Below, one piece after another: positions 1-64,000 of a DNA stretch of 64,000 nt; within the stretch, counting starts at the first letter, position 1, and every line of letters begins with the position of its first letter. Made by a program: the position numbers and the translations under genes. The notes beneath the pieces were generated by a model, which did not search any database, was not told the DNA's origin, and was given only the letters and a program-made list of their open reading frames with translations. The stretch is taken from the NCBI RefSeq assembly GCF_014961315.1, contig NZ_CP063141.1:1-64000 (forward strand). Reading direction: 5' to 3'. The DNA comes from Thermoflavifilum sp. GTDB taxonomy: Bacteria > Bacteroidota > Bacteroidia > Chitinophagales > Chitinophagaceae.

Positions 1-1487
1 ACCCGGTATTGAGTGATGCTCATACACAACCCTACTTCAACATCCGCGATTATGGAGCGAAAGGTGATGGGCATACCAACGATGCGCCGGCTATTAACCG
101 GGCTATTGAAGCAGCACATGATGCCGGTGGGGGCACGGTGTTTTTCCCCACCGGCACTTATCTTTCCGGATCCATTCATCTGCAAAGCCATGTGACCCTG
201 TATCTCGACAACGGCTGCGTGATCCTGGCCAGTGAAAATCCACAGGATTATGATGCAGCCGAACCCAATCCACATGATCAATATCAGGACTATGGCCACA
301 GCCACTGGCATAACAGCCTGATCTGGGGAGAAAATCTCGAAGATATCGCCATCGAAGGGCCTGGCATGATCGACGGCAAAGGGCTTACGCGCAACTACCC
401 GAGTGATCATATGCCCTCGGGCGTGGGCAATAAAGCCATCGCACTCAAAAACTGTCACAACGTAATCCTGAAAGATTTTAAAATTTATCGTGGGGGATGG
501 TTCGGCCTGCTGCTGACCGGCGTGGACAACCTCACCATCGACAACCTGCTGATCGACACCAATCGCGATGGCATGGATATAGACGCCTGTAAAAACGTAC
601 ATGTAACCAATTGCATCGTGAATTCGCCTTACGATGATGGCATATGCCTGAAAAGCTCATACGGACTGGGCTTTGCCAAGCCCACCGAAAACGTCACCAT
701 CAGCGACTGCATCGTGTCGGGCGACTATGTAATCGGCAGCGTGGTCAACGGTACTTATCAATTGTATCCCGATACCATGCGTGTGCCGCGTACCGGACGT
801 ATCAAATTCGGCACGGAATCCAACGGCGGGTTTAAAAACATCACGATTACCAATTGCGTGCTCGATCATTGTGGTGGTCTTGCCCTGGAAACCGTGGATG
901 GGGGCGATTTAGAGAATGTGACGATCAGCAATATCACCATGCGCGATATCGTGAACATGCCCATCTTCATCAGGCTGGGAGCGCGATTGCGCGGGCCACA
1001 GGGCACACAACCGGGACGGGTGAACAAGGTAAGCATCAGCCATATCGTGGTATATAGCAGTGCATCGCGTGCGGCTTCCACCATCAGCGGCATTCCGGGA
1101 CACGATATGGAAAACATCAGCCTGAGCGATATGCAAATCTTTTTGCAGGGCGGCGGCACGGCAGAGATGGCAAACATACAGCCCGCTGAAAAAGAAAATG
1201 CTTATCCCGAACCCACGATGTTTGGCACCTTGCCCAGTTATGGGTTTTATATCCGACATGTGAAACACATCACGTTGCACGATATCCAGATCCACACCCG
1301 ACAGGCCGATGCCAGGCCCGTTATTCAAACCGATGACATGCACGATGCCGTGTTCCGCTTTATAAGCCTACCCGAACCGTATGCACATCCGGCATATCGA
1401 TTTGTAAACAGCTCGGATATACAACTGTTTCAATGTGAGGGTGTGAAAGATGAACAGATCCATATCGCCCATGATGAAAAAAGATGA
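1..1487 (+). CDS. GH28 family glycoside hydrolase (polygalacturonase-like), 5' end outside window
   Basis: Pectin backbone hydrolase of the right-handed parallel beta-helix GH28 family. The N-terminus has the family opening FNIRDYGAKGDGHTND, followed by repeated beta-helix coils rich in NVTISN-type strands. Candidate catalytic acids lie in NRDGMDID and SPYDDGICLKS, and GRIKFGTESNGG matches the RIK-type substrate loop. About 490 residues are visible. The first in-window start is a TTG at 9, but the frame is open to base 1 and no signal peptide is present, so the true start probably lies upstream and the gene is partial. The next genes (PL22-like lyase, GH106) also act on pectin, so a role on homogalacturonan or rhamnogalacturonan fragments is likely. 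The exact linkage is not determinable from sequence alone. Confidence 0.85.
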   Translation, partial: PVLSDAHTQPYFNIRDYGAKGDGHTNDAPAINRAIEAAHDAGGGTVFFPTGTYLSGSIHLQSHVTLYLDNGCVILASENPQDYDAAEPNPHDQYQDYGHSHWHNSLIWGENLEDIAIEGPGMIDGKGLTRNYPSDHMPSGVGNKAIALKNCHNVILKDFKIYRGGWFGLLLTGVDNLTIDNLLIDTNRDGMDIDACKNVHVTNCIVNSPYDDGICLKSSYGLGFAKPTENVTISDCIVSGDYVIGSVVNGTYQLYPDTMRVPRTGRIKFGTESNGGFKNITITNCVLDHCGGLALETVDGGDLENVTISNITMRDIVNMPIFIRLGARLRGPQGTQPGRVNKVSISHIVVYSSASRAASTISGIPGHDMENISLSDMQIFLQGGGTAEMANIQPAEKENAYPEPTMFGTLPSYGFYIRHVKHITLHDIQIHTRQADARPVIQTDDMHDAVFRFISLPEPYAHPAYRFVNSSDIQLFQCEGVKDEQIHIAHDEKR

Positions 1488-1511
1488 ATAACCACATAAA
1501 CCATCTTTGAT

Positions 1512-2750
1512 ATGAAATGGATTTGTATCAGCATTATGCTTTGCATCGTTACGCCATCGGTTGCACAAAACGCCATACCCGTCATGCAAACCGGCGGCAA
1601 TATGATGCCCGATGAATGGATAGATGCATCGACCCATCACTTAATCGTCAAACTCAGTCGGCGAGCAGGCCATAATCGCAGCTTTTATTTTCACAACTAT
1701 CCTTTTATTCAAACGCCCGACGGGAAAGGCTGGGAAATGATTTATTATGGAAGCACATCGCAGGGCGATCAACTGTTTGCCGTGAATTTGCAAACTTTTC
1801 AAAGCCGACAGATCACCCATCTGCCGTTTCGATTTGGGGGTGAAATCATTGCACCGAAATCAAGAACGGCTTATGTGCAAAGCAGAGATAGTGTGTTTAA
1901 AATCAACCTGGAAAATGGAAAAGCTGAACTGATATATGTTTTTCCCGATGATTTTCATGGGCATATTGCATCGGTGAATTGTAATGAAACGCTGCTGGCG
2001 GGCGTGTGGAGCGATCCGCGCGAAGCGGAAATTCTGCGCAGATATCCGTCCAAAAGCGGATTTTTTAATCGTATTTATGAAGCACATATTCCACATGTAT
2101 TGTTTACCCTTAACCTGCAAACCAAACAAATGGAAAAAATAGATAGTGAGGATACCTGGTTGAATCATGAACAATTCTCGCCTACCGATCCTGATTTGCT
2201 GCTGTATGCACACGAGGGGCCCTGGGATCAGGTCGATCGTACCTGGTTGATCAACGTAAAAACAAAAGAAAAAATTCTGCTGCACAAACGATCGGTTCCT
2301 CATGAAATCAACGGCCATGAATGGTGGGCATCCGATGGAAAATCGGTGTGGTTTGATCTGCAAATACCCCGATCTGTAACCTTTTACATCGCAGGTGTGC
2401 CCATCAGCTATGCCAACGGCCGTTTCATCAAAGGAAAAGAAATACGTTATCCCATTACCCGCAATGAATGGTCGATTCATTTCAATCTATCGCCCGACCT
2501 GAGCATGTTTTGCGGAGATGGCGGCGATTCCACGCAGGTGGCGCATGCAAAAGATGGCATGTGGATCTATCTGTTTAAAAAGAACGGTGATCAATTACAG
2601 GCCGAACGATTGGTAGATATGCGATATCAACGCTATCGAGCACTGGAGCCTAATGTACATTTTTCACCAGATGGGAAATGGGTGATTTTTCGGGCCAACT
2701 TTGAAGGGCATGATGAAGTGTATGCGGTTAGTGTAAAGCGATATGAATAA
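1512..2750 (+). CDS. oligogalacturonate lyase family protein (PL22-like), secreted
   Basis: 412 residues, with a signal peptide at the N-terminus (MKWICISIMLCIVTPSVAQ, ending in a hydrophobic run then A-Q). The body is a seven-bladed-propeller type protein. It carries the PL22 hallmark blocks LNHEQFSPTDPDLLLYAHEG followed by PWDQVDR, and further on HEINGHEWWASDGKSVWFD, which supply the histidines and glutamine expected to bind the metal. The family cleaves unsaturated digalacturonate or short oligogalacturonides by beta-elimination. It starts 24 nt after the GH28 gene and is probably co-transcribed with it. An export signal suggests periplasmic action, whereas the best-known proteobacterial members are cytoplasmic. 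Substrate is inferred from family and context. Confidence 0.8.
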   Translation: MKWICISIMLCIVTPSVAQNAIPVMQTGGNMMPDEWIDASTHHLIVKLSRRAGHNRSFYFHNYPFIQTPDGKGWEMIYYGSTSQGDQLFAVNLQTFQSRQITHLPFRFGGEIIAPKSRTAYVQSRDSVFKINLENGKAELIYVFPDDFHGHIASVNCNETLLAGVWSDPREAEILRRYPSKSGFFNRIYEAHIPHVLFTLNLQTKQMEKIDSEDTWLNHEQFSPTDPDLLLYAHEGPWDQVDRTWLINVKTKEKILLHKRSVPHEINGHEWWASDGKSVWFDLQIPRSVTFYIAGVPISYANGRFIKGKEIRYPITRNEWSIHFNLSPDLSMFCGDGGDSTQVAHAKDGMWIYLFKKNGDQLQAERLVDMRYQRYRALEPNVHFSPDGKWVIFRANFEGHDEVYAVSVKRYE

Positions 2751-2790
2751 TACATCGAATACCTGCTGATAAGCAAAAATCGATTTTGCC

Positions 2791-5601
2791 ATGATGAAAC
2801 TTCGTTCAGGAATGGGTTTGTTGATTTTCCTCGGAACCATCCATCAACTTTTTGCTCAGGCATCATGGCCGCAAGTCCATGTAGAGGCCCGGCCCTGGAC
2901 ACGCTGGTGGTGGCTCGGCAATGCCGTAGATAGTGAAAGTATTGCTTATCAACTGCAGGCCCTGCATGATGCGGGCTTTGGAGGTGTGGAAATCACTCCG
3001 ATCTACGGAGTGCATGGATACGAACAAAAAGAAATCCCCTACCTTTCTCCTCGGTGGATGCAGATGTTGCAATACACCATGCAGCAAGCGCATCGGCTGC
3101 ACATGAAAGTGGATATGAACAACGGCACGGGATGGCCTTTTGGCGGCCCCCAAATTCCCCTCGATGAAGCCGCATCGAAAGCGATTTTTCAAACCTACAC
3201 CTTACACGGCGGAGAAAGTTTGACCGAAAAAATCATCGTAAGAGATCCGCGACAACAGCATATAGCCAGGCTGCAAACCCTGATGGCCTTTTCAGATCAG
3301 GGTGAAAAAATCAATCTAACATCCCGGGTGGATACAACCGGCCGGCTCCACTGGCAGGCGCCTCCAGGTCGATGGTTATTGATTGCTGTATTTAACGGCA
3401 AAACGCTTCAACAGGTGAAACGAGCTGCACCGGGCGGCGAAGGCTGGGTTATGGATCATTTTTCCGGTAAGGCATTGCAAACCTATTTGCAACGTTTTAC
3501 TCAGGCTTTCCAGACCTCTCATTGTCCGGTTCCGCATAGTTTTTTTGATGATTCCTATGAGGTGTTTGGTGCCGACTGGACAGATCATATGTTTGAAGCC
3601 TTTCAACGACTGCGAGGCTACGATTTGCGCGAGTATTTACCCGCCCTGCTGGGAATAGGTAATCCAGATACGGTGCAACGTGTGATCATGGACTATAGGC
3701 AAACGCTGGCCGACTTGCTCCTGCATGATTTTGCTGAACCCTGGACGGCATGGGTACATCAAATGGGCAGCACCACACGCTATCAGGCGCATGGCTCACC
3801 GGGCAACTGGATCGATTTATATGCCAGTGCCGATATCCCCGAAACAGAATCTTTCGGTTCCTGTCATTTCGATATTCGAGGTATTCCAGAAGATTCTCTC
3901 GGCATGCGCGCCGGACAACTCGATGAGCGAATACTCAAATTTGCTTCATCAGCCGCCCATATCTCCGGTAAGCCTTATGCTTCATCGGAAACATTTACCT
4001 GGCTGGGCGAACACTTCCGGGTAAGTCTCGCTCAATGCAAGCCCGTACTGGATGAAATGTGGATATCGGGTATCAATCATGTCTTTTTTCACGGAACGCC
4101 TTATTCACCCAAAAATGCACCCTGGCCTGGCTGGCAATTTTATGCATCGGTAAATTTTTCACCTTACAATCCCATCTGGCACGATCTACCGGCGATGAAT
4201 CAATATATCACCACCACCCAATCGTTTCTCCAGGAAGGAAAACCAGATAATGACATATTGCTCTACTGGCCAATCGCCGATATCTGGGCGAAACAAACCT
4301 CCAATCTTCTTTTTCAACTCACCATCGGAAATGCACAGCAATGGCTCGACTCCACCGGGTTTGGCAAACTGGCTGAAACCTTGATTCAGCAAGGTTACAG
4401 CTTTGATTATATTTCCGATCGCTATCTGGAAAATACCACGATAGAAAACGGGAAAATCAAAACGCCCGGCGGATATTATCAAGCATTGATTGTTCCACCC
4501 TGCACCTTTATCCCGCTGCACACCTTTGCACATATCCTATCCCTCATCCAGAAGGGTGGAAAAGTCGTTTTTCTTGATCATTTCCCGGAGCATGTTCCGG
4601 GTTTACATGCGTGGCTGTCAAGAAAAGATACCCTTGATAAAATAAAAAACCAGATAAACAATACCTGGGTGTTCCTTCAAAATAAAATGAAAAAAATCGG
4701 AAAGGGAAATGCTTATATGGGCATGGATGTAAACCGCCTGCTATCCATGGCCGGCGTGCAAGCCGAAAGCATGGTGCACAACGGATTATCATTTATCAGA
4801 AGAAAAACAAAGGAAGGATATGTTTACTTCATCAGCAACCTGAGCGCACATGATGTGAACGGATGGATCAAATTGAGTATTTACGCGCCCGATGTTTTAA
4901 TCTATGATCCCTACACCCATCAAGCCGGTATGGCCAAGGTGAAATACAGCACAGCATCAACAGGCGAGAAGAAAACAGATGTGTATCTGCAACTGCCCTC
5001 CGGATATTCCTGTATCCTGAATACTACGAACCACGTGCCCAGCCATATACCGGCATGGCCGTACACCGATAGCTTGCAGATGCAAATACCCATACAGCAG
5101 GGATGGACACTCCAATTCCTGAATGGCAATCCCGGGATTACAGGTGTTTATCACTTACAGAAATTAGGTTCCTGGACAGATGTAAATGATTCGGCACGAA
5201 TATTTGCGGGTACGGCTTTGTATCAAACCACATTTCACATCAGTGCACAGCAAATCAATCGTGCCGATCGCTGGATTGTAAATCTGGGGCAGGTGGACTT
5301 CAGTGCGCAGGTTTTCCTGAATGGACATCATGTAGCTACTTTATGGGCTGTTCCATTTGTTTGTGATATCACATCTTATTTACGCAATGGAGAAAATGTA
5401 TTGCAGATTCAGGTTACCAATCTGGCTGCAAACCGGATCGCAGATGATGATCGAAAAAAGATTCCGTGGAAAATTTTCAAAGATATCAATGTTGTCAACA
5501 TGCAATACCGCCCCTTTGATGCCTCACACTGGGGCGAGGTTCCATCCGGATTAATCGGCCCGGTGTATATTGAAGGATACAAAAACAAAAAAGCATTTTA
5601 G
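2791..5601 (+). CDS. GH106-type alpha-L-rhamnosidase, secreted
   Basis: 936 residues. A signal peptide is visible (MMKLRSGMGLLIFLGTIHQLFAQ). It is followed by the GH106 opening block RPWTRWWWLGNAVDSESI, then DAGFGGVEITPIYGVHGYE and KVDMNNGTGWPFGGPQIP of the (beta/alpha)8 domain. The last ~170 residues form a galactose-binding-like jelly roll containing FLNGHHVATLWAVPFVCDIT and ending HWGEVPSGLIGPVYIEGY. GH106 enzymes remove terminal alpha-L-rhamnose from rhamnogalacturonan side chains or glycosides. It is the third consecutive pectin gene with 40 nt spacing. Together they look like the end of a polysaccharide utilisation locus whose SusC/SusD part is not in the window. The linkage specificity is inferred. 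Confidence 0.85.
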   Translation: MMKLRSGMGLLIFLGTIHQLFAQASWPQVHVEARPWTRWWWLGNAVDSESIAYQLQALHDAGFGGVEITPIYGVHGYEQKEIPYLSPRWMQMLQYTMQQAHRLHMKVDMNNGTGWPFGGPQIPLDEAASKAIFQTYTLHGGESLTEKIIVRDPRQQHIARLQTLMAFSDQGEKINLTSRVDTTGRLHWQAPPGRWLLIAVFNGKTLQQVKRAAPGGEGWVMDHFSGKALQTYLQRFTQAFQTSHCPVPHSFFDDSYEVFGADWTDHMFEAFQRLRGYDLREYLPALLGIGNPDTVQRVIMDYRQTLADLLLHDFAEPWTAWVHQMGSTTRYQAHGSPGNWIDLYASADIPETESFGSCHFDIRGIPEDSLGMRAGQLDERILKFASSAAHISGKPYASSETFTWLGEHFRVSLAQCKPVLDEMWISGINHVFFHGTPYSPKNAPWPGWQFYASVNFSPYNPIWHDLPAMNQYITTTQSFLQEGKPDNDILLYWPIADIWAKQTSNLLFQLTIGNAQQWLDSTGFGKLAETLIQQGYSFDYISDRYLENTTIENGKIKTPGGYYQALIVPPCTFIPLHTFAHILSLIQKGGKVVFLDHFPEHVPGLHAWLSRKDTLDKIKNQINNTWVFLQNKMKKIGKGNAYMGMDVNRLLSMAGVQAESMVHNGLSFIRRKTKEGYVYFISNLSAHDVNGWIKLSIYAPDVLIYDPYTHQAGMAKVKYSTASTGEKKTDVYLQLPSGYSCILNTTNHVPSHIPAWPYTDSLQMQIPIQQGWTLQFLNGNPGITGVYHLQKLGSWTDVNDSARIFAGTALYQTTFHISAQQINRADRWIVNLGQVDFSAQVFLNGHHVATLWAVPFVCDITSYLRNGENVLQIQVTNLAANRIADDDRKKIPWKIFKDINVVNMQYRPFDASHWGEVPSGLIGPVYIEGYKNKKAF

Positions 5602-5953
5602 CATATCGACATGTGTTATCGTAACTAACATTGTATGATGCCGATTCTGTATTCTTTTTGCTGTTTAACTATTTACACGAGTATGATTTCGTTTTTCTGG
5701 CTATGGTAAACGAGATGGGAATTTATCATTTCTGATGATGAATGAAACCTGCTGCTAACTCCATCTTGAAAAATGATAGGAAATAAGTGTATCGCTGCAG
5801 GGCGAATTCTTTCTGAAAATTTTGTAATTTTCTCGAGATTTGCAATGAACAGCATATGATATATGCTTCCTTTACCCGATAAAGACCTGAACGAGAGAAA
5901 GCAATCGAAGCAAAGCAATATTTATTCATCTATCAAAAGTTCACGCAAAATCT
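5602..5953 (+). other. intergenic region between pectin genes and sulfur operon
   Basis: About 350 bases, AT-rich, with no ORF having coding character. I see no strong hairpin. The nearest promoter-like string for the Rrf2 gene is TAATTTTC around 5825, which differs from the Bacteroidota TAnnTTTG box in the last base. Nothing else is recognisable. Confidence 0.5.
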
Positions 5954-6421
5954 ATGCTCTCCAAAAAAACCAAATATGCCCTCAAAGCCATGACTGTCCT
6001 GGCCAGGAATCATGGTAAAGGGCCCATGTTAATCAGCACCATATCTGAACAGGAGAATATTCCCAAAAAATTTCTGGAAAATATCTTGCTGGAATTGAAA
6101 AATGCTGGCATGCTGGCCAGTAAAAAGGGCGCAGGCGGGGGTTATTATTTACTTAAACCGCCCGACACCATTATGCTTTCAGATATCATCCGCCTGATGG
6201 GTGGCCCCATTGCACTGGTGCCCTGTGTGAGCCTTAATTTCTACGAACCCTGTGAAGAATGTAAGGATGAGCTCACCTGTGGCATCCGTCAGGTTGCCCT
6301 GCGTGTACGGGATGCCTCCCTCGAAATATTAGCCAAAACGAGTATCAAGGATCTCGCCGAAAAAGAAGATAGCCTCATCGCGATGCATAAAAAAACACGA
6401 ACTAAAGCCTCCACTAAATAA
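5954..6421 (+). CDS. Rrf2 family transcriptional regulator of the sulfur operon
   Basis: 155 residues with the classic Rrf2 layout. The N-terminal winged helix starts MLSKKTKYALKAMTVLAR; the recognition region ENIPKKFLENILLELKNAGM and the wing SKKGAGGGYYLLKPP follow. The cysteines are C91, C100, C103 and C109, a cluster suited to an iron-sulfur centre or thiol sensing, as in IscR and NsrR, although the spacing differs from IscR. The C-terminal tail is basic (KKTRTKASTK). It sits directly upstream of the sulfite reductase gene, separated by a 120-base gap that holds a palindrome and a promoter. The simplest reading is that it controls assimilatory sulfate reduction in response to cysteine, sulfide or cluster status. 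The effector is inferred, not visible. Confidence 0.88.
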   Translation: MLSKKTKYALKAMTVLARNHGKGPMLISTISEQENIPKKFLENILLELKNAGMLASKKGAGGGYYLLKPPDTIMLSDIIRLMGGPIALVPCVSLNFYEPCEECKDELTCGIRQVALRVRDASLEILAKTSIKDLAEKEDSLIAMHKKTRTKASTK

Positions 6422-6487
6422 AAAATCTCTAATTAAATATCTATTTTTTAGAAATCATCTAAATTTTTCTGTATTATTTCTATTAAG

Positions 6488-6504
6488 TCCACTAAATTAG
6501 TAGA
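6488..6504. promoter_or_regulatory. candidate Rrf2 operator (imperfect palindrome)
   Basis: The core ACTAAATTAGT at 6491-6501 is a 5+1+5 inverted repeat. It extends to TCcACTAAATTAGTaGA with one mismatched pair. It lies just upstream of the -7 box of the sulfite reductase promoter, in the -33/-7 spacer region, where a bound repressor would block RNA polymerase. I found no second copy in the window. Binding by the adjacent Rrf2 protein is inferred. Confidence 0.5.
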
Positions 6505-6511
6505 GATAACA

Positions 6512-6519
6512 TATTTTTG
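6512..6519 (+). promoter_or_regulatory. -7 promoter box of the sulfur assimilation operon
   Basis: TATTTTTG is an exact match to the Bacteroidota TAnnTTTG box, 22 nt upstream of the sulfite reductase ATG. The -33 element is weak and overlaps the palindrome at 6488-6504. Confidence 0.55.
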
Positions 6520-6541
6520 TGCAATTAAAAACCTCCAACAC

Positions 6542-8671
6542 ATGAAAAGTTTTCGTACGGAGCTGGAAAATCCTGTCGTAGAGCAGGAAATCATCGAACT
6601 GGAAAGAAAAATCCGGCAATACCTTACCGGTGAAATGCATCCCGACCGTTTTAAAAGCCTTCGTCTGGCAAGGGGTATTTACGGCCAACGCCAGAAGGGT
6701 GTACAGATGATTCGCATCAAATTACCGCAAGGACGATTGACCACAGCCCAGCTCAAACGGATCGCCGATATCTCCGACGAATATGCCACAGGAAACCTGC
6801 ACCTGACCACCCGTCAGGATATCCAGCTGCATTTCGTGAGCCTGGAACGCACGCCGGAACTCTGGACTAAACTGGCGCTGGACGATCTCACCATCCGCGA
6901 AGCCTGCGGCAACACAGTGCGCAACATCACGGGCTCGCATCTGGCGGGTATTGACCCGAATGAGCCTTTTGATGTTACCCCTTATGCGGATGCCACTTTC
7001 CGCTATTTTCTCCGTAATCCTGTATGCCAGGACCTGGCCCGAAAATTTAAAATCGGATTTTCGAGTAGTGAACACGACGAGGCTTTTGCCTATATCCATG
7101 ATGTGGGCCTGATTCCCCGCATCCAGGAACATGAAGGGCGGCTTGTCAAAGGCTTTAAAGTGGTAGTGGGTGGCGGATTGGGCGCTCAACCGTTTACCGC
7201 CAAACTGGCTTTTGAGTTTTTACCGGCCGAAGAGCTGATTCCCTATATCGAAGCTATTCTCCGCGTATTCGATCGCTATGGCGAACGAACCAATCGCCAC
7301 AAGGCCCGGATGAAATACCTGATCGAAAAACTGGGCATGGAAAAATTCACCGAACTCGTACAGGCTGAATACAAAGGACTGAAAGCTTTTCACGTACCCA
7401 TCGAGTTTCGGGAATTTGCAGAACAACTTCCTGAACATATCCATATCCCCGATTATACCATCTCGAATCCTGATAAATTTGAAGCCTGGCTCATCACCAA
7501 TGTGATCCCGCAAAAACAGCTGGGCTACCGGGGTGTGTATTTGAAAATCACCAATGGAAATATTGCTTCAGCAACTGCCCGCCGGCTTGCCGATCTGGTG
7601 AAATCCATCGCCGCCGACCAGATGCGGGTAACCAACAATCAGGGCATCCTGATCCGCTTTGTACCCGAACAGGCGCTGGGATATTTGTTTACCCGATTAG
7701 ACGAACTCGGCTTAGCCGAACCCGGTTTCGATTCCACAGCCGATGTCACTTCCTGCCCGGGTACCGACACCTGCAATCTGGGTATCTCCAATAGCACCGG
7801 CATCGCTCGTATGCTGGAACAGGTGATTTTACAGGAATATCCACAGCTGATTTACAACAAAGACATCAAAATCAAAATCAGTGGTTGCATGAACTCATGC
7901 GGGCAGCATGGCATCGCCACCATAGGCTTCCATGGCGCCTCCCTGAAGGCGGGTGGTAAGGTGTTACCCGCATTGCAGCTGCTGCTGGGCGGCGGCCCCA
8001 CCGGCCATGGCGAAGGACGACTCGCCGAAAAAATCATCAAAATACCCAGCAAAAGAGCGCCTCAGGCCCTGCGATGGATCCTGAATGATTACCTGAAAAA
8101 TGCGCAGCCTGAAGAAAAATTCAATGCCTATTTTGATCGACAGGGTAAAAATTATTTTTATACGCTATTAAAACCCCTGGCCGATCTAACTCAGTTGCAG
8201 CCTGATGATTTCATTGACTGGGGACATACCGAAGCATACTCAACCGCTGTGGGTGTAGGCGAATGTGCCAGTGTAGTGGTAGATCTGGTCTATGTGTTGC
8301 TCAATGAGGCTGGCGAGAAGCTGGAACAGGCCGCAAGCTGGCTACAGGAAGCTAATTATGCCGATGCCATTTACCAGGCCTATACCGCCTCGATTTATGT
8401 GGCTAAGGCTCTGCTGCTGGATAAAGAAGTGAATTGCAACACCCATATCGGCATTATCCATGATTTCGATCAACATTTTTCAGCAGCCGATTTTGATGTG
8501 CAGCCCACATTTGCTGCATATGTGTTGCAGATCAATCAGCATGAGCCTACGGCCGACTTCGCACAGCAATATGTAAATCAGGCATTCCGTTTTTATCAAA
8601 AAGCCCGGATATACGAACAACAACGAAGCAAGCAGGCTGCAGATGCTGCTGTTGAACCCATTCAATCCTGA
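6542..8671 (+). CDS. siroheme/4Fe-4S sulfite (nitrite) reductase with C-terminal HEPN-like domain
   Basis: 709 residues. Residues ~1-555 are a complete ferredoxin-type sulfite/nitrite reductase: an N-terminal ferredoxin-like half (GRLTTAQLKRIADISDEY, TTRQDIQLHFV) and the cofactor-binding cysteines C405 and C411 (SCPGTDTC) plus C449 and C453 (SGCMNSCG), which bind the coupled siroheme and 4Fe-4S cluster. It reduces sulfite to sulfide in the cytoplasm. Residues ~560-709 are an extra all-helical segment (VGECASVVVDLVYVLLNEAG, ANYADAIYQAYTASIYVAKA) resembling HEPN domains, which stand-alone reductases lack. It is the first gene of the sulfur run, preceded by a candidate operator and promoter. The neighbouring cysH/D/N and siroheme genes make sulfite rather than nitrite the likely substrate. 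The role of the extra domain is unknown. Confidence 0.88.
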   Translation: MKSFRTELENPVVEQEIIELERKIRQYLTGEMHPDRFKSLRLARGIYGQRQKGVQMIRIKLPQGRLTTAQLKRIADISDEYATGNLHLTTRQDIQLHFVSLERTPELWTKLALDDLTIREACGNTVRNITGSHLAGIDPNEPFDVTPYADATFRYFLRNPVCQDLARKFKIGFSSSEHDEAFAYIHDVGLIPRIQEHEGRLVKGFKVVVGGGLGAQPFTAKLAFEFLPAEELIPYIEAILRVFDRYGERTNRHKARMKYLIEKLGMEKFTELVQAEYKGLKAFHVPIEFREFAEQLPEHIHIPDYTISNPDKFEAWLITNVIPQKQLGYRGVYLKITNGNIASATARRLADLVKSIAADQMRVTNNQGILIRFVPEQALGYLFTRLDELGLAEPGFDSTADVTSCPGTDTCNLGISNSTGIARMLEQVILQEYPQLIYNKDIKIKISGCMNSCGQHGIATIGFHGASLKAGGKVLPALQLLLGGGPTGHGEGRLAEKIIKIPSKRAPQALRWILNDYLKNAQPEEKFNAYFDRQGKNYFYTLLKPLADLTQLQPDDFIDWGHTEAYSTAVGVGECASVVVDLVYVLLNEAGEKLEQAASWLQEANYADAIYQAYTASIYVAKALLLDKEVNCNTHIGIIHDFDQHFSAADFDVQPTFAAYVLQINQHEPTADFAQQYVNQAFRFYQKARIYEQQRSKQAADAAVEPIQS

Positions 8672-8676
8672 ATCCT

Positions 8677-9447
8677 ATGCCGATTCCAAAACTCACGCTG
8701 ATTGGTGCCGGGCCGGGTGATCCGGATTTAATCACCCTGAAGGGTATTAAAGCCCTTCAGTCGGCCCAGGTGATTTTATATGACGCCCTGGTAGATACTC
8801 GTTTGCTGGAATACGCCTCGGCCGATGCCCTGAAAATATTTGTCGGCAAACGCAAAGGCTATAAGGCTTATGCTCAGGAAGAAATTCATGAGCTTATTCT
8901 ACATTATGCCACGCATTTCGGCCATGTGGCGCGGCTCAAAGGGGGTGATCCTTTCCTATTCGGCCGGGGATACGAAGAGCTCTATTTCGCCCGGCAACAC
9001 GGCATCGAGGTGGAAGTCATACCGGGCGTATCCAGTGCGATTGCCGTGCCCGAATTGCAACATATCCCCGTAACCCTGCGCGGTGTCAGCGAAAGTTGCT
9101 GGATTACCACCGGCACACTCGCCGACGGCCAGCTGTCGAACGACCTGCAACTGGCCGCACATTCCAGCGCAACCCTCGTGGTGCTGATGGGCGTACATAA
9201 ACTGCCGGAAATCGTGGCGCTGTACCAGCACCTGAAAAAAGCAGATACGCCCATCGCCATCATCCAGAACGGCTCCCTGCCCGATGAAAAAATCGTCGTG
9301 GGCACCATGCACGATATTCTGGAGAAAGCCCTGGCAGCCGATGTTCAGCCGCCGGCCGTGCTGGTGATCGGAGAAGTCGTGCGCACACATCCACTGTTTG
9401 CCTTACCGAAAAATGCCGCCGTGACCCTTCCGTCGTATGCTCAGTGA
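8677..9447 (+). CDS. cobA: uroporphyrinogen-III C-methyltransferase
   Basis: 256 residues. The family signature is at the N-terminus (LTLIGAGPGDPDLITLKGIK), followed by ILYDALV, the SAM-binding RLKGGDPFLFGRG and VIPGVSSAIAVPE. It adds two methyl groups from SAM to uroporphyrinogen III, giving precorrin-2, the siroheme precursor. It starts 5 nt after the sulfite reductase stop and overlaps the next gene by 11 nt, so it is tightly coupled translationally. In this operon its product supplies siroheme for the sulfite reductase upstream. This is the methyltransferase module only; the dehydrogenase step is in the next gene. Confidence 0.93.
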   Translation: MPIPKLTLIGAGPGDPDLITLKGIKALQSAQVILYDALVDTRLLEYASADALKIFVGKRKGYKAYAQEEIHELILHYATHFGHVARLKGGDPFLFGRGYEELYFARQHGIEVEVIPGVSSAIAVPELQHIPVTLRGVSESCWITTGTLADGQLSNDLQLAAHSSATLVVLMGVHKLPEIVALYQHLKKADTPIAIIQNGSLPDEKIVVGTMHDILEKALAADVQPPAVLVIGEVVRTHPLFALPKNAAVTLPSYAQ

Positions 9448-11029
9448 AACCCACATATCGCCAGCAGCAACGGTTTCACCCGGACAAAGAAACGGGGAAA
9501 ACAGGCTTTTTCCGGTTTTCTTAAAAGCCGAATCGCTCCGGTTCTTGATTGTCGGGGGCGGCAAGGTGGGATTAGAAAAACTTGGTGCGCTACTCGCTAA
9601 TGCGCCTCGCGCTCAGGTGAAACTGGTGGCCCCCCATATCTTGCCTGAAATCTATGCGTATGCAAATGCCAGCCATCGCCTGACGCTGATTGAAAGAGCG
9701 TTTGAAACCCATGATCTGGATGATATCGATATCCTCATCCTGGCTACGGAAGATCATCGACTGAATCAACAAATCCATGCACTGGCAAAAGCAAGGGGCA
9801 TACTCACCAATGTGGCCGACACACCCGAGTTGTGCGATTTTTATTTGAGTTCCATCGTACAAAAAGGTCAGTTAAAAATTGCTATCTCCACCAACGGCCT
9901 CTCTCCCACCATTGCCAAGCGCTTGCGGGAATGGTTTACCGAGGTCATACCCGATAATATCGATTCTCTTTTATATCGACTCCATGCGATCCGGGACCAG
10001 CTTAAGGGCGATTTTGCCTTTAAAGTTCAGCAACTCAATGCCCTGACGGCGGTATTCACGCCCCCATATCCGTCTGCCGATGGTCAGAAAAAAGCTGCAC
10101 AGATCGCCCCGCATGCACAACAATCACCGAAAAGCCAGTTGAAGATCACCGGCATATACCGATGGATCGCCCTTCTTGCTGCGCTGGGACTGATGGGCGC
10201 TGGATATGGATTGATATCCCGATTGCTGGCTATGCCCTGGCACGACTGGCTGGCTCAGCTGCCCGACCTGCTGGGGAAAAATTTTATCTGGTTCCTGGTG
10301 GGCGGCTTTCTGGCGAAATACATCGACGGCACGCTGGGACTGGGTTATGGTACCATCGGCACCACCTACTTGCTATCATTTGGCATTCCTCCCGCGCAGA
10401 TCAGCAAAACGATTCACATCTCAGAAATCTTCACCAGCGGCCTTTCCGGATGGATGCACTGGCATTATCGCAACGTAAACAAAAAACTTTTCCGGGCACT
10501 GGTATGGCCCGGATTGATAGGTGGCATTGGCGGGGCCATACTGATTACGCATTTGCAACATGGTTCCCTGCATATCGTCAGACCCCTGATCGCCCTGTAT
10601 ACCTTTTTTCTTGGGGCGAATATCTTGTTGAAAGGACTTCGTTTTCGCCGCAAGCGACAACGGAAAATGAAACGCGTGGGATTGCTGGGGATGATTGGAG
10701 GATTCCTGGATGCTGTCGCCGGAGGCGGTTGGGGTACACTGGTTACTTCTACGCTGATTGCCAGCGGCCGAAATCCGAAATATGTGGTGGGCAGTGTAAA
10801 TCTGGCTCGTTTTTATGTGGCACTGGCCGGGTCAGCAACTTTCCTGGTGTTGCTTGGACTTTCTCAATGGCAGGTATTGCTTGGACTGTTGATAGGCGGT
10901 GCGCTGGCATCACCGCTGGCCGCACGCACCACCCGCAGCCTGCCTACCCGTCAACTGCTGGTGATCTTAGGCATACTGGTGATGTTGCTGAGTGTGTGGA
11001 TCATGTACAAAACCTGGTGGATACATTAA
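9437..11029 (+). CDS. fusion of siroheme-synthase dehydrogenase domain (CysG-N/Met8-like) and TSUP membrane transporter
   Basis: 530 residues in two parts. Residues ~20-235 are a precorrin-2 dehydrogenase/ferrochelatase domain: LFPVFLKAESLRFLIVGGGK with VGLEKLGALL forms the NAD-binding fold, followed by ILATEDHRLNQ, NVADTPELCDFYLSSIV and ISTNGLSPTIAKRLREW. Residues ~260-530 are a TauE/SafE (TSUP) permease with about eight hydrophobic helices and the repeated signatures GTLGLGYGTIGTTYLLSFGI and GGFLDAVAGGGWGTLVTSTL. The first half turns precorrin-2 into siroheme; the second probably moves sulfate, sulfite or another sulfur anion across the inner membrane. It overlaps cobA by 11 nt. No frameshift or stop separates the halves, so the fusion looks real. 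Direction and substrate of transport are not determinable from sequence. Confidence 0.85.
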   Translation: MLSETHISPAATVSPGQRNGENRLFPVFLKAESLRFLIVGGGKVGLEKLGALLANAPRAQVKLVAPHILPEIYAYANASHRLTLIERAFETHDLDDIDILILATEDHRLNQQIHALAKARGILTNVADTPELCDFYLSSIVQKGQLKIAISTNGLSPTIAKRLREWFTEVIPDNIDSLLYRLHAIRDQLKGDFAFKVQQLNALTAVFTPPYPSADGQKKAAQIAPHAQQSPKSQLKITGIYRWIALLAALGLMGAGYGLISRLLAMPWHDWLAQLPDLLGKNFIWFLVGGFLAKYIDGTLGLGYGTIGTTYLLSFGIPPAQISKTIHISEIFTSGLSGWMHWHYRNVNKKLFRALVWPGLIGGIGGAILITHLQHGSLHIVRPLIALYTFFLGANILLKGLRFRRKRQRKMKRVGLLGMIGGFLDAVAGGGWGTLVTSTLIASGRNPKYVVGSVNLARFYVALAGSATFLVLLGLSQWQVLLGLLIGGALASPLAARTTRSLPTRQLLVILGILVMLLSVWIMYKTWWIH

Positions 11030-11043
11030 AAAACTTATGCAAG

Positions 11044-11781
11044 ATGAACAGATCGTGGACCGTTGAACGACTGGAACAATTGCAGCAATCATTCGCTGAT
11101 CCGCATGATGCGGAAGCTATTCTGCAAGCATTGCCTGCCTGGTTTCCCGAACAAACCCTCTGTTTTTCCAGCAGCCTGGGCTGGGAAGATCAGGTGATTA
11201 CCGATATGATCTGGAAACAGCAGCTGCCCATAGCCATCTTCACCCTCGACACGGGCAGGCTTTTCCCGGAAACCTACTCGCTGATGGAACGCCTGTTTGA
11301 ACACTACGGCAAGCGCATCCGCGTGTATTTCCCCGAGGCAGCCGATGTAGAGCAACTGGTGAATGAAAAAGGACCCAACTGTTTTTACGAATCGGTGGAA
11401 AACCGGAAGCTGTGTTGTTATATCCGCAAAGTAAAACCTCTCGCACGCGCCTTGCAGGGCATGCAGTGCTGGATCACCGGCATCCGTGCCGAACAATCGC
11501 CCGAACGCAGTCATCTGCCACAGGTGGAATGGGATGAAACCCATCAGGTGGTTAAAGTTCATCCGCTGCTACACTGGACGCTGGATGAGGTAAAAGCGTA
11601 TATCCGTGAGCATCATGTGCCTTACAACCCCCTGCATGATAAAGGATTTGTGAGCATTGGCTGCGCGCCCTGCACACGCGCCATCCGCCCCGGAGAAGAT
11701 TACCGGGCCGGACGATGGTGGTGGGAAGATCAGACCAAAAAAGAATGTGGCTTGCATATCGCGCCCACGGCTTCGGCATAA
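11044..11781 (+). CDS. cysH: adenylyl-sulfate (APS) reductase, 4Fe-4S type
   Basis: 245 residues from the ATG at 11044, which lies 14 nt after the previous stop; the frame is open much further upstream but that part is a shadow of the transporter. PAPS-reductase fold: FSSSLGWEDQVITDM, TLDTGRLFPETY. The cysteine pairs C124-C125 (KLCCYIRK) and C207/C210 (GCAPCTR) are the CC..CxxC set that binds a 4Fe-4S cluster in enzymes using APS directly, and the C-terminal catalytic cysteine C235 sits in KKECGLH. It reduces APS to sulfite and AMP using thioredoxin. No cysC (APS kinase) is present in the run, which fits the APS-type reading. Confidence 0.93.
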   Translation: MNRSWTVERLEQLQQSFADPHDAEAILQALPAWFPEQTLCFSSSLGWEDQVITDMIWKQQLPIAIFTLDTGRLFPETYSLMERLFEHYGKRIRVYFPEAADVEQLVNEKGPNCFYESVENRKLCCYIRKVKPLARALQGMQCWITGIRAEQSPERSHLPQVEWDETHQVVKVHPLLHWTLDEVKAYIREHHVPYNPLHDKGFVSIGCAPCTRAIRPGEDYRAGRWWWEDQTKKECGLHIAPTASA

Positions 11782-11816
11782 ATCATCATGGTAAAGAAAA
11801 AATGAAATATTCGTGT

Positions 11817-12731
11817 ATGAGCAAGGTTAAATATGATTTCGATTATCTGGATTATCTCGAATCAGAGGCTATCCATATCCTGCGTGAAGTGGCCGGGCAA
11901 TTTGAGCGGCCAGCCCTCTTGTTTTCCGGCGGTAAAGATTCCATTACCCTTGTACATTTAGCATTAAAAGCTTTCCGTCCCGGCAAATTTCCCTTTCCCC
12001 TGGTGCATATCGACACGGGACATAATTTCCCGGAAGTATTGCAATTCCGCGATGCACTGGTGAATCGAATCGAGGAAAGATTGATTGTGCGAAAGGTAGA
12101 GGATACCATCCAACAAAAAAATCTGGAACCGCCTAAAGGCAAGCTCGCAAGTCGGAACTTCTTGCAGGCCTATACCCTGCTCGATACCATAGAAGAATTT
12201 GAATTCGATGCCTGCATAGGCGGTGCACGTCGCGATGAAGAAAAGGCACGTGCCAAGGAGCGCATTTTTTCCGTGCGCAATGAATTCGGTGAATGGGATC
12301 CCCGCTTGCAACGCCCCGAACTGTGGAATATTTACAATGGCAAAATCCACAAGGGCGAAAATGTACGTGTATTTCCCATCAGTAACTGGACGGAGCTCGA
12401 TGTGTGGCACTACATCCTCCGGGAAAACATTCAATTACCGGCCATTTATTATGCCCATACCCGCAAATGCCTGGTATATGAAGGCCAGCTGGTGGCCGTT
12501 TCGCCGCATATCCAGATCGACCCGGATGATGTAATCGTGGAAAAATCCGTACGCTTCCGCACGGTAGGCGATATGAATTGCACGGCCGCTATTGAATCGC
12601 AGGCACATACTACCGAAGAAATCATCCAGGAAATTTTGCAATCGAAAATCAGTGAACGCGGAGCCACCAGAATTGATGATAAGTTCTCAGAAGCCGCCAT
12701 GGAAGACCGCAAAAAAGCGGGTTATTTTTAA
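11817..12731 (+). CDS. cysD: sulfate adenylyltransferase subunit 2
   Basis: 304 residues from the ATG at 11817, chosen because it aligns with the usual MSxYxLDYLDxLEaEaI opening; an in-frame ATG at 11802 would add five residues. Motifs: the PP-loop LLFSGGKDSITLVHLA, VHIDTGHNFPEVL, FDACIGGARRDEEKARAKER, and the C-terminal RTVGDMNCTAAIES. With CysN it makes APS from ATP and sulfate. The gene begins 35 nt after cysH and is followed at 18 nt by cysN. Length is normal for the family. Confidence 0.93.
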   Translation: MSKVKYDFDYLDYLESEAIHILREVAGQFERPALLFSGGKDSITLVHLALKAFRPGKFPFPLVHIDTGHNFPEVLQFRDALVNRIEERLIVRKVEDTIQQKNLEPPKGKLASRNFLQAYTLLDTIEEFEFDACIGGARRDEEKARAKERIFSVRNEFGEWDPRLQRPELWNIYNGKIHKGENVRVFPISNWTELDVWHYILRENIQLPAIYYAHTRKCLVYEGQLVAVSPHIQIDPDDVIVEKSVRFRTVGDMNCTAAIESQAHTTEEIIQEILQSKISERGATRIDDKFSEAAMEDRKKAGYF

Positions 12732-12749
12732 AAAATAAAAAATGTATGT

Positions 12750-13994
12750 ATGGATTTACTGCGATTTACGACATCGGGAAGTGTGGATGACGGCAAAAGC
12801 ACGCTGATCGGGCGTTTGCTATACGATAGCGAATCTATTTTTATCGATCAATTGCAGGCATTGCAACGGGCATCGAGGCATCGTGGCAATGAACAGCTCG
12901 ACCTGGCATTGATCACCGATGGCCTTCGTGCCGAACGCGAACAGGGTATTACCATCGACGTAGCTTATAAATATTTTTCCACACCGAAACGCAAATTCAT
13001 CATTGCCGATACACCCGGCCATATCCAGTATACCCGCAATATGATCACGGGTGCTTCTACGGCCAATCTGGCCATCATCCTGGTGGACGCCCGACAGGGT
13101 GTGGTAGAGCAAACCCTGCGTCATACCATCATTGCCACCATGTTGCAAATCCCGCATCTGGTGCTGTGCATCAATAAAATGGATCTGGTGGGCTATTCGG
13201 AAGATCGTTTTTATGAAATCGTACATCTCTATCAGGATGCCATTCGCAAATTGCAGGTGAAAGATGTGTACTACATCCCCATCAGTGCCCTGCATGGCGA
13301 TAATGTAGTGTACAAGTCAGACCGCATGCCCTGGTACACGGGCAAACCGTTGTTAACCTATCTGGAAGAAGTACCCGTTACACATGATATCAATCAAGCT
13401 ATCGCCCGTTTTCCGGTGCAATACGTTATTCGCCCGCAGGATGAAGCTTATCATGATTATCGGGGATATGCTGGAAAGATTATCAGTGGTGGATTTCATC
13501 AAGGACAGGCGGTGACAGTATGGCCATCGGGATTGCACAGTACCATTGAACGAATCGAATATGCACAACAACCGCTTTCCCATGCGCATGCTCCACAATC
13601 GGTGGTGATGCTGCTTAAAGATGAACTGGACATCAGTCGGGGTGATATGATCACGCCGGCAGATCAACCTCCTGTACTTACGCAAGACTTCACAGCCACT
13701 ATTTGCTGGATGGATAATGCGCCATTGAAAACAGGCGATAAACTGTTGCTACAACACGGTCCGGCGGTGGTGCGATGCATTATCAAGCATATTGAATACA
13801 AAATTGATATCAATACCTTTTCTCATCAGGATGCAGGTGGTAGCTTACAACTCAACGATGTGGCCCGGGTGCGGATTCGTACGGCCAAACCCGTAGCTGT
13901 TGACCCTTATACCGTAAACCGCGCCAATGGATCGGCCATCCTCATTCATGAAACCAGCTTCAATACCGTAGGCGCTTGCATGATTGAGGCCTGA
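12750..13994 (+). CDS. cysN: sulfate adenylyltransferase subunit 1 (GTPase)
   Basis: 414 residues. GTPase motifs: G1 GSVDDGKSTLIGRLLYDS, effector region REQGITIDVAYKYF, G3 IADTPGHIQYTRNM, G4 CINKMDLVGY. EF-Tu-like domains II and III follow. GTP hydrolysis by CysN drives APS formation by CysD. The length shows it stands alone, without the APS kinase (CysC) domain fused in many bacteria, in line with direct APS reduction by the CysH here. Last gene of the sulfur operon; a terminator-like hairpin begins 36 nt after the stop. Confidence 0.93.
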   Translation: MDLLRFTTSGSVDDGKSTLIGRLLYDSESIFIDQLQALQRASRHRGNEQLDLALITDGLRAEREQGITIDVAYKYFSTPKRKFIIADTPGHIQYTRNMITGASTANLAIILVDARQGVVEQTLRHTIIATMLQIPHLVLCINKMDLVGYSEDRFYEIVHLYQDAIRKLQVKDVYYIPISALHGDNVVYKSDRMPWYTGKPLLTYLEEVPVTHDINQAIARFPVQYVIRPQDEAYHDYRGYAGKIISGGFHQGQAVTVWPSGLHSTIERIEYAQQPLSHAHAPQSVVMLLKDELDISRGDMITPADQPPVLTQDFTATICWMDNAPLKTGDKLLLQHGPAVVRCIIKHIEYKIDINTFSHQDAGGSLQLNDVARVRIRTAKPVAVDPYTVNRANGSAILIHETSFNTVGACMIEA

Positions 13995-14029
13995 TTATAC
14001 GCACTTCACTTTTTTTGCTGATCTCCTCC

Positions 14030-14065
14030 GCAACAGGCATACACCTATGTGGTGCAGCCTGTTGC
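14030..14065. terminator. terminator-like hairpin after the sulfur operon
   Basis: A perfect 9-bp stem GCAACAGGC (14030-14038) / GCCTGTTGC (14057-14065) encloses a second inner CACC/GGTG stem. Position right after cysN supports termination. The following U-run is weak (TTCCGTTTAT). Confidence 0.55.
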
Positions 14066-14084
14066 TTCCGTTTATCAAAAAAAC

Positions 14085-14116
14085 TTGACAGCTTGAAGGT
14101 TAAACTCATAATTTAG
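14085..14116 (+). promoter_or_regulatory. candidate promoter of the S10 peptidase gene
   Basis: TTGACA at 14085-14090, followed after 16 nt by CATAAT (14107-14112); the string TAATTTAG at 14109-14116 is also one mismatch from TAnnTTTG. It is compatible with either promoter model, 55 nt upstream of the start codon. Confidence 0.4.
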
Positions 14117-14171
14117 CCAGCTGGAGTATCAGGACCATTGCTTATCTGTTTCACCTAAAAATATACACACC

Positions 14172-15746
14172 ATGAACAAACGTCTAAACCTGCTCATCAT
14201 TGTGGTATGTTTTCAGCTGGGCATGCTGGCCATGCATTTCCAGACACAGGCTCAGGAACGCCGGGGACCGCAACCTCCTGCAACCGAAAATGCAGGTCAG
14301 CAGAAAGACAAACTTCCGCCTGCACAACCAGACGTAACCACCACGGGTAGTGTAACCGTCGAAGGTCAGCGAATTGACTATCAGGCTGTGGCCGGCACCA
14401 TTCCCTTGCTGGATGAAAATGAACAGGACACAACGGCACGTATGTTTTATGTAGCCTACTTCAAGCAGGGAGTCAGTGATGTTTCGACCCGCCCGCTTAC
14501 GTTTCTGTACAATGGCGGACCCGGATCAGCCACCATCTGGCTACACATGGGCGCTTTCGGGCCGCGGCGCGTGGTTATCGACAGCACCATACACATGCAT
14601 GGAGCTCCGTATGAACTCGTGAATAATGATTATAGCCTTTTAGACGCCACTGATCTGGTTTTTGTGGATGCACCCGGAACAGGTTTCAGCAGGGTAATGC
14701 CCGGGAAGGAAAAGGATTATTATGGCGTTGATCAGGATGGAAGGGCCTTCAGCCAGTTTATCATGCGTTTCATCACCAAATACGGCCGATGGAACAGTCC
14801 GAAATTTCTGTTTGGCGAAAGCTACGGCACCACCCGATCGGCTGTGCTTTCAAGCATGTTGCAAAACATGTATGATATTGATTTGAACGGTGTGATATTG
14901 CTTTCGCAAATCCTGAGCTTCGATAATTCCATCGATGGTCCCTCACGCAATCCGGGTAACGATATGCCCTATATTCTGGGCCTACCCACATTTGCAGCTA
15001 CAGCATGGTATCATCATCAGCTTCCCAAGAACCATCCCGACCTGGAAGCTTTCATTCGTGAAGTTGAAAATTTTGCTACAGGTGCCTACGCACAGGCCCT
15101 CATGAAAGGTGCTACACTCGACCCCAATACCTTTAACCAGATTGCCGAACAACTGCACCAATACACCGGACTGGATGTAGATTATATCAAAAAAGCTAAC
15201 CTGCGCGTCGATGGCGGCGAATTTGAACAACAACTGCTCAACAAACAGGGGCTCACAACCGGCAGACTGGATACCCGATTCTCGGGCCCTTCACTGGACA
15301 TCCTCAGCCAGCGTGCTAACTATGATCCCCAGTCAGAAGCGATCAGCGGTGCTTATGTATCGCTTTTCAACGATTATGTGCGCAAGGTGCTGAAATATGG
15401 CCAGAACATGGATTATCATCCCACCATCTACGGTCGCATGCAGTGGGACTGGACACATGGAGGTTCAAGAATGGGCGTGAATGTAATGAATGATCTGGCA
15501 ACTGCTATGAAAAAGAACCCAACGTTGAAAGTTTTGCTCAACGCTGGCTATTATGACCTGGCAACGCCCTTCTATGAAGGAGTCTATGAATTGCAACACC
15601 TGCCTATTCCGAACGATTTGCAGAAAAATATTGCATATGCTTTCTACGAATCCGGGCACATGGTGTATTTGCACGTACCTTCACTCAAGCAATTACACGA
15701 TCGCACCAAGCAATTTATTGAATCGTGCTATACACCCGCACATTGA
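14172..15746 (+). CDS. secreted S10 family serine carboxypeptidase
   Basis: 524 residues with an N-terminal signal peptide (hydrophobic run LLIIVVCFQLGMLAM, cleavage near TQAQ) and a Pro/Gln-rich linker of ~40 residues. Alpha/beta-hydrolase peptidase motifs: oxyanion block FLYNGGPGSATIWLHMGAFG, VDAPGTGFSRV, nucleophile S217 in FLFGESYGTTR, D462 in NAGYYDLATPF, H496 in YESGHMVYL. It removes C-terminal residues from peptides in the periplasm or outside the cell. It is a single gene between two hairpins, with its own promoter candidate. Length and triad are intact. Confidence 0.9.
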   Translation: MNKRLNLLIIVVCFQLGMLAMHFQTQAQERRGPQPPATENAGQQKDKLPPAQPDVTTTGSVTVEGQRIDYQAVAGTIPLLDENEQDTTARMFYVAYFKQGVSDVSTRPLTFLYNGGPGSATIWLHMGAFGPRRVVIDSTIHMHGAPYELVNNDYSLLDATDLVFVDAPGTGFSRVMPGKEKDYYGVDQDGRAFSQFIMRFITKYGRWNSPKFLFGESYGTTRSAVLSSMLQNMYDIDLNGVILLSQILSFDNSIDGPSRNPGNDMPYILGLPTFAATAWYHHQLPKNHPDLEAFIREVENFATGAYAQALMKGATLDPNTFNQIAEQLHQYTGLDVDYIKKANLRVDGGEFEQQLLNKQGLTTGRLDTRFSGPSLDILSQRANYDPQSEAISGAYVSLFNDYVRKVLKYGQNMDYHPTIYGRMQWDWTHGGSRMGVNVMNDLATAMKKNPTLKVLLNAGYYDLATPFYEGVYELQHLPIPNDLQKNIAYAFYESGHMVYLHVPSLKQLHDRTKQFIESCYTPAH

Positions 15747-15772
15747 TATCTCACATGATGTCCATCTTCCGG

Positions 15773-15803
15773 CAACAGGATCAACGTACAGATGATCCTG
15801 TTG
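15773..15803 (+). terminator. terminator hairpin after the S10 peptidase gene
   Basis: A perfect 11-bp stem CAACAGGATCA / TGATCCTGTTG with a 9-nt loop, followed by TTGTATTAC, starting 26 nt after the stop codon. Its stem shares the CAACAGG/CCTGTTG core with the hairpin after cysN. Confidence 0.7.
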
Positions 15804-15961
15804 TTGTATTACACATCAGAGAAAAGCAACAAAAGATAGGAAGATACCATTTCTATTTACGTGCTTGAAAATGCAAAAACCGATATCCATAAGCTGGTAC
15901 AGGAAGAATTGAACAAACACGCAGATGATTGGTAAGATATAACCAGATGCTGATGGGACAA

Positions 15962-16429
15962 TTAACTTACAGGATCCACATCAGGAATAATGCGTACACT
16001 TCTGTAATCGGCATTTTGTTGCAAGTTTGTACAACAGGATAGCACATGTTCTTTGTAAACCTGCAAACGGTTCGAGTGGCGCGGTAATCGAATGAGTATT
16101 TCCTGAAGATATTCATTACGAATCCGACTCACCGGAGGTGTGGCCGGACCGGTAACGAACGGATAAGACATGGTCGACTCAGCAGCAAATAGGTCGGAAA
16201 GACGCTGTGCAAGCGCATGTGCAGCTGCTGTTACTTTTTCCTGTCGCGTATGCTTGAGGGTAATTTTCATCAGGCGTACAAACGGCGGATAAGCAAATTG
16301 TTCGCGAGCTTCGATTTCCATCTGGAAAAAAGCTACATAATCATGTGCCATCACCTGTGCTAAGCACGGGATGACGAAGCTGATATGCCTGTATGACAAC
16401 AAGCCCTTTTTCACCTTTGCGTCCCGCAC
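15962..16429 (-). CDS. priA: PriA, C-terminal fragment in shifted frame
   Basis: Real PriA sequence begins near AQVMAHDYVAFFQMEIEARE and runs through YPPFVRLMKITLKH to the stop; the ~30 residues before it in this frame are shadow. It is the C-terminal domain that packs on the helicase core. It has no start signal of its own. Confidence 0.75.
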   Translation of the reverse strand: MRDAKVKKGLLSYRHISFVIPCLAQVMAHDYVAFFQMEIEAREQFAYPPFVRLMKITLKHTRQEKVTAAAHALAQRLSDLFAAESTMSYPFVTGPATPPVSRIRNEYLQEILIRLPRHSNRLQVYKEHVLSCCTNLQQNADYRSVRIIPDVDPVS

Positions 16430-18449
16430 GACCGCTCACCTGTTCCATGAGCTGAAAGGCCCGTTCATTGACCCGAAAATCTGGATAATTCAACAAGCTA
16501 TCTGCCAGCAAGATGCCGACCAACCCCACCGAATCAAAATCCAATCCTTTTACTACCATTTGCGTACCCACCAGAATATCAATACCGCGTTGCTCAAAAC
16601 GGGTAATCAACTGATGATAGCTGTCTTTCCTGCGCATGGTATCCAGATCCATCCGCGCGATGCTGGCTTCAGGAAAAAGGATGTGCAATTCGTCTTCTAT
16701 TCGTTCGGTTCCAAAGCTTTTATGAATCATCGCATGGCTGCCGCAAGCCTGGCATTGCGCAACAGGAGGATATGTTCTTCCGCAATAATGACAAACCAGC
16801 TGATGCACCGATTTATGATAGGTTAATGCCACATCGCATTGTGTGCAATGAGGCACCCAGCCGCATATCTGACAAATTTGCGATGGAGCATATCCTCTTC
16901 GATTTTGAAATAAAATCACCTGTTTTTGTTGCTGCAGGGTGCGTCGGATAGCATCTTCAAGAAGCGGGGTGATGTGTCGTTCACTGCGCTGATGCGGAGC
17001 TATGGTGCGCATATCGGCCAGCATCATATCCGGCAAAGCCATTTGCCCGTATCTTTCTTTTAACATCACATATCCATATTTGCCCTGCATAGCCTGATAA
17101 TAAGTTTCTACGGCGGGCGTGGCAGATCCAAGAATTACACGGGCATTGAGCAGATGAGCATAATAAATAGCTGCATCCCTTGCATGATAACGAGGAGCAG
17201 GATCCTGCTGTTTGAATGAGGCATCATGTTCTTCATCCACAATAATCAAGGATAATTTGCAAAAAGGCAACCATAAAGCTGAACGCGAACCCACGATTAC
17301 CTGCAGACTTCCTTCCCGCACTTTATTCCACATCTCCACCCGTTCATTATGACTTAACCTGGAATGATATACGCCCACCTGATTGCCAAGATATTGTTGC
17401 AAACGACGAATCATTTGTGCGGTTAATGCAATCTCGGGGAGTAAGTACAGCACCTGTTCTCCTCTGGCTATCGCTTCCCGTATCAACGATACATAAATCA
17501 GCGTTTTACCACTCGACGTAACACCATGCAGCAACACCACAAGTTTCTCGCGCATCCATTCGCGAATCTTTTGCACGCATTCCTGTTGCGATTGACTGAG
17601 GTGAAGTTGCTGCAGGGCACCGTCATAAGTGAATACGATTCTGTCGATCGTTTGCTTGACTTCCTGAAAAATGCCTTTATCCACCAATGCTTTTAATTGT
17701 GCATGGCTGCTTCCCGTTTGTTCCAGTAAATCTTTTTTCCGAACCCATCTTTGCTTTTGCCTGAGTTCGTAAAATTTCATCAACAATTGCAACTGCCTGG
17801 GAGCTTTTTCAAGCTGGTCGAACAATTGATGCAAAGCCTGTTCCTCGGCATAAGCGGGCGACAAAAGGATATAGGTTTCCAGTTTAGGACGATAGGATTC
17901 ACGAATAGATTCGTATGCCATACAGATGTGTTGATCAATCAACGACTTCACCACTGCTTGAGCCGAGGTGATGGAGCTGTCGCCAAGCAATTGCTGTACT
18001 TCTGCAAGCGTTAATTCCTGTTTCACCGCGAGTGCTTCCACAACAAGATAGGCTTCGTCTGTCAGCTGTGCGGCGAGCGATGCAAGCGACGCATCATTTG
18101 CGAATGCAGCATCGAGAAGAATAAGGGTTTCACTGCTGAGTTTCAAATGCGCCGGCATGGCTATGTTCATCACTTCGCCTTCTGTACAGGCATAATATTG
18201 AGCCACCCATTCCCAGAACTGGAGTTGATGCGGCCACACTACAGGATAGTCGTCCAGTCTGGATAGAATAGGCTTTACGGTATAAGCTGTGGGTGGTTGA
18301 TCGTGAATGCGTTTGATGATTGCAGCATATTTGCGGCGTTTACCGAATTGCACCACCACGCGCATGCCCGGTTGCAGCTCCATACCTTCGGGAATCTGAT
18401 AAGTATAAAGTTTAGGCAGGGCGAGTGGTAAGATCACATCGGCAAACAT
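16341..18449 (-). CDS. priA: PriA, N-terminal fragment with helicase and zinc motifs
   Basis: 702 residues up to the frameshift. It opens MFADVILPLALPKLYTYQIP (3' DNA-end binding domain), then Walker A LHGVTSSGKTLIYVSLI, DEEHDASFKQQ (DEAH box), GSATPAVET, the eight-cysteine zinc region CQICGWVPHCTQCDVALTYH to CQACGSH, and the helicase motif VSGRAGRKGEKGLVVIQAYQ. The last ~10 residues are out of frame. Confidence 0.85.
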   Translation of the reverse strand: MFADVILPLALPKLYTYQIPEGMELQPGMRVVVQFGKRRKYAAIIKRIHDQPPTAYTVKPILSRLDDYPVVWPHQLQFWEWVAQYYACTEGEVMNIAMPAHLKLSSETLILLDAAFANDASLASLAAQLTDEAYLVVEALAVKQELTLAEVQQLLGDSSITSAQAVVKSLIDQHICMAYESIRESYRPKLETYILLSPAYAEEQALHQLFDQLEKAPRQLQLLMKFYELRQKQRWVRKKDLLEQTGSSHAQLKALVDKGIFQEVKQTIDRIVFTYDGALQQLHLSQSQQECVQKIREWMREKLVVLLHGVTSSGKTLIYVSLIREAIARGEQVLYLLPEIALTAQMIRRLQQYLGNQVGVYHSRLSHNERVEMWNKVREGSLQVIVGSRSALWLPFCKLSLIIVDEEHDASFKQQDPAPRYHARDAAIYYAHLLNARVILGSATPAVETYYQAMQGKYGYVMLKERYGQMALPDMMLADMRTIAPHQRSERHITPLLEDAIRRTLQQQKQVILFQNRRGYAPSQICQICGWVPHCTQCDVALTYHKSVHQLVCHYCGRTYPPVAQCQACGSHAMIHKSFGTERIEDELHILFPEASIARMDLDTMRRKDSYHQLITRFEQRGIDILVGTQMVVKGLDFDSVGLVGILLADSLLNYPDFRVNERAFQLMEQVSGRAGRKGEKGLVVIQAYQLRHPVLSTGDGT

Positions 18450-18641
18450 GACTTAAAGTTAAAGCAAATCTCCAGCCCGTATCACAGCAAATTTTCGCGA
18501 TGATGCATCTTTTAAATGCAAAACATATCCATGTTCCTTCACATGAAAACAGATTTTTGATATGCGTAAACAGCGAAAAAATTATTGTGCGAGCATGAAC
18601 ACACAGCCACTGAACACCATAGAATCGAAGCGGGAATTGAG

Positions 18642-18716
18642 TGGGAGCTATTGGAGTCGAACCAATGACCCTCTGCTTGTAAGGCAGATGCTCTAAACCA
18701 ACTGAGCTAAGCTCCC
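18642..18716 (-). tRNA. tRNA-Val (anticodon TAC)
   Basis: 75-nt cloverleaf on the minus strand. The acceptor stem GGGAGCT pairs with AGCTCCC plus discriminator A. The D arm contains AGCTCAGTTGGTTTAGAGC. The anticodon stem CTGCC/GGCAG encloses loop TTACAA with anticodon TAC, which reads GTA valine codons. The T arm contains GGTTCGACTCC. CCA is not encoded. Confidence 0.95.
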
Positions 18717-18730
18717 ATCATTCAGGGTTG

Positions 18731-18738
18731 CAAAGATA
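18731..18738 (-). promoter_or_regulatory. -7 box of the tRNA-Val promoter
   Basis: Minus-strand TATCTTTG is an exact TAnnTTTG match ending 14 nt before the mature tRNA 5' end. Confidence 0.55.
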
Positions 18739-18780
18739 ATAGCTTCTGTAAAACAGAAAAAATTTTTCCTGCTTGATGCA

Positions 18781-20073
18781 TCAAGTTATTGGCCAATCGA
18801 TAATACGATTGATCCAGCTTTCACGATAAGGAGCCTGTACGCGAATGTAATTATCGGTATATCCCTCCATTACTTTTTGTTCCGATGTTTCTGTTATGGT
18901 TCGGGCACGCGATTCAAATAACACCGGACGAATGGTGCCTGCAAAACGTTTCACAAATGCTTCATGTTTGCTTGCAGATAATCGACGGAGTATGGCATTG
19001 CGTTGATGACGGATATCCATCGGCACGGAAGGCTTCAGGGTTAATGCGGGTGTGTGGGCGCGTTCGGAGTAGGTGAATACATGCAGATAGGACACAGGTA
19101 GAGATTCCAGAAAATCCACCGTTTGTTGAAAATCAGCATCAGATTCGGTGGGAAAGCCCACAATGACATCCACACCTATAGCGCAATCGGGAATATATTG
19201 CAGGATGGTTTGTACTTTTTCAGCATACAATTCGCGGCGATAGCGTCTGCGCATCAATCCCAGTATACGATTGCTACCGCTTTGCAACGGAATATGAAAA
19301 TGAGGCATCCATTTAGCCGATTGGGCTACAAATTGGATGATATCTAAAGTGAGTAAATTCGGTTCGATGGAAGAAAGCCGGAATCGTTCAATCCCCTCCA
19401 CGCCGTCCAGTGCCTGCATGAGCTCCAGCAGGGTTTCCTGATGATGCGGATTATCGGGATCACTTTTTCCGAAATCACCGAGGTTTACACCTGTCAATAC
19501 AATTTCTTTTACGCCAGCAGCTGCAATCTGGCGGGCATCTGCTAAAACCTTTGCTATGGTATTGCTCCGACTTTTACCACGAGCACGGGGAATAGTACAG
19601 AAACTGCAGTGATAATCACAACCATCCTGAACCTTCAAAAAGGTGCGGGTACGGTCATGCAGGGAATAAGCGCTGTGAAAATCCCTGATGGCATCCACAT
19701 CACATGAACAGATCCGGCCCTGCTCATGCTCAAGCTTTTGCAAATGCTCTGTCAGACGAAATTTTTCGGCAGCCCCCAGCACCAGGTTTACGCCATCGAT
19801 AGCCGCAATTTCCTGGGGTCGTAACTGGGCATAACAACCGGTAACCACCACCACGCTTTGGGGGGCCATTCGCTTAATCCGCCGGATGATTTGCCGACAT
19901 TCTCTGTCGGCCTGTTCCGTTACCGAACAGGTATTGATCACATACACATCGGCCACCGCTTCGTCGATTTGCCGGAACACCCGATATCCTTCGGCCTCCA
20001 GCATGCGACCCAGCGTGGAGGTCTCGGCAAAATTCAGCTTACAGCCTAAGGTATGAAAGGCCACCGTTTTCAT
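18781..20073 (-). CDS. mtaB: tRNA t6A37 methylthiotransferase
   Basis: 430 residues, MiaB/RimO superfamily. The UPF0004 domain is at the N-terminus (FHTLGCKLNFAETSTLGRML, NTCSVTEQADRECRQ, VVTGCYAQLRP), with three cysteines for the auxiliary cluster. The radical-SAM domain holds DGCDYHCSFCTIPRARGKSR (CxxxCxxC), TGVNLGDFG and PLQSGSNRILGLMRRRY. A C-terminal TRAM-like segment follows. It converts t6A to ms2t6A at position 37 of ANN-reading tRNAs. The GCKLN opening and subfamily features favour MtaB over MiaB. A -7 box lies only 8 nt before the ATG, implying an mRNA with almost no leader. Confidence 0.88.
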   Translation of the reverse strand: MKTVAFHTLGCKLNFAETSTLGRMLEAEGYRVFRQIDEAVADVYVINTCSVTEQADRECRQIIRRIKRMAPQSVVVVTGCYAQLRPQEIAAIDGVNLVLGAAEKFRLTEHLQKLEHEQGRICSCDVDAIRDFHSAYSLHDRTRTFLKVQDGCDYHCSFCTIPRARGKSRSNTIAKVLADARQIAAAGVKEIVLTGVNLGDFGKSDPDNPHHQETLLELMQALDGVEGIERFRLSSIEPNLLTLDIIQFVAQSAKWMPHFHIPLQSGSNRILGLMRRRYRRELYAEKVQTILQYIPDCAIGVDVIVGFPTESDADFQQTVDFLESLPVSYLHVFTYSERAHTPALTLKPSVPMDIRHQRNAILRRLSASKHEAFVKRFAGTIRPVLFESRARTITETSEQKVMEGYTDNYIRVQAPYRESWINRIIDWPIT

Positions 20074-20080
20074 GAGCTTG

Positions 20081-20088
20081 CAAAATTA
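20081..20088 (-). promoter_or_regulatory. -7 box of the mtaB promoter
   Basis: Minus-strand TAATTTTG is an exact TAnnTTTG match, 7-8 nt from the mtaB ATG, so transcription would begin close to or at the start codon. Confidence 0.5.
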
Positions 20089-20159
20089 GGAAGAATAGCC
20101 GGGAATTCACGAAAATGCGGCTGGATGAGCGATTGAATTGTAGATGAGATAAAACCCGT

Positions 20160-21131
20160 TCAAATCAACCGTACATGCACCTGCTGAACGGCATGGTTTT
20201 CTCCTTTATCCAGAATCAACGTGGCCCTGCGACGGGTGGGAAGAATATTCTGCATCAGATTGGGAAGATTAATGGTCTCCCATATTTCATTGGCCAGACG
20301 AATGGCTTCCGCATCACTCAGCGAAGCATATTGATGAAAATAAGATTCCGGCCGTTTGAAAGCCGTTTCACGCAACAATAAAAACCGATCAATATACCAT
20401 TTACGCAACAAGGGCTCTTCAGCATGTACATACAAAGAAATGTCAAAAAAATCGGAAACAAACAAAGGTGCCGACTGTACGCGATTTCTGGAAGATCGAC
20501 GTTCACCGGGCATACCCACCTGCAACACATTGATGCCTTCAAGAATCAATACATCGGGCTGGTGCAATTCAATGTATTGATCGGGTAATACATCATAATG
20601 CAAATGTGAATATACCGGGGCACGAACGCCATCCTGACCTGCTTTCAACGATTTCAAAAACTCAATGAGCTTTTTCACATCATAACTTTCCGGAAAACCT
20701 TTTTTGTTTAAAATACCTTTTTCTTCAAGCACGCGATTGGGATACAGAAAACCATCGGTAGATACATTCTCCACGCGGGCATGCTGGGGCCATTGTTTTA
20801 ATAAAAACTGCAGGGTACGCGAAGCTGTGCTCTTTCCGGCAGCCACACTACCTGCCAGTCCAATGATATAAGGTGCAGGCGGACAACAACCCGGCAAATG
20901 TTCATTGAGCTTCTGTCGCAACTGCTGATAGGATAGGATATGGTCGTGCAACCAGCATGCTAAGGGTAAATAGATATCGCGAATTTCTTCGGGTGTGAGC
21001 GGTTCATTCAGCGCCGCAAGCCGGGGGATTTGCTGATCGAGCATATCAATGAACGGCAATTGATGGCCGCATTGCTTCCATTGTTCCCTGCTGAATGAAC
21101 GATACAAAACCTGATCGGGTATTTGATTCAT
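20160..21131 (-). CDS. coaA: type I pantothenate kinase
   Basis: 323 residues with P-loop IIGLAGSVAAGKSTASRTLQ, VSTDGFLYPNRVLEEKGI, KKGFPESYDV, APVYSHLHYDV, LILEGINVLQVG and the C-terminal INLPNLMQNILPTRRRATLI. It phosphorylates pantothenate, the first step of coenzyme A synthesis. This is the P-loop (CoaA) form; many Bacteroidota carry the unrelated type III enzyme (CoaX), so its presence is worth recording. It starts 20 nt after ychF on the same strand and is probably co-transcribed with it. Length is normal. Confidence 0.92.
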   Translation of the reverse strand: MNQIPDQVLYRSFSREQWKQCGHQLPFIDMLDQQIPRLAALNEPLTPEEIRDIYLPLACWLHDHILSYQQLRQKLNEHLPGCCPPAPYIIGLAGSVAAGKSTASRTLQFLLKQWPQHARVENVSTDGFLYPNRVLEEKGILNKKGFPESYDVKKLIEFLKSLKAGQDGVRAPVYSHLHYDVLPDQYIELHQPDVLILEGINVLQVGMPGERRSSRNRVQSAPLFVSDFFDISLYVHAEEPLLRKWYIDRFLLLRETAFKRPESYFHQYASLSDAEAIRLANEIWETINLPNLMQNILPTRRRATLILDKGENHAVQQVHVRLI

Positions 21132-21151
21132 GACAACAATAGTAAAACGAT

Positions 21152-22255
21152 TTATACATGAAACCGAAAATGCATCACATCCCCATCCTGCACAACATAA
21201 TCTTTTCCTTCAATGCGCAGCTTGCCATGTTCCCGACAGGCTGCTTCTGAACCGTAGTGAATGAAATCGTCAAATGCAATGACTTCAGCTTTGATAAATC
21301 CTTTTTCAAAATCACTGTGAATAACACCGGCCGCCTGTGGGGCTTTCCAGCCTCGATGAATGGTCCAGGCACGTACTTCTTTTTCTCCGGCAGTAAAAAA
21401 AGTGATCAGATTCAACAAGTGATACGTCGAACGAATCAGGCGGTGCAGAGCTGGCTCCTGCATTTGATATGCCGATAAAAATAGTTGCCTGTCGTCCGGA
21501 TTCTCCAGTTCGGCAATCTGCGCTTCAATGCTGTTGTTCATGATCACCATTTCCGCCTGTTCTGCTGCAATAGCTCGTGAAAGAGCTTCCGTGTAAGCAT
21601 TGCCCGTATGCATGGATGCTTCATCCACATTGGCAACATATATGACCGGTTTGGCGGTGAGCAAATACAAATCGGCCACAGCCTGCCACTCTTCCTCATT
21701 CAGTGAAAGGCTGCGAATATGCTGCCCCTGGCTGAGATGCGCTTTGCAACGCAACAATACTTCGTATTCTTTTTTCAGCTTCGCATCGGATGTGGACTTC
21801 ACCACTTTTTCCATGCGTTGTATTTTCTTTTCCACACTTTCCAGATCCTTCAATTGCAATTCGGTATCGATAATTTCTTTATCGGCCACGGGATTCACGG
21901 GACCTTCCTCCCGGACAATATTCGGATCGTCAAAACATCGAATCACATGCACAATGGCATCCACTTCACGGATATGCGATAAAAACTTATTACCCAACCC
22001 TTCGCCCTGGCTGGCACCCTTGACCAGTCCGGCAATATCCACCCATTCAATCACCGTGGGTACAATACGCTGGGGGTGCACACATGCGGCAAGCTGCTGC
22101 AAACGCGTATCGGGTACTTCTACCAGGCTTACATTGGGTTCAATCGTACAGAAGCGATAATTGCTGGCCTGTGCTTTCACGCCCGTACTGATGGCATTGA
22201 ACAACGTGGATTTCCCTACATTAGGCAAACCTACAATTCCAGCACGAAGTGGCAT
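21152..22255 (-). CDS. ychF: redox-regulated ribosome-associated ATPase
   Basis: 367 residues from the ATG at 22255. A longer frame reaches 22309, but a -7 box at 22272-22279 would lie inside it and the family starts at MxLxxGIVGLPNVGKST, so the shorter start is right. Obg-family P-loop GIVGLPNVGKSTLFNAI, WVDIAGLVKGASQGEGLGNK, and a C-terminal TGS-like region (FFTAGEKEVRAWTIHRG, GFIKAEVIAFDDFIHYG). YchF hydrolyses ATP rather than GTP and binds ribosomes; it is linked to oxidative stress responses. First gene of a ychF-coaA unit. Confidence 0.93.
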   Translation of the reverse strand: MPLRAGIVGLPNVGKSTLFNAISTGVKAQASNYRFCTIEPNVSLVEVPDTRLQQLAACVHPQRIVPTVIEWVDIAGLVKGASQGEGLGNKFLSHIREVDAIVHVIRCFDDPNIVREEGPVNPVADKEIIDTELQLKDLESVEKKIQRMEKVVKSTSDAKLKKEYEVLLRCKAHLSQGQHIRSLSLNEEEWQAVADLYLLTAKPVIYVANVDEASMHTGNAYTEALSRAIAAEQAEMVIMNNSIEAQIAELENPDDRQLFLSAYQMQEPALHRLIRSTYHLLNLITFFTAGEKEVRAWTIHRGWKAPQAAGVIHSDFEKGFIKAEVIAFDDFIHYGSEAACREHGKLRIEGKDYVVQDGDVMHFRFHV

Positions 22256-22271
22256 TTGAAAAATTTTGGCG

Positions 22272-22279
22272 CAAAAATA
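22272..22279 (-). promoter_or_regulatory. -7 box of the ychF-coaA promoter
   Basis: Minus-strand TATTTTTG is an exact TAnnTTTG match, 16 nt upstream of the ychF ATG; it decides the start codon choice. Confidence 0.5.
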
Positions 22280-22382
22280 CGGAACTTGGGCAGGCACACA
22301 GGTAAACAAATGCCGCTAAAGGGTATTTCCCGATGAAAAACCAGATCAATATGTATTTTTACGCCTTCGAAAGATAGTTTGC

Positions 22383-23471
22383 ATGATTGATCCACAGATT
22401 CAGGGCACAGCCATTATCCTTACCGATGGCGCATTGAAAGATGGTCCCGCAAAAACCGCTCACGGCCTGATCAGGGGCACCGATCGTTTCACCATTTTAG
22501 GGGTGATTGACCCGGTCTGGGCCGGACACGATGCTGGAGAGGTACTCGATGGGAAAAAAAGAAATATTCCCGTATATGCCACTGTGCAGGAGGCAATTCA
22601 ATCCACCCCCCAATCCATTCAGTATGCGCTGATAGGCATTGCACCCAAAGGCGGTAAGTTGCCCACGGAGATGATTGGATTGCTGCTGGAATGTATTCGC
22701 AATGGCCTGCATATCGTGAGCGGCCTGCATCAGTATGTACAGGATATTCCCGAGCTGGCAAAAGCCGCAGCAGAAAAGGGAGTACAACTGATTGATATCC
22801 GTAAGCCCAAGCCGAAAGATCAATTGCATTTCTGGTCAGGAAAAATCTTCGAGGTTACCTGCCCCATTGTAGCCGTTCTGGGCATGGATACCAAAATCGG
22901 TAAGCGCACGACGGCTCGACTGTTCACGGAAGCCTGTCGCCGTCATGGCCTGCGAGCCGAAATGATCAGCACCGGACAAACCGGCTGGATGCAGGGAGCT
23001 AACTATGGTTTTGTACTGGATACCATGTACAATGACTTTGTGTCGGGCGAGCTGGAACACGCTATCCACAGCTGCTTTATGGAACAACACCCGGATGTGA
23101 TTTTCGTAGAAGGCCAATCGGGTTTGCGCAATCCTTCGGGGCCATGCGGAGCCGAGTTTTTGCTTTCCGGCGGCGCTCGCTACGTGATATTGCAATATGC
23201 GCCCAAACGCCTTTATTTCGACGATAACCCCGCCTGGGGACGTATTCCTGAACTCACCGATGAAATTGCCCTGATTCGTATGTACGGCGCCGAAGTGATT
23301 GCCGTAACCCTGAATACCGAAAAATGTTCCCTCGAGGAAGCCCTGCACTACCAGCAAATTTTTCACACAAAAACCGGATTACCGGTTTATCTGCCGCTGG
23401 AACAGGGCGTGGATAAAGGTATTGACCTCATTCGCCAGCTGATTGCATCCCCTCAAAACCTGCCCGCATGA
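22383..23471 (+). CDS. DUF1611 protein, DgcN-like (candidate D-glutamate N-acetyltransferase)
   Basis: 362 residues, matching the DUF1611 family along its length. The N-terminal Rossmann-like half (ILTDGALKDGPAKTAHGLIR, FTILGVIDPVWAGHDAGEVL) precedes a P-loop-type C-terminal half (VAVLGMDTKIGKRTTARLFT, ISTGQTGWMQGANYGFVLDT, VEGQSGLRNPSGPCG). The next gene, a dipeptide epimerase homologue, overlaps it by four bases (ATGA). In marine bacteria a DgcN/DgcA pair of this make-up acetylates D-glutamate and racemises the N-acetyl product. That pairing is the basis for the call; the activity here is inferred. Confidence 0.72.
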   Translation: MIDPQIQGTAIILTDGALKDGPAKTAHGLIRGTDRFTILGVIDPVWAGHDAGEVLDGKKRNIPVYATVQEAIQSTPQSIQYALIGIAPKGGKLPTEMIGLLLECIRNGLHIVSGLHQYVQDIPELAKAAAEKGVQLIDIRKPKPKDQLHFWSGKIFEVTCPIVAVLGMDTKIGKRTTARLFTEACRRHGLRAEMISTGQTGWMQGANYGFVLDTMYNDFVSGELEHAIHSCFMEQHPDVIFVEGQSGLRNPSGPCGAEFLLSGGARYVILQYAPKRLYFDDNPAWGRIPELTDEIALIRMYGAEVIAVTLNTEKCSLEEALHYQQIFHTKTGLPVYLPLEQGVDKGIDLIRQLIASPQNLPA

Positions 23472-24541
23472 TCATCCAGGACATCCAAATCCACAAAGAG
23501 AATCTGGGACTGAAGCGCCCTTACACCATTGCCTATAAATCCGTTGATCACGTGGAAAATGTGGTGGTCGTCCTCACCCTTCAAAATGCCATCAGGGGAT
23601 GGGGAGCCGCTAATCCCAGCAAATATGTGGTGGGTGAAGATGTGGACGATACCTGGAAAATCCTCACCGATGGCGATCGGGCAAAAGAATTGCTCATCGG
23701 TGCGGATATCCGTCAGTTAGGCGAATTAATGAACCGCGTGTATCAGGCTTTTCAAGGACATCCAGGTGCTCTCGCCGCACTCGACATTGCTCTGCACGAT
23801 GCTTTTTGTCGAAGCATCGGCGTGCCACTCGTAAAATGGTTAGGACAGGCACATGAAAAAATGCTTACGTCGGTTACCATCGGCATCAAATCGGTTGCAG
23901 AAACCCTTGCGGAAGCCGAAGAATATATCGGCATGGGATTTCGTTGCCTGAAAGTGAAGTTAGGGCATTCCTGGGAAGAAGATGTGGCGCGTGTGGTGAA
24001 GCTCCGGGAAAAATGGAAAGACCTGCCCATTCGGGTGGATGCCAATCAGGGATATGGTGCCGATGAACTGCTCAAATTTTACCAGCACATCCGCCATTAT
24101 CCTGTTGAGCTGATTGAACAACCCCTGCCTGCCGACGCGGTAGCTGCCTGCCGGCAACTCCCTGAAGCGCTCAGAGAAAAAATCGCTGTTGACGAATCGT
24201 TGATTACGCCGGATGATGCCTATCAGCTGAGTCTTCCTCCCAGGGCAGCAGGCATCTTTAACATCAAACTCATGAAATGTGGGGGCATCCGGGAGGCTCT
24301 GCAAATCGCTACCATAGCCCGACAGGCGGGTATTTCGTTGATGTGGGGATGTAATGATGAGAGCATCATCAGCATCAGCGCTGCTTTACACACAGCCCTT
24401 TCCTGCCCCCACACACGTTATCTGGACCTCGATGGCAGCTTCGATCTGGCCAGAGACGTGGTTTCGGGCGGTTTCAAGCTGCAGGATGGATACCTGATGC
24501 CCTTGCTGGATAAAGCAGGACTTGGACTGGAACCTTTCTGA
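23468..24541 (+). CDS. enolase-superfamily dipeptide epimerase / DgcA-like N-acetyl-amino-acid racemase
   Basis: 357 residues. All muconate-lactonising-subgroup residues are present: K162 and K164 (KVKLG) and K267 (NIKLMKCGG) as the acid/base lysines; D191 (VDANQGY), E217 (IEQPL) and D242 (VDESL) as Mg2+ ligands; and D320-x-D322 (YLDLDGSFDL), the motif that in this group contacts the substrate amino group. The family includes L-Ala-D/L-Glu epimerases that recycle peptidoglycan peptides and DgcA, which racemises N-acetyl-D-glutamate. Translational coupling to the DUF1611 gene favours a D-glutamate-related role, but peptide epimerisation remains possible. Confidence 0.82.
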   Translation: MIIQDIQIHKENLGLKRPYTIAYKSVDHVENVVVVLTLQNAIRGWGAANPSKYVVGEDVDDTWKILTDGDRAKELLIGADIRQLGELMNRVYQAFQGHPGALAALDIALHDAFCRSIGVPLVKWLGQAHEKMLTSVTIGIKSVAETLAEAEEYIGMGFRCLKVKLGHSWEEDVARVVKLREKWKDLPIRVDANQGYGADELLKFYQHIRHYPVELIEQPLPADAVAACRQLPEALREKIAVDESLITPDDAYQLSLPPRAAGIFNIKLMKCGGIREALQIATIARQAGISLMWGCNDESIISISAALHTALSCPHTRYLDLDGSFDLARDVVSGGFKLQDGYLMPLLDKAGLGLEPF

Positions 24542-24603
24542 AAGTATCGAACATCTAACGATTTGAACCATATCCGCTGGTCATCACCCCAAAATGATAG
24601 CTC

Positions 24604-25848
24604 ATGGCACTGAACATCGTATGGATTGCCTTTTTCGTGATTGCCTTCCTGGTTGCGCTTTACAGGCTTATCATCCTCGGCGATACCCGGATCTTTGAAA
24701 ATATGGTGAACAGCACCTTCGATGCGGCTAAAACAGCTGCAGATATATCGCTGGGCCTCATCGGCATCATGAGTCTGTGGCTTGGCATCATGAAAATCGG
24801 TGAACGAGGAGGCGTGATTCAAGCATTTTCTAAACTCGTACGCCCCATCTTTTCTCGACTCTTCCCCGAAATTCCACCCGATCATCCCGCCGGAGGCTCC
24901 ATTCTGATGAACTTCTCCGCCAATATGCTTGGGCTCGATAACGCAGCAACCCCACTGGGCCTGAAAGCCATGAAAGAGCTTCAGGAACTCAACCCTGAAA
25001 AAGATACGGCTTCCAACGCGATGATTATGTTTCTGGTGCTGAATGCCTCGAGCCTTACGCTGCTGCCCATCAGCATCATGGCCTATCGCTCGCAGGTGAA
25101 AATCCCTGCTGCTAACCCCGCCGATGTATTCTTACCCATCCTCCTGGCCACTTTTTTTTCAACCTTAGCCGGATTGGTTTCTGTGGCCCTTTATCAACGC
25201 ATCAACCTGTTGCAGAAAACCTTGCTTCTGCCCCTGGGCGGACTTACCCTCGGAATCGGCACATTGCTCTATTTCTTCTCCCGATTACCTGCCAGCCAGC
25301 TCAATACCGTCAGTGAGGTGGCAAGCAACTTTTTACTATTCTCCGTGATTATAGCTTTTATTGTGCTGGCCATGATCCGGAAGGTGAACGTGTACAGCGC
25401 ATTCATCGATGGCGCCGTAGAAGGATTTCAGATCGCCATTAAAATCATTCCCTATCTGGTGGCCATTCTGGTGGCAGTGGCCGTGTTCCGGGTTTCAGGA
25501 TGTATGGATTACCTCATACAGGGCATAGCCGCCTTATTTCATGCCTTGGGTGTGAATAGCGATTTTGTACCCGCACTGCCTGTGGCCCTGATGAAGCCCC
25601 TCAGCGGAAGTGGAGCAAGAGGACTCATGATCGAAATCATGAATCAATACGGCGCCGATTCTTTTCCCGGACGCGTTGCCTGTGTTATTCAGGGCTCAAC
25701 CGAAACCACTTTCTATGTGCTGGCCGTTTATTTTGGCTCGGTGAACATCAAAAAAACACGCTATACGCTGCAATGTGCGCTGCTGGCTGAACTGGTGGGT
25801 ATTGTGGCCGCCATTATCATCGCCTATATTTTCTTTCATCATGGCTGA
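24604..25848 (+). CDS. SpmA/SpmB-like nucleoside recognition (Gate) domain membrane protein
   Basis: 414 residues with about ten hydrophobic segments arranged as two Gate-domain halves. The first contains IGIMSLWLGIMKIGERGG and NFSANMLGLDNAATPLGLKA, typical of SpmA; the second contains KIIPYLVAILVAVAVFRVSG, PALPVALMKPLSGSGARGLM and IQGSTETTFYVLAVYFGSVN, typical of SpmB. It is thus an SpmA-SpmB fusion in an organism that does not sporulate. It lies 62 nt behind the epimerase on the same strand. Transport of an amino acid or peptide handled by the preceding pair is a guess; the biochemical function of the family is unknown. Confidence 0.8.
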   Translation: MALNIVWIAFFVIAFLVALYRLIILGDTRIFENMVNSTFDAAKTAADISLGLIGIMSLWLGIMKIGERGGVIQAFSKLVRPIFSRLFPEIPPDHPAGGSILMNFSANMLGLDNAATPLGLKAMKELQELNPEKDTASNAMIMFLVLNASSLTLLPISIMAYRSQVKIPAANPADVFLPILLATFFSTLAGLVSVALYQRINLLQKTLLLPLGGLTLGIGTLLYFFSRLPASQLNTVSEVASNFLLFSVIIAFIVLAMIRKVNVYSAFIDGAVEGFQIAIKIIPYLVAILVAVAVFRVSGCMDYLIQGIAALFHALGVNSDFVPALPVALMKPLSGSGARGLMIEIMNQYGADSFPGRVACVIQGSTETTFYVLAVYFGSVNIKKTRYTLQCALLAELVGIVAAIIIAYIFFHHG

Positions 25849-25994
25849 TCCGCTCCCATCGGGCTTTTCGGAAGGGCGAAAGTATTTTTTTGCCTCGTTA
25901 ATAGCCGGTTAATCTATAGCATATTTCACGATGAATCAAAATGTTTTATGTTAAAAAATGATTATCTTTTCGGGCTGTTTTAAACCTACAGAAT

Positions 25995-26807
25995 ATGGAG
26001 CCGAATCAAAAATTTGTGTACACCGATGCGGGTGTCACTGCAGAACATCTGCAGTTTTTCGACACATTTGGTTTCATTCACTACAAACATTTCTTCACAC
26101 CCGAACAGATAGCGCGAGCCATTCAAGCTGTTGAAGAGCTGGAAGCGCAGTGGATTGCAGAAAAAAAAGACAAAGTATTCGGTACACCCATCAAATATGG
26201 TAAGGACGAGAATGGCCGCACCATCATCCATCGGTTTGCCTTTGCCTCTCTGCATCATCCTTATTTGCATGAAATGCTGCAGGATCCGCGTATTCAGGAA
26301 CTCAAAAAATTCCTCGGTGATGTGCCAGATGCCCGTGTGGCCGAAAATGAAAAAGATGGGCTGGTGATTAACCATTATATCAATACTGGAGAAAGCGAGT
26401 TCACGAAGCTGGGCTGGCATACGGATGGGCTGCGCGATCTGGTGTTGAATTTTAAATTATATCCCATGCTGAATGTGGGCATCTATCTCGATGATTCGCC
26501 AGTGGAAAAAGGCGGCCTGCGCGTACTGCCCGGTACACACAAACAAGGACTCTATCAAATGATGTTCAGAAAAAAATATTTTGTAGATAATACACCCGAT
26601 AAAGACGAATTGATCATTGAAGCGGAAGCTGGTGACCTCACGGTTCATTCCGGACGGATATGGCACCGGGTGGCTCTGGCTACCGTACAGGGGGCTGCAA
26701 GCAGGCGCAGGGTGATGTATTTCCCTATCATCAGCGGAAAATACAGTCCCAAATCCCATCGAAGTCCAACTCCCATCTATCACCGCTTTTTGCGCATGAT
26801 TAAATAG
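25995..26807 (+). CDS. phytanoyl-CoA dioxygenase (PhyH) family protein
   Basis: 270 residues, Fe(II)/2-oxoglutarate oxygenase jelly roll. The first two iron ligands are H142 and D144 (GWHTDGLRD); the distal histidine is in TVHSGRIWHRV; the likely 2-oxoglutarate arginine is in the RRRVMYFP stretch. PhyH-family enzymes hydroxylate varied small molecules, so the substrate cannot be named. It lies in a + strand run with an SDR and a lipid-phosphatase-like gene, which hints at lipid or secondary metabolism. The SDR has its own promoter box. Confidence 0.85.
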   Translation: MEPNQKFVYTDAGVTAEHLQFFDTFGFIHYKHFFTPEQIARAIQAVEELEAQWIAEKKDKVFGTPIKYGKDENGRTIIHRFAFASLHHPYLHEMLQDPRIQELKKFLGDVPDARVAENEKDGLVINHYINTGESEFTKLGWHTDGLRDLVLNFKLYPMLNVGIYLDDSPVEKGGLRVLPGTHKQGLYQMMFRKKYFVDNTPDKDELIIEAEAGDLTVHSGRIWHRVALATVQGAASRRRVMYFPIISGKYSPKSHRSPTPIYHRFLRMIK

Positions 26808-26810
26808 CGC

Positions 26811-26818
26811 TAATTTTG
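26811..26818 (+). promoter_or_regulatory. -7 box directly before the SDR gene
   Basis: TAATTTTG, an exact TAnnTTTG match, ends 5 nt before the ATG at 26824. If used, the mRNA would be leaderless. Confidence 0.4.
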
Positions 26819-26823
26819 AAGGC

Positions 26824-27606
26824 ATGAGATATGCACTGGTAACCGGTGCCAGCGGTGGCATTGGAAAAGAAATTGCACGCTGCCTGGCCGAACGGAAATG
26901 GAATTTATTGCTGGTAGCCCGGGATGAAAGCGCACTGGCCGGTGTAGCCGGGGAGTTACGTGAACAATATCGGGTTGATGTACGCTACCTGCCGGTTGAT
27001 TTATCCAAACCTACAGAAATAGATAAGCTGCTGCAATGGATCGATAGCCAGCAGCTTCCGCTTGGCGTACTGGTCAACAACGCAGGATATGGCGTGTGGG
27101 GAGCCTTTGAAACACTCGACTGGACGGCCCAACAGCAGATGCTGCAGGTGAATGTAATGGCCCTGCTCCAGATTACCCATGCGCTTTTGCCCCGGCTTCA
27201 ATCGAGCCATGAACCCGCATACATCCTGCAGGTGGGGAGTCTGGCCGGCTACCTGCCCCTGCCCTATTTTAACCTGTATGCGGCTTCTAAAGCATTGGTG
27301 AATGCTTATACCCGTGCGCTGGCCTATGAGTTGCGTCATCGGCATATCCATGTGTGCCTGCTGGCTCCTGGAGCGGTAGCCACACGTTTCAACGAACGAG
27401 CCGGATTGAAAGATATTCCCGCTGCACAGCGTTATGCCATGCCCGCTGATGTTGTGGCTAAAGCCGCTGTGGATGGACTTTTCAAGGGTAAGGCCGTAGT
27501 GATACCCGGCTTTCCCAACCGGTTGATGGCCCGATTGGTCAGCTGCCTGCCTAAAAGCTGGTCTATGACCGTCGCCGCACGGATTTACAGACCACAACAA
27601 ACCTGA
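26824..27606 (+). CDS. short-chain dehydrogenase/reductase
   Basis: 260 residues of a classical SDR. Cofactor motif TGASGGIGKEIA, an R in VARDES that favours NADP(H), structural NNAGYG, catalytic Ser in VGSLAGYLPL and Y-x3-K in YAASKA. The C-terminal part (AVATRFNERAGL, MPADVVAKAAVDGLFKGKAV) resembles the DltE/YqjQ-type SDRs often linked to membrane lipids. The substrate is not determinable. Confidence 0.88.
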   Translation: MRYALVTGASGGIGKEIARCLAERKWNLLLVARDESALAGVAGELREQYRVDVRYLPVDLSKPTEIDKLLQWIDSQQLPLGVLVNNAGYGVWGAFETLDWTAQQQMLQVNVMALLQITHALLPRLQSSHEPAYILQVGSLAGYLPLPYFNLYAASKALVNAYTRALAYELRHRHIHVCLLAPGAVATRFNERAGLKDIPAAQRYAMPADVVAKAAVDGLFKGKAVVIPGFPNRLMARLVSCLPKSWSMTVAARIYRPQQT

Positions 27607-27616
27607 TTTCCGCCTT

Positions 27617-28363
27617 ATGGACACTCATCCGGATAGCGGTTTTCCCGAATCCTCTGCTTCGAAAGGCTATGCCCGGGCAGCGGCGGAAAAAACCGGCTAT
27701 GCAGGGTTTCAACGCATGAAACAAGCATGGAAAACGGCCCTACAGATACCTTTTTTCTGCTGGAACGGCCTTCTGGCCCTGATAGCCGGCATGATCCTCG
27801 CTTACCTGGCACAAATGTTTTTCCCTTACATTCAACAACGACACGGGATCGTGCTTTACGATCCCCTGCTGGCGTGGCTTCCGGCGTACGATATCTCGAT
27901 GCCCCTGTTTGCCTGCCTGTATATCCCCATGCTGGTGTGGATAGGTATGCTTTTGAAATATCCCCGAAGCTTGCTTCAGGTGCTGATGAGCGTCATCGTG
28001 TTGCAAACCATTCGCCTGTTGACCATCTGGGCGATACCGCTCGACCCACCGCAACATTGCATGGTATTGCGCGATCCGCTGGTCTATGTGCTGGCTTATC
28101 ATCACATGCCCATCACCCGCGATTTGTTTTTTTCCGGACATACAGCTACTATGATGGTGTTTTACCTGGCCGCCCCGGGGCAGAAAAAATGGCTGATGGC
28201 CATCTGGATGAGCACGGTAATTCTCATGCTGCTGATCCAGCATGCGCACTACACCATCGATATCCTTGCAGCTATCCTCATCGCCCCGGCCGTGTGGACC
28301 TGGATGGATTTTTACCTTTCACGTGAATTGGGCGAACTCGCTACCTGGAACGGATACAGGTGA
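27617..28363 (+). CDS. PAP2_C-type integral membrane phosphotransferase/phosphatase
   Basis: 248 residues with ~6 membrane helices. The active-site histidines lie in DLFFSGHTATMMVFYL and in QHAHYTIDILAA (H...H-x3-D). This is the arrangement of the PAP2_C group, which includes sphingomyelin and inositol-phosphorylceramide synthases. Bacteroidota make sphingolipids, so a head-group transferase or lipid phosphatase role is plausible but inferred. The first ~35 residues are hydrophilic and the real start may be the ATG at 27716 (MKQAWKTALQ). Ten nt separate it from the SDR. Confidence 0.72.
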   Translation: MDTHPDSGFPESSASKGYARAAAEKTGYAGFQRMKQAWKTALQIPFFCWNGLLALIAGMILAYLAQMFFPYIQQRHGIVLYDPLLAWLPAYDISMPLFACLYIPMLVWIGMLLKYPRSLLQVLMSVIVLQTIRLLTIWAIPLDPPQHCMVLRDPLVYVLAYHHMPITRDLFFSGHTATMMVFYLAAPGQKKWLMAIWMSTVILMLLIQHAHYTIDILAAILIAPAVWTWMDFYLSRELGELATWNGYR

Positions 28364-28674
28364 GATTCGGCTAGCGAAAACCAATTAAAACGAGATACGA
28401 ACGAAAACATCAAAAACCTAAACTTTTTATTTGCATAGCAGCAGCATTTCCTGCATGGTCGGTGGTTTCATGTGTACGAACAAATCTTGGGGGAATATAG
28501 CCGATGAAATGCTCATCTCACCTGTACCATGTTGACCTTCAGGTGCGATAGGATTTTGAAAAATTACCTAATTTTCATCTGCATGGAGATAGGGTGCAGG
28601 TTCCGGGTAAATGATAATGGATTACAGGTGATATCTTCCATGGTTACGGTTTCACGTTTAAAAACCTTTGCGTT
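28364..28674 (+). other. intergenic region, no gene seen
   Basis: 311 bases. The only structure I see is a weak CACCTG/CAGGTG inverted repeat around 28525-28555. No exact TAnnTTTG box is placed well for the downstream gene. Confidence 0.4.
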
Positions 28675-29406
28675 ATGTTACGCTTATTTTACTTTCTGCT
28701 GCTGATGCCGGGCTTCTCCATCATGATGATGCCGCCCGCACATGCCCAGTTACGCCTGAATGGCGCCTGGGTTCGCATACCGCATGATCCATCATCCATC
28801 AAATGTCTTACGCTTTTTGGCGACCGGGTATTCATGCAAACGCAGGTGGATACCATCACACATCATATCGTATTCGCCGGTGGGGGTACCTATACGCTTC
28901 ACGGTGATACGCTGGATGGCGCGTTTCTGTATCAAATGGGCGATAAAACCATCCAGCCATCGCATTTTCGGCTGGTGCTGAACGGGAATCCGGATGAATT
29001 GAGCTACACCGCATCCGATGGTGAAACCCAGCGCTGGAAGCGGCTCGACGATGGACAGGGAACCTATGCCGGCACCTGGCGCATCGTACAACACATGCAA
29101 AACGGCCAGCTGCGCGATATACCTCAGAGCGGCGACCGTAAAACACTGAAATTGCTTACCGCTTCGCATTTTCAATGGGCTGCATTCAACACGGCAACCG
29201 GTCAATTCTATGCCACCGGAGGTGGAACCTATAGCCTGAACAATGGTCAATATATTGAGCACATTGAGTTCTTCTCACGCGATTCCACGCGCGTGGGCAT
29301 GTCTCTGCCTTTCCAGGATGAAATCAAAGGGGATCAATGGTATCATAAAGGCAAAACCACAAAAGGCGATCCCAACTTTGAAGTGTGGAAACGGGTAGCG
29401 GAATAA
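28675..29406 (+). CDS. secreted protein with two lipocalin-like repeats, function unknown
   Basis: 243 residues with a clear signal peptide (MLRLFYFLLLMPGFSIMMM, cleavage near AHAQ). Two ~110-residue halves share the pattern NGAW.../GTWRIV..., a middle FxGGGTYTLHGD / ATGGGTYSLNNGQ and an ending with RWKRL / VWKRV. This indicates an internal duplication of a small beta-barrel. Similar periplasmic proteins are common in Chitinophagaceae without assigned function. It stands alone with no obvious operon partner. Confidence 0.7.
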   Translation: MLRLFYFLLLMPGFSIMMMPPAHAQLRLNGAWVRIPHDPSSIKCLTLFGDRVFMQTQVDTITHHIVFAGGGTYTLHGDTLDGAFLYQMGDKTIQPSHFRLVLNGNPDELSYTASDGETQRWKRLDDGQGTYAGTWRIVQHMQNGQLRDIPQSGDRKTLKLLTASHFQWAAFNTATGQFYATGGGTYSLNNGQYIEHIEFFSRDSTRVGMSLPFQDEIKGDQWYHKGKTTKGDPNFEVWKRVAE

Positions 29407-29503
29407 ATGCAACCCGTCTTGAAATGATTTCCATTTCTGAGAAAAAAATCACTACTTTTCACCGTCATTCATTTGATTTTCCAAACCGGTAAAGACCCTA
29501 CGT

Positions 29504-30892
29504 ATGCAACGCCGAATTTTTCATGTTAGCCGGATATGCATTTACTCAGCTTATCGGCGATTTATCCTGCTAGGTATTGCCGCTCTGTATTTTTTCCATC
29601 CCGGCACCGTAGCAGGTCAGCAACACCTGATTCATTTTGAGAAATATCAATTGCCTAATGGACTTACCGTAATTCTGCACCGCGATACCACGGTACCCGT
29701 TGTAGCCGTAACCGTCATGTATCATGTGGGATCTAAAAATGAAACACCAGGATTAACGGGCTTTGCACATTTTTTTGAACATCTCATGTTTGAGGGATCA
29801 ACCTATATTCCGCGCAAATCATTTGAAAAATATATCACCAATGCCGGCGGTAGCTATAATGCCAATACCACTCAGGATCGCACCTTCTTTTATGAGGTGC
29901 TCCCATCCAATCAACTCGCACTGGGCCTCTGGCTGGAAAGCGAAAGAATGTTGCATTTAAAAATTGATAGTGTCGGTGTAAATACGCAGCGTGAGGTGGT
30001 GAAAGAAGAAAAACGATTGCGGGTGGATAATCAACCTTATGGCACCATCTTCATTGAAGTATTAAAACGCGCGTTCAGCGGAGCTTATCACTGGGCTCCC
30101 ATCGGTTCCATGGAAGATATTAACCGGGCACAGCTGGGGCAATTTCTGGATTTTTATCATACCTATTACGTTCCCGGAAACGCTATCCTGTCGATTGCTG
30201 GAAATATTGAAATAGATAGTACCAAAAAATTAATTCAAGCCTATTTCGGTTCTATTCCCCCGGCAAAAAAACCCATTCCCAGGCCCGACCCGAACGAACC
30301 ACCATTGACACATGAAATCAAAGACACGATCTACGATCATATTCAACTGCCTGCTGTGATAGAAGCATATCGCATGCCCAGAGAAACTTCACCGGAATAT
30401 TATGCCGCTCAGGTGCTGGCCACCGTGCTTTCGGGCGGACCTTCTTCAAGGTTGAATACCATCGTAAAAGATCAAAAGCAACTGGCCGTGGCCATCGCTT
30501 CCATTCCTTATTTTAATGAAAACGCAGGTTTGCTTATCAACTATGCCATTGCCAACATGCAGGTGAATCCGGATAGCCTGCAACGAGCTATGGACGAGGA
30601 AGTGCAGAAGCTCACCACGCAATTGATTCCTGAAAAAGAATTTGAAAAAGTGATGAATCAAATACAAACCGACGTGGTAACCGGCAACAGCACCATGCTG
30701 GGCATTGCAGAAAGTCTGGCCGACTATCAAATGTTTTATGGTGATGCCAACCTCATCAATACACAATTGCAAAAATATCAGCAGGTAACACGCGAAGATG
30801 TATTACAGGTCGCCAGAAAATATTTGCGGCCCGACAATCGGGTTGTGCTTTATTACCTGCCCGAATCTCAAAAACAGGCGACAGGCGAATAA
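29504..30892 (+). CDS. M16 family zinc peptidase (active subunit), exported
   Basis: 462 residues with an N-terminal signal (FILLGIAALYFFHPGTVAGQ). The inverted zinc motif HxxEH is present as HFFEHLMFEG, with the downstream glutamate in TQREVVKEEKR. The second M16 domain follows (IQLPAVIEAYRMPRE, VLSGGPSSRLNTIV). It degrades peptides in the periplasm, probably as a heterodimer with the next gene 29 nt downstream, which lacks the zinc motif. Its length is typical of the two-domain PqqL/PMPCB-like subunits. Confidence 0.9.
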   Translation: MQRRIFHVSRICIYSAYRRFILLGIAALYFFHPGTVAGQQHLIHFEKYQLPNGLTVILHRDTTVPVVAVTVMYHVGSKNETPGLTGFAHFFEHLMFEGSTYIPRKSFEKYITNAGGSYNANTTQDRTFFYEVLPSNQLALGLWLESERMLHLKIDSVGVNTQREVVKEEKRLRVDNQPYGTIFIEVLKRAFSGAYHWAPIGSMEDINRAQLGQFLDFYHTYYVPGNAILSIAGNIEIDSTKKLIQAYFGSIPPAKKPIPRPDPNEPPLTHEIKDTIYDHIQLPAVIEAYRMPRETSPEYYAAQVLATVLSGGPSSRLNTIVKDQKQLAVAIASIPYFNENAGLLINYAIANMQVNPDSLQRAMDEEVQKLTTQLIPEKEFEKVMNQIQTDVVTGNSTMLGIAESLADYQMFYGDANLINTQLQKYQQVTREDVLQVARKYLRPDNRVVLYYLPESQKQATGE

Positions 30893-30921
30893 ATTTTTAT
30901 GAATCTTCAAATCCATTCGAT

Positions 30922-32994
30922 ATGCGAAAGATAAATTTTCTGTTTCTGCTTATATCCTTGCATGCATGGGTTGCAAACGCACAAATCGATCGTAGTCATG
31001 CGCCGAATCCCGGCCCTGCACCCGAAATCCACATCGGCACACCCGATACGTTCACACTCAGTAATGGAATGAAAGTATTTGTGGTGGAAAATCATAAGCT
31101 ACCCGAGATCACGGCTACATTGATTTTAGATCATCCGCCCGTTCGAGAAGGCGAAAAAGCCGGATATGTAACGATGGCCGGACAGATGTTGCGCCGGGGA
31201 ACCACTACCATGAACAAACAACAATTAGATGATACCATTGATTTTCTTGGAGGTAGCATCAGCACGTCAAGCAACAGTGCAACCGCCTTCTCCCTCAGTA
31301 AAAATTTTCCTGCGCTGTTCGCTATTTTTTCCGATATCGTCTTGCATCCATCTTTTGATACAACAGAACTGGAAAAGTTAAGAAAACAAACTTTATCTTC
31401 TTTAGCCCAGCAAAAAGAAAATCCAAATGCTATTCTTTCTAATGTAACGGCTGCACTGGAATATGGCAAACAGCATCCCTATGGCGAAATCGAAACCGAA
31501 GAAACGGTAAGCCGGATTACACGCGATGATTTATTGCGCTATTATACAACTTACTGGCGGCCGAATACTGCTTATCTGGCTTTCGTGGGCGATATTACGC
31601 CACAGCAGGCACGCGAGCTTACTGAAAAATATCTGTCGGGCTGGACGCCTGCTCCTGTACCACATCCACAATATCCTTTCCCGGAGCAACCGCGGCAACT
31701 CACACTGGCTGTGGTTAACCGACCAAACGCCGTACAGAGCAATATTGCATTTGCCAATCCGATTGACCTGAAACCCGGCGATATGCGCAACTTCCCCGCC
31801 ATGGTGATGAACGAAATCCTGGGCGGCGGATCAAACAGTCGGCTTTTTATGGATTTAAGAGAAACGCATGGCTACACGTATGGCGCTTATTCTTCTCTGC
31901 AAAATGATCCTTATGTGGGTTCTTTCCGTGCCAGCACGGCTGTACGCACCGAAGTAACCGATAGCGCGATCATGCGATTGTTGGCCGATTTGCAGCAGAT
32001 GCGCACCCAGCCTGTTTCAGAAGATGAGCTCAATCGTTTCAAAAATGCATTATCGGGAAGCTTTGCCCGCTCGCTGGAATACCCATCCCGCATCGCACAA
32101 TTTGCCATCAACATTGAACGATACCACATGCCACGCGACTACTACCAGCATTATCTGCAATACCTCGCACAGGTGAATGCCGATCAGGTGCAACAGGCCG
32201 CCGAACAATTCATTCAGCCAGCCCATGCTTATGTAGTTATCGTGGGTAATGCACAGCAATTTGCAGATAAACTTAAAGCTATCGGGAAATTACAATACTA
32301 TACGATATATGCCGAGCCGATTACACCGGATACCACCGCGCATGTGCCACAAGGCATGACCGCTGTTGATGTGCTGAACCATTATCTCTCGGCCATCGGT
32401 GGAAAAGCAAACATACAACAGGTGAAATCCATCCGTCAGGTGGCGGAAGGCGACGTGCAGGGGCAACAGGTGCGACTTACCGAATGGCATCTGCAGGATA
32501 AGCATTACATGCAGGAAATATCCCTGCCCATGTCGGGCATGGTGATTACAAAAGTGCTGATGAATCATGATAGCATCCAGATGCAGCAAATGGGACAACC
32601 GATTAACCTAACTCCACAGATGAAACAACAAATTCAACAAAATGCATGGTGGTGCCCGGAATGGATGCTTATCAATAAATACGCGGATAGCCTTACCCTC
32701 AAATCCGCTACAGATGAGAATGGGAAACAATTGTATGTAGTGGAATTCTCGCAGCCTGGCCAAACAATCAGCTATCAATATGATCCACAAACCGGATTAA
32801 AACTGCACGAAATTCATCAGGTGGAGATTAACGGAAAAACCATGAGATCTACTTATGATTTTGGTGATTATCGTCAGGTGAATGGTTTGTTGTTTCCCTA
32901 TGAAATATCCACCAGCATGGGCCCCCAGCACATCACCTTTCACGTTACACAATTGCAAATCAATGAAGGATTAAAAGAAAGCGATTTTCAATAA
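30922..32994 (+). CDS. M16 family non-catalytic subunit with C-terminal LolA-like domain
   Basis: 690 residues. Signal peptide MRKINFLFLLISLHAWVANA. Residues ~30-450 form two M16 domains (FTLSNGMKVFVVENHKLPEI, NEILGGGSNSRLFMDLRE), but at the zinc site AGYVTMAGQMLRRGTTTM replaces HxxEH, so it should be inactive and pair with the upstream catalytic subunit. Residues ~475-690 are an extra module (AVDVLNHYLSAIGGKANIQQ, YDFGDYRQVNGLLFPYEI) resembling LolA/outer-membrane lipoprotein-sorting-like folds that bind acyl chains. The fusion lengthens the protein by about 220 residues over usual M16 subunits. Confidence 0.85.
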   Translation: MRKINFLFLLISLHAWVANAQIDRSHAPNPGPAPEIHIGTPDTFTLSNGMKVFVVENHKLPEITATLILDHPPVREGEKAGYVTMAGQMLRRGTTTMNKQQLDDTIDFLGGSISTSSNSATAFSLSKNFPALFAIFSDIVLHPSFDTTELEKLRKQTLSSLAQQKENPNAILSNVTAALEYGKQHPYGEIETEETVSRITRDDLLRYYTTYWRPNTAYLAFVGDITPQQARELTEKYLSGWTPAPVPHPQYPFPEQPRQLTLAVVNRPNAVQSNIAFANPIDLKPGDMRNFPAMVMNEILGGGSNSRLFMDLRETHGYTYGAYSSLQNDPYVGSFRASTAVRTEVTDSAIMRLLADLQQMRTQPVSEDELNRFKNALSGSFARSLEYPSRIAQFAINIERYHMPRDYYQHYLQYLAQVNADQVQQAAEQFIQPAHAYVVIVGNAQQFADKLKAIGKLQYYTIYAEPITPDTTAHVPQGMTAVDVLNHYLSAIGGKANIQQVKSIRQVAEGDVQGQQVRLTEWHLQDKHYMQEISLPMSGMVITKVLMNHDSIQMQQMGQPINLTPQMKQQIQQNAWWCPEWMLINKYADSLTLKSATDENGKQLYVVEFSQPGQTISYQYDPQTGLKLHEIHQVEINGKTMRSTYDFGDYRQVNGLLFPYEISTSMGPQHITFHVTQLQINEGLKESDFQ

Positions 32995-33029
32995 TCATTA
33001 CATCCGACTGCAAATTTTTTCTGTGAAAG

Positions 33030-33055
33030 CATGCATTTTTCATGTTCAATGCATG
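33030..33055. terminator. hairpin between converging M16 and TonB-receptor genes
   Basis: Inverted repeat CATGCAT (33030-33036) / ATGCATG (33049-33055) with a 12-nt loop, placed between two convergent stop codons; it could serve both strands. The stem is short and AT-rich. Confidence 0.35.
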
Positions 33056-33070
33056 TACATCATTCAGGTA

Positions 33071-35443
33071 CTAAAAACTAAAATTCCAGGTAACGCTGGG
33101 AATGATGGGAAATAAAGAAACCTGTTTGGCCTGTATCTTCAGATTGCCCTGCAGCAATCCACCCGTTTGATCAAAATAAATAAAATACGGATTCAGCCGG
33201 CTATACACATTGTAAATAGAAAACATCCAGCTGTGATGAAAGCGATGATTTTTGGGTTTGGGTGTATAAACAGCGGCAATATCGAGCCGGTTATAAGGCT
33301 TCATGCGGTAGCCATTTATGCGGGTATAAGCCTGTGTTAATGTACCTTCCATCAAATAAAAACGATCTGGAATCGTTACTGCATTTCCCGTTGCAAAAAC
33401 AAAATCGGCGGAGAAATGCCAGCGATCGTTGAATCGATAATTGAGTACGATATCGAGGTCGTGCCTGCGATCAAATCGTGCAGGATATTTTGCTCCGTTG
33501 TTCAATGCAGGAAATCTGCGCCAGGTCCACGATAACGTGTACGACAACCATCCGGTGAACTTACCTTTTTGCTTGTGAATGAATAACTCGCTGCCATAAC
33601 TCCATCCTTTTCCAAAAACAAAGCTGTTTTCCGGATCTTCGAGTGAAGGCGTATATCCTTCTGCAAATTCAATTTGATGGTTCATCTGTCGATCGTATAT
33701 TTCGAAAGATGCTTCCCACACATCATGCAAGTTTAAAAAATATCCCAGCGTATATTCCCATGAGGTTTGTGGCTTCACACGATAGGTGCTCGGTACCCAA
33801 AGGTCGGTGGGCAGCGTGGTTCCTGAATTCGATACCAGATGAATATATTGTGCGGTACGCGTAATCGAAGCCTTGAGTGAAGCATGGCTATTCAATGTAA
33901 ACCGCGCGATGAGTCGGGGTTCCAGCTGCATGTAAGTTTTTACGGGTTGCAACCGATGATAATAAATGGAATCATCATGTCCGTTTCCATCGGATTGCAC
34001 GCGAATATAAGGGCCTACCTGCTGAAACAAGCTGTAGCGTAAACCTGCATTCAATCCCCATCGTTCACCGACTTGCATATCGTCCAGCAAATAAACAGCC
34101 GCTTCATGCGCATATTTTTTCATGGGATTGGCAGGCTTGAAACTGGCGGTATCCGAACGACCTGATGCTGTAGAAGGTTGAAAAGTATGAAAGATATAAT
34201 TGTATCCGAATTGCAGATGATGATGCGGATTCAGATAATCATCCACATCCGTTTTCAAATTCCAGTCGTGAATACCGGAGTTTAATCCTACTGTGAAATT
34301 ATTTTGCGTGGCGCCAAAACTAAAACGATAGTCATTATAAATCAGCGAAGTATTGGCAAACATGCGAGCATTAAATACATGATTCCAGCGAAGCGTGGCG
34401 GTGGTATTACCCCATGGAATAGAAGCCTGAAAAGAGCTTCCACTGCTGCGAAAATGAAAAACATCCCTGCCCAGATAGGTACTCAGATACAACCTGTCGC
34501 GATCTGAAAATCGTTCGTTAAGTTTGGCATTCAGATCATAAAAATAATATCCGGATCCATAAAATGAACTGGATTTACTGACAAAAGGCTTTACAAGCAC
34601 ATCTACATAGGTGCGTCTTGCAGCCAGCATAAATGAAGATTTGTTTTTCTGAATAGGCCCTTCCAGTGAAAGGCGCGAAGCAATTAAACCTATACCGCCT
34701 TCTCCATGGAACTGTTGATTGTTGCCATCTTTCATGGATATATCAATCACGGAGGAAAGTCGCCCACCATAATTGGCAGGAATACCGCCTTTGATCAGGG
34801 TTACATTTTTAATCGCATCGGCATTAAAAATAGAAAAGAATCCAAACAAATGTCCGGTATTGTACACGGGTGCTTCATCGAGTAAAATCAGGTTCTGATC
34901 GGCATTGCCACCACGCACATATAAACCGGTGTTGCCTTCTGATGCCTGCACACCGGGAAGCATTTGCATGGTTTTCAATACATCCACCTCACCAGCAATT
35001 ACCGGCAATGATTTCACCTCCTGAATGGGCAAACTGATGCGACTTACTTCCGTGCTTTTTACCTGATCGTGCGCACGCGAAACAATCGTAACTTCCTGTG
35101 CAGTGTAATGCAAAGGCATGAGTTGAATATCGAGCCATACGTCGTGCATAAGCACAATGGTCAATGAATCTACATGATAACCGGGAACCACCGCATAAAG
35201 TGTATAGCGACCCGCAGGCAGACTGATGGAATAAAAACCATAGTGGTTGGTTACCGTGCCTGTAGCTGAAGGCTGAAGCTGAATGCTGGCTCCGATGAGC
35301 GATTCACCGGTTACACTATCACGCACATATCCCCTGATGGTGTAAACCGATTGTGCATGAACGATAACCGAAAGCATGCAACCGATCATCATGCACATGA
35401 TCAGGCAAATATGACCGAAAGCCCTGCTAACAGCCGCGTTCAT
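33071..35443 (-). CDS. TonB-dependent outer membrane receptor
   Basis: 790 residues. Signal peptide ending VIVHAQ; then a carboxypeptidase-D-regulatory-like domain (YTIRGYVRDSVTGESLIGAS), plug domain (GEVDVLKTMQMLPGVQASEG, GLYVRGGNADQNLILLDEAP) and a 22-strand barrel ending in aromatic F (VTWNFSF). It imports a substrate through the outer membrane with energy from TonB-ExbBD. There is no SusD partner and the lengths fit the non-SusC type, so a metal chelate or small peptide is as likely as a glycan. The substrate is unknown. Confidence 0.9.
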   Translation of the reverse strand: MNAAVSRAFGHICLIMCMMIGCMLSVIVHAQSVYTIRGYVRDSVTGESLIGASIQLQPSATGTVTNHYGFYSISLPAGRYTLYAVVPGYHVDSLTIVLMHDVWLDIQLMPLHYTAQEVTIVSRAHDQVKSTEVSRISLPIQEVKSLPVIAGEVDVLKTMQMLPGVQASEGNTGLYVRGGNADQNLILLDEAPVYNTGHLFGFFSIFNADAIKNVTLIKGGIPANYGGRLSSVIDISMKDGNNQQFHGEGGIGLIASRLSLEGPIQKNKSSFMLAARRTYVDVLVKPFVSKSSSFYGSGYYFYDLNAKLNERFSDRDRLYLSTYLGRDVFHFRSSGSSFQASIPWGNTTATLRWNHVFNARMFANTSLIYNDYRFSFGATQNNFTVGLNSGIHDWNLKTDVDDYLNPHHHLQFGYNYIFHTFQPSTASGRSDTASFKPANPMKKYAHEAAVYLLDDMQVGERWGLNAGLRYSLFQQVGPYIRVQSDGNGHDDSIYYHRLQPVKTYMQLEPRLIARFTLNSHASLKASITRTAQYIHLVSNSGTTLPTDLWVPSTYRVKPQTSWEYTLGYFLNLHDVWEASFEIYDRQMNHQIEFAEGYTPSLEDPENSFVFGKGWSYGSELFIHKQKGKFTGWLSYTLSWTWRRFPALNNGAKYPARFDRRHDLDIVLNYRFNDRWHFSADFVFATGNAVTIPDRFYLMEGTLTQAYTRINGYRMKPYNRLDIAAVYTPKPKNHRFHHSWMFSIYNVYSRLNPYFIYFDQTGGLLQGNLKIQAKQVSLFPIIPSVTWNFSF

Positions 35444-35522
35444 GCAATGGTATTATGAAGCAGCAAGTTAAACAATATTCGCTTGCAGTACGAGTCCTGT
35501 ACAGGCTTATCTGAAATTTCAA

Positions 35523-35530
35523 TAGTTTTG
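35523..35530 (+). promoter_or_regulatory. -7 box before the ABC-F gene
   Basis: TAGTTTTG, an exact TAnnTTTG match, ends 9 nt before the ATG at 35540. It supports that start over the TTG at 35483 and implies a very short leader. Confidence 0.45.
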
Positions 35531-35539
35531 CTGCCCCGT

Positions 35540-37471
35540 ATGCTGATCAGCTTACACCACATCACGCTTGAATTCGGCGAACGTTGTCTCGTACGCGATG
35601 CCAGCTGGCATGTGCATACAGGTGAAAAAATCGGATTGATCGGACTTAATGGCGCCGGTAAATCAACCCTGTTGAAGGTGCTGGCCGGTGAAATGGAACC
35701 GCAATCGGGTACCATTCAACGACAGCGAGATGTGAAGATTGGTTTTTTTCATCAGGAACTGTTGAGTTATGAAAGCACGGCTTCTGTGCGGGAAGTGGCC
35801 ATGAGTGCATTTGAGGAGATATGGCAATGCTGGCATCGCATGCAGGAGCTCAGCGAACGAATGGCTCATGATCCACGGGAAGAATGGATGCAGGCGTATA
35901 GCGAATGGCTGCATCGTTTCGAAACAGCAAATGGATATCAACTGAAAGCCCGCGCTGAGGAAGTGCTTGAAGGACTCGGCTTTCGGACAGATGAGCTCGA
36001 CAGACCCTATGCCGAATTTTCGGGCGGATGGCGCATGCGCGTACTGCTGGCGCGACTGCTGCTGCAACAACCCCAGCTGCTGCTGCTCGATGAACCTACC
36101 AATCATCTGGATTTACCCAGCATCAACTGGCTTGAGCAATATCTGCAACAACAAAAAAATACCCTGATCATCGCTTCGCATGATCGACGTTTTTTAAATC
36201 GCCTGGTACATAAAATCGTGGAAATAGATGGACAGCAACTGCTCATCTATAAAGGCAACTATGATGCATATACCCATCAAAAACAAATGCGACAGGAGCA
36301 ACAGCAACGGGCTTATGAAAATCAACAGGCATTCATCAAACAACAACAGGCATTTATCGATCGTTTCCGCGCCAAAGCCAGTAAAGCAGCGCAGGTGCAG
36401 AGTGTCATAAAAAAGCTGGAAAGGCTCGATCGCATCATACCTCCTCAGGATACAACCATCGCACCTCATTTTCATTTTCATCTTGCACAACAACCAGGCA
36501 AGCTGATCATGAGCGGGCGACACGTCAGCAAACGATATGCAGATCATGTTGTGCTACATGAAACTGCATTTGAAATCCTGCGAGGCGATAAAATTGCATT
36601 GATCGGCGCCAACGGCAAAGGAAAGTCCACATTTCTGCGGATGCTGCACGGCGCCATCGATTACGAAGGTCATATCACCACAGGCCATCACGTCATAAAA
36701 GCTTATTACGCCCAGCATCAAACTGCATCGTTAAACCTTTCACATACGATTCTGCAGGAAATCGAACAACATGCAGTGGATTATACCACACAGGAAATCC
36801 GCAACATACTGGGACAGTTTTTGTTTAAAGGTGATGATGTGCTAAAACCCATCCAGGTGCTATCCGGAGGTGAAAAAGCACGTGTGGCACTGGTGAAATT
36901 GTTGTTATCCAGAGCCAATTTCCTGCTGCTCGACGAACCCACGAATCATCTCGACATGCCTTCGGTGGAAGCCCTGAAACAAGCATTGATAGCCTTTCCA
37001 GGAAGTTACATCATCGTTTCGCATGATCGATATTTTCTGGATGGGCTGGTGAATAAAATATGGTATATTGAAGATGGGCAAATCAAAGCATGGAATAGCA
37101 GTATTGACGAATGGTTGAAACAACAGTACCGAATTTCACGTGCATCGCCTTCATCCGCACCGCCCGTTTCTCAGGAACCTGTAACCGCTTCGGCCGAACA
37201 GCGGGCTTTACGTAAGCAATATCAACAACAAAAACGACAGTTCGATAAACTTGAAAAACAATTAAATGATGTGCAGACCAGCATGCATGCACTCGAACAA
37301 CAACTGGCCGATCCAGCGCTTTATGCAAATCAAGCACAATTTCTTTCTGTGGAAAAAGCATATCGAGAACTGCAGGCCCGCCATGAAGCACTTCAATTGC
37401 AATATGAAACGTTATTCGAACAATTGTTGCATCTGGAATCCACGTTAAATCCTGAAGGATATCAAACTTAG
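35540..37471 (+). CDS. ABC-F family ribosome-associated ATPase
   Basis: 643 residues from the ATG at 35540 (MLISLHHITLEFGERCLVRD). Two ABC cassettes: Walker A GLNGAGKSTLLKVLAG, signature FSGGWRMRVLLARLLL, Walker B LLLLDEPTNHLD; then GANGKGKSTFLRML, LSGGEKARVALVKLL, FLLLDEPTNHLD. The ARM/linker lies between them (KQMRQEQQQRAYENQQ). A C-terminal coiled coil (residues ~555-640, QQKRQFDKLEKQLNDVQ) is present as in Uup. There are no membrane segments. ABC-F proteins act on the ribosome to relieve stalling or confer antibiotic protection; the coiled-coil tail favours a Uup-like housekeeping type. Confidence 0.9.
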   Translation: MLISLHHITLEFGERCLVRDASWHVHTGEKIGLIGLNGAGKSTLLKVLAGEMEPQSGTIQRQRDVKIGFFHQELLSYESTASVREVAMSAFEEIWQCWHRMQELSERMAHDPREEWMQAYSEWLHRFETANGYQLKARAEEVLEGLGFRTDELDRPYAEFSGGWRMRVLLARLLLQQPQLLLLDEPTNHLDLPSINWLEQYLQQQKNTLIIASHDRRFLNRLVHKIVEIDGQQLLIYKGNYDAYTHQKQMRQEQQQRAYENQQAFIKQQQAFIDRFRAKASKAAQVQSVIKKLERLDRIIPPQDTTIAPHFHFHLAQQPGKLIMSGRHVSKRYADHVVLHETAFEILRGDKIALIGANGKGKSTFLRMLHGAIDYEGHITTGHHVIKAYYAQHQTASLNLSHTILQEIEQHAVDYTTQEIRNILGQFLFKGDDVLKPIQVLSGGEKARVALVKLLLSRANFLLLDEPTNHLDMPSVEALKQALIAFPGSYIIVSHDRYFLDGLVNKIWYIEDGQIKAWNSSIDEWLKQQYRISRASPSSAPPVSQEPVTASAEQRALRKQYQQQKRQFDKLEKQLNDVQTSMHALEQQLADPALYANQAQFLSVEKAYRELQARHEALQLQYETLFEQLLHLESTLNPEGYQT

Positions 37472-37536
37472 CATACATGCCCTTCGCCCAAAAGCTCGCC
37501 TGAGTTGCATGCTGAGGCCACGTGAAAAGAATCTTT

Positions 37537-37544
37537 TAATTTTG
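37537..37544 (+). promoter_or_regulatory. -7 box of the thiolase promoter
   Basis: TAATTTTG, an exact TAnnTTTG match, ends immediately before an in-frame ATG at 37545, so that ATG would lie at or before the transcript start; translation from 37572 is the consistent choice. Confidence 0.5.
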
Positions 37545-37571
37545 ATGAAATCATCATCTAATCTCATCATC

Positions 37572-38756
37572 ATGCAGCGAGATGTATTTATCGTGGGTGC
37601 TGCACGCACACCCATCGGCAGTTTTCAGGGTGCCCTGGCTTCGGTGCCGGCCACCACGCTGGGCGCCATCGCCATCCGGGAAGCCCTGCAACGCGCCGGC
37701 CTGTCGGCCGATCAGGTTGATGAAGTGTTTTTAGGCAATGTGCTGCAAGCGGCGCTGGGACAGGCCCCGGCCACACAGGCCAGCCTGCGCGCCGGCATAC
37801 CCGACACCGTGCCGGCCACACTCGTCAATAAAGTGTGCGCCAGCGGCATGAAGGCCATCATGCTGGGCGCCCTGTCTATCCAGGCCAACGATGAACATGT
37901 GGTGGTGACCGGCGGCATGGAAAACATGAGCCAGACGCCTTATTATCTTACCCGGGCACGCAACGGCTACCGCCTGGGACATGGCGAACTGCTCGACGGC
38001 ATGATCTTAGACGGATTGTGGGATCCCTATCATCAATGCCACATGGGCAACGCGGCCGAGCTTTGCGCCCGTACCTATCACCTCACGCGTGAACAGCAGG
38101 ACGCCTATGCCCGCCAGAGCTATGAACGTGTGGCCCGGGCGTATGCCGGCGGATGGATGCAAACGCAGCTGGTGCCGGTGGAAGTGCAGGACGGTAAAAA
38201 CACCCGCGTGGTGAACGAAGATGAAGAATTCCGACGGGCAAATTTTGAAAAAATGCCCCGGCTGAAACCCGCCTTCGAAGAAGGAGGCACCATCACCGCC
38301 GCCAACGCCTCGAAAATCAACGACGGCGCGGCCGCCGTAATACTGGCCAGCGAAGAGGCCGTGAAGCAATGGCATCTTCAACCCCAGGCGCGTATCGTGT
38401 CGTTTGCCGATGCCGCACAGGCTCCGGAATGGTTTACCACTACACCCATCAAAGCCATGAACCGGGCTTTGCAAAAAGCCGGATTGAAAATTCAGGATAT
38501 GGATTTTGTGGAAATCAACGAAGCCTTTTCCTGCGTGGCGATGGTGAACGCACGCGAAATGGGCATCCCGGAAGAAAAGCTCAACGTGTGGGGAGGTGCG
38601 GTGGCCCTCGGTCATCCCCTGGGCTGTAGCGGCGCCCGCATCGTGGTAACCCTGCTTCACATCCTGCTGCATCATCAAGCACGTTATGGACTCGCAGGGA
38701 TATGTAATGGCGGAGGCGGCGCCAGCGCCATGATCATCGAAAACCTCATGCGATGA
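37572..38756 (+). CDS. acetyl-CoA C-acetyltransferase (thiolase)
   Basis: 394 residues from the ATG at 37572 (MQRDVFIVGAARTPIGSFQG). The catalytic set is complete: nucleophile C89 in NKVCASGMKA, H348 in ALGHPLGCSGAR and C378 in GICNGGGGASAM. It condenses two acetyl-CoA into acetoacetyl-CoA or runs in reverse in fatty-acid/ketone metabolism. The gene is visibly richer in GC and in GCC/GGC/CTG codons than the ABC-F gene upstream. No other beta-oxidation gene is nearby. Confidence 0.92.
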   Translation: MQRDVFIVGAARTPIGSFQGALASVPATTLGAIAIREALQRAGLSADQVDEVFLGNVLQAALGQAPATQASLRAGIPDTVPATLVNKVCASGMKAIMLGALSIQANDEHVVVTGGMENMSQTPYYLTRARNGYRLGHGELLDGMILDGLWDPYHQCHMGNAAELCARTYHLTREQQDAYARQSYERVARAYAGGWMQTQLVPVEVQDGKNTRVVNEDEEFRRANFEKMPRLKPAFEEGGTITAANASKINDGAAAVILASEEAVKQWHLQPQARIVSFADAAQAPEWFTTTPIKAMNRALQKAGLKIQDMDFVEINEAFSCVAMVNAREMGIPEEKLNVWGGAVALGHPLGCSGARIVVTLLHILLHHQARYGLAGICNGGGGASAMIIENLMR

Positions 38757-38848
38757 AGGCGGCCACCCAGCCTGCTTTTCAACCTTATATACCTATGGAC
38801 ATACAGTAATCCAGCCACTCATCACGTGTTCCATCGGCAGCACAACTC

Positions 38849-40897
38849 ATGAAACGAACCACAAGCATGCATGCGCCATCATTCAGGTTTTTGTTTTACA
38901 TCGGGGTGTGGTGCGTTACCACGATATCTACAAGTGTAGAAAAATCATGGGCTCAGCAACGTTTGCATCCCTCCTATACCGTACTCGACTGGAAAGGCAG
39001 CCAGATGCTTCATGATTTTCTCATCCAGAAGCTTCACCGGTGCTATCAACATCGCGACAGCCTGTTACAGGAGGCATGCCGGCATCACGATATCGCGTCA
39101 TATCAACAGCATGTGCTGCAACAATATCTTACGCTGCTGGGCGCTATGCCTGCCAGAACCGCCTTGCATGCACGCGTGCTGGATACCTTATGGGAATCGG
39201 GTTACCGCATCGAAAAACTGGTATTCGAAAGTACCCCGCATCATCATGTAACCGCAAATCTTTACGTCCCTGCTGGAAAAGGGCCCTTCCCCGGCATCCT
39301 GTTTTGCTGTGGACATGAAGCCGCAGCCAAAGCCACCCTCACCTATCAGCAAACGGCGATCCGACTGGCATTGCAGGGCTTTGTGGTGCTGGTTCCCGAT
39401 CCCATTGCACAGGGCGAACGTGTGCAACTCACCGATACGGCAGGCCACCCACTCACCCGAGGCAGCACCACCGAGCATACCCTGCTTACTTCCGGTACGC
39501 TGCTGGTGGGCAACAGCGTGGTGAAAACCGAACTCTGGGACAATATACGGGCCATCGATTACCTGTGCACACGCGCGGAAGTGGACAGCTCGCGCATCGG
39601 CTGCATCGGCAATTCAGGTGGCGGAACGCAGGTGGCCTATCTCATCCCCGTCGACCGCCGCATCAAAGCAGCCGTCATCAGCAGCTATGTCACCCGCAGG
39701 GAAAGATCATTAGCGTTGTTGGGACCGCAGGATGGCTGCCAGTGGCTGCCCGGCGAAGGGAAGGCAGGACTGGACATCAGCGATTACCTCATCATGTTTG
39801 CACCCAGGCCTGTATTGATACTGGCCGGGAGATATGATTTCGTGGATTTCAACGGCACATGCGATGTATATCACGAACTGCAACAGGTCTATCGCTTGCT
39901 GAAAGCGCCCGATCATATCGGCCTTTTCGCTTACGACGATGGTCATGGCATCCAGACGCCCAAACAGCTGGCTGCTGTGCAATGGTTCCGACGCTGGTTG
40001 CATCCCGCTCGCCAGCCGGCAGAGGTACAGAAGCTGCAGACCCTGCCTGAAGCGGCGTTACAGGTTACCCCTACCGGGCAGGTCAATACGAGCTTTCCGG
40101 ATGAAATCACGCTGCCCGCACAGGCACGTTCGCTGGCCGAAGCCTGTCGGTTGGCACGGAACGCCTGGCTGCACGACAGCACCCGCGCGCAATATCAACA
40201 GATGCTCAGGCAAAAGCTGGGCCTGCCCACATCGCTCGCTCCCCTCACCGATACCCAGCAGATGGGAAGTTTTACGAAAGACGGCTTTCATTTCCAGAAA
40301 ATCATCTTACGCGGCGCCGGATTCCCACCCATCCCCTGCATCGCAGGATTCCCGGAAAGCACATCACCTGTAACCCGCATCCGGATATATTTTTCCGAAA
40401 AAGGCCAATCGTTCATCCTCGACAATGATACGCTGTTACAGCGGCTGGCCGCAGGCGGCTATGCCCTGCTGACGGCCGATTTGAGGGGCATGGGCGAAAC
40501 CACCGACATCTCCACGCAAAACGATCCCAAATACATGAATCGGGAATACCGCAATGCCATGCTTTCCCTGTTTGTGGGCCTACCCCTGCCCGGACAACGC
40601 GTGGAAGATGTGCTGCATGTGTTGCAATTCGTGGATCAATACACCCCCTGGCGACAGCTGCCCGTGGAGATCGACGCCGGCGGACCCGCAGCCGAAGCTG
40701 CTTTGCTGGCCGCCGCACTGGACAACCGCATCCACCAGCTCAACCTGTCGAACCTGCCGCATCGTTTGACGGACTTTCTTTTGCATTCCACCACATCCGA
40801 TCAACTGAGCTATGTTATCCCCGATGCGTTGGAAAATATGGACTTCCCGGAGATCATCCAGTTTATAAGTCCGCAAAAAATACATCTGCAGCCTTGA
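38849..40897 (+). CDS. secreted alpha/beta hydrolase (acetylxylan-esterase-like) with degenerate second hydrolase half
   Basis: 682 residues. An N-terminal signal segment precedes residue ~37 (WAQQ). The first hydrolase domain (~100-395) has FPGILFCCGHEAAAKATLTY, the nucleophile elbow GCIGNSGGGTQVAY, an acid in ILAGRYDFVDF and H in YDDGHGIQTPKQ. Family members deacetylate xylan or oligosaccharides. The second half (~425-680) again looks like an alpha/beta hydrolase (GYALLTADLRGMGETTDIST) but its elbow reads DAGGPAAEAALLAA without a serine, so it is probably structural. The substrate is inferred weakly. Confidence 0.72.
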   Translation: MKRTTSMHAPSFRFLFYIGVWCVTTISTSVEKSWAQQRLHPSYTVLDWKGSQMLHDFLIQKLHRCYQHRDSLLQEACRHHDIASYQQHVLQQYLTLLGAMPARTALHARVLDTLWESGYRIEKLVFESTPHHHVTANLYVPAGKGPFPGILFCCGHEAAAKATLTYQQTAIRLALQGFVVLVPDPIAQGERVQLTDTAGHPLTRGSTTEHTLLTSGTLLVGNSVVKTELWDNIRAIDYLCTRAEVDSSRIGCIGNSGGGTQVAYLIPVDRRIKAAVISSYVTRRERSLALLGPQDGCQWLPGEGKAGLDISDYLIMFAPRPVLILAGRYDFVDFNGTCDVYHELQQVYRLLKAPDHIGLFAYDDGHGIQTPKQLAAVQWFRRWLHPARQPAEVQKLQTLPEAALQVTPTGQVNTSFPDEITLPAQARSLAEACRLARNAWLHDSTRAQYQQMLRQKLGLPTSLAPLTDTQQMGSFTKDGFHFQKIILRGAGFPPIPCIAGFPESTSPVTRIRIYFSEKGQSFILDNDTLLQRLAAGGYALLTADLRGMGETTDISTQNDPKYMNREYRNAMLSLFVGLPLPGQRVEDVLHVLQFVDQYTPWRQLPVEIDAGGPAAEAALLAAALDNRIHQLNLSNLPHRLTDFLLHSTTSDQLSYVIPDALENMDFPEIIQFISPQKIHLQP

Positions 40898-41078
40898 ATG
40901 GTAGAAAAATGAAAACGATCGGGCTTAATAAATAGGCCAGCGAAAATTAGACTCATCATCACATTAAGTTCACGATGATATACGATACGCTATAATAATG
41001 ATGTACCGCTCAATTTATGCAAGCAGCAGGAATGTGTTTCATACGTGAAAAAAAATCAAATTTTTCCAGATTAAAGAA
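40898..41078 (+). other. left boundary region of the GC-rich island
   Basis: About 180 AT-rich bases with host-like composition between the esterase stop and the island promoter. I see no gene, no direct repeat shared with the island's right end, and no tRNA. Confidence 0.4.
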
Positions 41079-41086
41079 TAATTTTG
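41079..41086 (+). promoter_or_regulatory. -7 box of the helicase-methylase module
   Basis: TAATTTTG, an exact TAnnTTTG match, 22 nt upstream of the helicase ATG and preceded by an A/T-rich stretch. A host-type promoter drives an imported coding block. Confidence 0.5.
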
Positions 41087-41108
41087 GATACTACTCATCA
41101 TTGAATAC

Positions 41109-42230
41109 ATGCCCGAGGTTTTTGACAACGTTAATTTAAAACTATCCGAGGGGCTGAATCAATTAAAACCTGATGTCCAGTCGTGCGCGTTCTGCGTGGG
41201 GTACCTCAACCTGCGCGGTTGGGATCAATTGGCCGACCTCGTGGACAGGTTGCAGGGTGGCACAGAAGACGCCGCCTGCCGCCTACTCGTCGGCATGCAC
41301 CGCCCACCGGAAGAGGAGATGAAAGCTCTCGCCGGCCTCAAGCGCCGCGATGAGACAGAGGAAGGCCCCATGCTCGCACAGCTCAAGCACCGCATGACCG
41401 AGAGCTTTAAGCAGCAACTGGAATTCGGCGTGCCCTCCACCCAAGCTGAACGCACCCTCCAGCGCCTGGCCGCACAGCTTCGCGCACGCAAGGTGTTCCT
41501 CAAGGCGTTCCTGCGCTATCCGCTGCACGCTAAACTGTACCTCGTTCGCCGTAGCGATCCCGTCACTCCCCTCATCGGCTTCGTTGGCAGCAGCAACCTC
41601 ACACTCGCCGGACTTTCGCAGCAGGGCGAGTTGAACGTGGATGTGGTCGAGCAAGATGCCGCCAAAAAACTGCAAGCCTGGTTCGACGACCGCTGGCGTG
41701 ATGAGCTGGCCATGGACTTGAGCGACACGCTCGCCGAGCTGATCGAGACCAGTTGGGCGCGCACCGATCTGGTTCGCCCCTACCTGGTCTATCTCAAAAT
41801 CGCCTACCACCTCTCGGAAGAAGCGCGCCAGGGCGAACGCGAGTTCCGCCTACCGCGCATCTTCAGCGAGAAAGGCACGCCACTGCTCGATTTTCAGGAG
41901 CGAGCCGTGTCGCTTGCGGCGCACTACCTCTACCGCCGTGGCGGCGTCTTGCTTGGCGATGTCGTGGGACTGGGCAAAACGCTCATGGCCACCGCCATTG
42001 CCCGCATCTTCCAAGAGGACGACCAGAGCAACACGCTGGTCGTGTGCCCGCCGAAGCTCGCGCCCATGTGGGAGCAGTACCTGGAGACCTACGAAATCAA
42101 CGGCCGCGTACTCTCGTTCGGCAGAGTCATCGAAACGCTGGGGCGCTACGACGCGCCGCGCTACCGGCTGCTCGTCATTGACGAAAGCCACAACCTGCGC
42201 AACCGCGAGCAAAGCGCTACCGCGCCTTGA
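41109..42230 (+). CDS. helicase fragment 1: PLD-like domain and ATPase motifs I-II
   Basis: 373 residues. It opens MPEVFDNVNLKLSEGL. PLD-like HxK at H140/K142 (LHAKLYL) with G160-SSN (FVGSSNLTLAGLSQQGELNV); only one such motif is visible. Q-motif LLDFQERAVSLAAHY, Walker A with K290 (GDVVGLGKTLMATA) and DESH at 358-361 (LLVIDESHNLRNRE). It ends out of frame in EQSATAP at a TGA. Confidence 0.75.
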   Translation: MPEVFDNVNLKLSEGLNQLKPDVQSCAFCVGYLNLRGWDQLADLVDRLQGGTEDAACRLLVGMHRPPEEEMKALAGLKRRDETEEGPMLAQLKHRMTESFKQQLEFGVPSTQAERTLQRLAAQLRARKVFLKAFLRYPLHAKLYLVRRSDPVTPLIGFVGSSNLTLAGLSQQGELNVDVVEQDAAKKLQAWFDDRWRDELAMDLSDTLAELIETSWARTDLVRPYLVYLKIAYHLSEEARQGEREFRLPRIFSEKGTPLLDFQERAVSLAAHYLYRRGGVLLGDVVGLGKTLMATAIARIFQEDDQSNTLVVCPPKLAPMWEQYLETYEINGRVLSFGRVIETLGRYDAPRYRLLVIDESHNLRNREQSATAP

Positions 42231-42941
42231 GCGACTACATCGAGCGCAACGAGCCGCGCGTGCTACTGCTCACCGCCACGCCGTACAACAAGCACTTCAG
42301 CGACCTCGGCAACCAACTGCGCCTGTTCCTCGACGAAAACCAGGATCTGCACGTGCGCCCCGAACGCTTCTTCCAGGCGTGGGCAAAGCTCGGAAAAAAC
42401 GAGATGGACTTTGTCACGCAATTTCAGACCTCGCCGCGCTCGCTGCGTGCCTTCGAGCAAAGCACCTCCCCGGAGGATTGGCGCGACCTGATGCGGTTGT
42501 TCCTCGTGCGGCGCACGCGCCAGTTCATCATCCGCCACTATGCCCATTTCGACGAACAAAAGCAGCGCTACTACGTCTTGCTGGGAGACAAGCCCGCATA
42601 CTTTCCGCTGCGTGTGCCGAAGCGGCTTGCCTTTACGATCGCCGAGGACGACCCCACCGACCAGTACGCGCGCCTGCTTCGCGAAGATGTCGTGCAGGTG
42701 ATCGAGCAGCTTGAGCTGCCACGTTATGGGATGGCGCAGTACCTTGTCGCTGATGCCGATCGCCGTGCGAAAGGCGATGAAAAGCGCATCCTCGACAACC
42801 TCAACCGCGCCGGCCGTCGCCTGATCGGCTTTTGCCGCACGAACCTTTTCAAGCGGCTCGAATCGAGCGGCTCGAGCTTCCTGCTCTCGGTGCATCGGCA
42901 CGTCCTGCGCAACCTCGTCACGCTCCACGCGCTCGAAAGGG
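42227..42941 (+). CDS. helicase fragment 2: ATPase motif III and linker region
   Basis: The valid sequence continues directly from fragment 1 (upstream codons in this frame read KRYRALSDYIERNEPRVL). It contains motif III VLLLTATPYNK and LRLFLDENQDLHVRPERFFQ. A TTG at 42227 is only an apparent start. Beyond about 42935 the frame (RGCPCPSARRM...) is shadow, although it stays open to 43309. Confidence 0.65.
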
Positions 42942-44559
42942 GTTGCCCGTGCCCATCGGCACGCAGGATGCCGCTATGCTGGACACGGCCGTCAGCGATG
43001 CCGACGAAGAGTTCGCGGTCGCTGAGGAAGACATTGCCGCACCGCTCGACGAAAGTGCTGCCGAGAGCGCAGCAGCAGGAGCCGCTCAAGACCCACTGGC
43101 AGCGTTCAAAGCGCGCGCTGCCGCTGTGTACGAGACTTACGCCCAGCAATACCGCGACCGCTTCGATTGGCTCGCTGCGAAATTCTTCCGTCCGCAGCTG
43201 CAGCATGCCCTCGAAGCCGACGCTCAGGCTCTGCTCGGCATCCTCGCACGCATTGGCACGTGGGACCCCAAACGCGATACCAAGCTTGAAGAACTCACCA
43301 GTCTGCTGACCACGCAGCACGCCCGCGATAAAGTGCTCATCTTCACGCAGTTCGCCGACACCGCGCAGTACTTGAAACGCGAGCTGAGCAGGCGCGTCGT
43401 CCGCGATCTGGAGGTCGTGACCAACCAGACGGGCGATCCGGTCGCGCTGGCGCGCCGCTTCAGCCCCAGTTCCAACGGCGGCCTGCGCGCAGGCGAACAG
43501 GAGCTACGCATCCTCATCGCCACCGATGTCCTCGCCGAGGGCCAGAACCTGCAAGACGCCCACATCATCGTCAACTACGACCTACCCTGGGCAATCATTC
43601 GCTTGATCCAGCGCGCCGGCCGCGTGGACCGTATCGGACAACAGCACGACACAATCCTCGTTTACTCATTCCTCCCTGCCGATGGGGTCGAGCGCATCAT
43701 CCAGCTGCGCCAGCGACTTTTCTGGCGGCTTCAGCAAAACCAGGAAGTCATCGGCACCGACGAAACCTTCTTCGGCGAGGAGGCTGCCGCCAAACTGCGC
43801 GATCTCTACACCGAAAAAGCTGGCACGCTCGACGACGACCCATCCGACGAGGACATTGACCTGGCCAGTCTGGCGCTGCAAGTCTGGAAGAGCGCCTCTG
43901 CTGCCGATCAAAAGGAAGCCGTGGCACTGCCCCCCATCGTCTCTGCCACGCGCGCGGTCCCCGAGACCGCCGATCCAGCCCAGCATCCGCCCGGGGTGAT
44001 CACCTACCTGCGCTACCCCGATGGCACCGACGCGCTCGTGCGCGTGGACCAGCGCGGTGTGCTGGTGTCGCAGTCCATCTCAGCCATCTTTGGCGCGGCC
44101 GCCTGCGCGCCCGACGAGCCGCCGCTCGAGCGTGCAGCAAACCATCATGAACTCGTCGCCCGCTGCGTGGAACTCGCCACTGAAGAGCAAACCGCCCTTG
44201 GCGGGCAGCTCGGCTCGCTGCGCAGCGTCCGTCGCAAGCTCTACGAGCAGCTCAAGCGCTATCGCGAGCAACTTCTATCCAAGCCCACGCTCTTTGCCCG
44301 CGAGACGCTCGAGCAGCTCGATGGCGTGCTCGACCTGCTCTGGAAATTCCCGCTCCGGCGCACAGCGCAGGATGCCATCAGCCGGCAGATGCGGCTCGGC
44401 ATCACCGACGAGGCATTGCTCGAACTGGTGCTGCGCCGCGCCGCCGACGAGAACCTCTGTGAAGTGACCGCCGAAGAGACCCAAGCGCCAGCCGAACCCA
44501 GGATCATCTGCTCGATGGGACTGGTGTGGTCAGTAAATCCCGCAGCAAAAAACGGATGA
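42942..44559 (+). CDS. helicase fragment 3: helicase C-terminal domain and tail
   Basis: The real sequence begins at KGLPVPIGTQDAAMLDTAVS. Superfamily-2 motifs: KVLIFTQFADTAQYLKREL, ILIATDVLAEGQNLQDAH, IRLIQRAGRVDRIGQQHDT. A charged helical tail of ~250 residues follows. The frame is open upstream to 42832 but that part is shadow of fragment 2. Confidence 0.7.
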
Positions 44560-44566
44560 TCAACAA

Positions 44567-46057
44567 ATGGACATAAGCACAATTCTCTACCGCATCGAAA
44601 ACATCCTGAACAGCGGCAATTCGCCAGATAAACTCGGCAAGTTGTTCTGCCAGATTCTGAATTGGGGTGCGCCGAGGGGCTTGACACCGCGCCTTTTGAA
44701 CATTGGCGCGCCGATGAGCCAGAACCTGACGATCCAGCCTGTAGCGCAGCTCTCGGGCCTGCCGGTCTATCGCGTCGTCTGGCCCGGGGATCGGCTTCCG
44801 GGCATCACCGCCCGCCGCGCCGTGCAGCGTGCGCTCAAGCCGATGCATGCCGAACATCTCCTTTGCTACATCACCCAGGACGCCCGCCAGCTTGCCTTCA
44901 CCTGGGCACGCGAGCGACCCGACGGCAAGATCGAACTTCGCACGCTCCCCTACGAAGCCGGCTCGACAGCCCGCACCACCATCGAACGCCTCGCCGAACT
45001 GGCGTTCACACTCGACGAGCTGGATCATGGCCAGCCGCCCATCACCACCGTTACCGATAAACTCGACCGAGCCTTCGATGTCGAAGCGGTCACCCGGCGA
45101 TTCTTCGAAGATTACAAAAAAGTCTTCGCCACACTGCAAAATCAGCTCGTTAACGCCACCGGTGATAAGGTCTGGGCGCACGACTATGCCCTGCAACTAC
45201 TCAACCGGCTGATGTTCCTTTACTTCATCCAGCGCAAACGCTGGCTCGGCGACAACCCACAGTTTATCGGCAATTTCTGGCGCGCATACAAGGCGTCCAA
45301 CCAGCCCGCCAATAGCTTCTTCGAGCGCTGGCTCTCCGTGCTGTTCTTCGAGGCATTCAACAACAAATTCCACGGCGGCCACCGGCAGTTCCCCGAGGAG
45401 ATTCGCTCAGCACTTCAGCTTGCGCCGTATCTCAACGGTGGACTCTTCACGCGCAATCAGCTCGACGATGCCTACAGCGTGACGTTGCCCGACGCGTTCT
45501 TCGCCACGCTCTTCGATGAGTTCGACGGCAGCAGTCCCGGCTTCCTCGAACGCTACAACTTCACCATCGCCGAATCCACCCCGCTCGACATCGAAGTCGC
45601 CGTTGACCCCGAAATGATCGGCAAAGTCTATGAGTCGCTGGTCAATATCACCTCCGAGGGAATCGTCGAAGAAGACCAGCGCGGCTCGGCCGGCATTTTC
45701 TACACCTCTCGGGTCGAAATTGACTTGATGTGTCGCCTCGCGCTCGTGGACGCTCTCGCCAATCGGCTCGGCGCAGACAAAAAACCGCTCCTCTACGACG
45801 CCGTCTTTGCTTACGAACCAGCCGAGAAAGACGCCGCCGACGCCGCGCTCGCCGCGCACAATCTCTGGCCTGAACTCGACCGGCAGCTCCGCGACATCAC
45901 CATTCTGCGATCCCGCCTGCGGCTCCGGCTCGTTCTCTGGTCGGCATGTTGCTTGTGCTCGACGACCTCCAAGCCCGCGCCAATGCCCAGCTCGGCCGCG
46001 AAGAAACCCCGTACGAACGCCGCCGCCGCATCATCGGCGAGCAGCTCTACGGCGTAG
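44567..46057 (+). CDS. methylase fragment 1: N-terminal region up to motif I
   Basis: Valid to about residue 446 (PELDRQLRDITIL). It includes KVYESLVNITSEGIVEEDQR and GSAGIFYTSRVEIDLMCRLA, the typical approach to motif I in Eco57I-like enzymes. Motif I itself, CDPACGSGSF, is in a third frame at 45906-45935; after it this frame is shadow. Confidence 0.7.
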   Translation: MDISTILYRIENILNSGNSPDKLGKLFCQILNWGAPRGLTPRLLNIGAPMSQNLTIQPVAQLSGLPVYRVVWPGDRLPGITARRAVQRALKPMHAEHLLCYITQDARQLAFTWARERPDGKIELRTLPYEAGSTARTTIERLAELAFTLDELDHGQPPITTVTDKLDRAFDVEAVTRRFFEDYKKVFATLQNQLVNATGDKVWAHDYALQLLNRLMFLYFIQRKRWLGDNPQFIGNFWRAYKASNQPANSFFERWLSVLFFEAFNNKFHGGHRQFPEEIRSALQLAPYLNGGLFTRNQLDDAYSVTLPDAFFATLFDEFDGSSPGFLERYNFTIAESTPLDIEVAVDPEMIGKVYESLVNITSEGIVEEDQRGSAGIFYTSRVEIDLMCRLALVDALANRLGADKKPLLYDAVFAYEPAEKDAADAALAAHNLWPELDRQLRDITILRSRLRLRLVLWSACCLCSTTSKPAPMPSSAAKKPRTNAAAASSASSSTA

Positions 46058-48276
46058 ATGTGATGGACTGGGCCGTCCACGTCGCCGAACTGCGCCTCTG
46101 GCTGCAACTGGTCGTTGAGACCGAACTCAAGCCCGCCGAGTTGAAGTTTCGCCCACTGCTGCCCAATCTCTCGTTCAAAATCCGCTGCGGCGATAGCCTC
46201 GTGCAGGACATCGGCGGCATAGACTTCGGTCTTCACCGCGCACATCTGGACATCTCGCCTCATCTCAAAGGCCGCCTCACGCAGCTCAAAGGCAAAAAAC
46301 TCCGCTTCTACCAGGGCGAACAAGGCTTGCGCGAAGCCGATCTTAAAAAAGAAGAACTCGACCTCTTCCGCGACATTCTCGACCACAAACGACACGCGCT
46401 GCAAAACCATATCGCCGCGCTCACCCGGCGAGATCGAATCGCCAGCCGAGCAAGGCGCGCTGCCGGGAATGGTGGTTGCGACCAATCAGGCTGCGCAACG
46501 CCGCATCAGAGCAGCTCCGCGCCGAACGCGAGGGAGAAGCAAGCCGAACTCGACCGCATCACACGCGCGCTCGGTGCACTGCGCAGCGCGCAGCAGGTCC
46601 CGTTCGTCTGGGACATCGCCTTTGTGGAGATTTTCGAGGGCGACCGCGACGGCTTCGACATCGTCATCGGCAACCCGCCCTACGTTCGGCAGGAGATGAT
46701 CGCTGCGCCCCGGCTCGATCCCAACGACTTCGGCGGCGAAACGTCTGACCGCTGGAAAGAGCAGAAGAAAGCCTACAAAGCCAAACTCCAACAGTCGGTG
46801 GCCGCCGCCTGGCCGCGCTTCTTCCGTTACAAACCCGGCAAGGCCGACTTCCGCAAGCTCGACGGCAAAAGCGACCTCTACATCTACTTCTACCTGCACG
46901 GGCTGGCGCTACTGAACCCGCAGGGCAGCTTTTGCTTCATCACCTCCAACTCATGGCTCGACGTCGGCTACGGCGCGGACTTACAGGAGTTTCTGCTCAA
47001 ACACAGCCACGTCAAATTCATCCTCGACAACGAGCGCAAGCGCTCCTTTGCGCAGGCCGACGTCAACACCATCATCACGCTGCTTGCCCCGCCCGACGAC
47101 CGCCGCGAGCGCGGACTGGAGCAAACCGCGCGCTTTGTGATATTCACGGTGCCGTTCGAGGAGGTGCTCAGCGCCGAGACGTTCAAAGCGCTCGAGGCCG
47201 CCACTGAACGCCAGCGCACCAACCGCTGGCGCATCACCGTGGTGCCCCAACGCCAGCTCTTCGAGGAAGGCCTCGTCCGCGAAGAGGACGAGGAAGAAAC
47301 GCAAAGCAAACCCAAGCAATCGCGCCGCACACTCTTCAAGACCGCCCGCTACGAAGGCAACAAGTGGGGCGGCAAGTACCTGAGAATGCCAGAGCTTCTT
47401 TGGCGCTTGATTAATGAGAATAAGCTGGTTCCTCTCGCCCAAGTATCCCGTCTTGAATATGGCAACAAGCCTGGACTTGTAGACTTCTTCATATTGACAG
47501 ACAACCGAATCAGCGACTTCGGCATCGAGAAAATATTCTTAAAGAGAATTATCACTTCTACTGAGGAGATTGAGAGGTTGGTCGTCCTGTCTAAACATGC
47601 GACCAAATGGGTTTTTGTTTGTCCACTACCACTTGAAGAGCTGATCCGTCAAGGTTACAAAGGGGCAGCGGCATACATCCAATGGGGAGCCAAACAAGTT
47701 ACTAAGAAGGGAGCGCGTCACACTGTTGAGGAAGTCCATTGGCCTCGTGTTCCTTCGGTCAAGGGTAATCGCCCTGAATGGCACTGTATCTCGCTTAAAG
47801 AGCCTGGCGACTTCATCGTCCCACTGTTAATTCGTGAGCGGTTCTTCTTTTCAGCTAACCCCGATGGCCTACCCGATACAAACATGTTCTTCCACGGAAG
47901 ATTCTTAGACCGGAAAAAAGTGCAAATTGGAGTATCTATCATCAACTCCACGCTGGTATATCTGCTTCTTGAAATCTTAGGCAGGCATAATATCGAAGGT
48001 AGATTCAACATCTACGGCCCAGAATTGAGGAACCTTCCTATTCCCAATCCTGAGCTATTTGATAGCGATACGCACAAAAAAGTTGTTGATAGTTTTGAAA
48101 AACTTGCGGAAAGAAGTGTGATGAAAATATTAGAGGAAATCCACCAACCCGACCGTCGCGCCCTTGACGACGTGGTGTTCGATGTGTTGGGATTGACGGC
48201 CGGGGAGCGGGAGGCGGTGTACGAGGCGGTCATCGAGTTGGTCCGCACGCGGCTGGAGAAGGCAAGGAGTGTGTAG
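45946..48276 (+). CDS. methylase fragment 2: motif IV and target recognition domain
   Basis: It begins GMLLVLDDLQARANAQLGRE, the normal continuation of motif I. Between 46424 and 46536 three insertions pass the reading through all frames; outside that stretch this frame is correct. Motif IV is DGFDIVIGNPPYVRQEMI. The C-terminal ~300 residues (LVPLAQVSRLEYGNKPGLVD, INSTLVYLLLEILGRHNIEG, GPELRNLPIPNPE) are the specificity domain. Confidence 0.7.
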   Translation: MLLVLDDLQARANAQLGREETPYERRRRIIGEQLYGVDVMDWAVHVAELRLWLQLVVETELKPAELKFRPLLPNLSFKIRCGDSLVQDIGGIDFGLHRAHLDISPHLKGRLTQLKGKKLRFYQGEQGLREADLKKEELDLFRDILDHKRHALQNHIAALTRRDRIASRARRAAGNGGCDQSGCATPHQSSSAPNAREKQAELDRITRALGALRSAQQVPFVWDIAFVEIFEGDRDGFDIVIGNPPYVRQEMIAAPRLDPNDFGGETSDRWKEQKKAYKAKLQQSVAAAWPRFFRYKPGKADFRKLDGKSDLYIYFYLHGLALLNPQGSFCFITSNSWLDVGYGADLQEFLLKHSHVKFILDNERKRSFAQADVNTIITLLAPPDDRRERGLEQTARFVIFTVPFEEVLSAETFKALEAATERQRTNRWRITVVPQRQLFEEGLVREEDEEETQSKPKQSRRTLFKTARYEGNKWGGKYLRMPELLWRLINENKLVPLAQVSRLEYGNKPGLVDFFILTDNRISDFGIEKIFLKRIITSTEEIERLVVLSKHATKWVFVCPLPLEELIRQGYKGAAAYIQWGAKQVTKKGARHTVEEVHWPRVPSVKGNRPEWHCISLKEPGDFIVPLLIRERFFFSANPDGLPDTNMFFHGRFLDRKKVQIGVSIINSTLVYLLLEILGRHNIEGRFNIYGPELRNLPIPNPELFDSDTHKKVVDSFEKLAERSVMKILEEIHQPDRRALDDVVFDVLGLTAGEREAVYEAVIELVRTRLEKARSV

Positions 48277-48278
48277 CC

Positions 48279-48845
48279 ATGGCCTACAATCCTGAAAAGC
48301 ACCATCGGCGCAGCATCCGGCTGAAGGAATATGATTATTCCCTACCCGGGGCGTATTTCATCACCATCGTCACGCAAGACCGTGCGTGTCTGTTCGGCGA
48401 GGTCGCGGATGGGGAAATGCGGTTGAACGCATTCGGCGAAATCGTTGCCCAAACCTGGTACGACCTGCCCAACCATACGCCCAATGTGGCATTGGATGCA
48501 TGCATCGTCATGCCCAACCATATGCATGGGATTATCGTCATCACCGATGCACCTGTAGGGGCAATTCATGAATTGCCCCTGCATGCACGGCGTCGCATGT
48601 TGTTGCCGAAAATCATTGGACGGTTTAAAATGGTATCGGCCAAGGGCATCAACAAAATCCGGAATACACCTGGCATTCCCGTCTGGCAACGCAATTATTA
48701 TGAACACATCATTCGCAATGAGGATGCATTGAATCGGATTCGCCAATACATCACCGATAATCCCATGCGCTGGGCATCCGACCGCGAAAACCTCAACTGT
48801 ACAGACAGAAACCCCGACGAAGAGATGTGGTTTGGCAGCACATGA
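48279..48845 (+). mobile_element. REP-associated tyrosine (Y1/HUH) transposase gene
   Basis: 188 residues. N-terminal block HHRRSIRLKEYDYSLPGAYF, strand TIVTQDRACLFGEV, HUH metal motif in CIVMPNHMHGIIVI, and catalytic tyrosine region VWQRNYYEHIIRNEDALNRI. This is the RAYT branch of the IS200/IS605-type Y1 transposases, which process REP palindromes rather than moving as a classical insertion sequence. It starts 2 nt after the methylase stop. A 22-bp perfect palindrome lies inside the gene at 48558-48579. It is at the right edge of the GC-rich island and was probably imported with it. Confidence 0.85.
48554..48583. repeat. REP-like perfect palindrome inside the transposase gene
   Basis: The core at 48558-48579 (arms GGGGCAATTCA / TGAATTGCCCC) is a perfect 22-bp palindrome, extendable by four more pairs including one G-T wobble. 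It is translated in frame as VGAIHELPLHA. I saw no other copy in the window. Confidence 0.6.
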
Positions 48846-48964
48846 GCTGGAGCAGCGAGGCGAGGCGGGGATTTCTATGGCATATTTCATCCGATAACTG
48901 TATGCACGCATACATGGTGAACCATCCACAGCGGATAAACAAACCTTTTTCAACACAACACGCA

Positions 48965-49351
48965 TCAGCTCTTTGCGGAGGAAAAGAACAACAGCTTCAC
49001 GGCTACCAGCAACATGAACCAGGCAAATATTTTTTTAATCACCTGATCCGGTAAATGCACCGCCAGCCTTCCTCCCAGATAACTCCCCACCAAATAGCCA
49101 CTGATGAGCAATAAGCAGGCGGATATATGCACATATCCGCGCAAATAATATTCTCGTGCTGCAAGTAATCCAATGGGTGGAATCATCATTGCCAGTGTGG
49201 TACCCTGCGCCAGATGTTGATTGAATCCAAAAATATACACCAGTGCAGGTACTACAATGATGCCTCCACCCACGCCGGCAAGTCCACCCAGATAACCCGC
49301 ACAGATGCCGAGCAGTAAAAATCCTGCTATGGTCAAGAAATGAAATTGCAT
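48965..49351 (-). CDS. half-size TSUP (TauE/SafE-like) permease
   Basis: 128 residues with four hydrophobic helices and one copy of the family repeat (AGYLGGLAGVGGGIIVVPAL). The usual TSUP length is ~250 residues with two repeats, so this half-size form would have to dimerise, as seen for other small members in Bacteroidota. Last gene of a minus-strand run behind a diheme cytochrome and DsrE-like genes, starting 21 nt after the cytochrome stop. Sulfite, sulfate or thiosulfate movement is the natural guess from context. Confidence 0.8.
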   Translation of the reverse strand: MQFHFLTIAGFLLLGICAGYLGGLAGVGGGIIVVPALVYIFGFNQHLAQGTTLAMMIPPIGLLAAREYYLRGYVHISACLLLISGYLVGSYLGGRLAVHLPDQVIKKIFAWFMLLVAVKLLFFSSAKS

Positions 49352-49372
49352 CAGCCGAACAATATTTTCTGA

Positions 49373-50410
49373 TTAACGATGATGTGGAAATGCATGTGCT
49401 TTCTCAATATCCTCAAAGGGGCCATATTTATGTTGCCATGCTGAAAAACTATCGGCATACGGACCGAAGGGATAATCTATGGGTTTACTGGCTATGCTGG
49501 GCCAATCATGTTGCAAACCGCGATAAGCCGGCCGGGGCTGGGAATTCACAAAGGCTGCTACATCCCAGGCCTGTGCATCTGTCAATTGCGGATGTGCATA
49601 ACTCGTCCCGAAAGGCATATTATTTTTTACAAATGCTGCCAGCTGCGAAATACGATACATCCCGGCGCCCGTGTTATAACTGTGCTGCCCCCATAAAGGT
49701 GGGTATTGATATTCACGCAGACTGTCCACCCACAACCCTTCTCCATGCATACCATGGCATCGCTGACAATAGGTAATAAACACTTCCCGTCCAGCACCGG
49801 TATCAGCCGCGCGTTTCAGATATTTCAATTTTTCCGTACCCGCGCCCCATACCTTCAACGATCGGCTGCCGTCGGAAACCCGGGCGGCCACAGGCCTGCC
49901 AATCCACAATAAATAAGCCACCATGGCCCGCATCTCCAGCGAATGGGTGTCCAGCGCCTGACCATTCAAGCTTCTTTGTAAACAAGCATTTATCCGGAAA
50001 GCGATAGATTCTACTCGATTGTTTCGCGCTCGATATTTTGGATAAGTAGCCGCCACTAATGAAAAATTATTTGCAAAGGGAACCGTACCCGCGCCCAGGT
50101 GGCAATTCTGGCAATTCATGCCATTGCTGATATGCGCAACCTTCCCTCCCGGACCCAGATAACGTGCAGTGTGCACAACCAACAGGCGACCATATCGAAT
50201 TAAATCGCCTTCAACGGTAGGCGGAATCGTACTGGTGTCGGGTGCAGTCCAGATGAAACATTGCTGTGATGGATAGGATGATGAAACGTTATCCTTTTGC
50301 AATCGAACGGGTGAAACAGGCAAATGCATACGTGTGGCGATGGATATTACAATTAACATCGCAATGGCTAATCCTGCCATCAGCCATATGACCATCCATT
50401 TTTGTTTCAT
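49373..50410 (-). CDS. diheme cytochrome c, TsdA (thiosulfate dehydrogenase)-like
   Basis: 345 residues with one N-terminal membrane anchor or signal (MVIWLMAGLAIAMLIVISI). Two c-type heme sites: C100-x2-C103-H104 (NCQNCHLGAG) and C215-x2-C218-H219 (YCQRCHGMHG). Between them is the TsdA-like stretch VPFANNFSLVAATYPKYRAR and EMRAMVAYLLWIG. TsdA joins two thiosulfates into tetrathionate with electrons going to the respiratory chain; SoxA-like or other sulfur cytochromes are alternatives. It lies 9 nt after the Tat-exported DsrE-like gene. Substrate is inferred. Confidence 0.78.
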   Translation of the reverse strand: MKQKWMVIWLMAGLAIAMLIVISIATRMHLPVSPVRLQKDNVSSSYPSQQCFIWTAPDTSTIPPTVEGDLIRYGRLLVVHTARYLGPGGKVAHISNGMNCQNCHLGAGTVPFANNFSLVAATYPKYRARNNRVESIAFRINACLQRSLNGQALDTHSLEMRAMVAYLLWIGRPVAARVSDGSRSLKVWGAGTEKLKYLKRAADTGAGREVFITYCQRCHGMHGEGLWVDSLREYQYPPLWGQHSYNTGAGMYRISQLAAFVKNNMPFGTSYAHPQLTDAQAWDVAAFVNSQPRPAYRGLQHDWPSIASKPIDYPFGPYADSFSAWQHKYGPFEDIEKAHAFPHHR

Positions 50411-50419
50411 GTATAATCA

Positions 50420-51103
50420 TCAAACACGACAATAAGCACATCCATGTTCCTGTGCTCGACCTACGGCCCATACACCAGAAGGCACTACTTCAATACCCGG
50501 CAGTACATGATTCAGGAAATCCTGTCTCACGGTTTCAGGATCCAGATTTGCACCCTGTGCAATAGCTGCACTGTAAACCCGGATAGCCATGTTGCATACA
50601 CAGAACATAACACCCTGCTGCTGAAGATCATTGATTCCAATGGGCACAGCACCTAATCCGGGTAATACAAAATCATTCGGATCCGGCTTCCAGTAAGGAT
50701 TCCGAACTGATGGCTGACCTGTTTTCGGATCATTGTATTTAAATGCTTCACCCAGATGATATTTTTCCCATAAATCAGGCTGCATGGCAAAGGGTATGGA
50801 CTCATGCCGTAAGATCACCAGCACACTACAATCTTTTGGGTCTGTTCCGGTAGATTGATTTGTAACCAGAAAGACTGCTGGCCATGCAAAAGGAAAGATA
50901 TCTTTGGGTTCCGTAACATCGAATACAATGCGATGCTTGCCCTGAATCTTATTAAACCAGCTATCAGGATCTTCGGTTTCAAGCCAGGAAGCAGCAGGCT
51001 GCACGGCAGATTTGAGCGGTGATGTGAAAAGCGTGATGGCTCCTGCCGAAAGCATACCTATGAAACCACGCCTGTGAAGAGCAAATTTGTTTTGTGCATT
51101 CAT
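50420..51103 (-). CDS. Tat-exported DsrE-like protein with C-terminal CxxC
   Basis: 227 residues. A twin-arginine signal is visible (LHRRGFIGMLSAGAITLF). The mature part follows the DsrE fold pattern (HRIVFDVTEP..., CSVLVILRHESIPFAM, GVMFCVCNMAIRVYSA, VLPGIEVVPSGVWAVGRAQE). C168/C170 fall where the active cysteine of DsrE-like proteins lies, and the protein ends C222-AY-C225. Such cysteines could carry sulfane sulfur. Tat export suggests it folds, perhaps with a cofactor, before secretion. The direct-repeat motif at 51160-51172 lies 57 nt upstream. Confidence 0.68.
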   Translation of the reverse strand: MNAQNKFALHRRGFIGMLSAGAITLFTSPLKSAVQPAASWLETEDPDSWFNKIQGKHRIVFDVTEPKDIFPFAWPAVFLVTNQSTGTDPKDCSVLVILRHESIPFAMQPDLWEKYHLGEAFKYNDPKTGQPSVRNPYWKPDPNDFVLPGLGAVPIGINDLQQQGVMFCVCNMAIRVYSAAIAQGANLDPETVRQDFLNHVLPGIEVVPSGVWAVGRAQEHGCAYCRV

Positions 51104-51159
51104 CGTTATATGGTATTTAATGTGAACAAAAAGAATTTTTCTTGATCATACGAAAGCAT

Positions 51160-51172
51160 AGGTAAGGTAAGG
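51160..51172. promoter_or_regulatory. 13-bp repeat motif, copy 1
   Basis: AGGTAAGGTAAGG contains a direct repeat of GGTAA/GGTAAG. It is identical to copy 2 at 55661-55673, both upstream of minus-strand genes of the same cluster. Confidence 0.45.
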
Positions 51173-51256
51173 GCTACATGTTCATGTATGAGACAACATG
51201 TTTTTGCATGAAAAACATCAGCATGCATATTGAATATACCTTACAGATACATGCAG

Positions 51257-51670
51257 CTAATGGGCAACTTTAATATATCCGAATCCCATGCGCTGTTTGC
51301 TGATAATTTCATAAATCCCATCGGGCACGGTTTGCACGCCGGAAATCAATTGCGATTCGGTTATATGCTGGCGATCCATAGCAATATGACAGGCTTTAAA
51401 ATCTACTCCATTCCGGATCAGATTGGCTATGTCATCCGTATGCGAAGATTTATCTTTTCTTACCAGATCGAGTCCCTGCCCATATAATACAACTTCAACC
51501 TGAGCATCGGGATGAGCTGATTTAATCAATCCTGCATCGCGAATCACCTGTTGTTGTGCAACCGGATCATTGCTGGTGAGGTCGAATACCACCTTATAAT
51601 TGGAAGCCTGGGCCGACACGAATTGTTGCAGCATCAGCATCGCTGCTGAAATAATGACGAACTTGAACAT
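51257..51670 (-). CDS. DsrE family protein, exported
   Basis: 137 residues from the ATG at 51670, chosen because a signal peptide starts there (MFKFVIISAAMLMLQQFVSA); the longer frame to 51700 adds ten non-signal residues. DsrE fold: KVVFDLTSNDPVAQQQVIRD, VEVVLYGQGLDLV, active cysteine C94 in DFKACHIAMD, and the ending VPDGIYEIISKQRMGFGYIK. DsrE proteins relay sulfur as persulfides; periplasmic versions occur near thiosulfate or sulfide oxidation genes. It lies between the response regulator and the Tat-exported DsrE-like gene on the same strand. Confidence 0.82.
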   Translation of the reverse strand: MFKFVIISAAMLMLQQFVSAQASNYKVVFDLTSNDPVAQQQVIRDAGLIKSAHPDAQVEVVLYGQGLDLVRKDKSSHTDDIANLIRNGVDFKACHIAMDRQHITESQLISGVQTVPDGIYEIISKQRMGFGYIKVAH

Positions 51671-51726
51671 ATCATTAGTTTTTGAGGTACAACACAGCAA
51701 AAATTGATATGAAATCAGGAAGAAAC

Positions 51727-51746
51727 AACTACATAATCATGTAGTT
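51727..51746. promoter_or_regulatory. palindrome between response regulator and dsrE
   Basis: AACTACAT/ATGTAGTT, an 8-bp perfect stem with a 4-nt loop AATC, immediately after the regulator stop and 57 nt before dsrE. It could be a terminator or an operator. AACTACAT recurs at 52442-52449 between kinase and regulator. Confidence 0.4.
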
Positions 51747-52379
51747 TCAAATGATTTTATCTTTGATCGCTTTGATAACAGCTTCCCTTCCGCAGTTTAC
51801 GTGAAGTTTATGATAAATATTCTTGATGTGAAATTGCACAGTAGCGATGGTGATCGAACAGGCACTGGCAATCATTTTATAACTGTATCCCTTGACGAGA
51901 TGACGTAAAATAACCATTTCACGAGGGGAAAGCCCATATTTATCCTGACCACCGGTTTTCAGGCGAAAAAATTGCAAGACCTTCTGTGCAATAGTGGGAG
52001 ACATCGGTACGCCACCCTGTTGCAGCTCCCGGATAGCATCATGCAAATGAGTAAGCGATGCATTCTTCAACAGATATCCACTTGCACCTGCACATAGGCT
52101 ATCAAATAATTTATCTTCATCCTCAAATACCGTGTATATCATCACATGCGTTTCCGGAAAAGCTTCTTTTATCATCCGCACGCCATCTATCCCCGAAATA
52201 CCGGGCATTTCGATATCCATAATCACCACTTCAGGACGTAACTTCGCGACAATTTCATCTGCGTGATCACAGGATCCATAATCACCAACCACCATACAAT
52301 CATCCTGTTGCTCAAGGTAAAGCTTGAGTGATTGCCGCAGATGGACATTGTCTTCAAATAAAATAATGCTTATGCTCAT
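51747..52379 (-). CDS. NarL/LuxR-family response regulator
   Basis: 210 residues. Receiver domain with acidic pocket near IILFEDN, phospho-acceptor D55 (VIMDIEMPGISG), T/S in MIYTVFEDEDK and K in YLLKNASL. The LuxR-type helix-turn-helix follows (GLSPREMVILRHLVKGYSYK, TVQFHIKNIYHKLHVNCGR). It is activated by the HisKA_3 kinase encoded 72 nt upstream and should bind DNA as a dimer. The likely targets are the adjacent sulfur genes; this is inferred from position. Confidence 0.93.
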   Translation of the reverse strand: MSISIILFEDNVHLRQSLKLYLEQQDDCMVVGDYGSCDHADEIVAKLRPEVVIMDIEMPGISGIDGVRMIKEAFPETHVMIYTVFEDEDKLFDSLCAGASGYLLKNASLTHLHDAIRELQQGGVPMSPTIAQKVLQFFRLKTGGQDKYGLSPREMVILRHLVKGYSYKMIASACSITIATVQFHIKNIYHKLHVNCGREAVIKAIKDKII

Positions 52380-52451
52380 GTCAATACATGCATCCTGAAT
52401 CTATGATTCACATAAAACTACTCATGAAATCCGATGTAAAAAACTACATAT

Positions 52452-55400
52452 TTATGTTGATTTAAAATAAAGCATGACCCGTGTACCTGTTGTCGGGGAA
52501 GATTCGATCTCAATCAGCCAGTTATGCCTGTTGGCTCTTTCTTTCATATTATACAAACCATTGCCATCCTTAACATCGGTACTATTGAATCCTTTTCCAT
52601 CGTCGGCTATCAACAGAGAAAACATGTTGTGCTTTTTATTACATACGATCTGCACACGAGTGGCACCGGCATGCTTTACAATATTATGGATAACCTCTTT
52701 GAAGATAAGCACCAGATCTCGTTTTTCATACATATTCATCTTAATGTCTTCCCCATCGGGCATTACGACATCTATTTCAATGTTAGCGCTCTCCAGTACC
52801 TGTGAAGCATATCGTATCAAAAATGGAATGGTTTGAGCAAATGAATCGTTCCTGGGATTTATCGTCCAGACGATTTCTCGCATCGTTTCGGAAACAAGGT
52901 GACTATCCTCTGCAATTTTTCTGAGCAGATCATTCAATTGATTGATTACACGGGTTTGTCTGGCGTCTTCCTGCTTTAATTTTTCCTGCGCGAGCAATGC
53001 TGTAAGACTGATGGTGGTGAGATAAGAACCGATTTCATCATGCAGATCATGTGAAATCTGATTGCGCATATACTCAAGCTTCACGAGTTGAAACATACGA
53101 TAACGGTACCATCCATATACGACACCCATCGCAACAAATACAAGTAGCATGTAAAACCAGATGGATCGAGTAAATGGGGTAATTACCATAAAATCCATGT
53201 GTGCAATATCGGGGCTCCATTCGCTTCCACTGCTTGCAGCCCGGATGTATAGATGATAGCTGCCCGGCGCGAGGTTAGCCAGCCTGATTTCACGCTGATG
53301 ACCCATGTACATCCACGAACTGGTTTTCCTATTGCCTCTATCCAGACGATATGCATATACATTATCCTTGCCATGGGTAAGATTAATACCGGTAAAAGAA
53401 ACAGCAATATCATTATTGCGATAAGGAATATGAAATTCATGCCCGTCAATATCGGTTCTCAGGATGTTATTGATGAACACACCTGTAATTCTCACCGACA
53501 GAGGTGAGGATCTGGCTATTAATCGATCAGGATTGAATTTGATGATCCCGCCCAATGTGCCGAGGTATATGACATGCGTGAGCGAATCTTTAAAAAAGAC
53601 ACCCGTCAGGTAGGAAGTAGGCAAGCGATCGGGTTCAGTGAAATGCGTGAATGTATGATGATTCAGATTATAGTAACTAATTCCCTGAGTAGTAGCAAAC
53701 CATATATCATTGTCGTCCTGCATGATACTTCTTACGGTTCCGATATTTAATCCATCTTCAGGACCGAATATACTGGTTTGTTGATTGAGTGGATTATACC
53801 TAATCACACCAACGGGATCGACCGCGTACCATATACAGTTTTGATGATCCACACAGATTGCTCCGGTGGCTGTAGATACCCTATCCTTCAGTATTTGCGG
53901 TGTAACGACTTTAAATTGATGATTTTTTCGACTCCAGTGCACCAGTGATCCAATATCGTCACTTACCATCCATATATCCGTATTTTTATCTTCTGCTATG
54001 CCAACAGGATAACGAAATGGGTAACCGTCCGCACGATTGGGAATAAGCTGAAATATCTGTCGATATGGATCATATACACACAAGCCATGCCCCAGACCCA
54101 ATCCCATCCACACAAACCCTTTGCTGTCAGTAAACTGAGTGGTAATAGGTACTGTATCAAGAACGCCGGGATGCGTCTGCAATAATCGTCCCGCATGATG
54201 ATTACTCATATTAAACCACATTAATCCCATCTGTGTACCGAGCCAGCAGGTATCACCCTGCTGATGACGTACATTCCACACCATGTTTAGCAGCTGATTC
54301 AATAACTTATTTTGCGTATATGAGAAGAGAAAATGAGTAATTTTTTGTGTAGTTAAATCAAGACAATATAATCCATTACCATAATTTGCTATGAACAATT
54401 TGTTTTTGTACCTGTACATGGAAACAATTTCATGGCGCTTGTTACCCGTTTCCATTTCGATGGATTCAAAATTCTGCTTATCGGGTGAAATTTTGAAAAG
54501 TCCTTCCATTTCGCTGGCCATCCACCAATTTTCTTCTCTGTCGATAAAAATTTTTCGAAATGTATGCTGGGGGAAATACACTTGAGGATAAAACACCAGG
54601 GAAAGGCTGTCGTGCTTATCCCGCAACCGGATCAACGAGAAACCCTGAGTCTGATAAGCAAAAAATATCCATCCGTTACCCATATCCGAAACACTTTCTG
54701 GCCAGGATATATATTGATTTCCATTCCATATTCGTGTATTCAGAAACTTACAAACCGCTTTCCGTCCGGTATATTCATCCCATAAATAAAGGCTATCTCG
54801 TGTGGGTGAAACATGCAATAAATAATGTTTGTACACCTGAAAACATTGATTCTCATATCGAAGCTGGCTTAAAAAATGCAGATCGCTGAGATGTAATGAA
54901 TCGATAGGTATTAACTGAGCGTTATCTGCACGGCACAGAAACCAGCTGCGGTATGCCTGCTCCACAAGTGAATCTTTATCGACGGGCGTATTCAACAAGA
55001 CCAGATTGCCCTGCATAGCAGCCGAAGGAATAATTTTCCATACATATCTTAACCTACGACCGTATAAATCATGAGGTTGTATGTGTCTGTAAAAAACATG
55101 AATAAGGTGCAGATGCCTGTCTAAACAAAGCAATGACGCTCTTGTCCCCAGCCACAGATTCCCCGATGCATCTTTTTCCATGCACAGCACCACGTTATGA
55201 TAAGCTTCCCATAATTTCATTTCATGTGCTGAAAGCCGTTCTTCAGGCTGCGATTGCTCGGGTAGACCTAAATCGTGCAGTGTGAAATAAAGATGCTGAA
55301 AGATGAGGCGACGCGTATCTAAAATGCTTAAACCCTGTGAGGTTGCAATCGCCAGATGAAAGGAATCGAGTAATATGAGTCGATGAATATCATTGTCAGG

Positions 55401-55646
55401 TAATGAATGCGGATTGGCATGTTCAGCGTAAAAATTGCGAATCTCCGTTCCGTCATATCGATTCAATCCATTATCCGTGGCAATCCATAAAAATCCATCT
55501 CCATCCTGCACAACATCTCTTACCATGTTGCTGCTCAATCCATCAGCCATGGTCAGCTTTTCCAGATCGTGCAAAGCGGGCTGTGCTGCTGCAGATATCC
55601 AGAAAAGCGCAAAACAGGTACAAATCGCGCCGGGGTACACAAACAA
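52452..55646 (-). CDS. hybrid-like sensor: two-component beta-propeller histidine kinase
   Basis: 1064 residues. Start is TTG at 55646: an in-frame stop lies five codons upstream, and this start gives a good signal peptide (MFVYPGAICTCFALFWISAA). Periplasmic Reg_prop repeats (GLSSNMVRDVVQDGDGFLWI and later copies) form two propellers over ~25-690, followed by a Y_Y_Y domain (RITGVFINNI..., YAYRLDRGN). One membrane helix (WFYMLLVFVAMGVVYGWY) leads to HisKA_3 with phospho-acceptor H869 (SHDLHDEIGSYL) and a HATPase domain (EVIHNIVKHAG, IADDGKGF). It senses a periplasmic ligand and signals to the regulator next door. Unlike HTCS sensors, its receiver is on a separate protein. No glycan genes are adjacent; sulfur genes are. 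Confidence 0.92.
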   Translation of the reverse strand: MFVYPGAICTCFALFWISAAAQPALHDLEKLTMADGLSSNMVRDVVQDGDGFLWIATDNGLNRYDGTEIRNFYAEHANPHSLPDNDIHRLILLDSFHLAIATSQGLSILDTRRLIFQHLYFTLHDLGLPEQSQPEERLSAHEMKLWEAYHNVVLCMEKDASGNLWLGTRASLLCLDRHLHLIHVFYRHIQPHDLYGRRLRYVWKIIPSAAMQGNLVLLNTPVDKDSLVEQAYRSWFLCRADNAQLIPIDSLHLSDLHFLSQLRYENQCFQVYKHYLLHVSPTRDSLYLWDEYTGRKAVCKFLNTRIWNGNQYISWPESVSDMGNGWIFFAYQTQGFSLIRLRDKHDSLSLVFYPQVYFPQHTFRKIFIDREENWWMASEMEGLFKISPDKQNFESIEMETGNKRHEIVSMYRYKNKLFIANYGNGLYCLDLTTQKITHFLFSYTQNKLLNQLLNMVWNVRHQQGDTCWLGTQMGLMWFNMSNHHAGRLLQTHPGVLDTVPITTQFTDSKGFVWMGLGLGHGLCVYDPYRQIFQLIPNRADGYPFRYPVGIAEDKNTDIWMVSDDIGSLVHWSRKNHQFKVVTPQILKDRVSTATGAICVDHQNCIWYAVDPVGVIRYNPLNQQTSIFGPEDGLNIGTVRSIMQDDNDIWFATTQGISYYNLNHHTFTHFTEPDRLPTSYLTGVFFKDSLTHVIYLGTLGGIIKFNPDRLIARSSPLSVRITGVFINNILRTDIDGHEFHIPYRNNDIAVSFTGINLTHGKDNVYAYRLDRGNRKTSSWMYMGHQREIRLANLAPGSYHLYIRAASSGSEWSPDIAHMDFMVITPFTRSIWFYMLLVFVAMGVVYGWYRYRMFQLVKLEYMRNQISHDLHDEIGSYLTTISLTALLAQEKLKQEDARQTRVINQLNDLLRKIAEDSHLVSETMREIVWTINPRNDSFAQTIPFLIRYASQVLESANIEIDVVMPDGEDIKMNMYEKRDLVLIFKEVIHNIVKHAGATRVQIVCNKKHNMFSLLIADDGKGFNSTDVKDGNGLYNMKERANRHNWLIEIESSPTTGTRVMLYFKST

Positions 55647-55660
55647 CTGGATGAAATCTC

Positions 55661-55673
55661 AGGTAAGGTAAGG
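55661..55673. promoter_or_regulatory. 13-bp repeat motif, copy 2
   Basis: AGGTAAGGTAAGG, 15 nt upstream of the kinase TTG start, identical to copy 1 at 51160-51172. This close to the start codon it would lie in the mRNA leader or overlap the ribosome-binding region. Confidence 0.45.
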
Positions 55674-55799
55674 AATTTCCTCATTCTTTTTGAAAATATC
55701 TTATTGCGTATGTTTCACTGGAACAGCATCCGATTCCAGAGATCATTACCCGCTGAAAACCGTACCCGATTTGTTAATAAATCATTAACCGTATCTCAT

Positions 55800-55807
55800 C
55801 AAACATA
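55800..55807 (-). promoter_or_regulatory. candidate -7 box for the kinase gene
   Basis: Minus-strand TATGTTTG is an exact TAnnTTTG match, about 150 nt before the kinase start; no well-spaced -33 element. Confidence 0.35.
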
Positions 55808-55836
55808 TCTTTCAGTATTTTTTCAGGAAGGCCAAA

Positions 55837-55844
55837 TAAATTTG
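55837..55844 (+). promoter_or_regulatory. candidate -7 box for the GT87 gene cluster
   Basis: TAAATTTG is an exact TAnnTTTG match with a T-run (ATTTTTT) about 15-20 nt upstream, leaving a leader of roughly 155 nt to the ATG at 56006. Confidence 0.4.
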
Positions 55845-56005
55845 CATTGCCGTATGCTTTTCCGGCATTCCGAATCTCCGGAAAAGGATATATTGAACCA
55901 AATGGGACATGAACATGCATAGATGCTGTAACTCCACCGATTTGTTTCCCCTCCGGGTTGATGTTCTCGCGCTTTACTGGATATGCCACCATTCAATCTG
56001 AGGTT

Positions 56006-57283
56006 ATGAAAATCCCGAACAGTCATCAGGTGATGAAATGGCTGAATCCTGTGCTTACCCGCAGGTATATGCTCGCCCTCTGGATAGGCATGGGAGCGAT
56101 AGCCCTGCTCAGCGAATGGTGGAGCCATCATATCAACAACAATTATTTTGTTTTCACGCATGTGTATTTTCACCTCATCCACAAACAACCCCTGTATATT
56201 CCTTATCCGCATGAATATGCCGATATAAATCTCTATGGCCCGTTGTTCGGTTTGCTGATTGCACCTTTTGCGCTGCTGCCTGATGTTGCCGGCGTCGCTT
56301 GCTGGGTAATGATCAATATTCTATTCCTGTTCATCATCATCCAGCAATTGCCTGTAAATGAGCGAAGTAAGCAATTTGTGATTTTGTTTTCTGCTATGGA
56401 ATTGTTGATGAATGCACAGTGGCTGCAGTTAAATGCCTTCATAGCCGCCTGTCTGGTTGGAAGTTTTGTGTATTTCAAGAAAGATAAGGTAGTCCTTGCC
56501 AGCCTTTTGATTGTGATGGGAAGTTTCACCAAATTATATGGCATTACAGGATTGGCTTTTATGGGCTTCACGAAGAAACCATTTAAAGCTGTTTTGTGGC
56601 TCATCATCTGGAGCCTCATCGCATTCTGTTTACCCATGCTGATCAGTTCACCTGCTTACATTGTGCATAGTTATCAGGAATGGTTTCAGACATTGGTGAT
56701 GAAAAACAGCAAGAATGTGCATGATGCGATGAATAATTTTTATCAGGATATTTCCGCAATGGGGCTTATCAAAAGAATTTCAGGATTATCACAGGATATT
56801 GATATCTGGGTAATCGTATCTGGACTTATCATTATGGCTATTTCTTTTGTTGGCGTACTTAAACGTCGATCTAAACCGGATATTCAACTGTTATGGCTCA
56901 GCGCCATCATGCTTTTCACAGTATTATTCAGCACGGGTGCCGAATCGCCAACGTATATCATTGCAGTTGTGGGTGTAGCTATCTGGTTTGTATCTTATGC
57001 ACAGGAAAAATATCCAAGATTGTCGGTAGTGTTAATGGCGCTGGTGTTATTGCTCACCAGCATAGCGAGCACAGATCTGGTTACGCCCTGGGTACGCATT
57101 CATGTTGTACGGCGATATGCGTTAAAAGCCTTACCCTGCCTGATTGTATGGGGCGTAATCGTTTTCGATTTAATGAAATATGCTTGGATGCCCGCTCTGC
57201 ACATGCACATGAATGATACCGATAAAAGAAGAAGCATTCAACAAAAACCGTATTCCATGAAGAACCTGAACATTGGAAGATGA
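56006..57283 (+). CDS. GT87 (DUF2029) polyprenyl-phosphate-sugar dependent glycosyltransferase
   Basis: 425 residues from the ATG at 56006 (MKIPNSHQVMKW); upstream in-frame ATGs at 55958 and 55961 give a less typical start. About ten membrane helices. Family features: periplasmic loop after helix 1 with NNNYFVFTHVYFHLIHKQPL, LYGPLFGLLIAPFALLPD and FTKLYGITGL. GT87 enzymes transfer mannose-like sugars from a lipid carrier on the outer face of the inner membrane. The GT2 dolichol-phosphate-mannose-synthase-like gene downstream could supply that carrier. The two overlap in longer reading frames but the chosen starts leave 19 nt. Confidence 0.78.
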   Translation: MKIPNSHQVMKWLNPVLTRRYMLALWIGMGAIALLSEWWSHHINNNYFVFTHVYFHLIHKQPLYIPYPHEYADINLYGPLFGLLIAPFALLPDVAGVACWVMINILFLFIIIQQLPVNERSKQFVILFSAMELLMNAQWLQLNAFIAACLVGSFVYFKKDKVVLASLLIVMGSFTKLYGITGLAFMGFTKKPFKAVLWLIIWSLIAFCLPMLISSPAYIVHSYQEWFQTLVMKNSKNVHDAMNNFYQDISAMGLIKRISGLSQDIDIWVIVSGLIIMAISFVGVLKRRSKPDIQLLWLSAIMLFTVLFSTGAESPTYIIAVVGVAIWFVSYAQEKYPRLSVVLMALVLLLTSIASTDLVTPWVRIHVVRRYALKALPCLIVWGVIVFDLMKYAWMPALHMHMNDTDKRRSIQQKPYSMKNLNIGR

Positions 57284-57302
57284 TGATCAATTCGCATGCA
57301 AT

Positions 57303-58319
57303 ATGAAGAAACTGATTACCGTGGTGATACCGGCATTTAATGAACAGGATACCATACCGGTTCTGGTAGAGAAGCTTGCATATTTTTTTAAGCAGTATAT
57401 ACAATATGCTTTTGAATGCATCATCGTGGATGATGGAAGCACGGATAGTAGCCGGAGTATTATAGCAAACTTATGCCAGCAATATCCCTGGTTATACTAT
57501 GTTTTTCTTTCCCGGAATTTTGGAAAGGATATGGCGATGAAAGCCGGAATCGATCAGGCGAGAGGAGACGCGGTGATCACCATGGATGCCGACGGGCAAC
57601 ATCCCATTGAGCTGATTCCTGAATTCATACAGGCATGGGAAGCCGGTTACGAAATTGTGTATGCTTATCGAGAATTATCTTTTGCATCTGAACACCGAAA
57701 TCTACGGATGCGGATGCAGCATTTCCGATCCCGATTATTTTATCGCATCGCCAGTCGCCTCACCGATTTGAAGATGGAACAGGGTTTATCGGATTTTCGC
57801 CTGTTTAGCCGGCGCGTGGCACAAACTATCACGCAGTTTCATGATAAAGAACTTTTCCTTCGCGCCATATTCAAATGGATTGGATTCAAACAAAAAGGCA
57901 TTCCTTATCGTCCGCTGCAACGCGAATTCGGGCAAACCAAATATACCCTGCGAAGCCTCATCAGGCTTTCGCTGCAGGGCATCACATCCTTCAGCGTGAA
58001 GCCTTTGAATATGGCTATTTATCTGGGCCTGACCATATCTGTGCTTTCGTCGTTGTATATTCCGTATGTCATCTGGAGTTTTATGTATAATCATCCCATA
58101 TCCGGATGGGCATCGATGATCGTAACCGTAGCCTTTTTCGGTGGATTGCAATTGATGATTTTAGGTATCATCGGCATTTATATTGGTAAATTGTTTATTC
58201 AAACTCGTTTTCATCCGCCTTATATTATTGAAACCACCAATTTGCATATCCATACAGGAAGCGGTGTGGAAGCTGCATCAAGGCCATCTACGCCTGTACA
58301 TACCCATATCATGAAATAA
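57303..58319 (+). CDS. GT2 family polyprenyl-phosphate glycosyltransferase (DPM1/GtrB-like)
   Basis: 338 residues from the ATG at 57303 (MKKLITVVIPAFNEQDTIPV). GT-A motifs: CIIVDDGSTDSS, LSRNFGKDMAMKAGIDQARG, ITMDADGQHP (DxD-like), and QGLSDFRLFSRRV. Two C-terminal membrane helices (AIYLGLTISVLSSLYIPYVI, MIVTVAFFGGLQLMILGIIG) anchor it, as in GtrB and ArnC. It makes a polyprenyl-phosphate sugar from a nucleotide sugar on the cytoplasmic face, for use by GT87-type enzymes. It lies between GT87 and a polysaccharide deacetylase in a probable operon. Confidence 0.88.
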   Translation: MKKLITVVIPAFNEQDTIPVLVEKLAYFFKQYIQYAFECIIVDDGSTDSSRSIIANLCQQYPWLYYVFLSRNFGKDMAMKAGIDQARGDAVITMDADGQHPIELIPEFIQAWEAGYEIVYAYRELSFASEHRNLRMRMQHFRSRLFYRIASRLTDLKMEQGLSDFRLFSRRVAQTITQFHDKELFLRAIFKWIGFKQKGIPYRPLQREFGQTKYTLRSLIRLSLQGITSFSVKPLNMAIYLGLTISVLSSLYIPYVIWSFMYNHPISGWASMIVTVAFFGGLQLMILGIIGIYIGKLFIQTRFHPPYIIETTNLHIHTGSGVEAASRPSTPVHTHIMK

Positions 58320-58341
58320 AAACAAGCAAGCATCAGCATCC

Positions 58342-59160
58342 ATGCAACACAATGTTTATCCCATACTGCTCAGTTTTGATCTGGAAGAATTTGATTTGCC
58401 GACAGAATACGGTGTGGGCATTGCTTTATCCGATCAGATAGCCATCACCACTGAAGGATTGCAAACGCTTTTAGATACCCTGTCCAGATATGCCATCAAA
58501 GCCACGTTCTACACCACCGTACGTTATGCTATCCATCAATCCGCATGGATACAGAAGCTCATCGAGGCCGGACATGAACTGGCTTCCCATGGTCTGCATC
58601 ATGGCACATGCGATAAAGCCGATTATGGGGCTTCGCGTGAAAAACTCCAGCAGCAATTTCATGTAGCCGTGCATGGATTCCGTATGCCGAGAATGAAGCA
58701 GGTCGATATGCATGCATTAGCTCAGGCCGGTTATGCTTATCATTCATCGCTTCATCCCACCTGCATTCCCGGCCGATATTGCCATCTGCGTGCCGCTCGT
58801 GGTGTAACCTCTCAGCAACACCTACTTCATATTCCACCCTCCGTTACGCCCCGATGGCGTATTCCGCTTTTCTGGCTATCGTTTCATCATTTGCCTCAAA
58901 AGATGTATATGCATCTGTGTAAGCAAACGCTTGAACATGATGGTTATTTGCACCTGTATTTTCATCCCTGGGAATGGACCAGCTGGCCGCAAAAATTAAA
59001 GAAGCGGATGCCCCGATATTTGCATTTACAGAATGGCATGCAGATGCAAAAAAGATTCGAACAATGGATTGATTTCATGCTGATGCAGCCGATACAATGG
59101 ACAAGCACCCATGCATGGATGATTGCAAATTTCCATGCTTCAGATTATCCTGGATTATGA
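58342..59160 (+). CDS. polysaccharide deacetylase (NodB/CE4-like)
   Basis: 272 residues. LLSFDLEEFDLPTEYGVG supplies the catalytic aspartate and its neighbour; GHELASHGLHHG gives the H-x3-H metal ligands; GFRMPRMKQVDMHALAQAGY and LHLYFHPWEWTSW complete the site. No signal peptide or membrane helix is visible, which suggests cytoplasmic action on a lipid-linked or nucleotide-linked sugar, as for ArnD-like enzymes. It follows the GT2 gene by 22 nt and ends with a 6-nt overlap with the convergent gene. Confidence 0.83.
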   Translation: MQHNVYPILLSFDLEEFDLPTEYGVGIALSDQIAITTEGLQTLLDTLSRYAIKATFYTTVRYAIHQSAWIQKLIEAGHELASHGLHHGTCDKADYGASREKLQQQFHVAVHGFRMPRMKQVDMHALAQAGYAYHSSLHPTCIPGRYCHLRAARGVTSQQHLLHIPPSVTPRWRIPLFWLSFHHLPQKMYMHLCKQTLEHDGYLHLYFHPWEWTSWPQKLKKRMPRYLHLQNGMQMQKRFEQWIDFMLMQPIQWTSTHAWMIANFHASDYPGL

Positions 59161-59580
59161 AGCCGTTTTTTCTTCTTTCTCCAGCAATATTTTCGTCATG
59201 CCATGATAATGATGTTGTAATTCATGCACCGTGAGCGGATGTTCGATTTCGCGGGTATGTTCGCCGTGGCACATCAACAGACAATGGGAAAGGTTTTGCC
59301 TGTCAGGATAACGAATGATGAATGGACCTTTTACATAAGCCACGCCGTGTGGGCCCGCTATTTCAGGATTTTCCCGTTTTTCAAACCCGAAGGAAAATAA
59401 TTGTTCCTCCGTCAGGGGAATCGGATCAACTTCTTCCGGTGTGTACCAGTACAGGTTATCTTCATACGTGCGTACACACACCTGCCCATCGGCCAGTTCC
59501 TCGACCTGGCCTTCGAGCCATTCGTTTTCCAGTTCCACATACACCCAATCGCCTATCTGTAATTCTTTGTAAGGAATCAT
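59155..59580 (-). CDS. conserved Bacteroidota protein of unknown function
   Basis: 141 residues, acidic. The N-terminal half looks like a small SH3-like barrel (ELQIGDWVYVELENEWLEGQ), followed by PIPLTEEQLFSFGFEKRENP and the ending LTVHELQHHYHGMTKILLE. The PIPLTEExLxxFGF plus VHxLQxxYxxLTG-like ending is a recurrent signature of small Bacteroidota and phage-associated proteins without known function. It is convergent with the deacetylase gene, overlapping by 6 nt. Confidence 0.65.
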   Translation of the reverse strand: MIPYKELQIGDWVYVELENEWLEGQVEELADGQVCVRTYEDNLYWYTPEEVDPIPLTEEQLFSFGFEKRENPEIAGPHGVAYVKGPFIIRYPDRQNLSHCLLMCHGEHTREIEHPLTVHELQHHYHGMTKILLEKEEKTAS

Positions 59581-59723
59581 GGTGATATCGTTTTAAAAGC
59601 TACTCAGAAATTTCGGAATTTTTTCTCGAATGAACAAGCCCCGAAAAAGAGCGGGCTGTCAGTCCTCGTGCCATGTTGCCGGCGTCATCCGAAAATTTGT
59701 ATGCCATCCTGATTGAGTTTTGT

Positions 59724-59731
59724 TATCTTTG
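59724..59731 (+). promoter_or_regulatory. -7 box of the fbaB promoter
   Basis: TATCTTTG is an exact TAnnTTTG match 38 nt before the ATG, with TTTG at 59696-59699 (24 nt upstream) as a possible -33 element. Confidence 0.5.
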
Positions 59732-59769
59732 CCGTCTGGATTCCCTAAACCAGAGAAACCGTTATTGAT

Positions 59770-60840
59770 ATGCATGAGACCATCACACAGGGGCGTATTG
59801 CCGATCTTCTGGGCGATCAGGCCGAATACCTGCTCAACCATGTTTGCAAGACTATTGATGCTTCCCAGCTGACGCTGCCGGGGCCCGACTACCTGGATAA
59901 AGTGTGGTTGAATTCAAACCGCAACAATCAGGTGTTGCGTAGCCTGCAGGCAATTTTTAATCATGGACGACTGGCCGGCACGGGTTATATTTCCATATTT
60001 CCTGTTGACCAGGGCGTGGAACACAGCGCCGGATCAGCCTTTGCACCGAATCCGATGTATTTCGATCCGGAAAACATCATTCGGCTGGCTATCGAAGGTG
60101 GCTGTAATGCCGTAGCTTCTACCTTCGGCGTATTGGGCATCATGTCAAGAAAGTATGCCCATAAGATTCCCTTTATCGTAAAAATCAATCACAACGAATT
60201 CCTCAGCTATCCCAATCGATATGATCAAACCCTGTTTGGCACGGTGAAGAGCGCCTGGAACATGGGGGCCGTGGCCGTGGGAGCAACCGTGTACTGGGGT
60301 TCTGCTGAAAGCAATCGTCAGCTGAAAGAAATAGCCGAAGCTTTCGAGCTGGCGCATGAACTGGGCATGGCCACCATTCTCTGGTGTTATACCCGCAACA
60401 GTGCCTTCAAGGTGAATAATGTGGATTACCATACTTCGGCTGATTTTACCGGGCAAGCCAATCATCTCGGTGTTACCATCCAGGCCGATATCATCAAACA
60501 AAAATTGCCCACCAATAACGGGGGTTATCTGGCCACCAAACATGGCAAAACCAGTCCACTCGTCTATGAAAAGCTAACCACAGACCACCCTATTGACCTT
60601 TGCCGGTATCAGGTGTTAAACTGTTACAGTGGCCGTATCGGGCTCATCAACTCAGGAGGCGAATCGAAAGGGCAATCCGACCTTGTAGAAGCCGTTGCCA
60701 CAGCCGTCATCAACAAACGTGCAGGAGGCATGGGCCTTATCCTGGGGAGAAAAGCCTTCCAGCGGCCGTTTAAAGAAGGTGTGCAATTGTTGCATGCCAC
60801 ACAGGATGTATATCTGGATAAGTCTATCACGATTGCCTGA
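59770..60840 (+). CDS. fbaB: class I fructose-bisphosphate aldolase (DhnA/FbaB type)
   Basis: 356 residues. The Schiff-base type of aldolase: [51 protein letters not shown], and phosphate-binding [18 protein letters not shown] plus [18 protein letters not shown]. It cleaves fructose-1,6-bisphosphate into dihydroxyacetone phosphate and glyceraldehyde-3-phosphate without a metal. It has its own promoter and a normal length. No fructose-bisphosphatase domain is fused. Confidence 0.9.
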
Positions 60841-60948
60841 GCTCCATGGTGCCGGGTTTGTTTGCCAGCATCCCTGCATTGAGCAAGCAATCCTCCGGTG
60901 TTATCGTGGCGATTCCAGCAGCAAACTGGAATTCTAAATTTATGCATT

Positions 60949-61797
60949 ATGGCAAAATGGTTTCAAAGGATCAAAAAAGGAATTGAGACTTCAACCAGTG
61001 AAAAAAAAGAACCACCCGACGGCCTGTGGACGAAATGTCAGAAGTGTAAAAAGCTGATCCTTACCAAAGACCTCCGGGAAAACAATTTTGTATGCGATAA
61101 ATGCAATTTCCATTTTCGCATCAACTCTGCAGAATATTTTCAAATACTGTTCGACGAAGATCAATCGCATGAACTGTTCGGCAATATTTATCCGGTCGAT
61201 ATCCTGGGATTTAAAGACGTGAAAACTTATGAGGAGCGGTTGCAGGATGCCCAGAAAAAAACCGGACTGGCCGATGCTATTCGCGTGGGGGTGGGCAAGG
61301 TGAATGGGTTTGACCTGGTGGTGGGATGCATGGATTTTGATTTCATTGGCGGGTCGATGGGTTCTGTGGTCGGTGAAAAAATCGCTCGCGCTGTTGATTA
61401 TTGCGTAGCGCATCGCATCCCCCTGCTGATTATTTCTAAATCAGGCGGAGCACGCATGATGGAGAGCGCATTTTCCCTGATGCAAATGGCTAAAACGGCC
61501 GCCAAACTCACCCAGCTGGCCGAGGCTCGCATCCCTTATTTTTCCCTGATGACCGACCCCACCACCGGCGGTGTGACAGCATCGTTTGCCATGCTGGGCG
61601 ATATCAATATGGCCGAACCCGGCGCCCTGATTGGATTCGCCGGCCCTCGTGTGATCAAAGAAACCATTAAAAAAGATTTGCCCGAAGGATTTCAAACCGC
61701 GGAATTTCTCCTTGAACACGGATTTCTGGATTTCATCGTAGATCGTAAAGAATTGAAAACCCGCATCACCGAATTGCTGTTGCTGTTCAGCAAATAA
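60949..61797 (+). CDS. accD: acetyl-CoA carboxylase carboxyltransferase subunit beta
   Basis: 282 residues from the ATG at 60949 ([15 protein letters not shown]); the frame is open upstream to 60898. N-terminal zinc ribbon CQKCKK...[10 protein letters not shown] (CxxC...CxxC), then crotonase-fold blocks [57 protein letters not shown] and [20 protein letters not shown]. With AccA it moves the carboxyl group from biotin to acetyl-CoA, giving malonyl-CoA for fatty acids. TAAATTTA at 60936-60943 is a near-consensus -7 box just before the start. Confidence 0.95.
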
Positions 61798-61824
61798 CGT
61801 GCATCACCTCATCTTCGCATCACT

Positions 61825-62262
61825 ATGGAAATAAGCAATCGCGCGGCCAGGTTTCATTACGAAATCAAAGACCGATATATCGCCGGAATGGTGCTTACCG
61901 GTTCTGAAATCAAATCCATCCGCGAAGGAAAGGTAAGCTTCAACGACAGCTTCTGCTATTTTCAGGGTGATGAGCTTTATGTGAAGAACTTGCATATCGC
62001 GGAATATAAAAATGCAACATACGCCAATCATGATCCCTTAAGGGAAAGAAAACTTTTGTTGCAAAAGCGAGAACTGAGAAAATTAAAAAATGCCGTACAG
62101 GAAAAAGGTTATACTATTGTACCACTGCGCATTTTCATCAATGAAAAGGGTTGGGCTAAAATGGAAATCGCACTTGTAAGAGGAAAAAAGATTTACGACA
62201 AACGCGAAACCATCAAGCAAAGAGAAGCCCAGCAAGAAATCATGCGTCGCTGGAAAAGATAG
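61825..62262 (+). CDS. smpB: SsrA-binding protein
   Basis: 145 residues. SmpB blocks: NRAARFHYEIKDRYIAGMVL, TGSEIKSIREGKVSFNDSFC, VKNLHIAEYKNATYANHDPL, RERKLLLQKRELRKL, and the basic tail RGKKIYDKRETIKQREAQQE. It brings tmRNA to stalled ribosomes for trans-translation. It starts 27 nt after accD. No tmRNA gene is seen in the window. Confidence 0.95.
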   Translation: MEISNRAARFHYEIKDRYIAGMVLTGSEIKSIREGKVSFNDSFCYFQGDELYVKNLHIAEYKNATYANHDPLRERKLLLQKRELRKLKNAVQEKGYTIVPLRIFINEKGWAKMEIALVRGKKIYDKRETIKQREAQQEIMRRWKR

Positions 62263-62272
62263 TTGATTCCGA

Positions 62273-64000
62273 TTAATGCACCTGCCGTTGCTTTTTATTG
62301 TGATACGTCATGTAACGCGCTGTTTCATAAAAAGCATACATCCAGGTGCGCATGGATTGCAATACGGAATCAGTATAAGCATTATGTGGAATAGGGTCGT
62401 TATTGAGGATAGAGACAAACTGATATTGATCGGGCTGATGAATGGATTGTTTTAAATAATACGCGCTGTTCACCAATCCCATCTGATCATTATCGCGTTC
62501 GATGATAAAAGCCATATTGTGTGCAGTATCCTGCACATGCAATAAATCGCGTCCCAGCGTGTAATTGTGATACGAAACATTGGCAAGGCCTGCGAGTATA
62601 GGCAATACATCCACCTGTGATGCAATCATGCTATGCCGCTGCGGCTTCAACAATGCCGGTGCGTAAATGATAAACGGTACATGTTCGCTGGTGAGCCTTT
62701 GATCCGTCCATGCCCGTGGAAACATATTGCCTGCATCGCCGTTGATGCCATGGTCGCCGATGAATGCAAAAATGGTGTGTTTGAAATAAGGCTCACGACT
62801 GGCACTGTCCAGGAAAGTTTGTACGCAGAAATCAAAATAACGAAAAGCATTCAATTCTTCATTCGAGAAAAAGCCGTATTTCTTCAACGTATCAACTGGA
62901 TAATGCACTCGATGAAAATACTTAAGATCTTCTTCGGGAATGGAATACGGCCGGTGATTATCGGATGTTTGAATGATGGCGAAGAAAGGATGTTTTTGTT
63001 GTCTTAATATTTTATTGGCTTCCAGAAACAAATTTTTATCGCTGATGCCCCACACATCGAGTCGGGGTGCACTGTAATCTTTTTCTTCGTAAATACGCAG
63101 GCTGTCGATATTGTTATCGAGCAAGCCGCGAATATTGGCCCAGCTGGTACTTCCACCGATGAAATAAAAACGACGATAGCCTTTAAATGCATTGATGATG
63201 GTATGTTGATCCACGATTTGCGGATTGCGACTGGCCGTTTTATGCACTTCCACATCGGGCAATCCGGTGATGACGGCCCACACGCCACGTGCCGTACCAA
63301 AACTCGGCGTAAAACAATGATCGAAGAAGATGCCATTCCGGGCTATGCTATCAATGAAGGGCGTGGTATGTAAAGGATTTCCCCAGAGTGAGCTCTTGTA
63401 TCCACTGAAGCTTTCACAGATCACCAGTACAATATTTGGATGTAAGGCCGGGCGACTGGTATCTTCCGGAAAATATCGTTCATAATTCAAATGCACACTA
63501 TCGGGATGATCCACACCCAGATAGGATGCCATCATGGTATAATAATGCCTGGCTTTATCCGTGTCGAACGTGGAATTGCGGAAAGCAAGCGTGCTGAAAA
63601 AACTTTGAAACGGGTTTAAAGCCATCTGTGCATTAAAATCACCTTTCAGCGTGAACGCATCACTCCAGCGCAAGGGAAACTGGCCTATGCGTCCAAATAT
63701 CCATCCGCCAAAAAATAGAAATAAAATTACGGATCGCAGCCACCTGAAACGATTTGCAACCTCGGGTTGAGTGGCAATGCTTTGAAAGGTGTATCGGATA
63801 TACCAGAAACATAAACCCACAAAGACAAGCATAGCCAGCAGCATCCATGCTACCGGATAGGTTTCCCGGATCATCTCCAGGGAAGTGCGGGGGTTCTGTA
63901 AAAACTCAAGCACATGTGCATTTAACCGTACATGCAGATAAGCAAAATGTGCCACATCCACCAGGTAAAAAACAGCAAACACAATCAGGGCAACGAGCCA
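62273..64000 (-). CDS. LTA synthase family sulfatase (LtaS-like), 5' end outside window
   Basis: 576 residues visible; the frame stays open to base 64000 (WLVALI before an internal GTG at 63982), so the N-terminus is missing. At least three membrane helices (TYPVAWMLLAMLVFVGLCFW, SVILFLFFGGWIFG) precede an extracytoplasmic sulfatase-fold domain: PNIVLVICESFSGYKSSLWG, FTPSFGTARGVWAVITGLPD with the catalytic threonine region, and FAFIGDHGINGDAGNMFPRA carrying metal ligands. Family members transfer phosphoglycerol or phosphoethanolamine head groups. Bacteroidota lack lipoteichoic acid, so a lipid or glycan head-group transferase is the likelier role. Confidence 0.88.
   Translation of the reverse strand, partial: WLVALIVFAVFYLVDVAHFAYLHVRLNAHVLEFLQNPRTSLEMIRETYPVAWMLLAMLVFVGLCFWYIRYTFQSIATQPEVANRFRWLRSVILFLFFGGWIFGRIGQFPLRWSDAFTLKGDFNAQMALNPFQSFFSTLAFRNSTFDTDKARHYYTMMASYLGVDHPDSVHLNYERYFPEDTSRPALHPNIVLVICESFSGYKSSLWGNPLHTTPFIDSIARNGIFFDHCFTPSFGTARGVWAVITGLPDVEVHKTASRNPQIVDQHTIINAFKGYRRFYFIGGSTSWANIRGLLDNNIDSLRIYEEKDYSAPRLDVWGISDKNLFLEANKILRQQKHPFFAIIQTSDNHRPYSIPEEDLKYFHRVHYPVDTLKKYGFFSNEELNAFRYFDFCVQTFLDSASREPYFKHTIFAFIGDHGINGDAGNMFPRAWTDQRLTSEHVPFIIYAPALLKPQRHSMIASQVDVLPILAGLANVSYHNYTLGRDLLHVQDTAHNMAFIIERDNDQMGLVNSAYYLKQSIHQPDQYQFVSILNNDPIPHNAYTDSVLQSMRTWMYAFYETARYMTYHNKKQRQVH

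What the first reader, a model, noticed from the sequence alone, without database searches (positions are those of the whole stretch)
41109..48845. Imported PLD-SNF2 helicase / Eco57I methylase module with a RAYT transposase
Seen: two large tandem genes 8 nt apart, at about 65% GC between host genes of about 45-50%, with a host-like -7 box in front and a Y1 transposase 2 nt behind. The helicase carries a PLD-like HxK/GSSN motif, so one protein may supply both translocation and nuclease. Known: SNF2 helicase plus adenine methylase pairs occur in class 1 DISARM and other restriction systems. Inference: a compact two-gene restriction or anti-phage system without drmA/B/C, possibly undescribed as a functional unit.
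Basis: partly seen in the sequence, partly recalled or inferred. Interest (0 to 1): 0.75.

Follow-up and report, generated by a model that had tools for sequence, protein, structure and literature searches.

The report
Broken two-gene restriction module, imported
A foreign pair of genes, a DNA-cutting motor protein and a DNA-marking enzyme, sits broken in this bacterium, but intact copies travel together across many bacterial phyla and on plasmids, which suggests a common and little-noticed two-gene defence system against foreign DNA.

Summary
The pair is real: a PLD-SNF2 helicase (41109-44559) and an Eco57I/BrxX-like adenine methylase (44567-48276), 63% and 58% GC in a 47% GC window, inserted between two genes that a sister species keeps 322 bp apart. 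Both genes are broken in this assembly (six frame changes read by eye; three by the method that finds one in 51.7 kb of host genes), so this copy is dead or badly assembled. Intact relatives are common. Of 74 related loci with sequence behind the helicase, 68 have the methylase within 3.5 kb downstream; the two proteins' distances correlate (r 0.74); plasmids carry the pair. PLD, ATPase and methylase motifs are conserved. No DISARM- or DUF499-type partner recurs beside it. Best reading: an ATP-dependent two-gene restriction-modification system in which the methylase recognises and marks sites, the SNF2 part moves along DNA and the PLD part cuts. I found no assay of it. A DprA-like third gene accompanies 24 of 41 scorable pairs, not this one. 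The RAYT transposase is not a conserved part. PADLOC files three of the four intact partner methylases that I compared as one-protein 'Type IIG' enzymes and has no specific model for the helicase. New variant of a known kind.

The parts
41079..41086 (+). TAnnTTTG box 22 nt before the helicase start; possible host-type promoter element
   Evidence: 30 in the window against 38 expected by chance, so weak
41109..44559 (+). PLD-SNF2 helicase gene, broken by two frame changes (about 42209 and 42937-42973)
41526..41597 (+). PLD half-site: HAK (41526-41534) and GSSN (41586-41597); these residues are invariant in 56 of 56 aligned relatives
41967..42191 (+). SNF2 motifs I and II: GLGKT (from 41967) and DESH (42180-42191)
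43609..43641 (+). SF2 motif VI QRAGRVDRIGQ
44567..48276 (+). Eco57I/BrxX/MmeI-like adenine methylase gene, broken by four frame changes (two around motif I, two around about 46420-46510)
45909..45929 (+). SAM motif I DPACGSG, lying in a third frame between two breaks
46672..46683 (+). Adenine-methylase motif IV NPPY
47386..48276 (+). C-terminal part, presumed target-recognition part: GC 45-47% over 47400-48200; 34% identity to L003 against 67-70% for the rest of the protein
   Evidence: the role is inferred
48279..48845 (+). RAYT-like (REP-associated tyrosine transposase) gene, the only match in the genome; neighbour, not part of the conserved module

Best explanation
The pair is a horizontally moving, two-component, ATP-dependent restriction-modification system; the copy in this assembly is inactivated or mis-assembled. 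Proposed mechanism: the methylase recognises a short site through its C-terminal part and puts N6-methyl on an adenine of host DNA (inferred from motifs and from fold similarity to BrxX and MmeI). On unmodified DNA the methylase, or the complex it forms with the helicase, loads the SNF2 motor (inferred from gene coupling and co-variation). The motor translocates along duplex DNA by ATP hydrolysis (inferred from intact SF2 motifs in relatives). The N-terminal PLD half-site dimerises and cuts when complexes meet or stall (inferred from published work on SauUSI and CglI). Shown here: gene pairing, correlated divergence, conserved catalytic motifs, purifying selection on the family, plasmid carriage, insertion into this genome, frame breaks. 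Not shown by anything that I found: cutting, a methylation motif, or phage protection for this pair.
For: Pairing: of 80 related loci, 74 have at least 600 nt after the helicase; 68 of the 74 have the methylase downstream within 3.5 kb, 54 with no called ORF of 80 aa or more between. On plasmids, 7 of 8 records viewed (of 25 matching) have an annotated DNA methyltransferase downstream; one is a 17.7-kb Rhodococcus plasmid. Correlated divergence: Mantel r 0.744 over 42 pairs, 0 of 5000 permutations as high, largest 0.319. Catalysis: PLD H-A-K and G-S-S-N, Walker A G-x-G-K, DESH and QRxGRxDR residues invariant in 56 of 56 helicases; methylase motif I and NPP in at least 93% of 41. Methylase model residues 176-542 align to BrxX (Z 11.3, rmsd 5.8, 280 aligned) and 129-544 to MmeI (Z 9.3, rmsd 5.1, 274 aligned); the helicase model aligns to SNF2 motors (SWR1 Z 18.2, rmsd 3.6, 389 aligned) and ZorD (Z 17.4, rmsd 5.1). 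Selection: dN/dS to L002 0.04-0.24 in four segments. Import: 322-bp empty site in G002; nearest relatives from three phyla.
Against: This copy cannot make either full-length protein as assembled. The window shows no defence island: the flanks look like ordinary metabolic genes (named by reading, not by model). Defence-neighbour enrichment was not tested. The Mantel test does not correct for shared vertical descent, and pairing is not always stable: L006, with a 66% identical helicase, has a neighbouring methylase of only 29% identity. Six of 74 loci lack a downstream methylase (L006 and L077 have one upstream, L053 a scrap at the contig edge, L009, L016 and L054 none seen), as does one of 8 plasmids. 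In Synechocystis 6803, which carries the pair on pSYSX, the assigned methylases that I recall do not include this one (one search names one of five; the rest is recall), so it may be silent there. The methylase's first 170 residues are unresolved (weak nuclease-like and epimerase-like matches, Z 5.0 or less), so a nuclease of its own is not excluded. 24 of 41 scorable relatives have a DprA-like third gene, so some versions may need three genes. The 80 loci are the best 80 of 235 by similarity to this helicase, not a random sample.
Confidence: 0.7

Rival explanations
1. The methylase alone is a single-protein Type IIG restriction enzyme, as PADLOC files it, and the PLD-SNF2 protein is only an auxiliary effector.
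For: PADLOC Type IIG models match partner methylases: Synechocystis 2662 bits over 1-1100 of 1100, L028 1040 bits, Rhodococcus ruber 922 bits; the window's intact relative L003 only 204. The N-terminal domain has weak nuclease-like matches.
Against: The helicase is the better conserved partner (mean identity 57% against 36%). The nearly invariant residues of the first 170 in 37 methylases do not form a D...ExK set. The two genes are nearly always together.
Confidence: 0.15
2. The pair is the remnant of a larger DISARM, BREX or BREX-related (Hma) system whose other genes were lost here.
For: The helicase has partial PADLOC matches to DrmD, BrxHII and HmaA, the methylase to DrmMI and PglX. Type-2 BREX-related systems have an HKD-SNF2 helicase and an N6 methylase (PMC12839542).
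Against: No DUF499 or MZB match in this genome. In 80 related loci the only gene family recurring in more than seven loci besides the pair is DprA-like. Four intact helicases score 130-142 bits for DrmD against a cut-off of 610.
Confidence: 0.07
3. The frame changes are sequencing or assembly errors in a high-GC stretch, and the system is intact in the living strain. This can hold together with the best explanation.
For: Apart from the breaks, 304 of 308 highly conserved helicase positions are unchanged and the four differences are mild.
Against: Host genes in the same window show one frame change in 51.7 kb. Recent inactivation would look the same; some relatives also show split genes (for example L004, L025, L081).
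Confidence: 0.35
4. The RAYT is the third gene of the module or the agent that brought it in.
For: It lies 2 nt behind the methylase. L003 has a RAYT (52.6% identical) 2.4 kb behind its methylase, and in L007 the methylase frame runs into repeated RAYT-like stretches.
Against: Only 2 of 80 related loci show any RAYT match; both are close relatives of the window's copy. RAYTs are common single-copy chromosomal genes (recalled), and this one is single copy.
Confidence: 0.07

Closest known systems
BREX-related (DUF499-centred, Hma) systems, type 2 (PMC12839542: abstract, outline, sections 28 and 30, passages seen)
   Same: N-terminal HKD/PLD nuclease fused to a SWI2/SNF2 helicase, with an N6-adenine methylase in the same operon
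   Different: They have a DUF499 AAA+ ATPase and, in type 2, DUF3780. No such family recurs beside 80 related pairs by similarity clustering, and this genome has no DUF499 match. PADLOC HmaA matches L003's helicase only in the motor part.
DISARM class 1 (DrmD, DrmMI, DrmA, DrmB, DrmC)
   Same: SNF2 helicase plus large adenine methylase as neighbours
   Different: DISARM also has DrmA and DrmB (recalled) and a separate PLD protein DrmC (PMC12458937, passages seen). Here PLD is fused to the helicase, DrmD scores are far under cut-off and the genome has no MZB match.
NCBIfam NF042964 'phospholipase D-like anti-phage protein' and PADLOC C3a139 'HKD+Snf2'
   Same: PLD plus SNF2 in one protein; best model matches of this helicase family
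   Different: 133-163 bits against a cut-off of 1100 for four intact relatives; 167 and 180 bits for C3a139 in L003 and Synechocystis. I did not find what these systems are in print.
SauUSI (PMC7913695, abstract and outline seen)
   Same: One protein with nuclease (PLD, recalled) and helicase-like ATPase; dimer through the nuclease domains; ATP-driven translocation
   Different: SauUSI is a stand-alone enzyme for methylated DNA; this family has a partner methylase
CglI and NgoAVII (PMC5737866 abstract; PMC4267653 listing)
   Same: ATP-dependent restriction with an endonuclease (BfiI-like PLD, recalled), a helicase-like ATPase and a methylase
   Different: Nuclease and ATPase are separate proteins, and the methylase is 5mC-type (PMC10734518, passage seen)
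Type IIG enzymes of the MmeI kind and BrxX/PglX
   Same: Methylase core fold and the motif I and NPPY arrangement
   Different: MmeI cuts by its own N-terminal nuclease (recalled); here such a triad is not among the conserved residues and a nuclease lies in the helicase. Intact methylases score at most 65 bits for PglX models against cut-offs of 400 to 900.

Membership tests
DISARM class 1 | DrmB-type protein with MZB domain (PF09369; link to DrmB recalled) present in the genome | tested here: not met
   No match; the control rings in 8 of 14 genomes
DISARM class 1 | Helicase passes the DrmD equivalog cut-off (610 bits) | tested here: not met
   Four intact relatives score 130-142 bits; the window's fragments 26 and 97
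BREX-related / Hma system | DUF499 ATPase (PF04465) present in the genome | tested here: not met
   No match; the control rings in 1 of 14 genomes
BREX | Methylase passes a PglX cut-off | tested here: not met
   L003 and Synechocystis methylases score at most 65 bits against 400-900
PbeABCD | CxC ABC ATPase and DndE homologue beside the HKD-helicase | not tested
   Not searched by model
Type IIG restriction enzyme (PADLOC sense) | Methylase matches a REase_MTase_IIG model over its whole length | tested here: inconclusive
   Near full-length for Synechocystis, L028 and R. ruber; partial (204 bits at best) for L003 of the window's clade
Type IIG restriction enzyme (PADLOC sense) | Active N-terminal PD-(D/E)XK nuclease | tested here: inconclusive
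   No D...ExK set among nearly invariant columns of 37 sequences; fold match weak
ATP-dependent restriction-modification system | SF2 motor, nuclease and methylase motifs all present and conserved | tested here: met
   met in the family, while the window's own genes are broken
ATP-dependent restriction-modification system | ATP-dependent restriction of unmodified DNA | not testable with these tools
   Needs expression and a cleavage assay
RAYT (REP-associated tyrosine transposase) | Passes the REP_Tyr_transpos cut-off | tested here: inconclusive
   63.2 bits against 80; an MPNHMH motif is present in the translation

The most novel reading that the evidence does not exclude
A widespread, unnamed type of ATP-dependent restriction-modification system made of just two genes: a BrxX/MmeI-like methylase that recognises and marks, and a PLD-SNF2 protein that moves and cuts, often with a DprA-like third subunit and swappable accessory genes. 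Databases hide it because they file the methylase alone as a one-protein Type IIG enzyme and have no model for the partner.
Probability: 0.45. Interest if true: 0.65.

Novelty: new variant of a known kind. Interest (0 to 1): 0.5.

Why it matters
If right, a two-gene system found in many bacterial phyla and on plasmids is being counted as a solitary Type IIG enzyme, and its likely nuclease is missed. It would be among the smallest ATP-dependent restriction systems related to BREX, DISARM and Hma, and so a good model for how a SNF2 motor with a fused nuclease is controlled by a methylase. It also raises a testable question: what a DprA-like protein does beside a restriction system.

Tried and rejected
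DISARM, BREX, Hma/BREX-related and Type IIG membership were tested and not adopted (see Membership tests). RAYT as part of the module was rejected on 2 of 80 loci. A promoter claim from the -7 box was not adopted. The REP-like palindrome inside the RAYT gene was checked: one place in this genome, three in G001, none in five others. A DNA-level search for the L028 helicase gene in 20,395 E. coli records found nothing. Phage records gave one partial match at E 1e-30 or better (Erysipelothrix phage, 59% of query, 26.6%). Synechocystis slr6095 turned out to be a different, Type I, locus; a paper on that methylome was not held, and a search for the likely neighbouring locus tags found one unrelated paper (listing only). 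Fold search of the methylase N-terminus gave no clear fold. The PLD part of the helicase model was hardly tested by the fold search. Passages of PMC2292703, PMC10853773 and PMC12715929 describe other HKD-helicase or restriction gene sets, not this pair.

Not done: a test of defence-island enrichment; a model-based scan of all neighbours; a search for PbeABCD parts; 17 of the 25 plasmid records were not viewed; the frame breaks could not be checked against raw reads. L002, the closest relative, is a fragment and was left out of the tree and the Mantel test, as were all loci with a helicase under 1050 or a methylase under 950 residues. The tree is a quick one without bootstrap.
Full report
WHAT IS THERE. 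The window is 64 kb of a 2.83-Mb, one-contig genome, at 47% GC outside the island. Between a hydrolase-like gene (38849-40897) and a TauE-like gene (48965-49351, minus strand; both named by reading, not by model) lie a PLD-SNF2 helicase gene, an Eco57I-type methylase gene 7 nt behind it and a RAYT-like gene 2 nt further on. GC is 62.7%, 57.7% and 51.7%.

IMPORT. In the sister species G002 the two flanking genes are neighbours with 322 bp between them, and the flanking DNA aligns up to 40830 and from 48964. In G001 the same gap holds two cytochrome bd oxidase-like genes instead (named by reading). Of 29 genomes searched (this one and 28 relatives), no same-genus genome has a close copy (26-30% over part of the motor at best); the best is G019, from another family of the order, at 44%. 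The nearest full-length helicases are L003 (Bacteroidota MAG, 70%), L007, L005 (Roseiflexus), L006 (Fimbriimonadales) and L008 (Anaerolineae). The window falls in a set of 6 rows with SH-aLRT support 98 that mixes Chloroflexota, Armatimonadota and Bacteroidota (quick tree of 73 rows). The partial contig L002 (Roseilinea) is closer still, 79-93% in its pieces. Several of these names suggest hot springs (recalled), so exchange within such communities is a fair guess.

BROKEN GENES. Read against intact relatives, the helicase changes frame at about 42209, just after DESH, and at about 42937-42973. The methylase changes frame before and after motif I, which itself lies in a third frame, and around a patch of about 46420-46510. 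That is six changes in 7.2 kb when read by eye. By tblastn alone three switches show, against one in the window over 42 host genes and 51.7 kb matched to G002, and one in G002 itself in the reverse test. Outside the breaks, 304 of 308 positions conserved in at least 93% of 72 relatives are unchanged in the helicase. dN/dS to L002 is 0.04 to 0.24 over four segments, an average over both lineages that cannot date the breaks. So the breaks are young or are assembly errors; the data cannot tell which. In 72 of the 80 loci the helicase frame is at least 1050 residues long.

A CONSERVED PAIR. One scan of the species-genome collection gave 235 relatives, of which the best 80 were kept. Of these, 74 have at least 600 nt of contig behind the helicase. 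68 of the 74 have the methylase on the same strand within 3.5 kb, 54 with no called ORF of 80 residues or more between. Six do not: L006 and L077 have a methylase upstream, L053 has a methylase scrap at the contig edge, and L009 (766 nt of contig), L016 and L054 show none. The other six of 80 end too soon to tell. The two proteins' distances correlate at r 0.744 over 42 pairs, window included, above all 5000 permutations (largest 0.319). This test does not remove shared vertical descent. Nor is the coupling strict: L006 has a 66% identical helicase and a 29% identical methylase. Among plasmids, 25 of 72,556 records match at E 1e-60 or better; I viewed 8, and 7 have an annotated DNA methyltransferase downstream. 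The exception is Dolichospermum. A 17.7-kb Rhodococcus ruber plasmid carries the pair beside replication and partition genes.

THIRD GENE AND ACCESSORIES. A DprA-like protein lies near 24 pairs, while 17 pairs with at least 4 kb of contig behind the methylase lack it, L003 and L007 of the window's clade among them; 27 contigs are too short to score. The 24 were counted whatever their contig length, so the share is slightly generous. Of three members tested by Pfam, all match PF02481, one over the cut-off (40.6 bits against 29.6) and two under it (25.9 and 20.0); the same three match PADLOC PsyrA, and one that I tried matches TIGR00732 DprA far under its cut-off. The rest follow by similarity clustering. 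This genome has one PF02481 gene, at 1.76 Mb. Rarer extras near the pair: an AAA_21 family (7 loci), in 4 of them with a DUF4276-like gene (under the Pfam cut-off), RhuM (4), YhcG nuclease (3) and KilA-N (3). On pSYSX and on a Picosynechococcus plasmid a VapC-family gene sits between helicase and methylase.

ANATOMY. In 56 aligned helicases the PLD residues H-A-K and G-S-S-N, the Walker A G-x-G-K, DESH and the QRxGRxDR residues are invariant. Only one PLD half-site is recognised, so a dimer would be needed for a full site (inference from PLD enzymes). The predicted L003 helicase (mean pLDDT 79) aligns to SNF2 motors and ZorD. The predicted N-terminal part of the L003 methylase (mean pLDDT 86) has a core like BrxX and MmeI and an unresolved first 170 residues. 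The C-terminal part of the window's methylase is only 34% identical to L003, while the rest is 67-70%, and its GC drops to 45-47%. This fits exchange of a target-recognition part, as in other restriction systems (inference).

DATABASE STANDING. PADLOC's best helicase model is C3a139 'HKD+Snf2', at 167 bits for L003 and 180 for Synechocystis. The methylases of Synechocystis, L028 and R. ruber match 'Type IIG' models at 2662, 1040 and 922 bits; L003 reaches only 204. The first is so high that the model was probably built on that very protein (inference). NCBIfam has no model near its cut-off for four intact helicases (best 133-163 of 1100 for NF042964; DrmD 130-142 of 610) or for two methylases (at most 65 bits for PglX). 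So a tool run would tend to report a Type IIG enzyme and miss the partner.

RAYT. It is the only match in the genome, and only L003 and L007 of 80 loci show any RAYT match. In L003 it lies 2.4 kb behind the methylase (15480 to 17908). In L007 the methylase's frame runs into RAYT-like and REP-like repeats. Both are close relatives of the window's copy, which is curious, but two cases prove little.

VERDICT. The pair is best read as an ATP-dependent two-gene restriction-modification system, imported and now broken in this assembly. The kind is known (BREX-related/Hma, DISARM, SauUSI, CglI); the minimal combination, its spread and its misfiling are what is new. Function is unproven.

Noticed in passing
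window 48558-48579: A perfect 22-base palindrome lies inside the RAYT gene; it occurs at one place in this genome, at three in G001 and nowhere in five other relatives. It may be a REP-like target of the RAYT.
   Followed up: partly
L007 11902-13401: The methylase reading frame runs into repeated RAYT-like and REP-like stretches in place of its C-terminal part.
   Followed up: partly
L113 7003-9375 (G001): The gap that holds the restriction module in the window holds two cytochrome bd oxidase-like genes in a sister species, so this intergenic site may accept insertions repeatedly.
   Followed up: no
window 15965-18449, minus strand: The only host gene with a frame change against G002: the match shifts frame around 16326-16417. 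Possibly a real difference or an assembly error.
   Followed up: no
L121 16939-19560 (Synechocystis pSYSX): Beside the pair lies a ThiF, E2 and multiubiquitin gene set, a kind of locus linked to bacterial ubiquitin-like conjugation (link recalled).
   Followed up: no
L052 15238-16984 and relatives L044, L055, L059: An AAA_21 (AbiEii-like) gene followed by a DUF4276-like gene recurs behind the pair and may be a separate embedded defence pair.
   Followed up: partly
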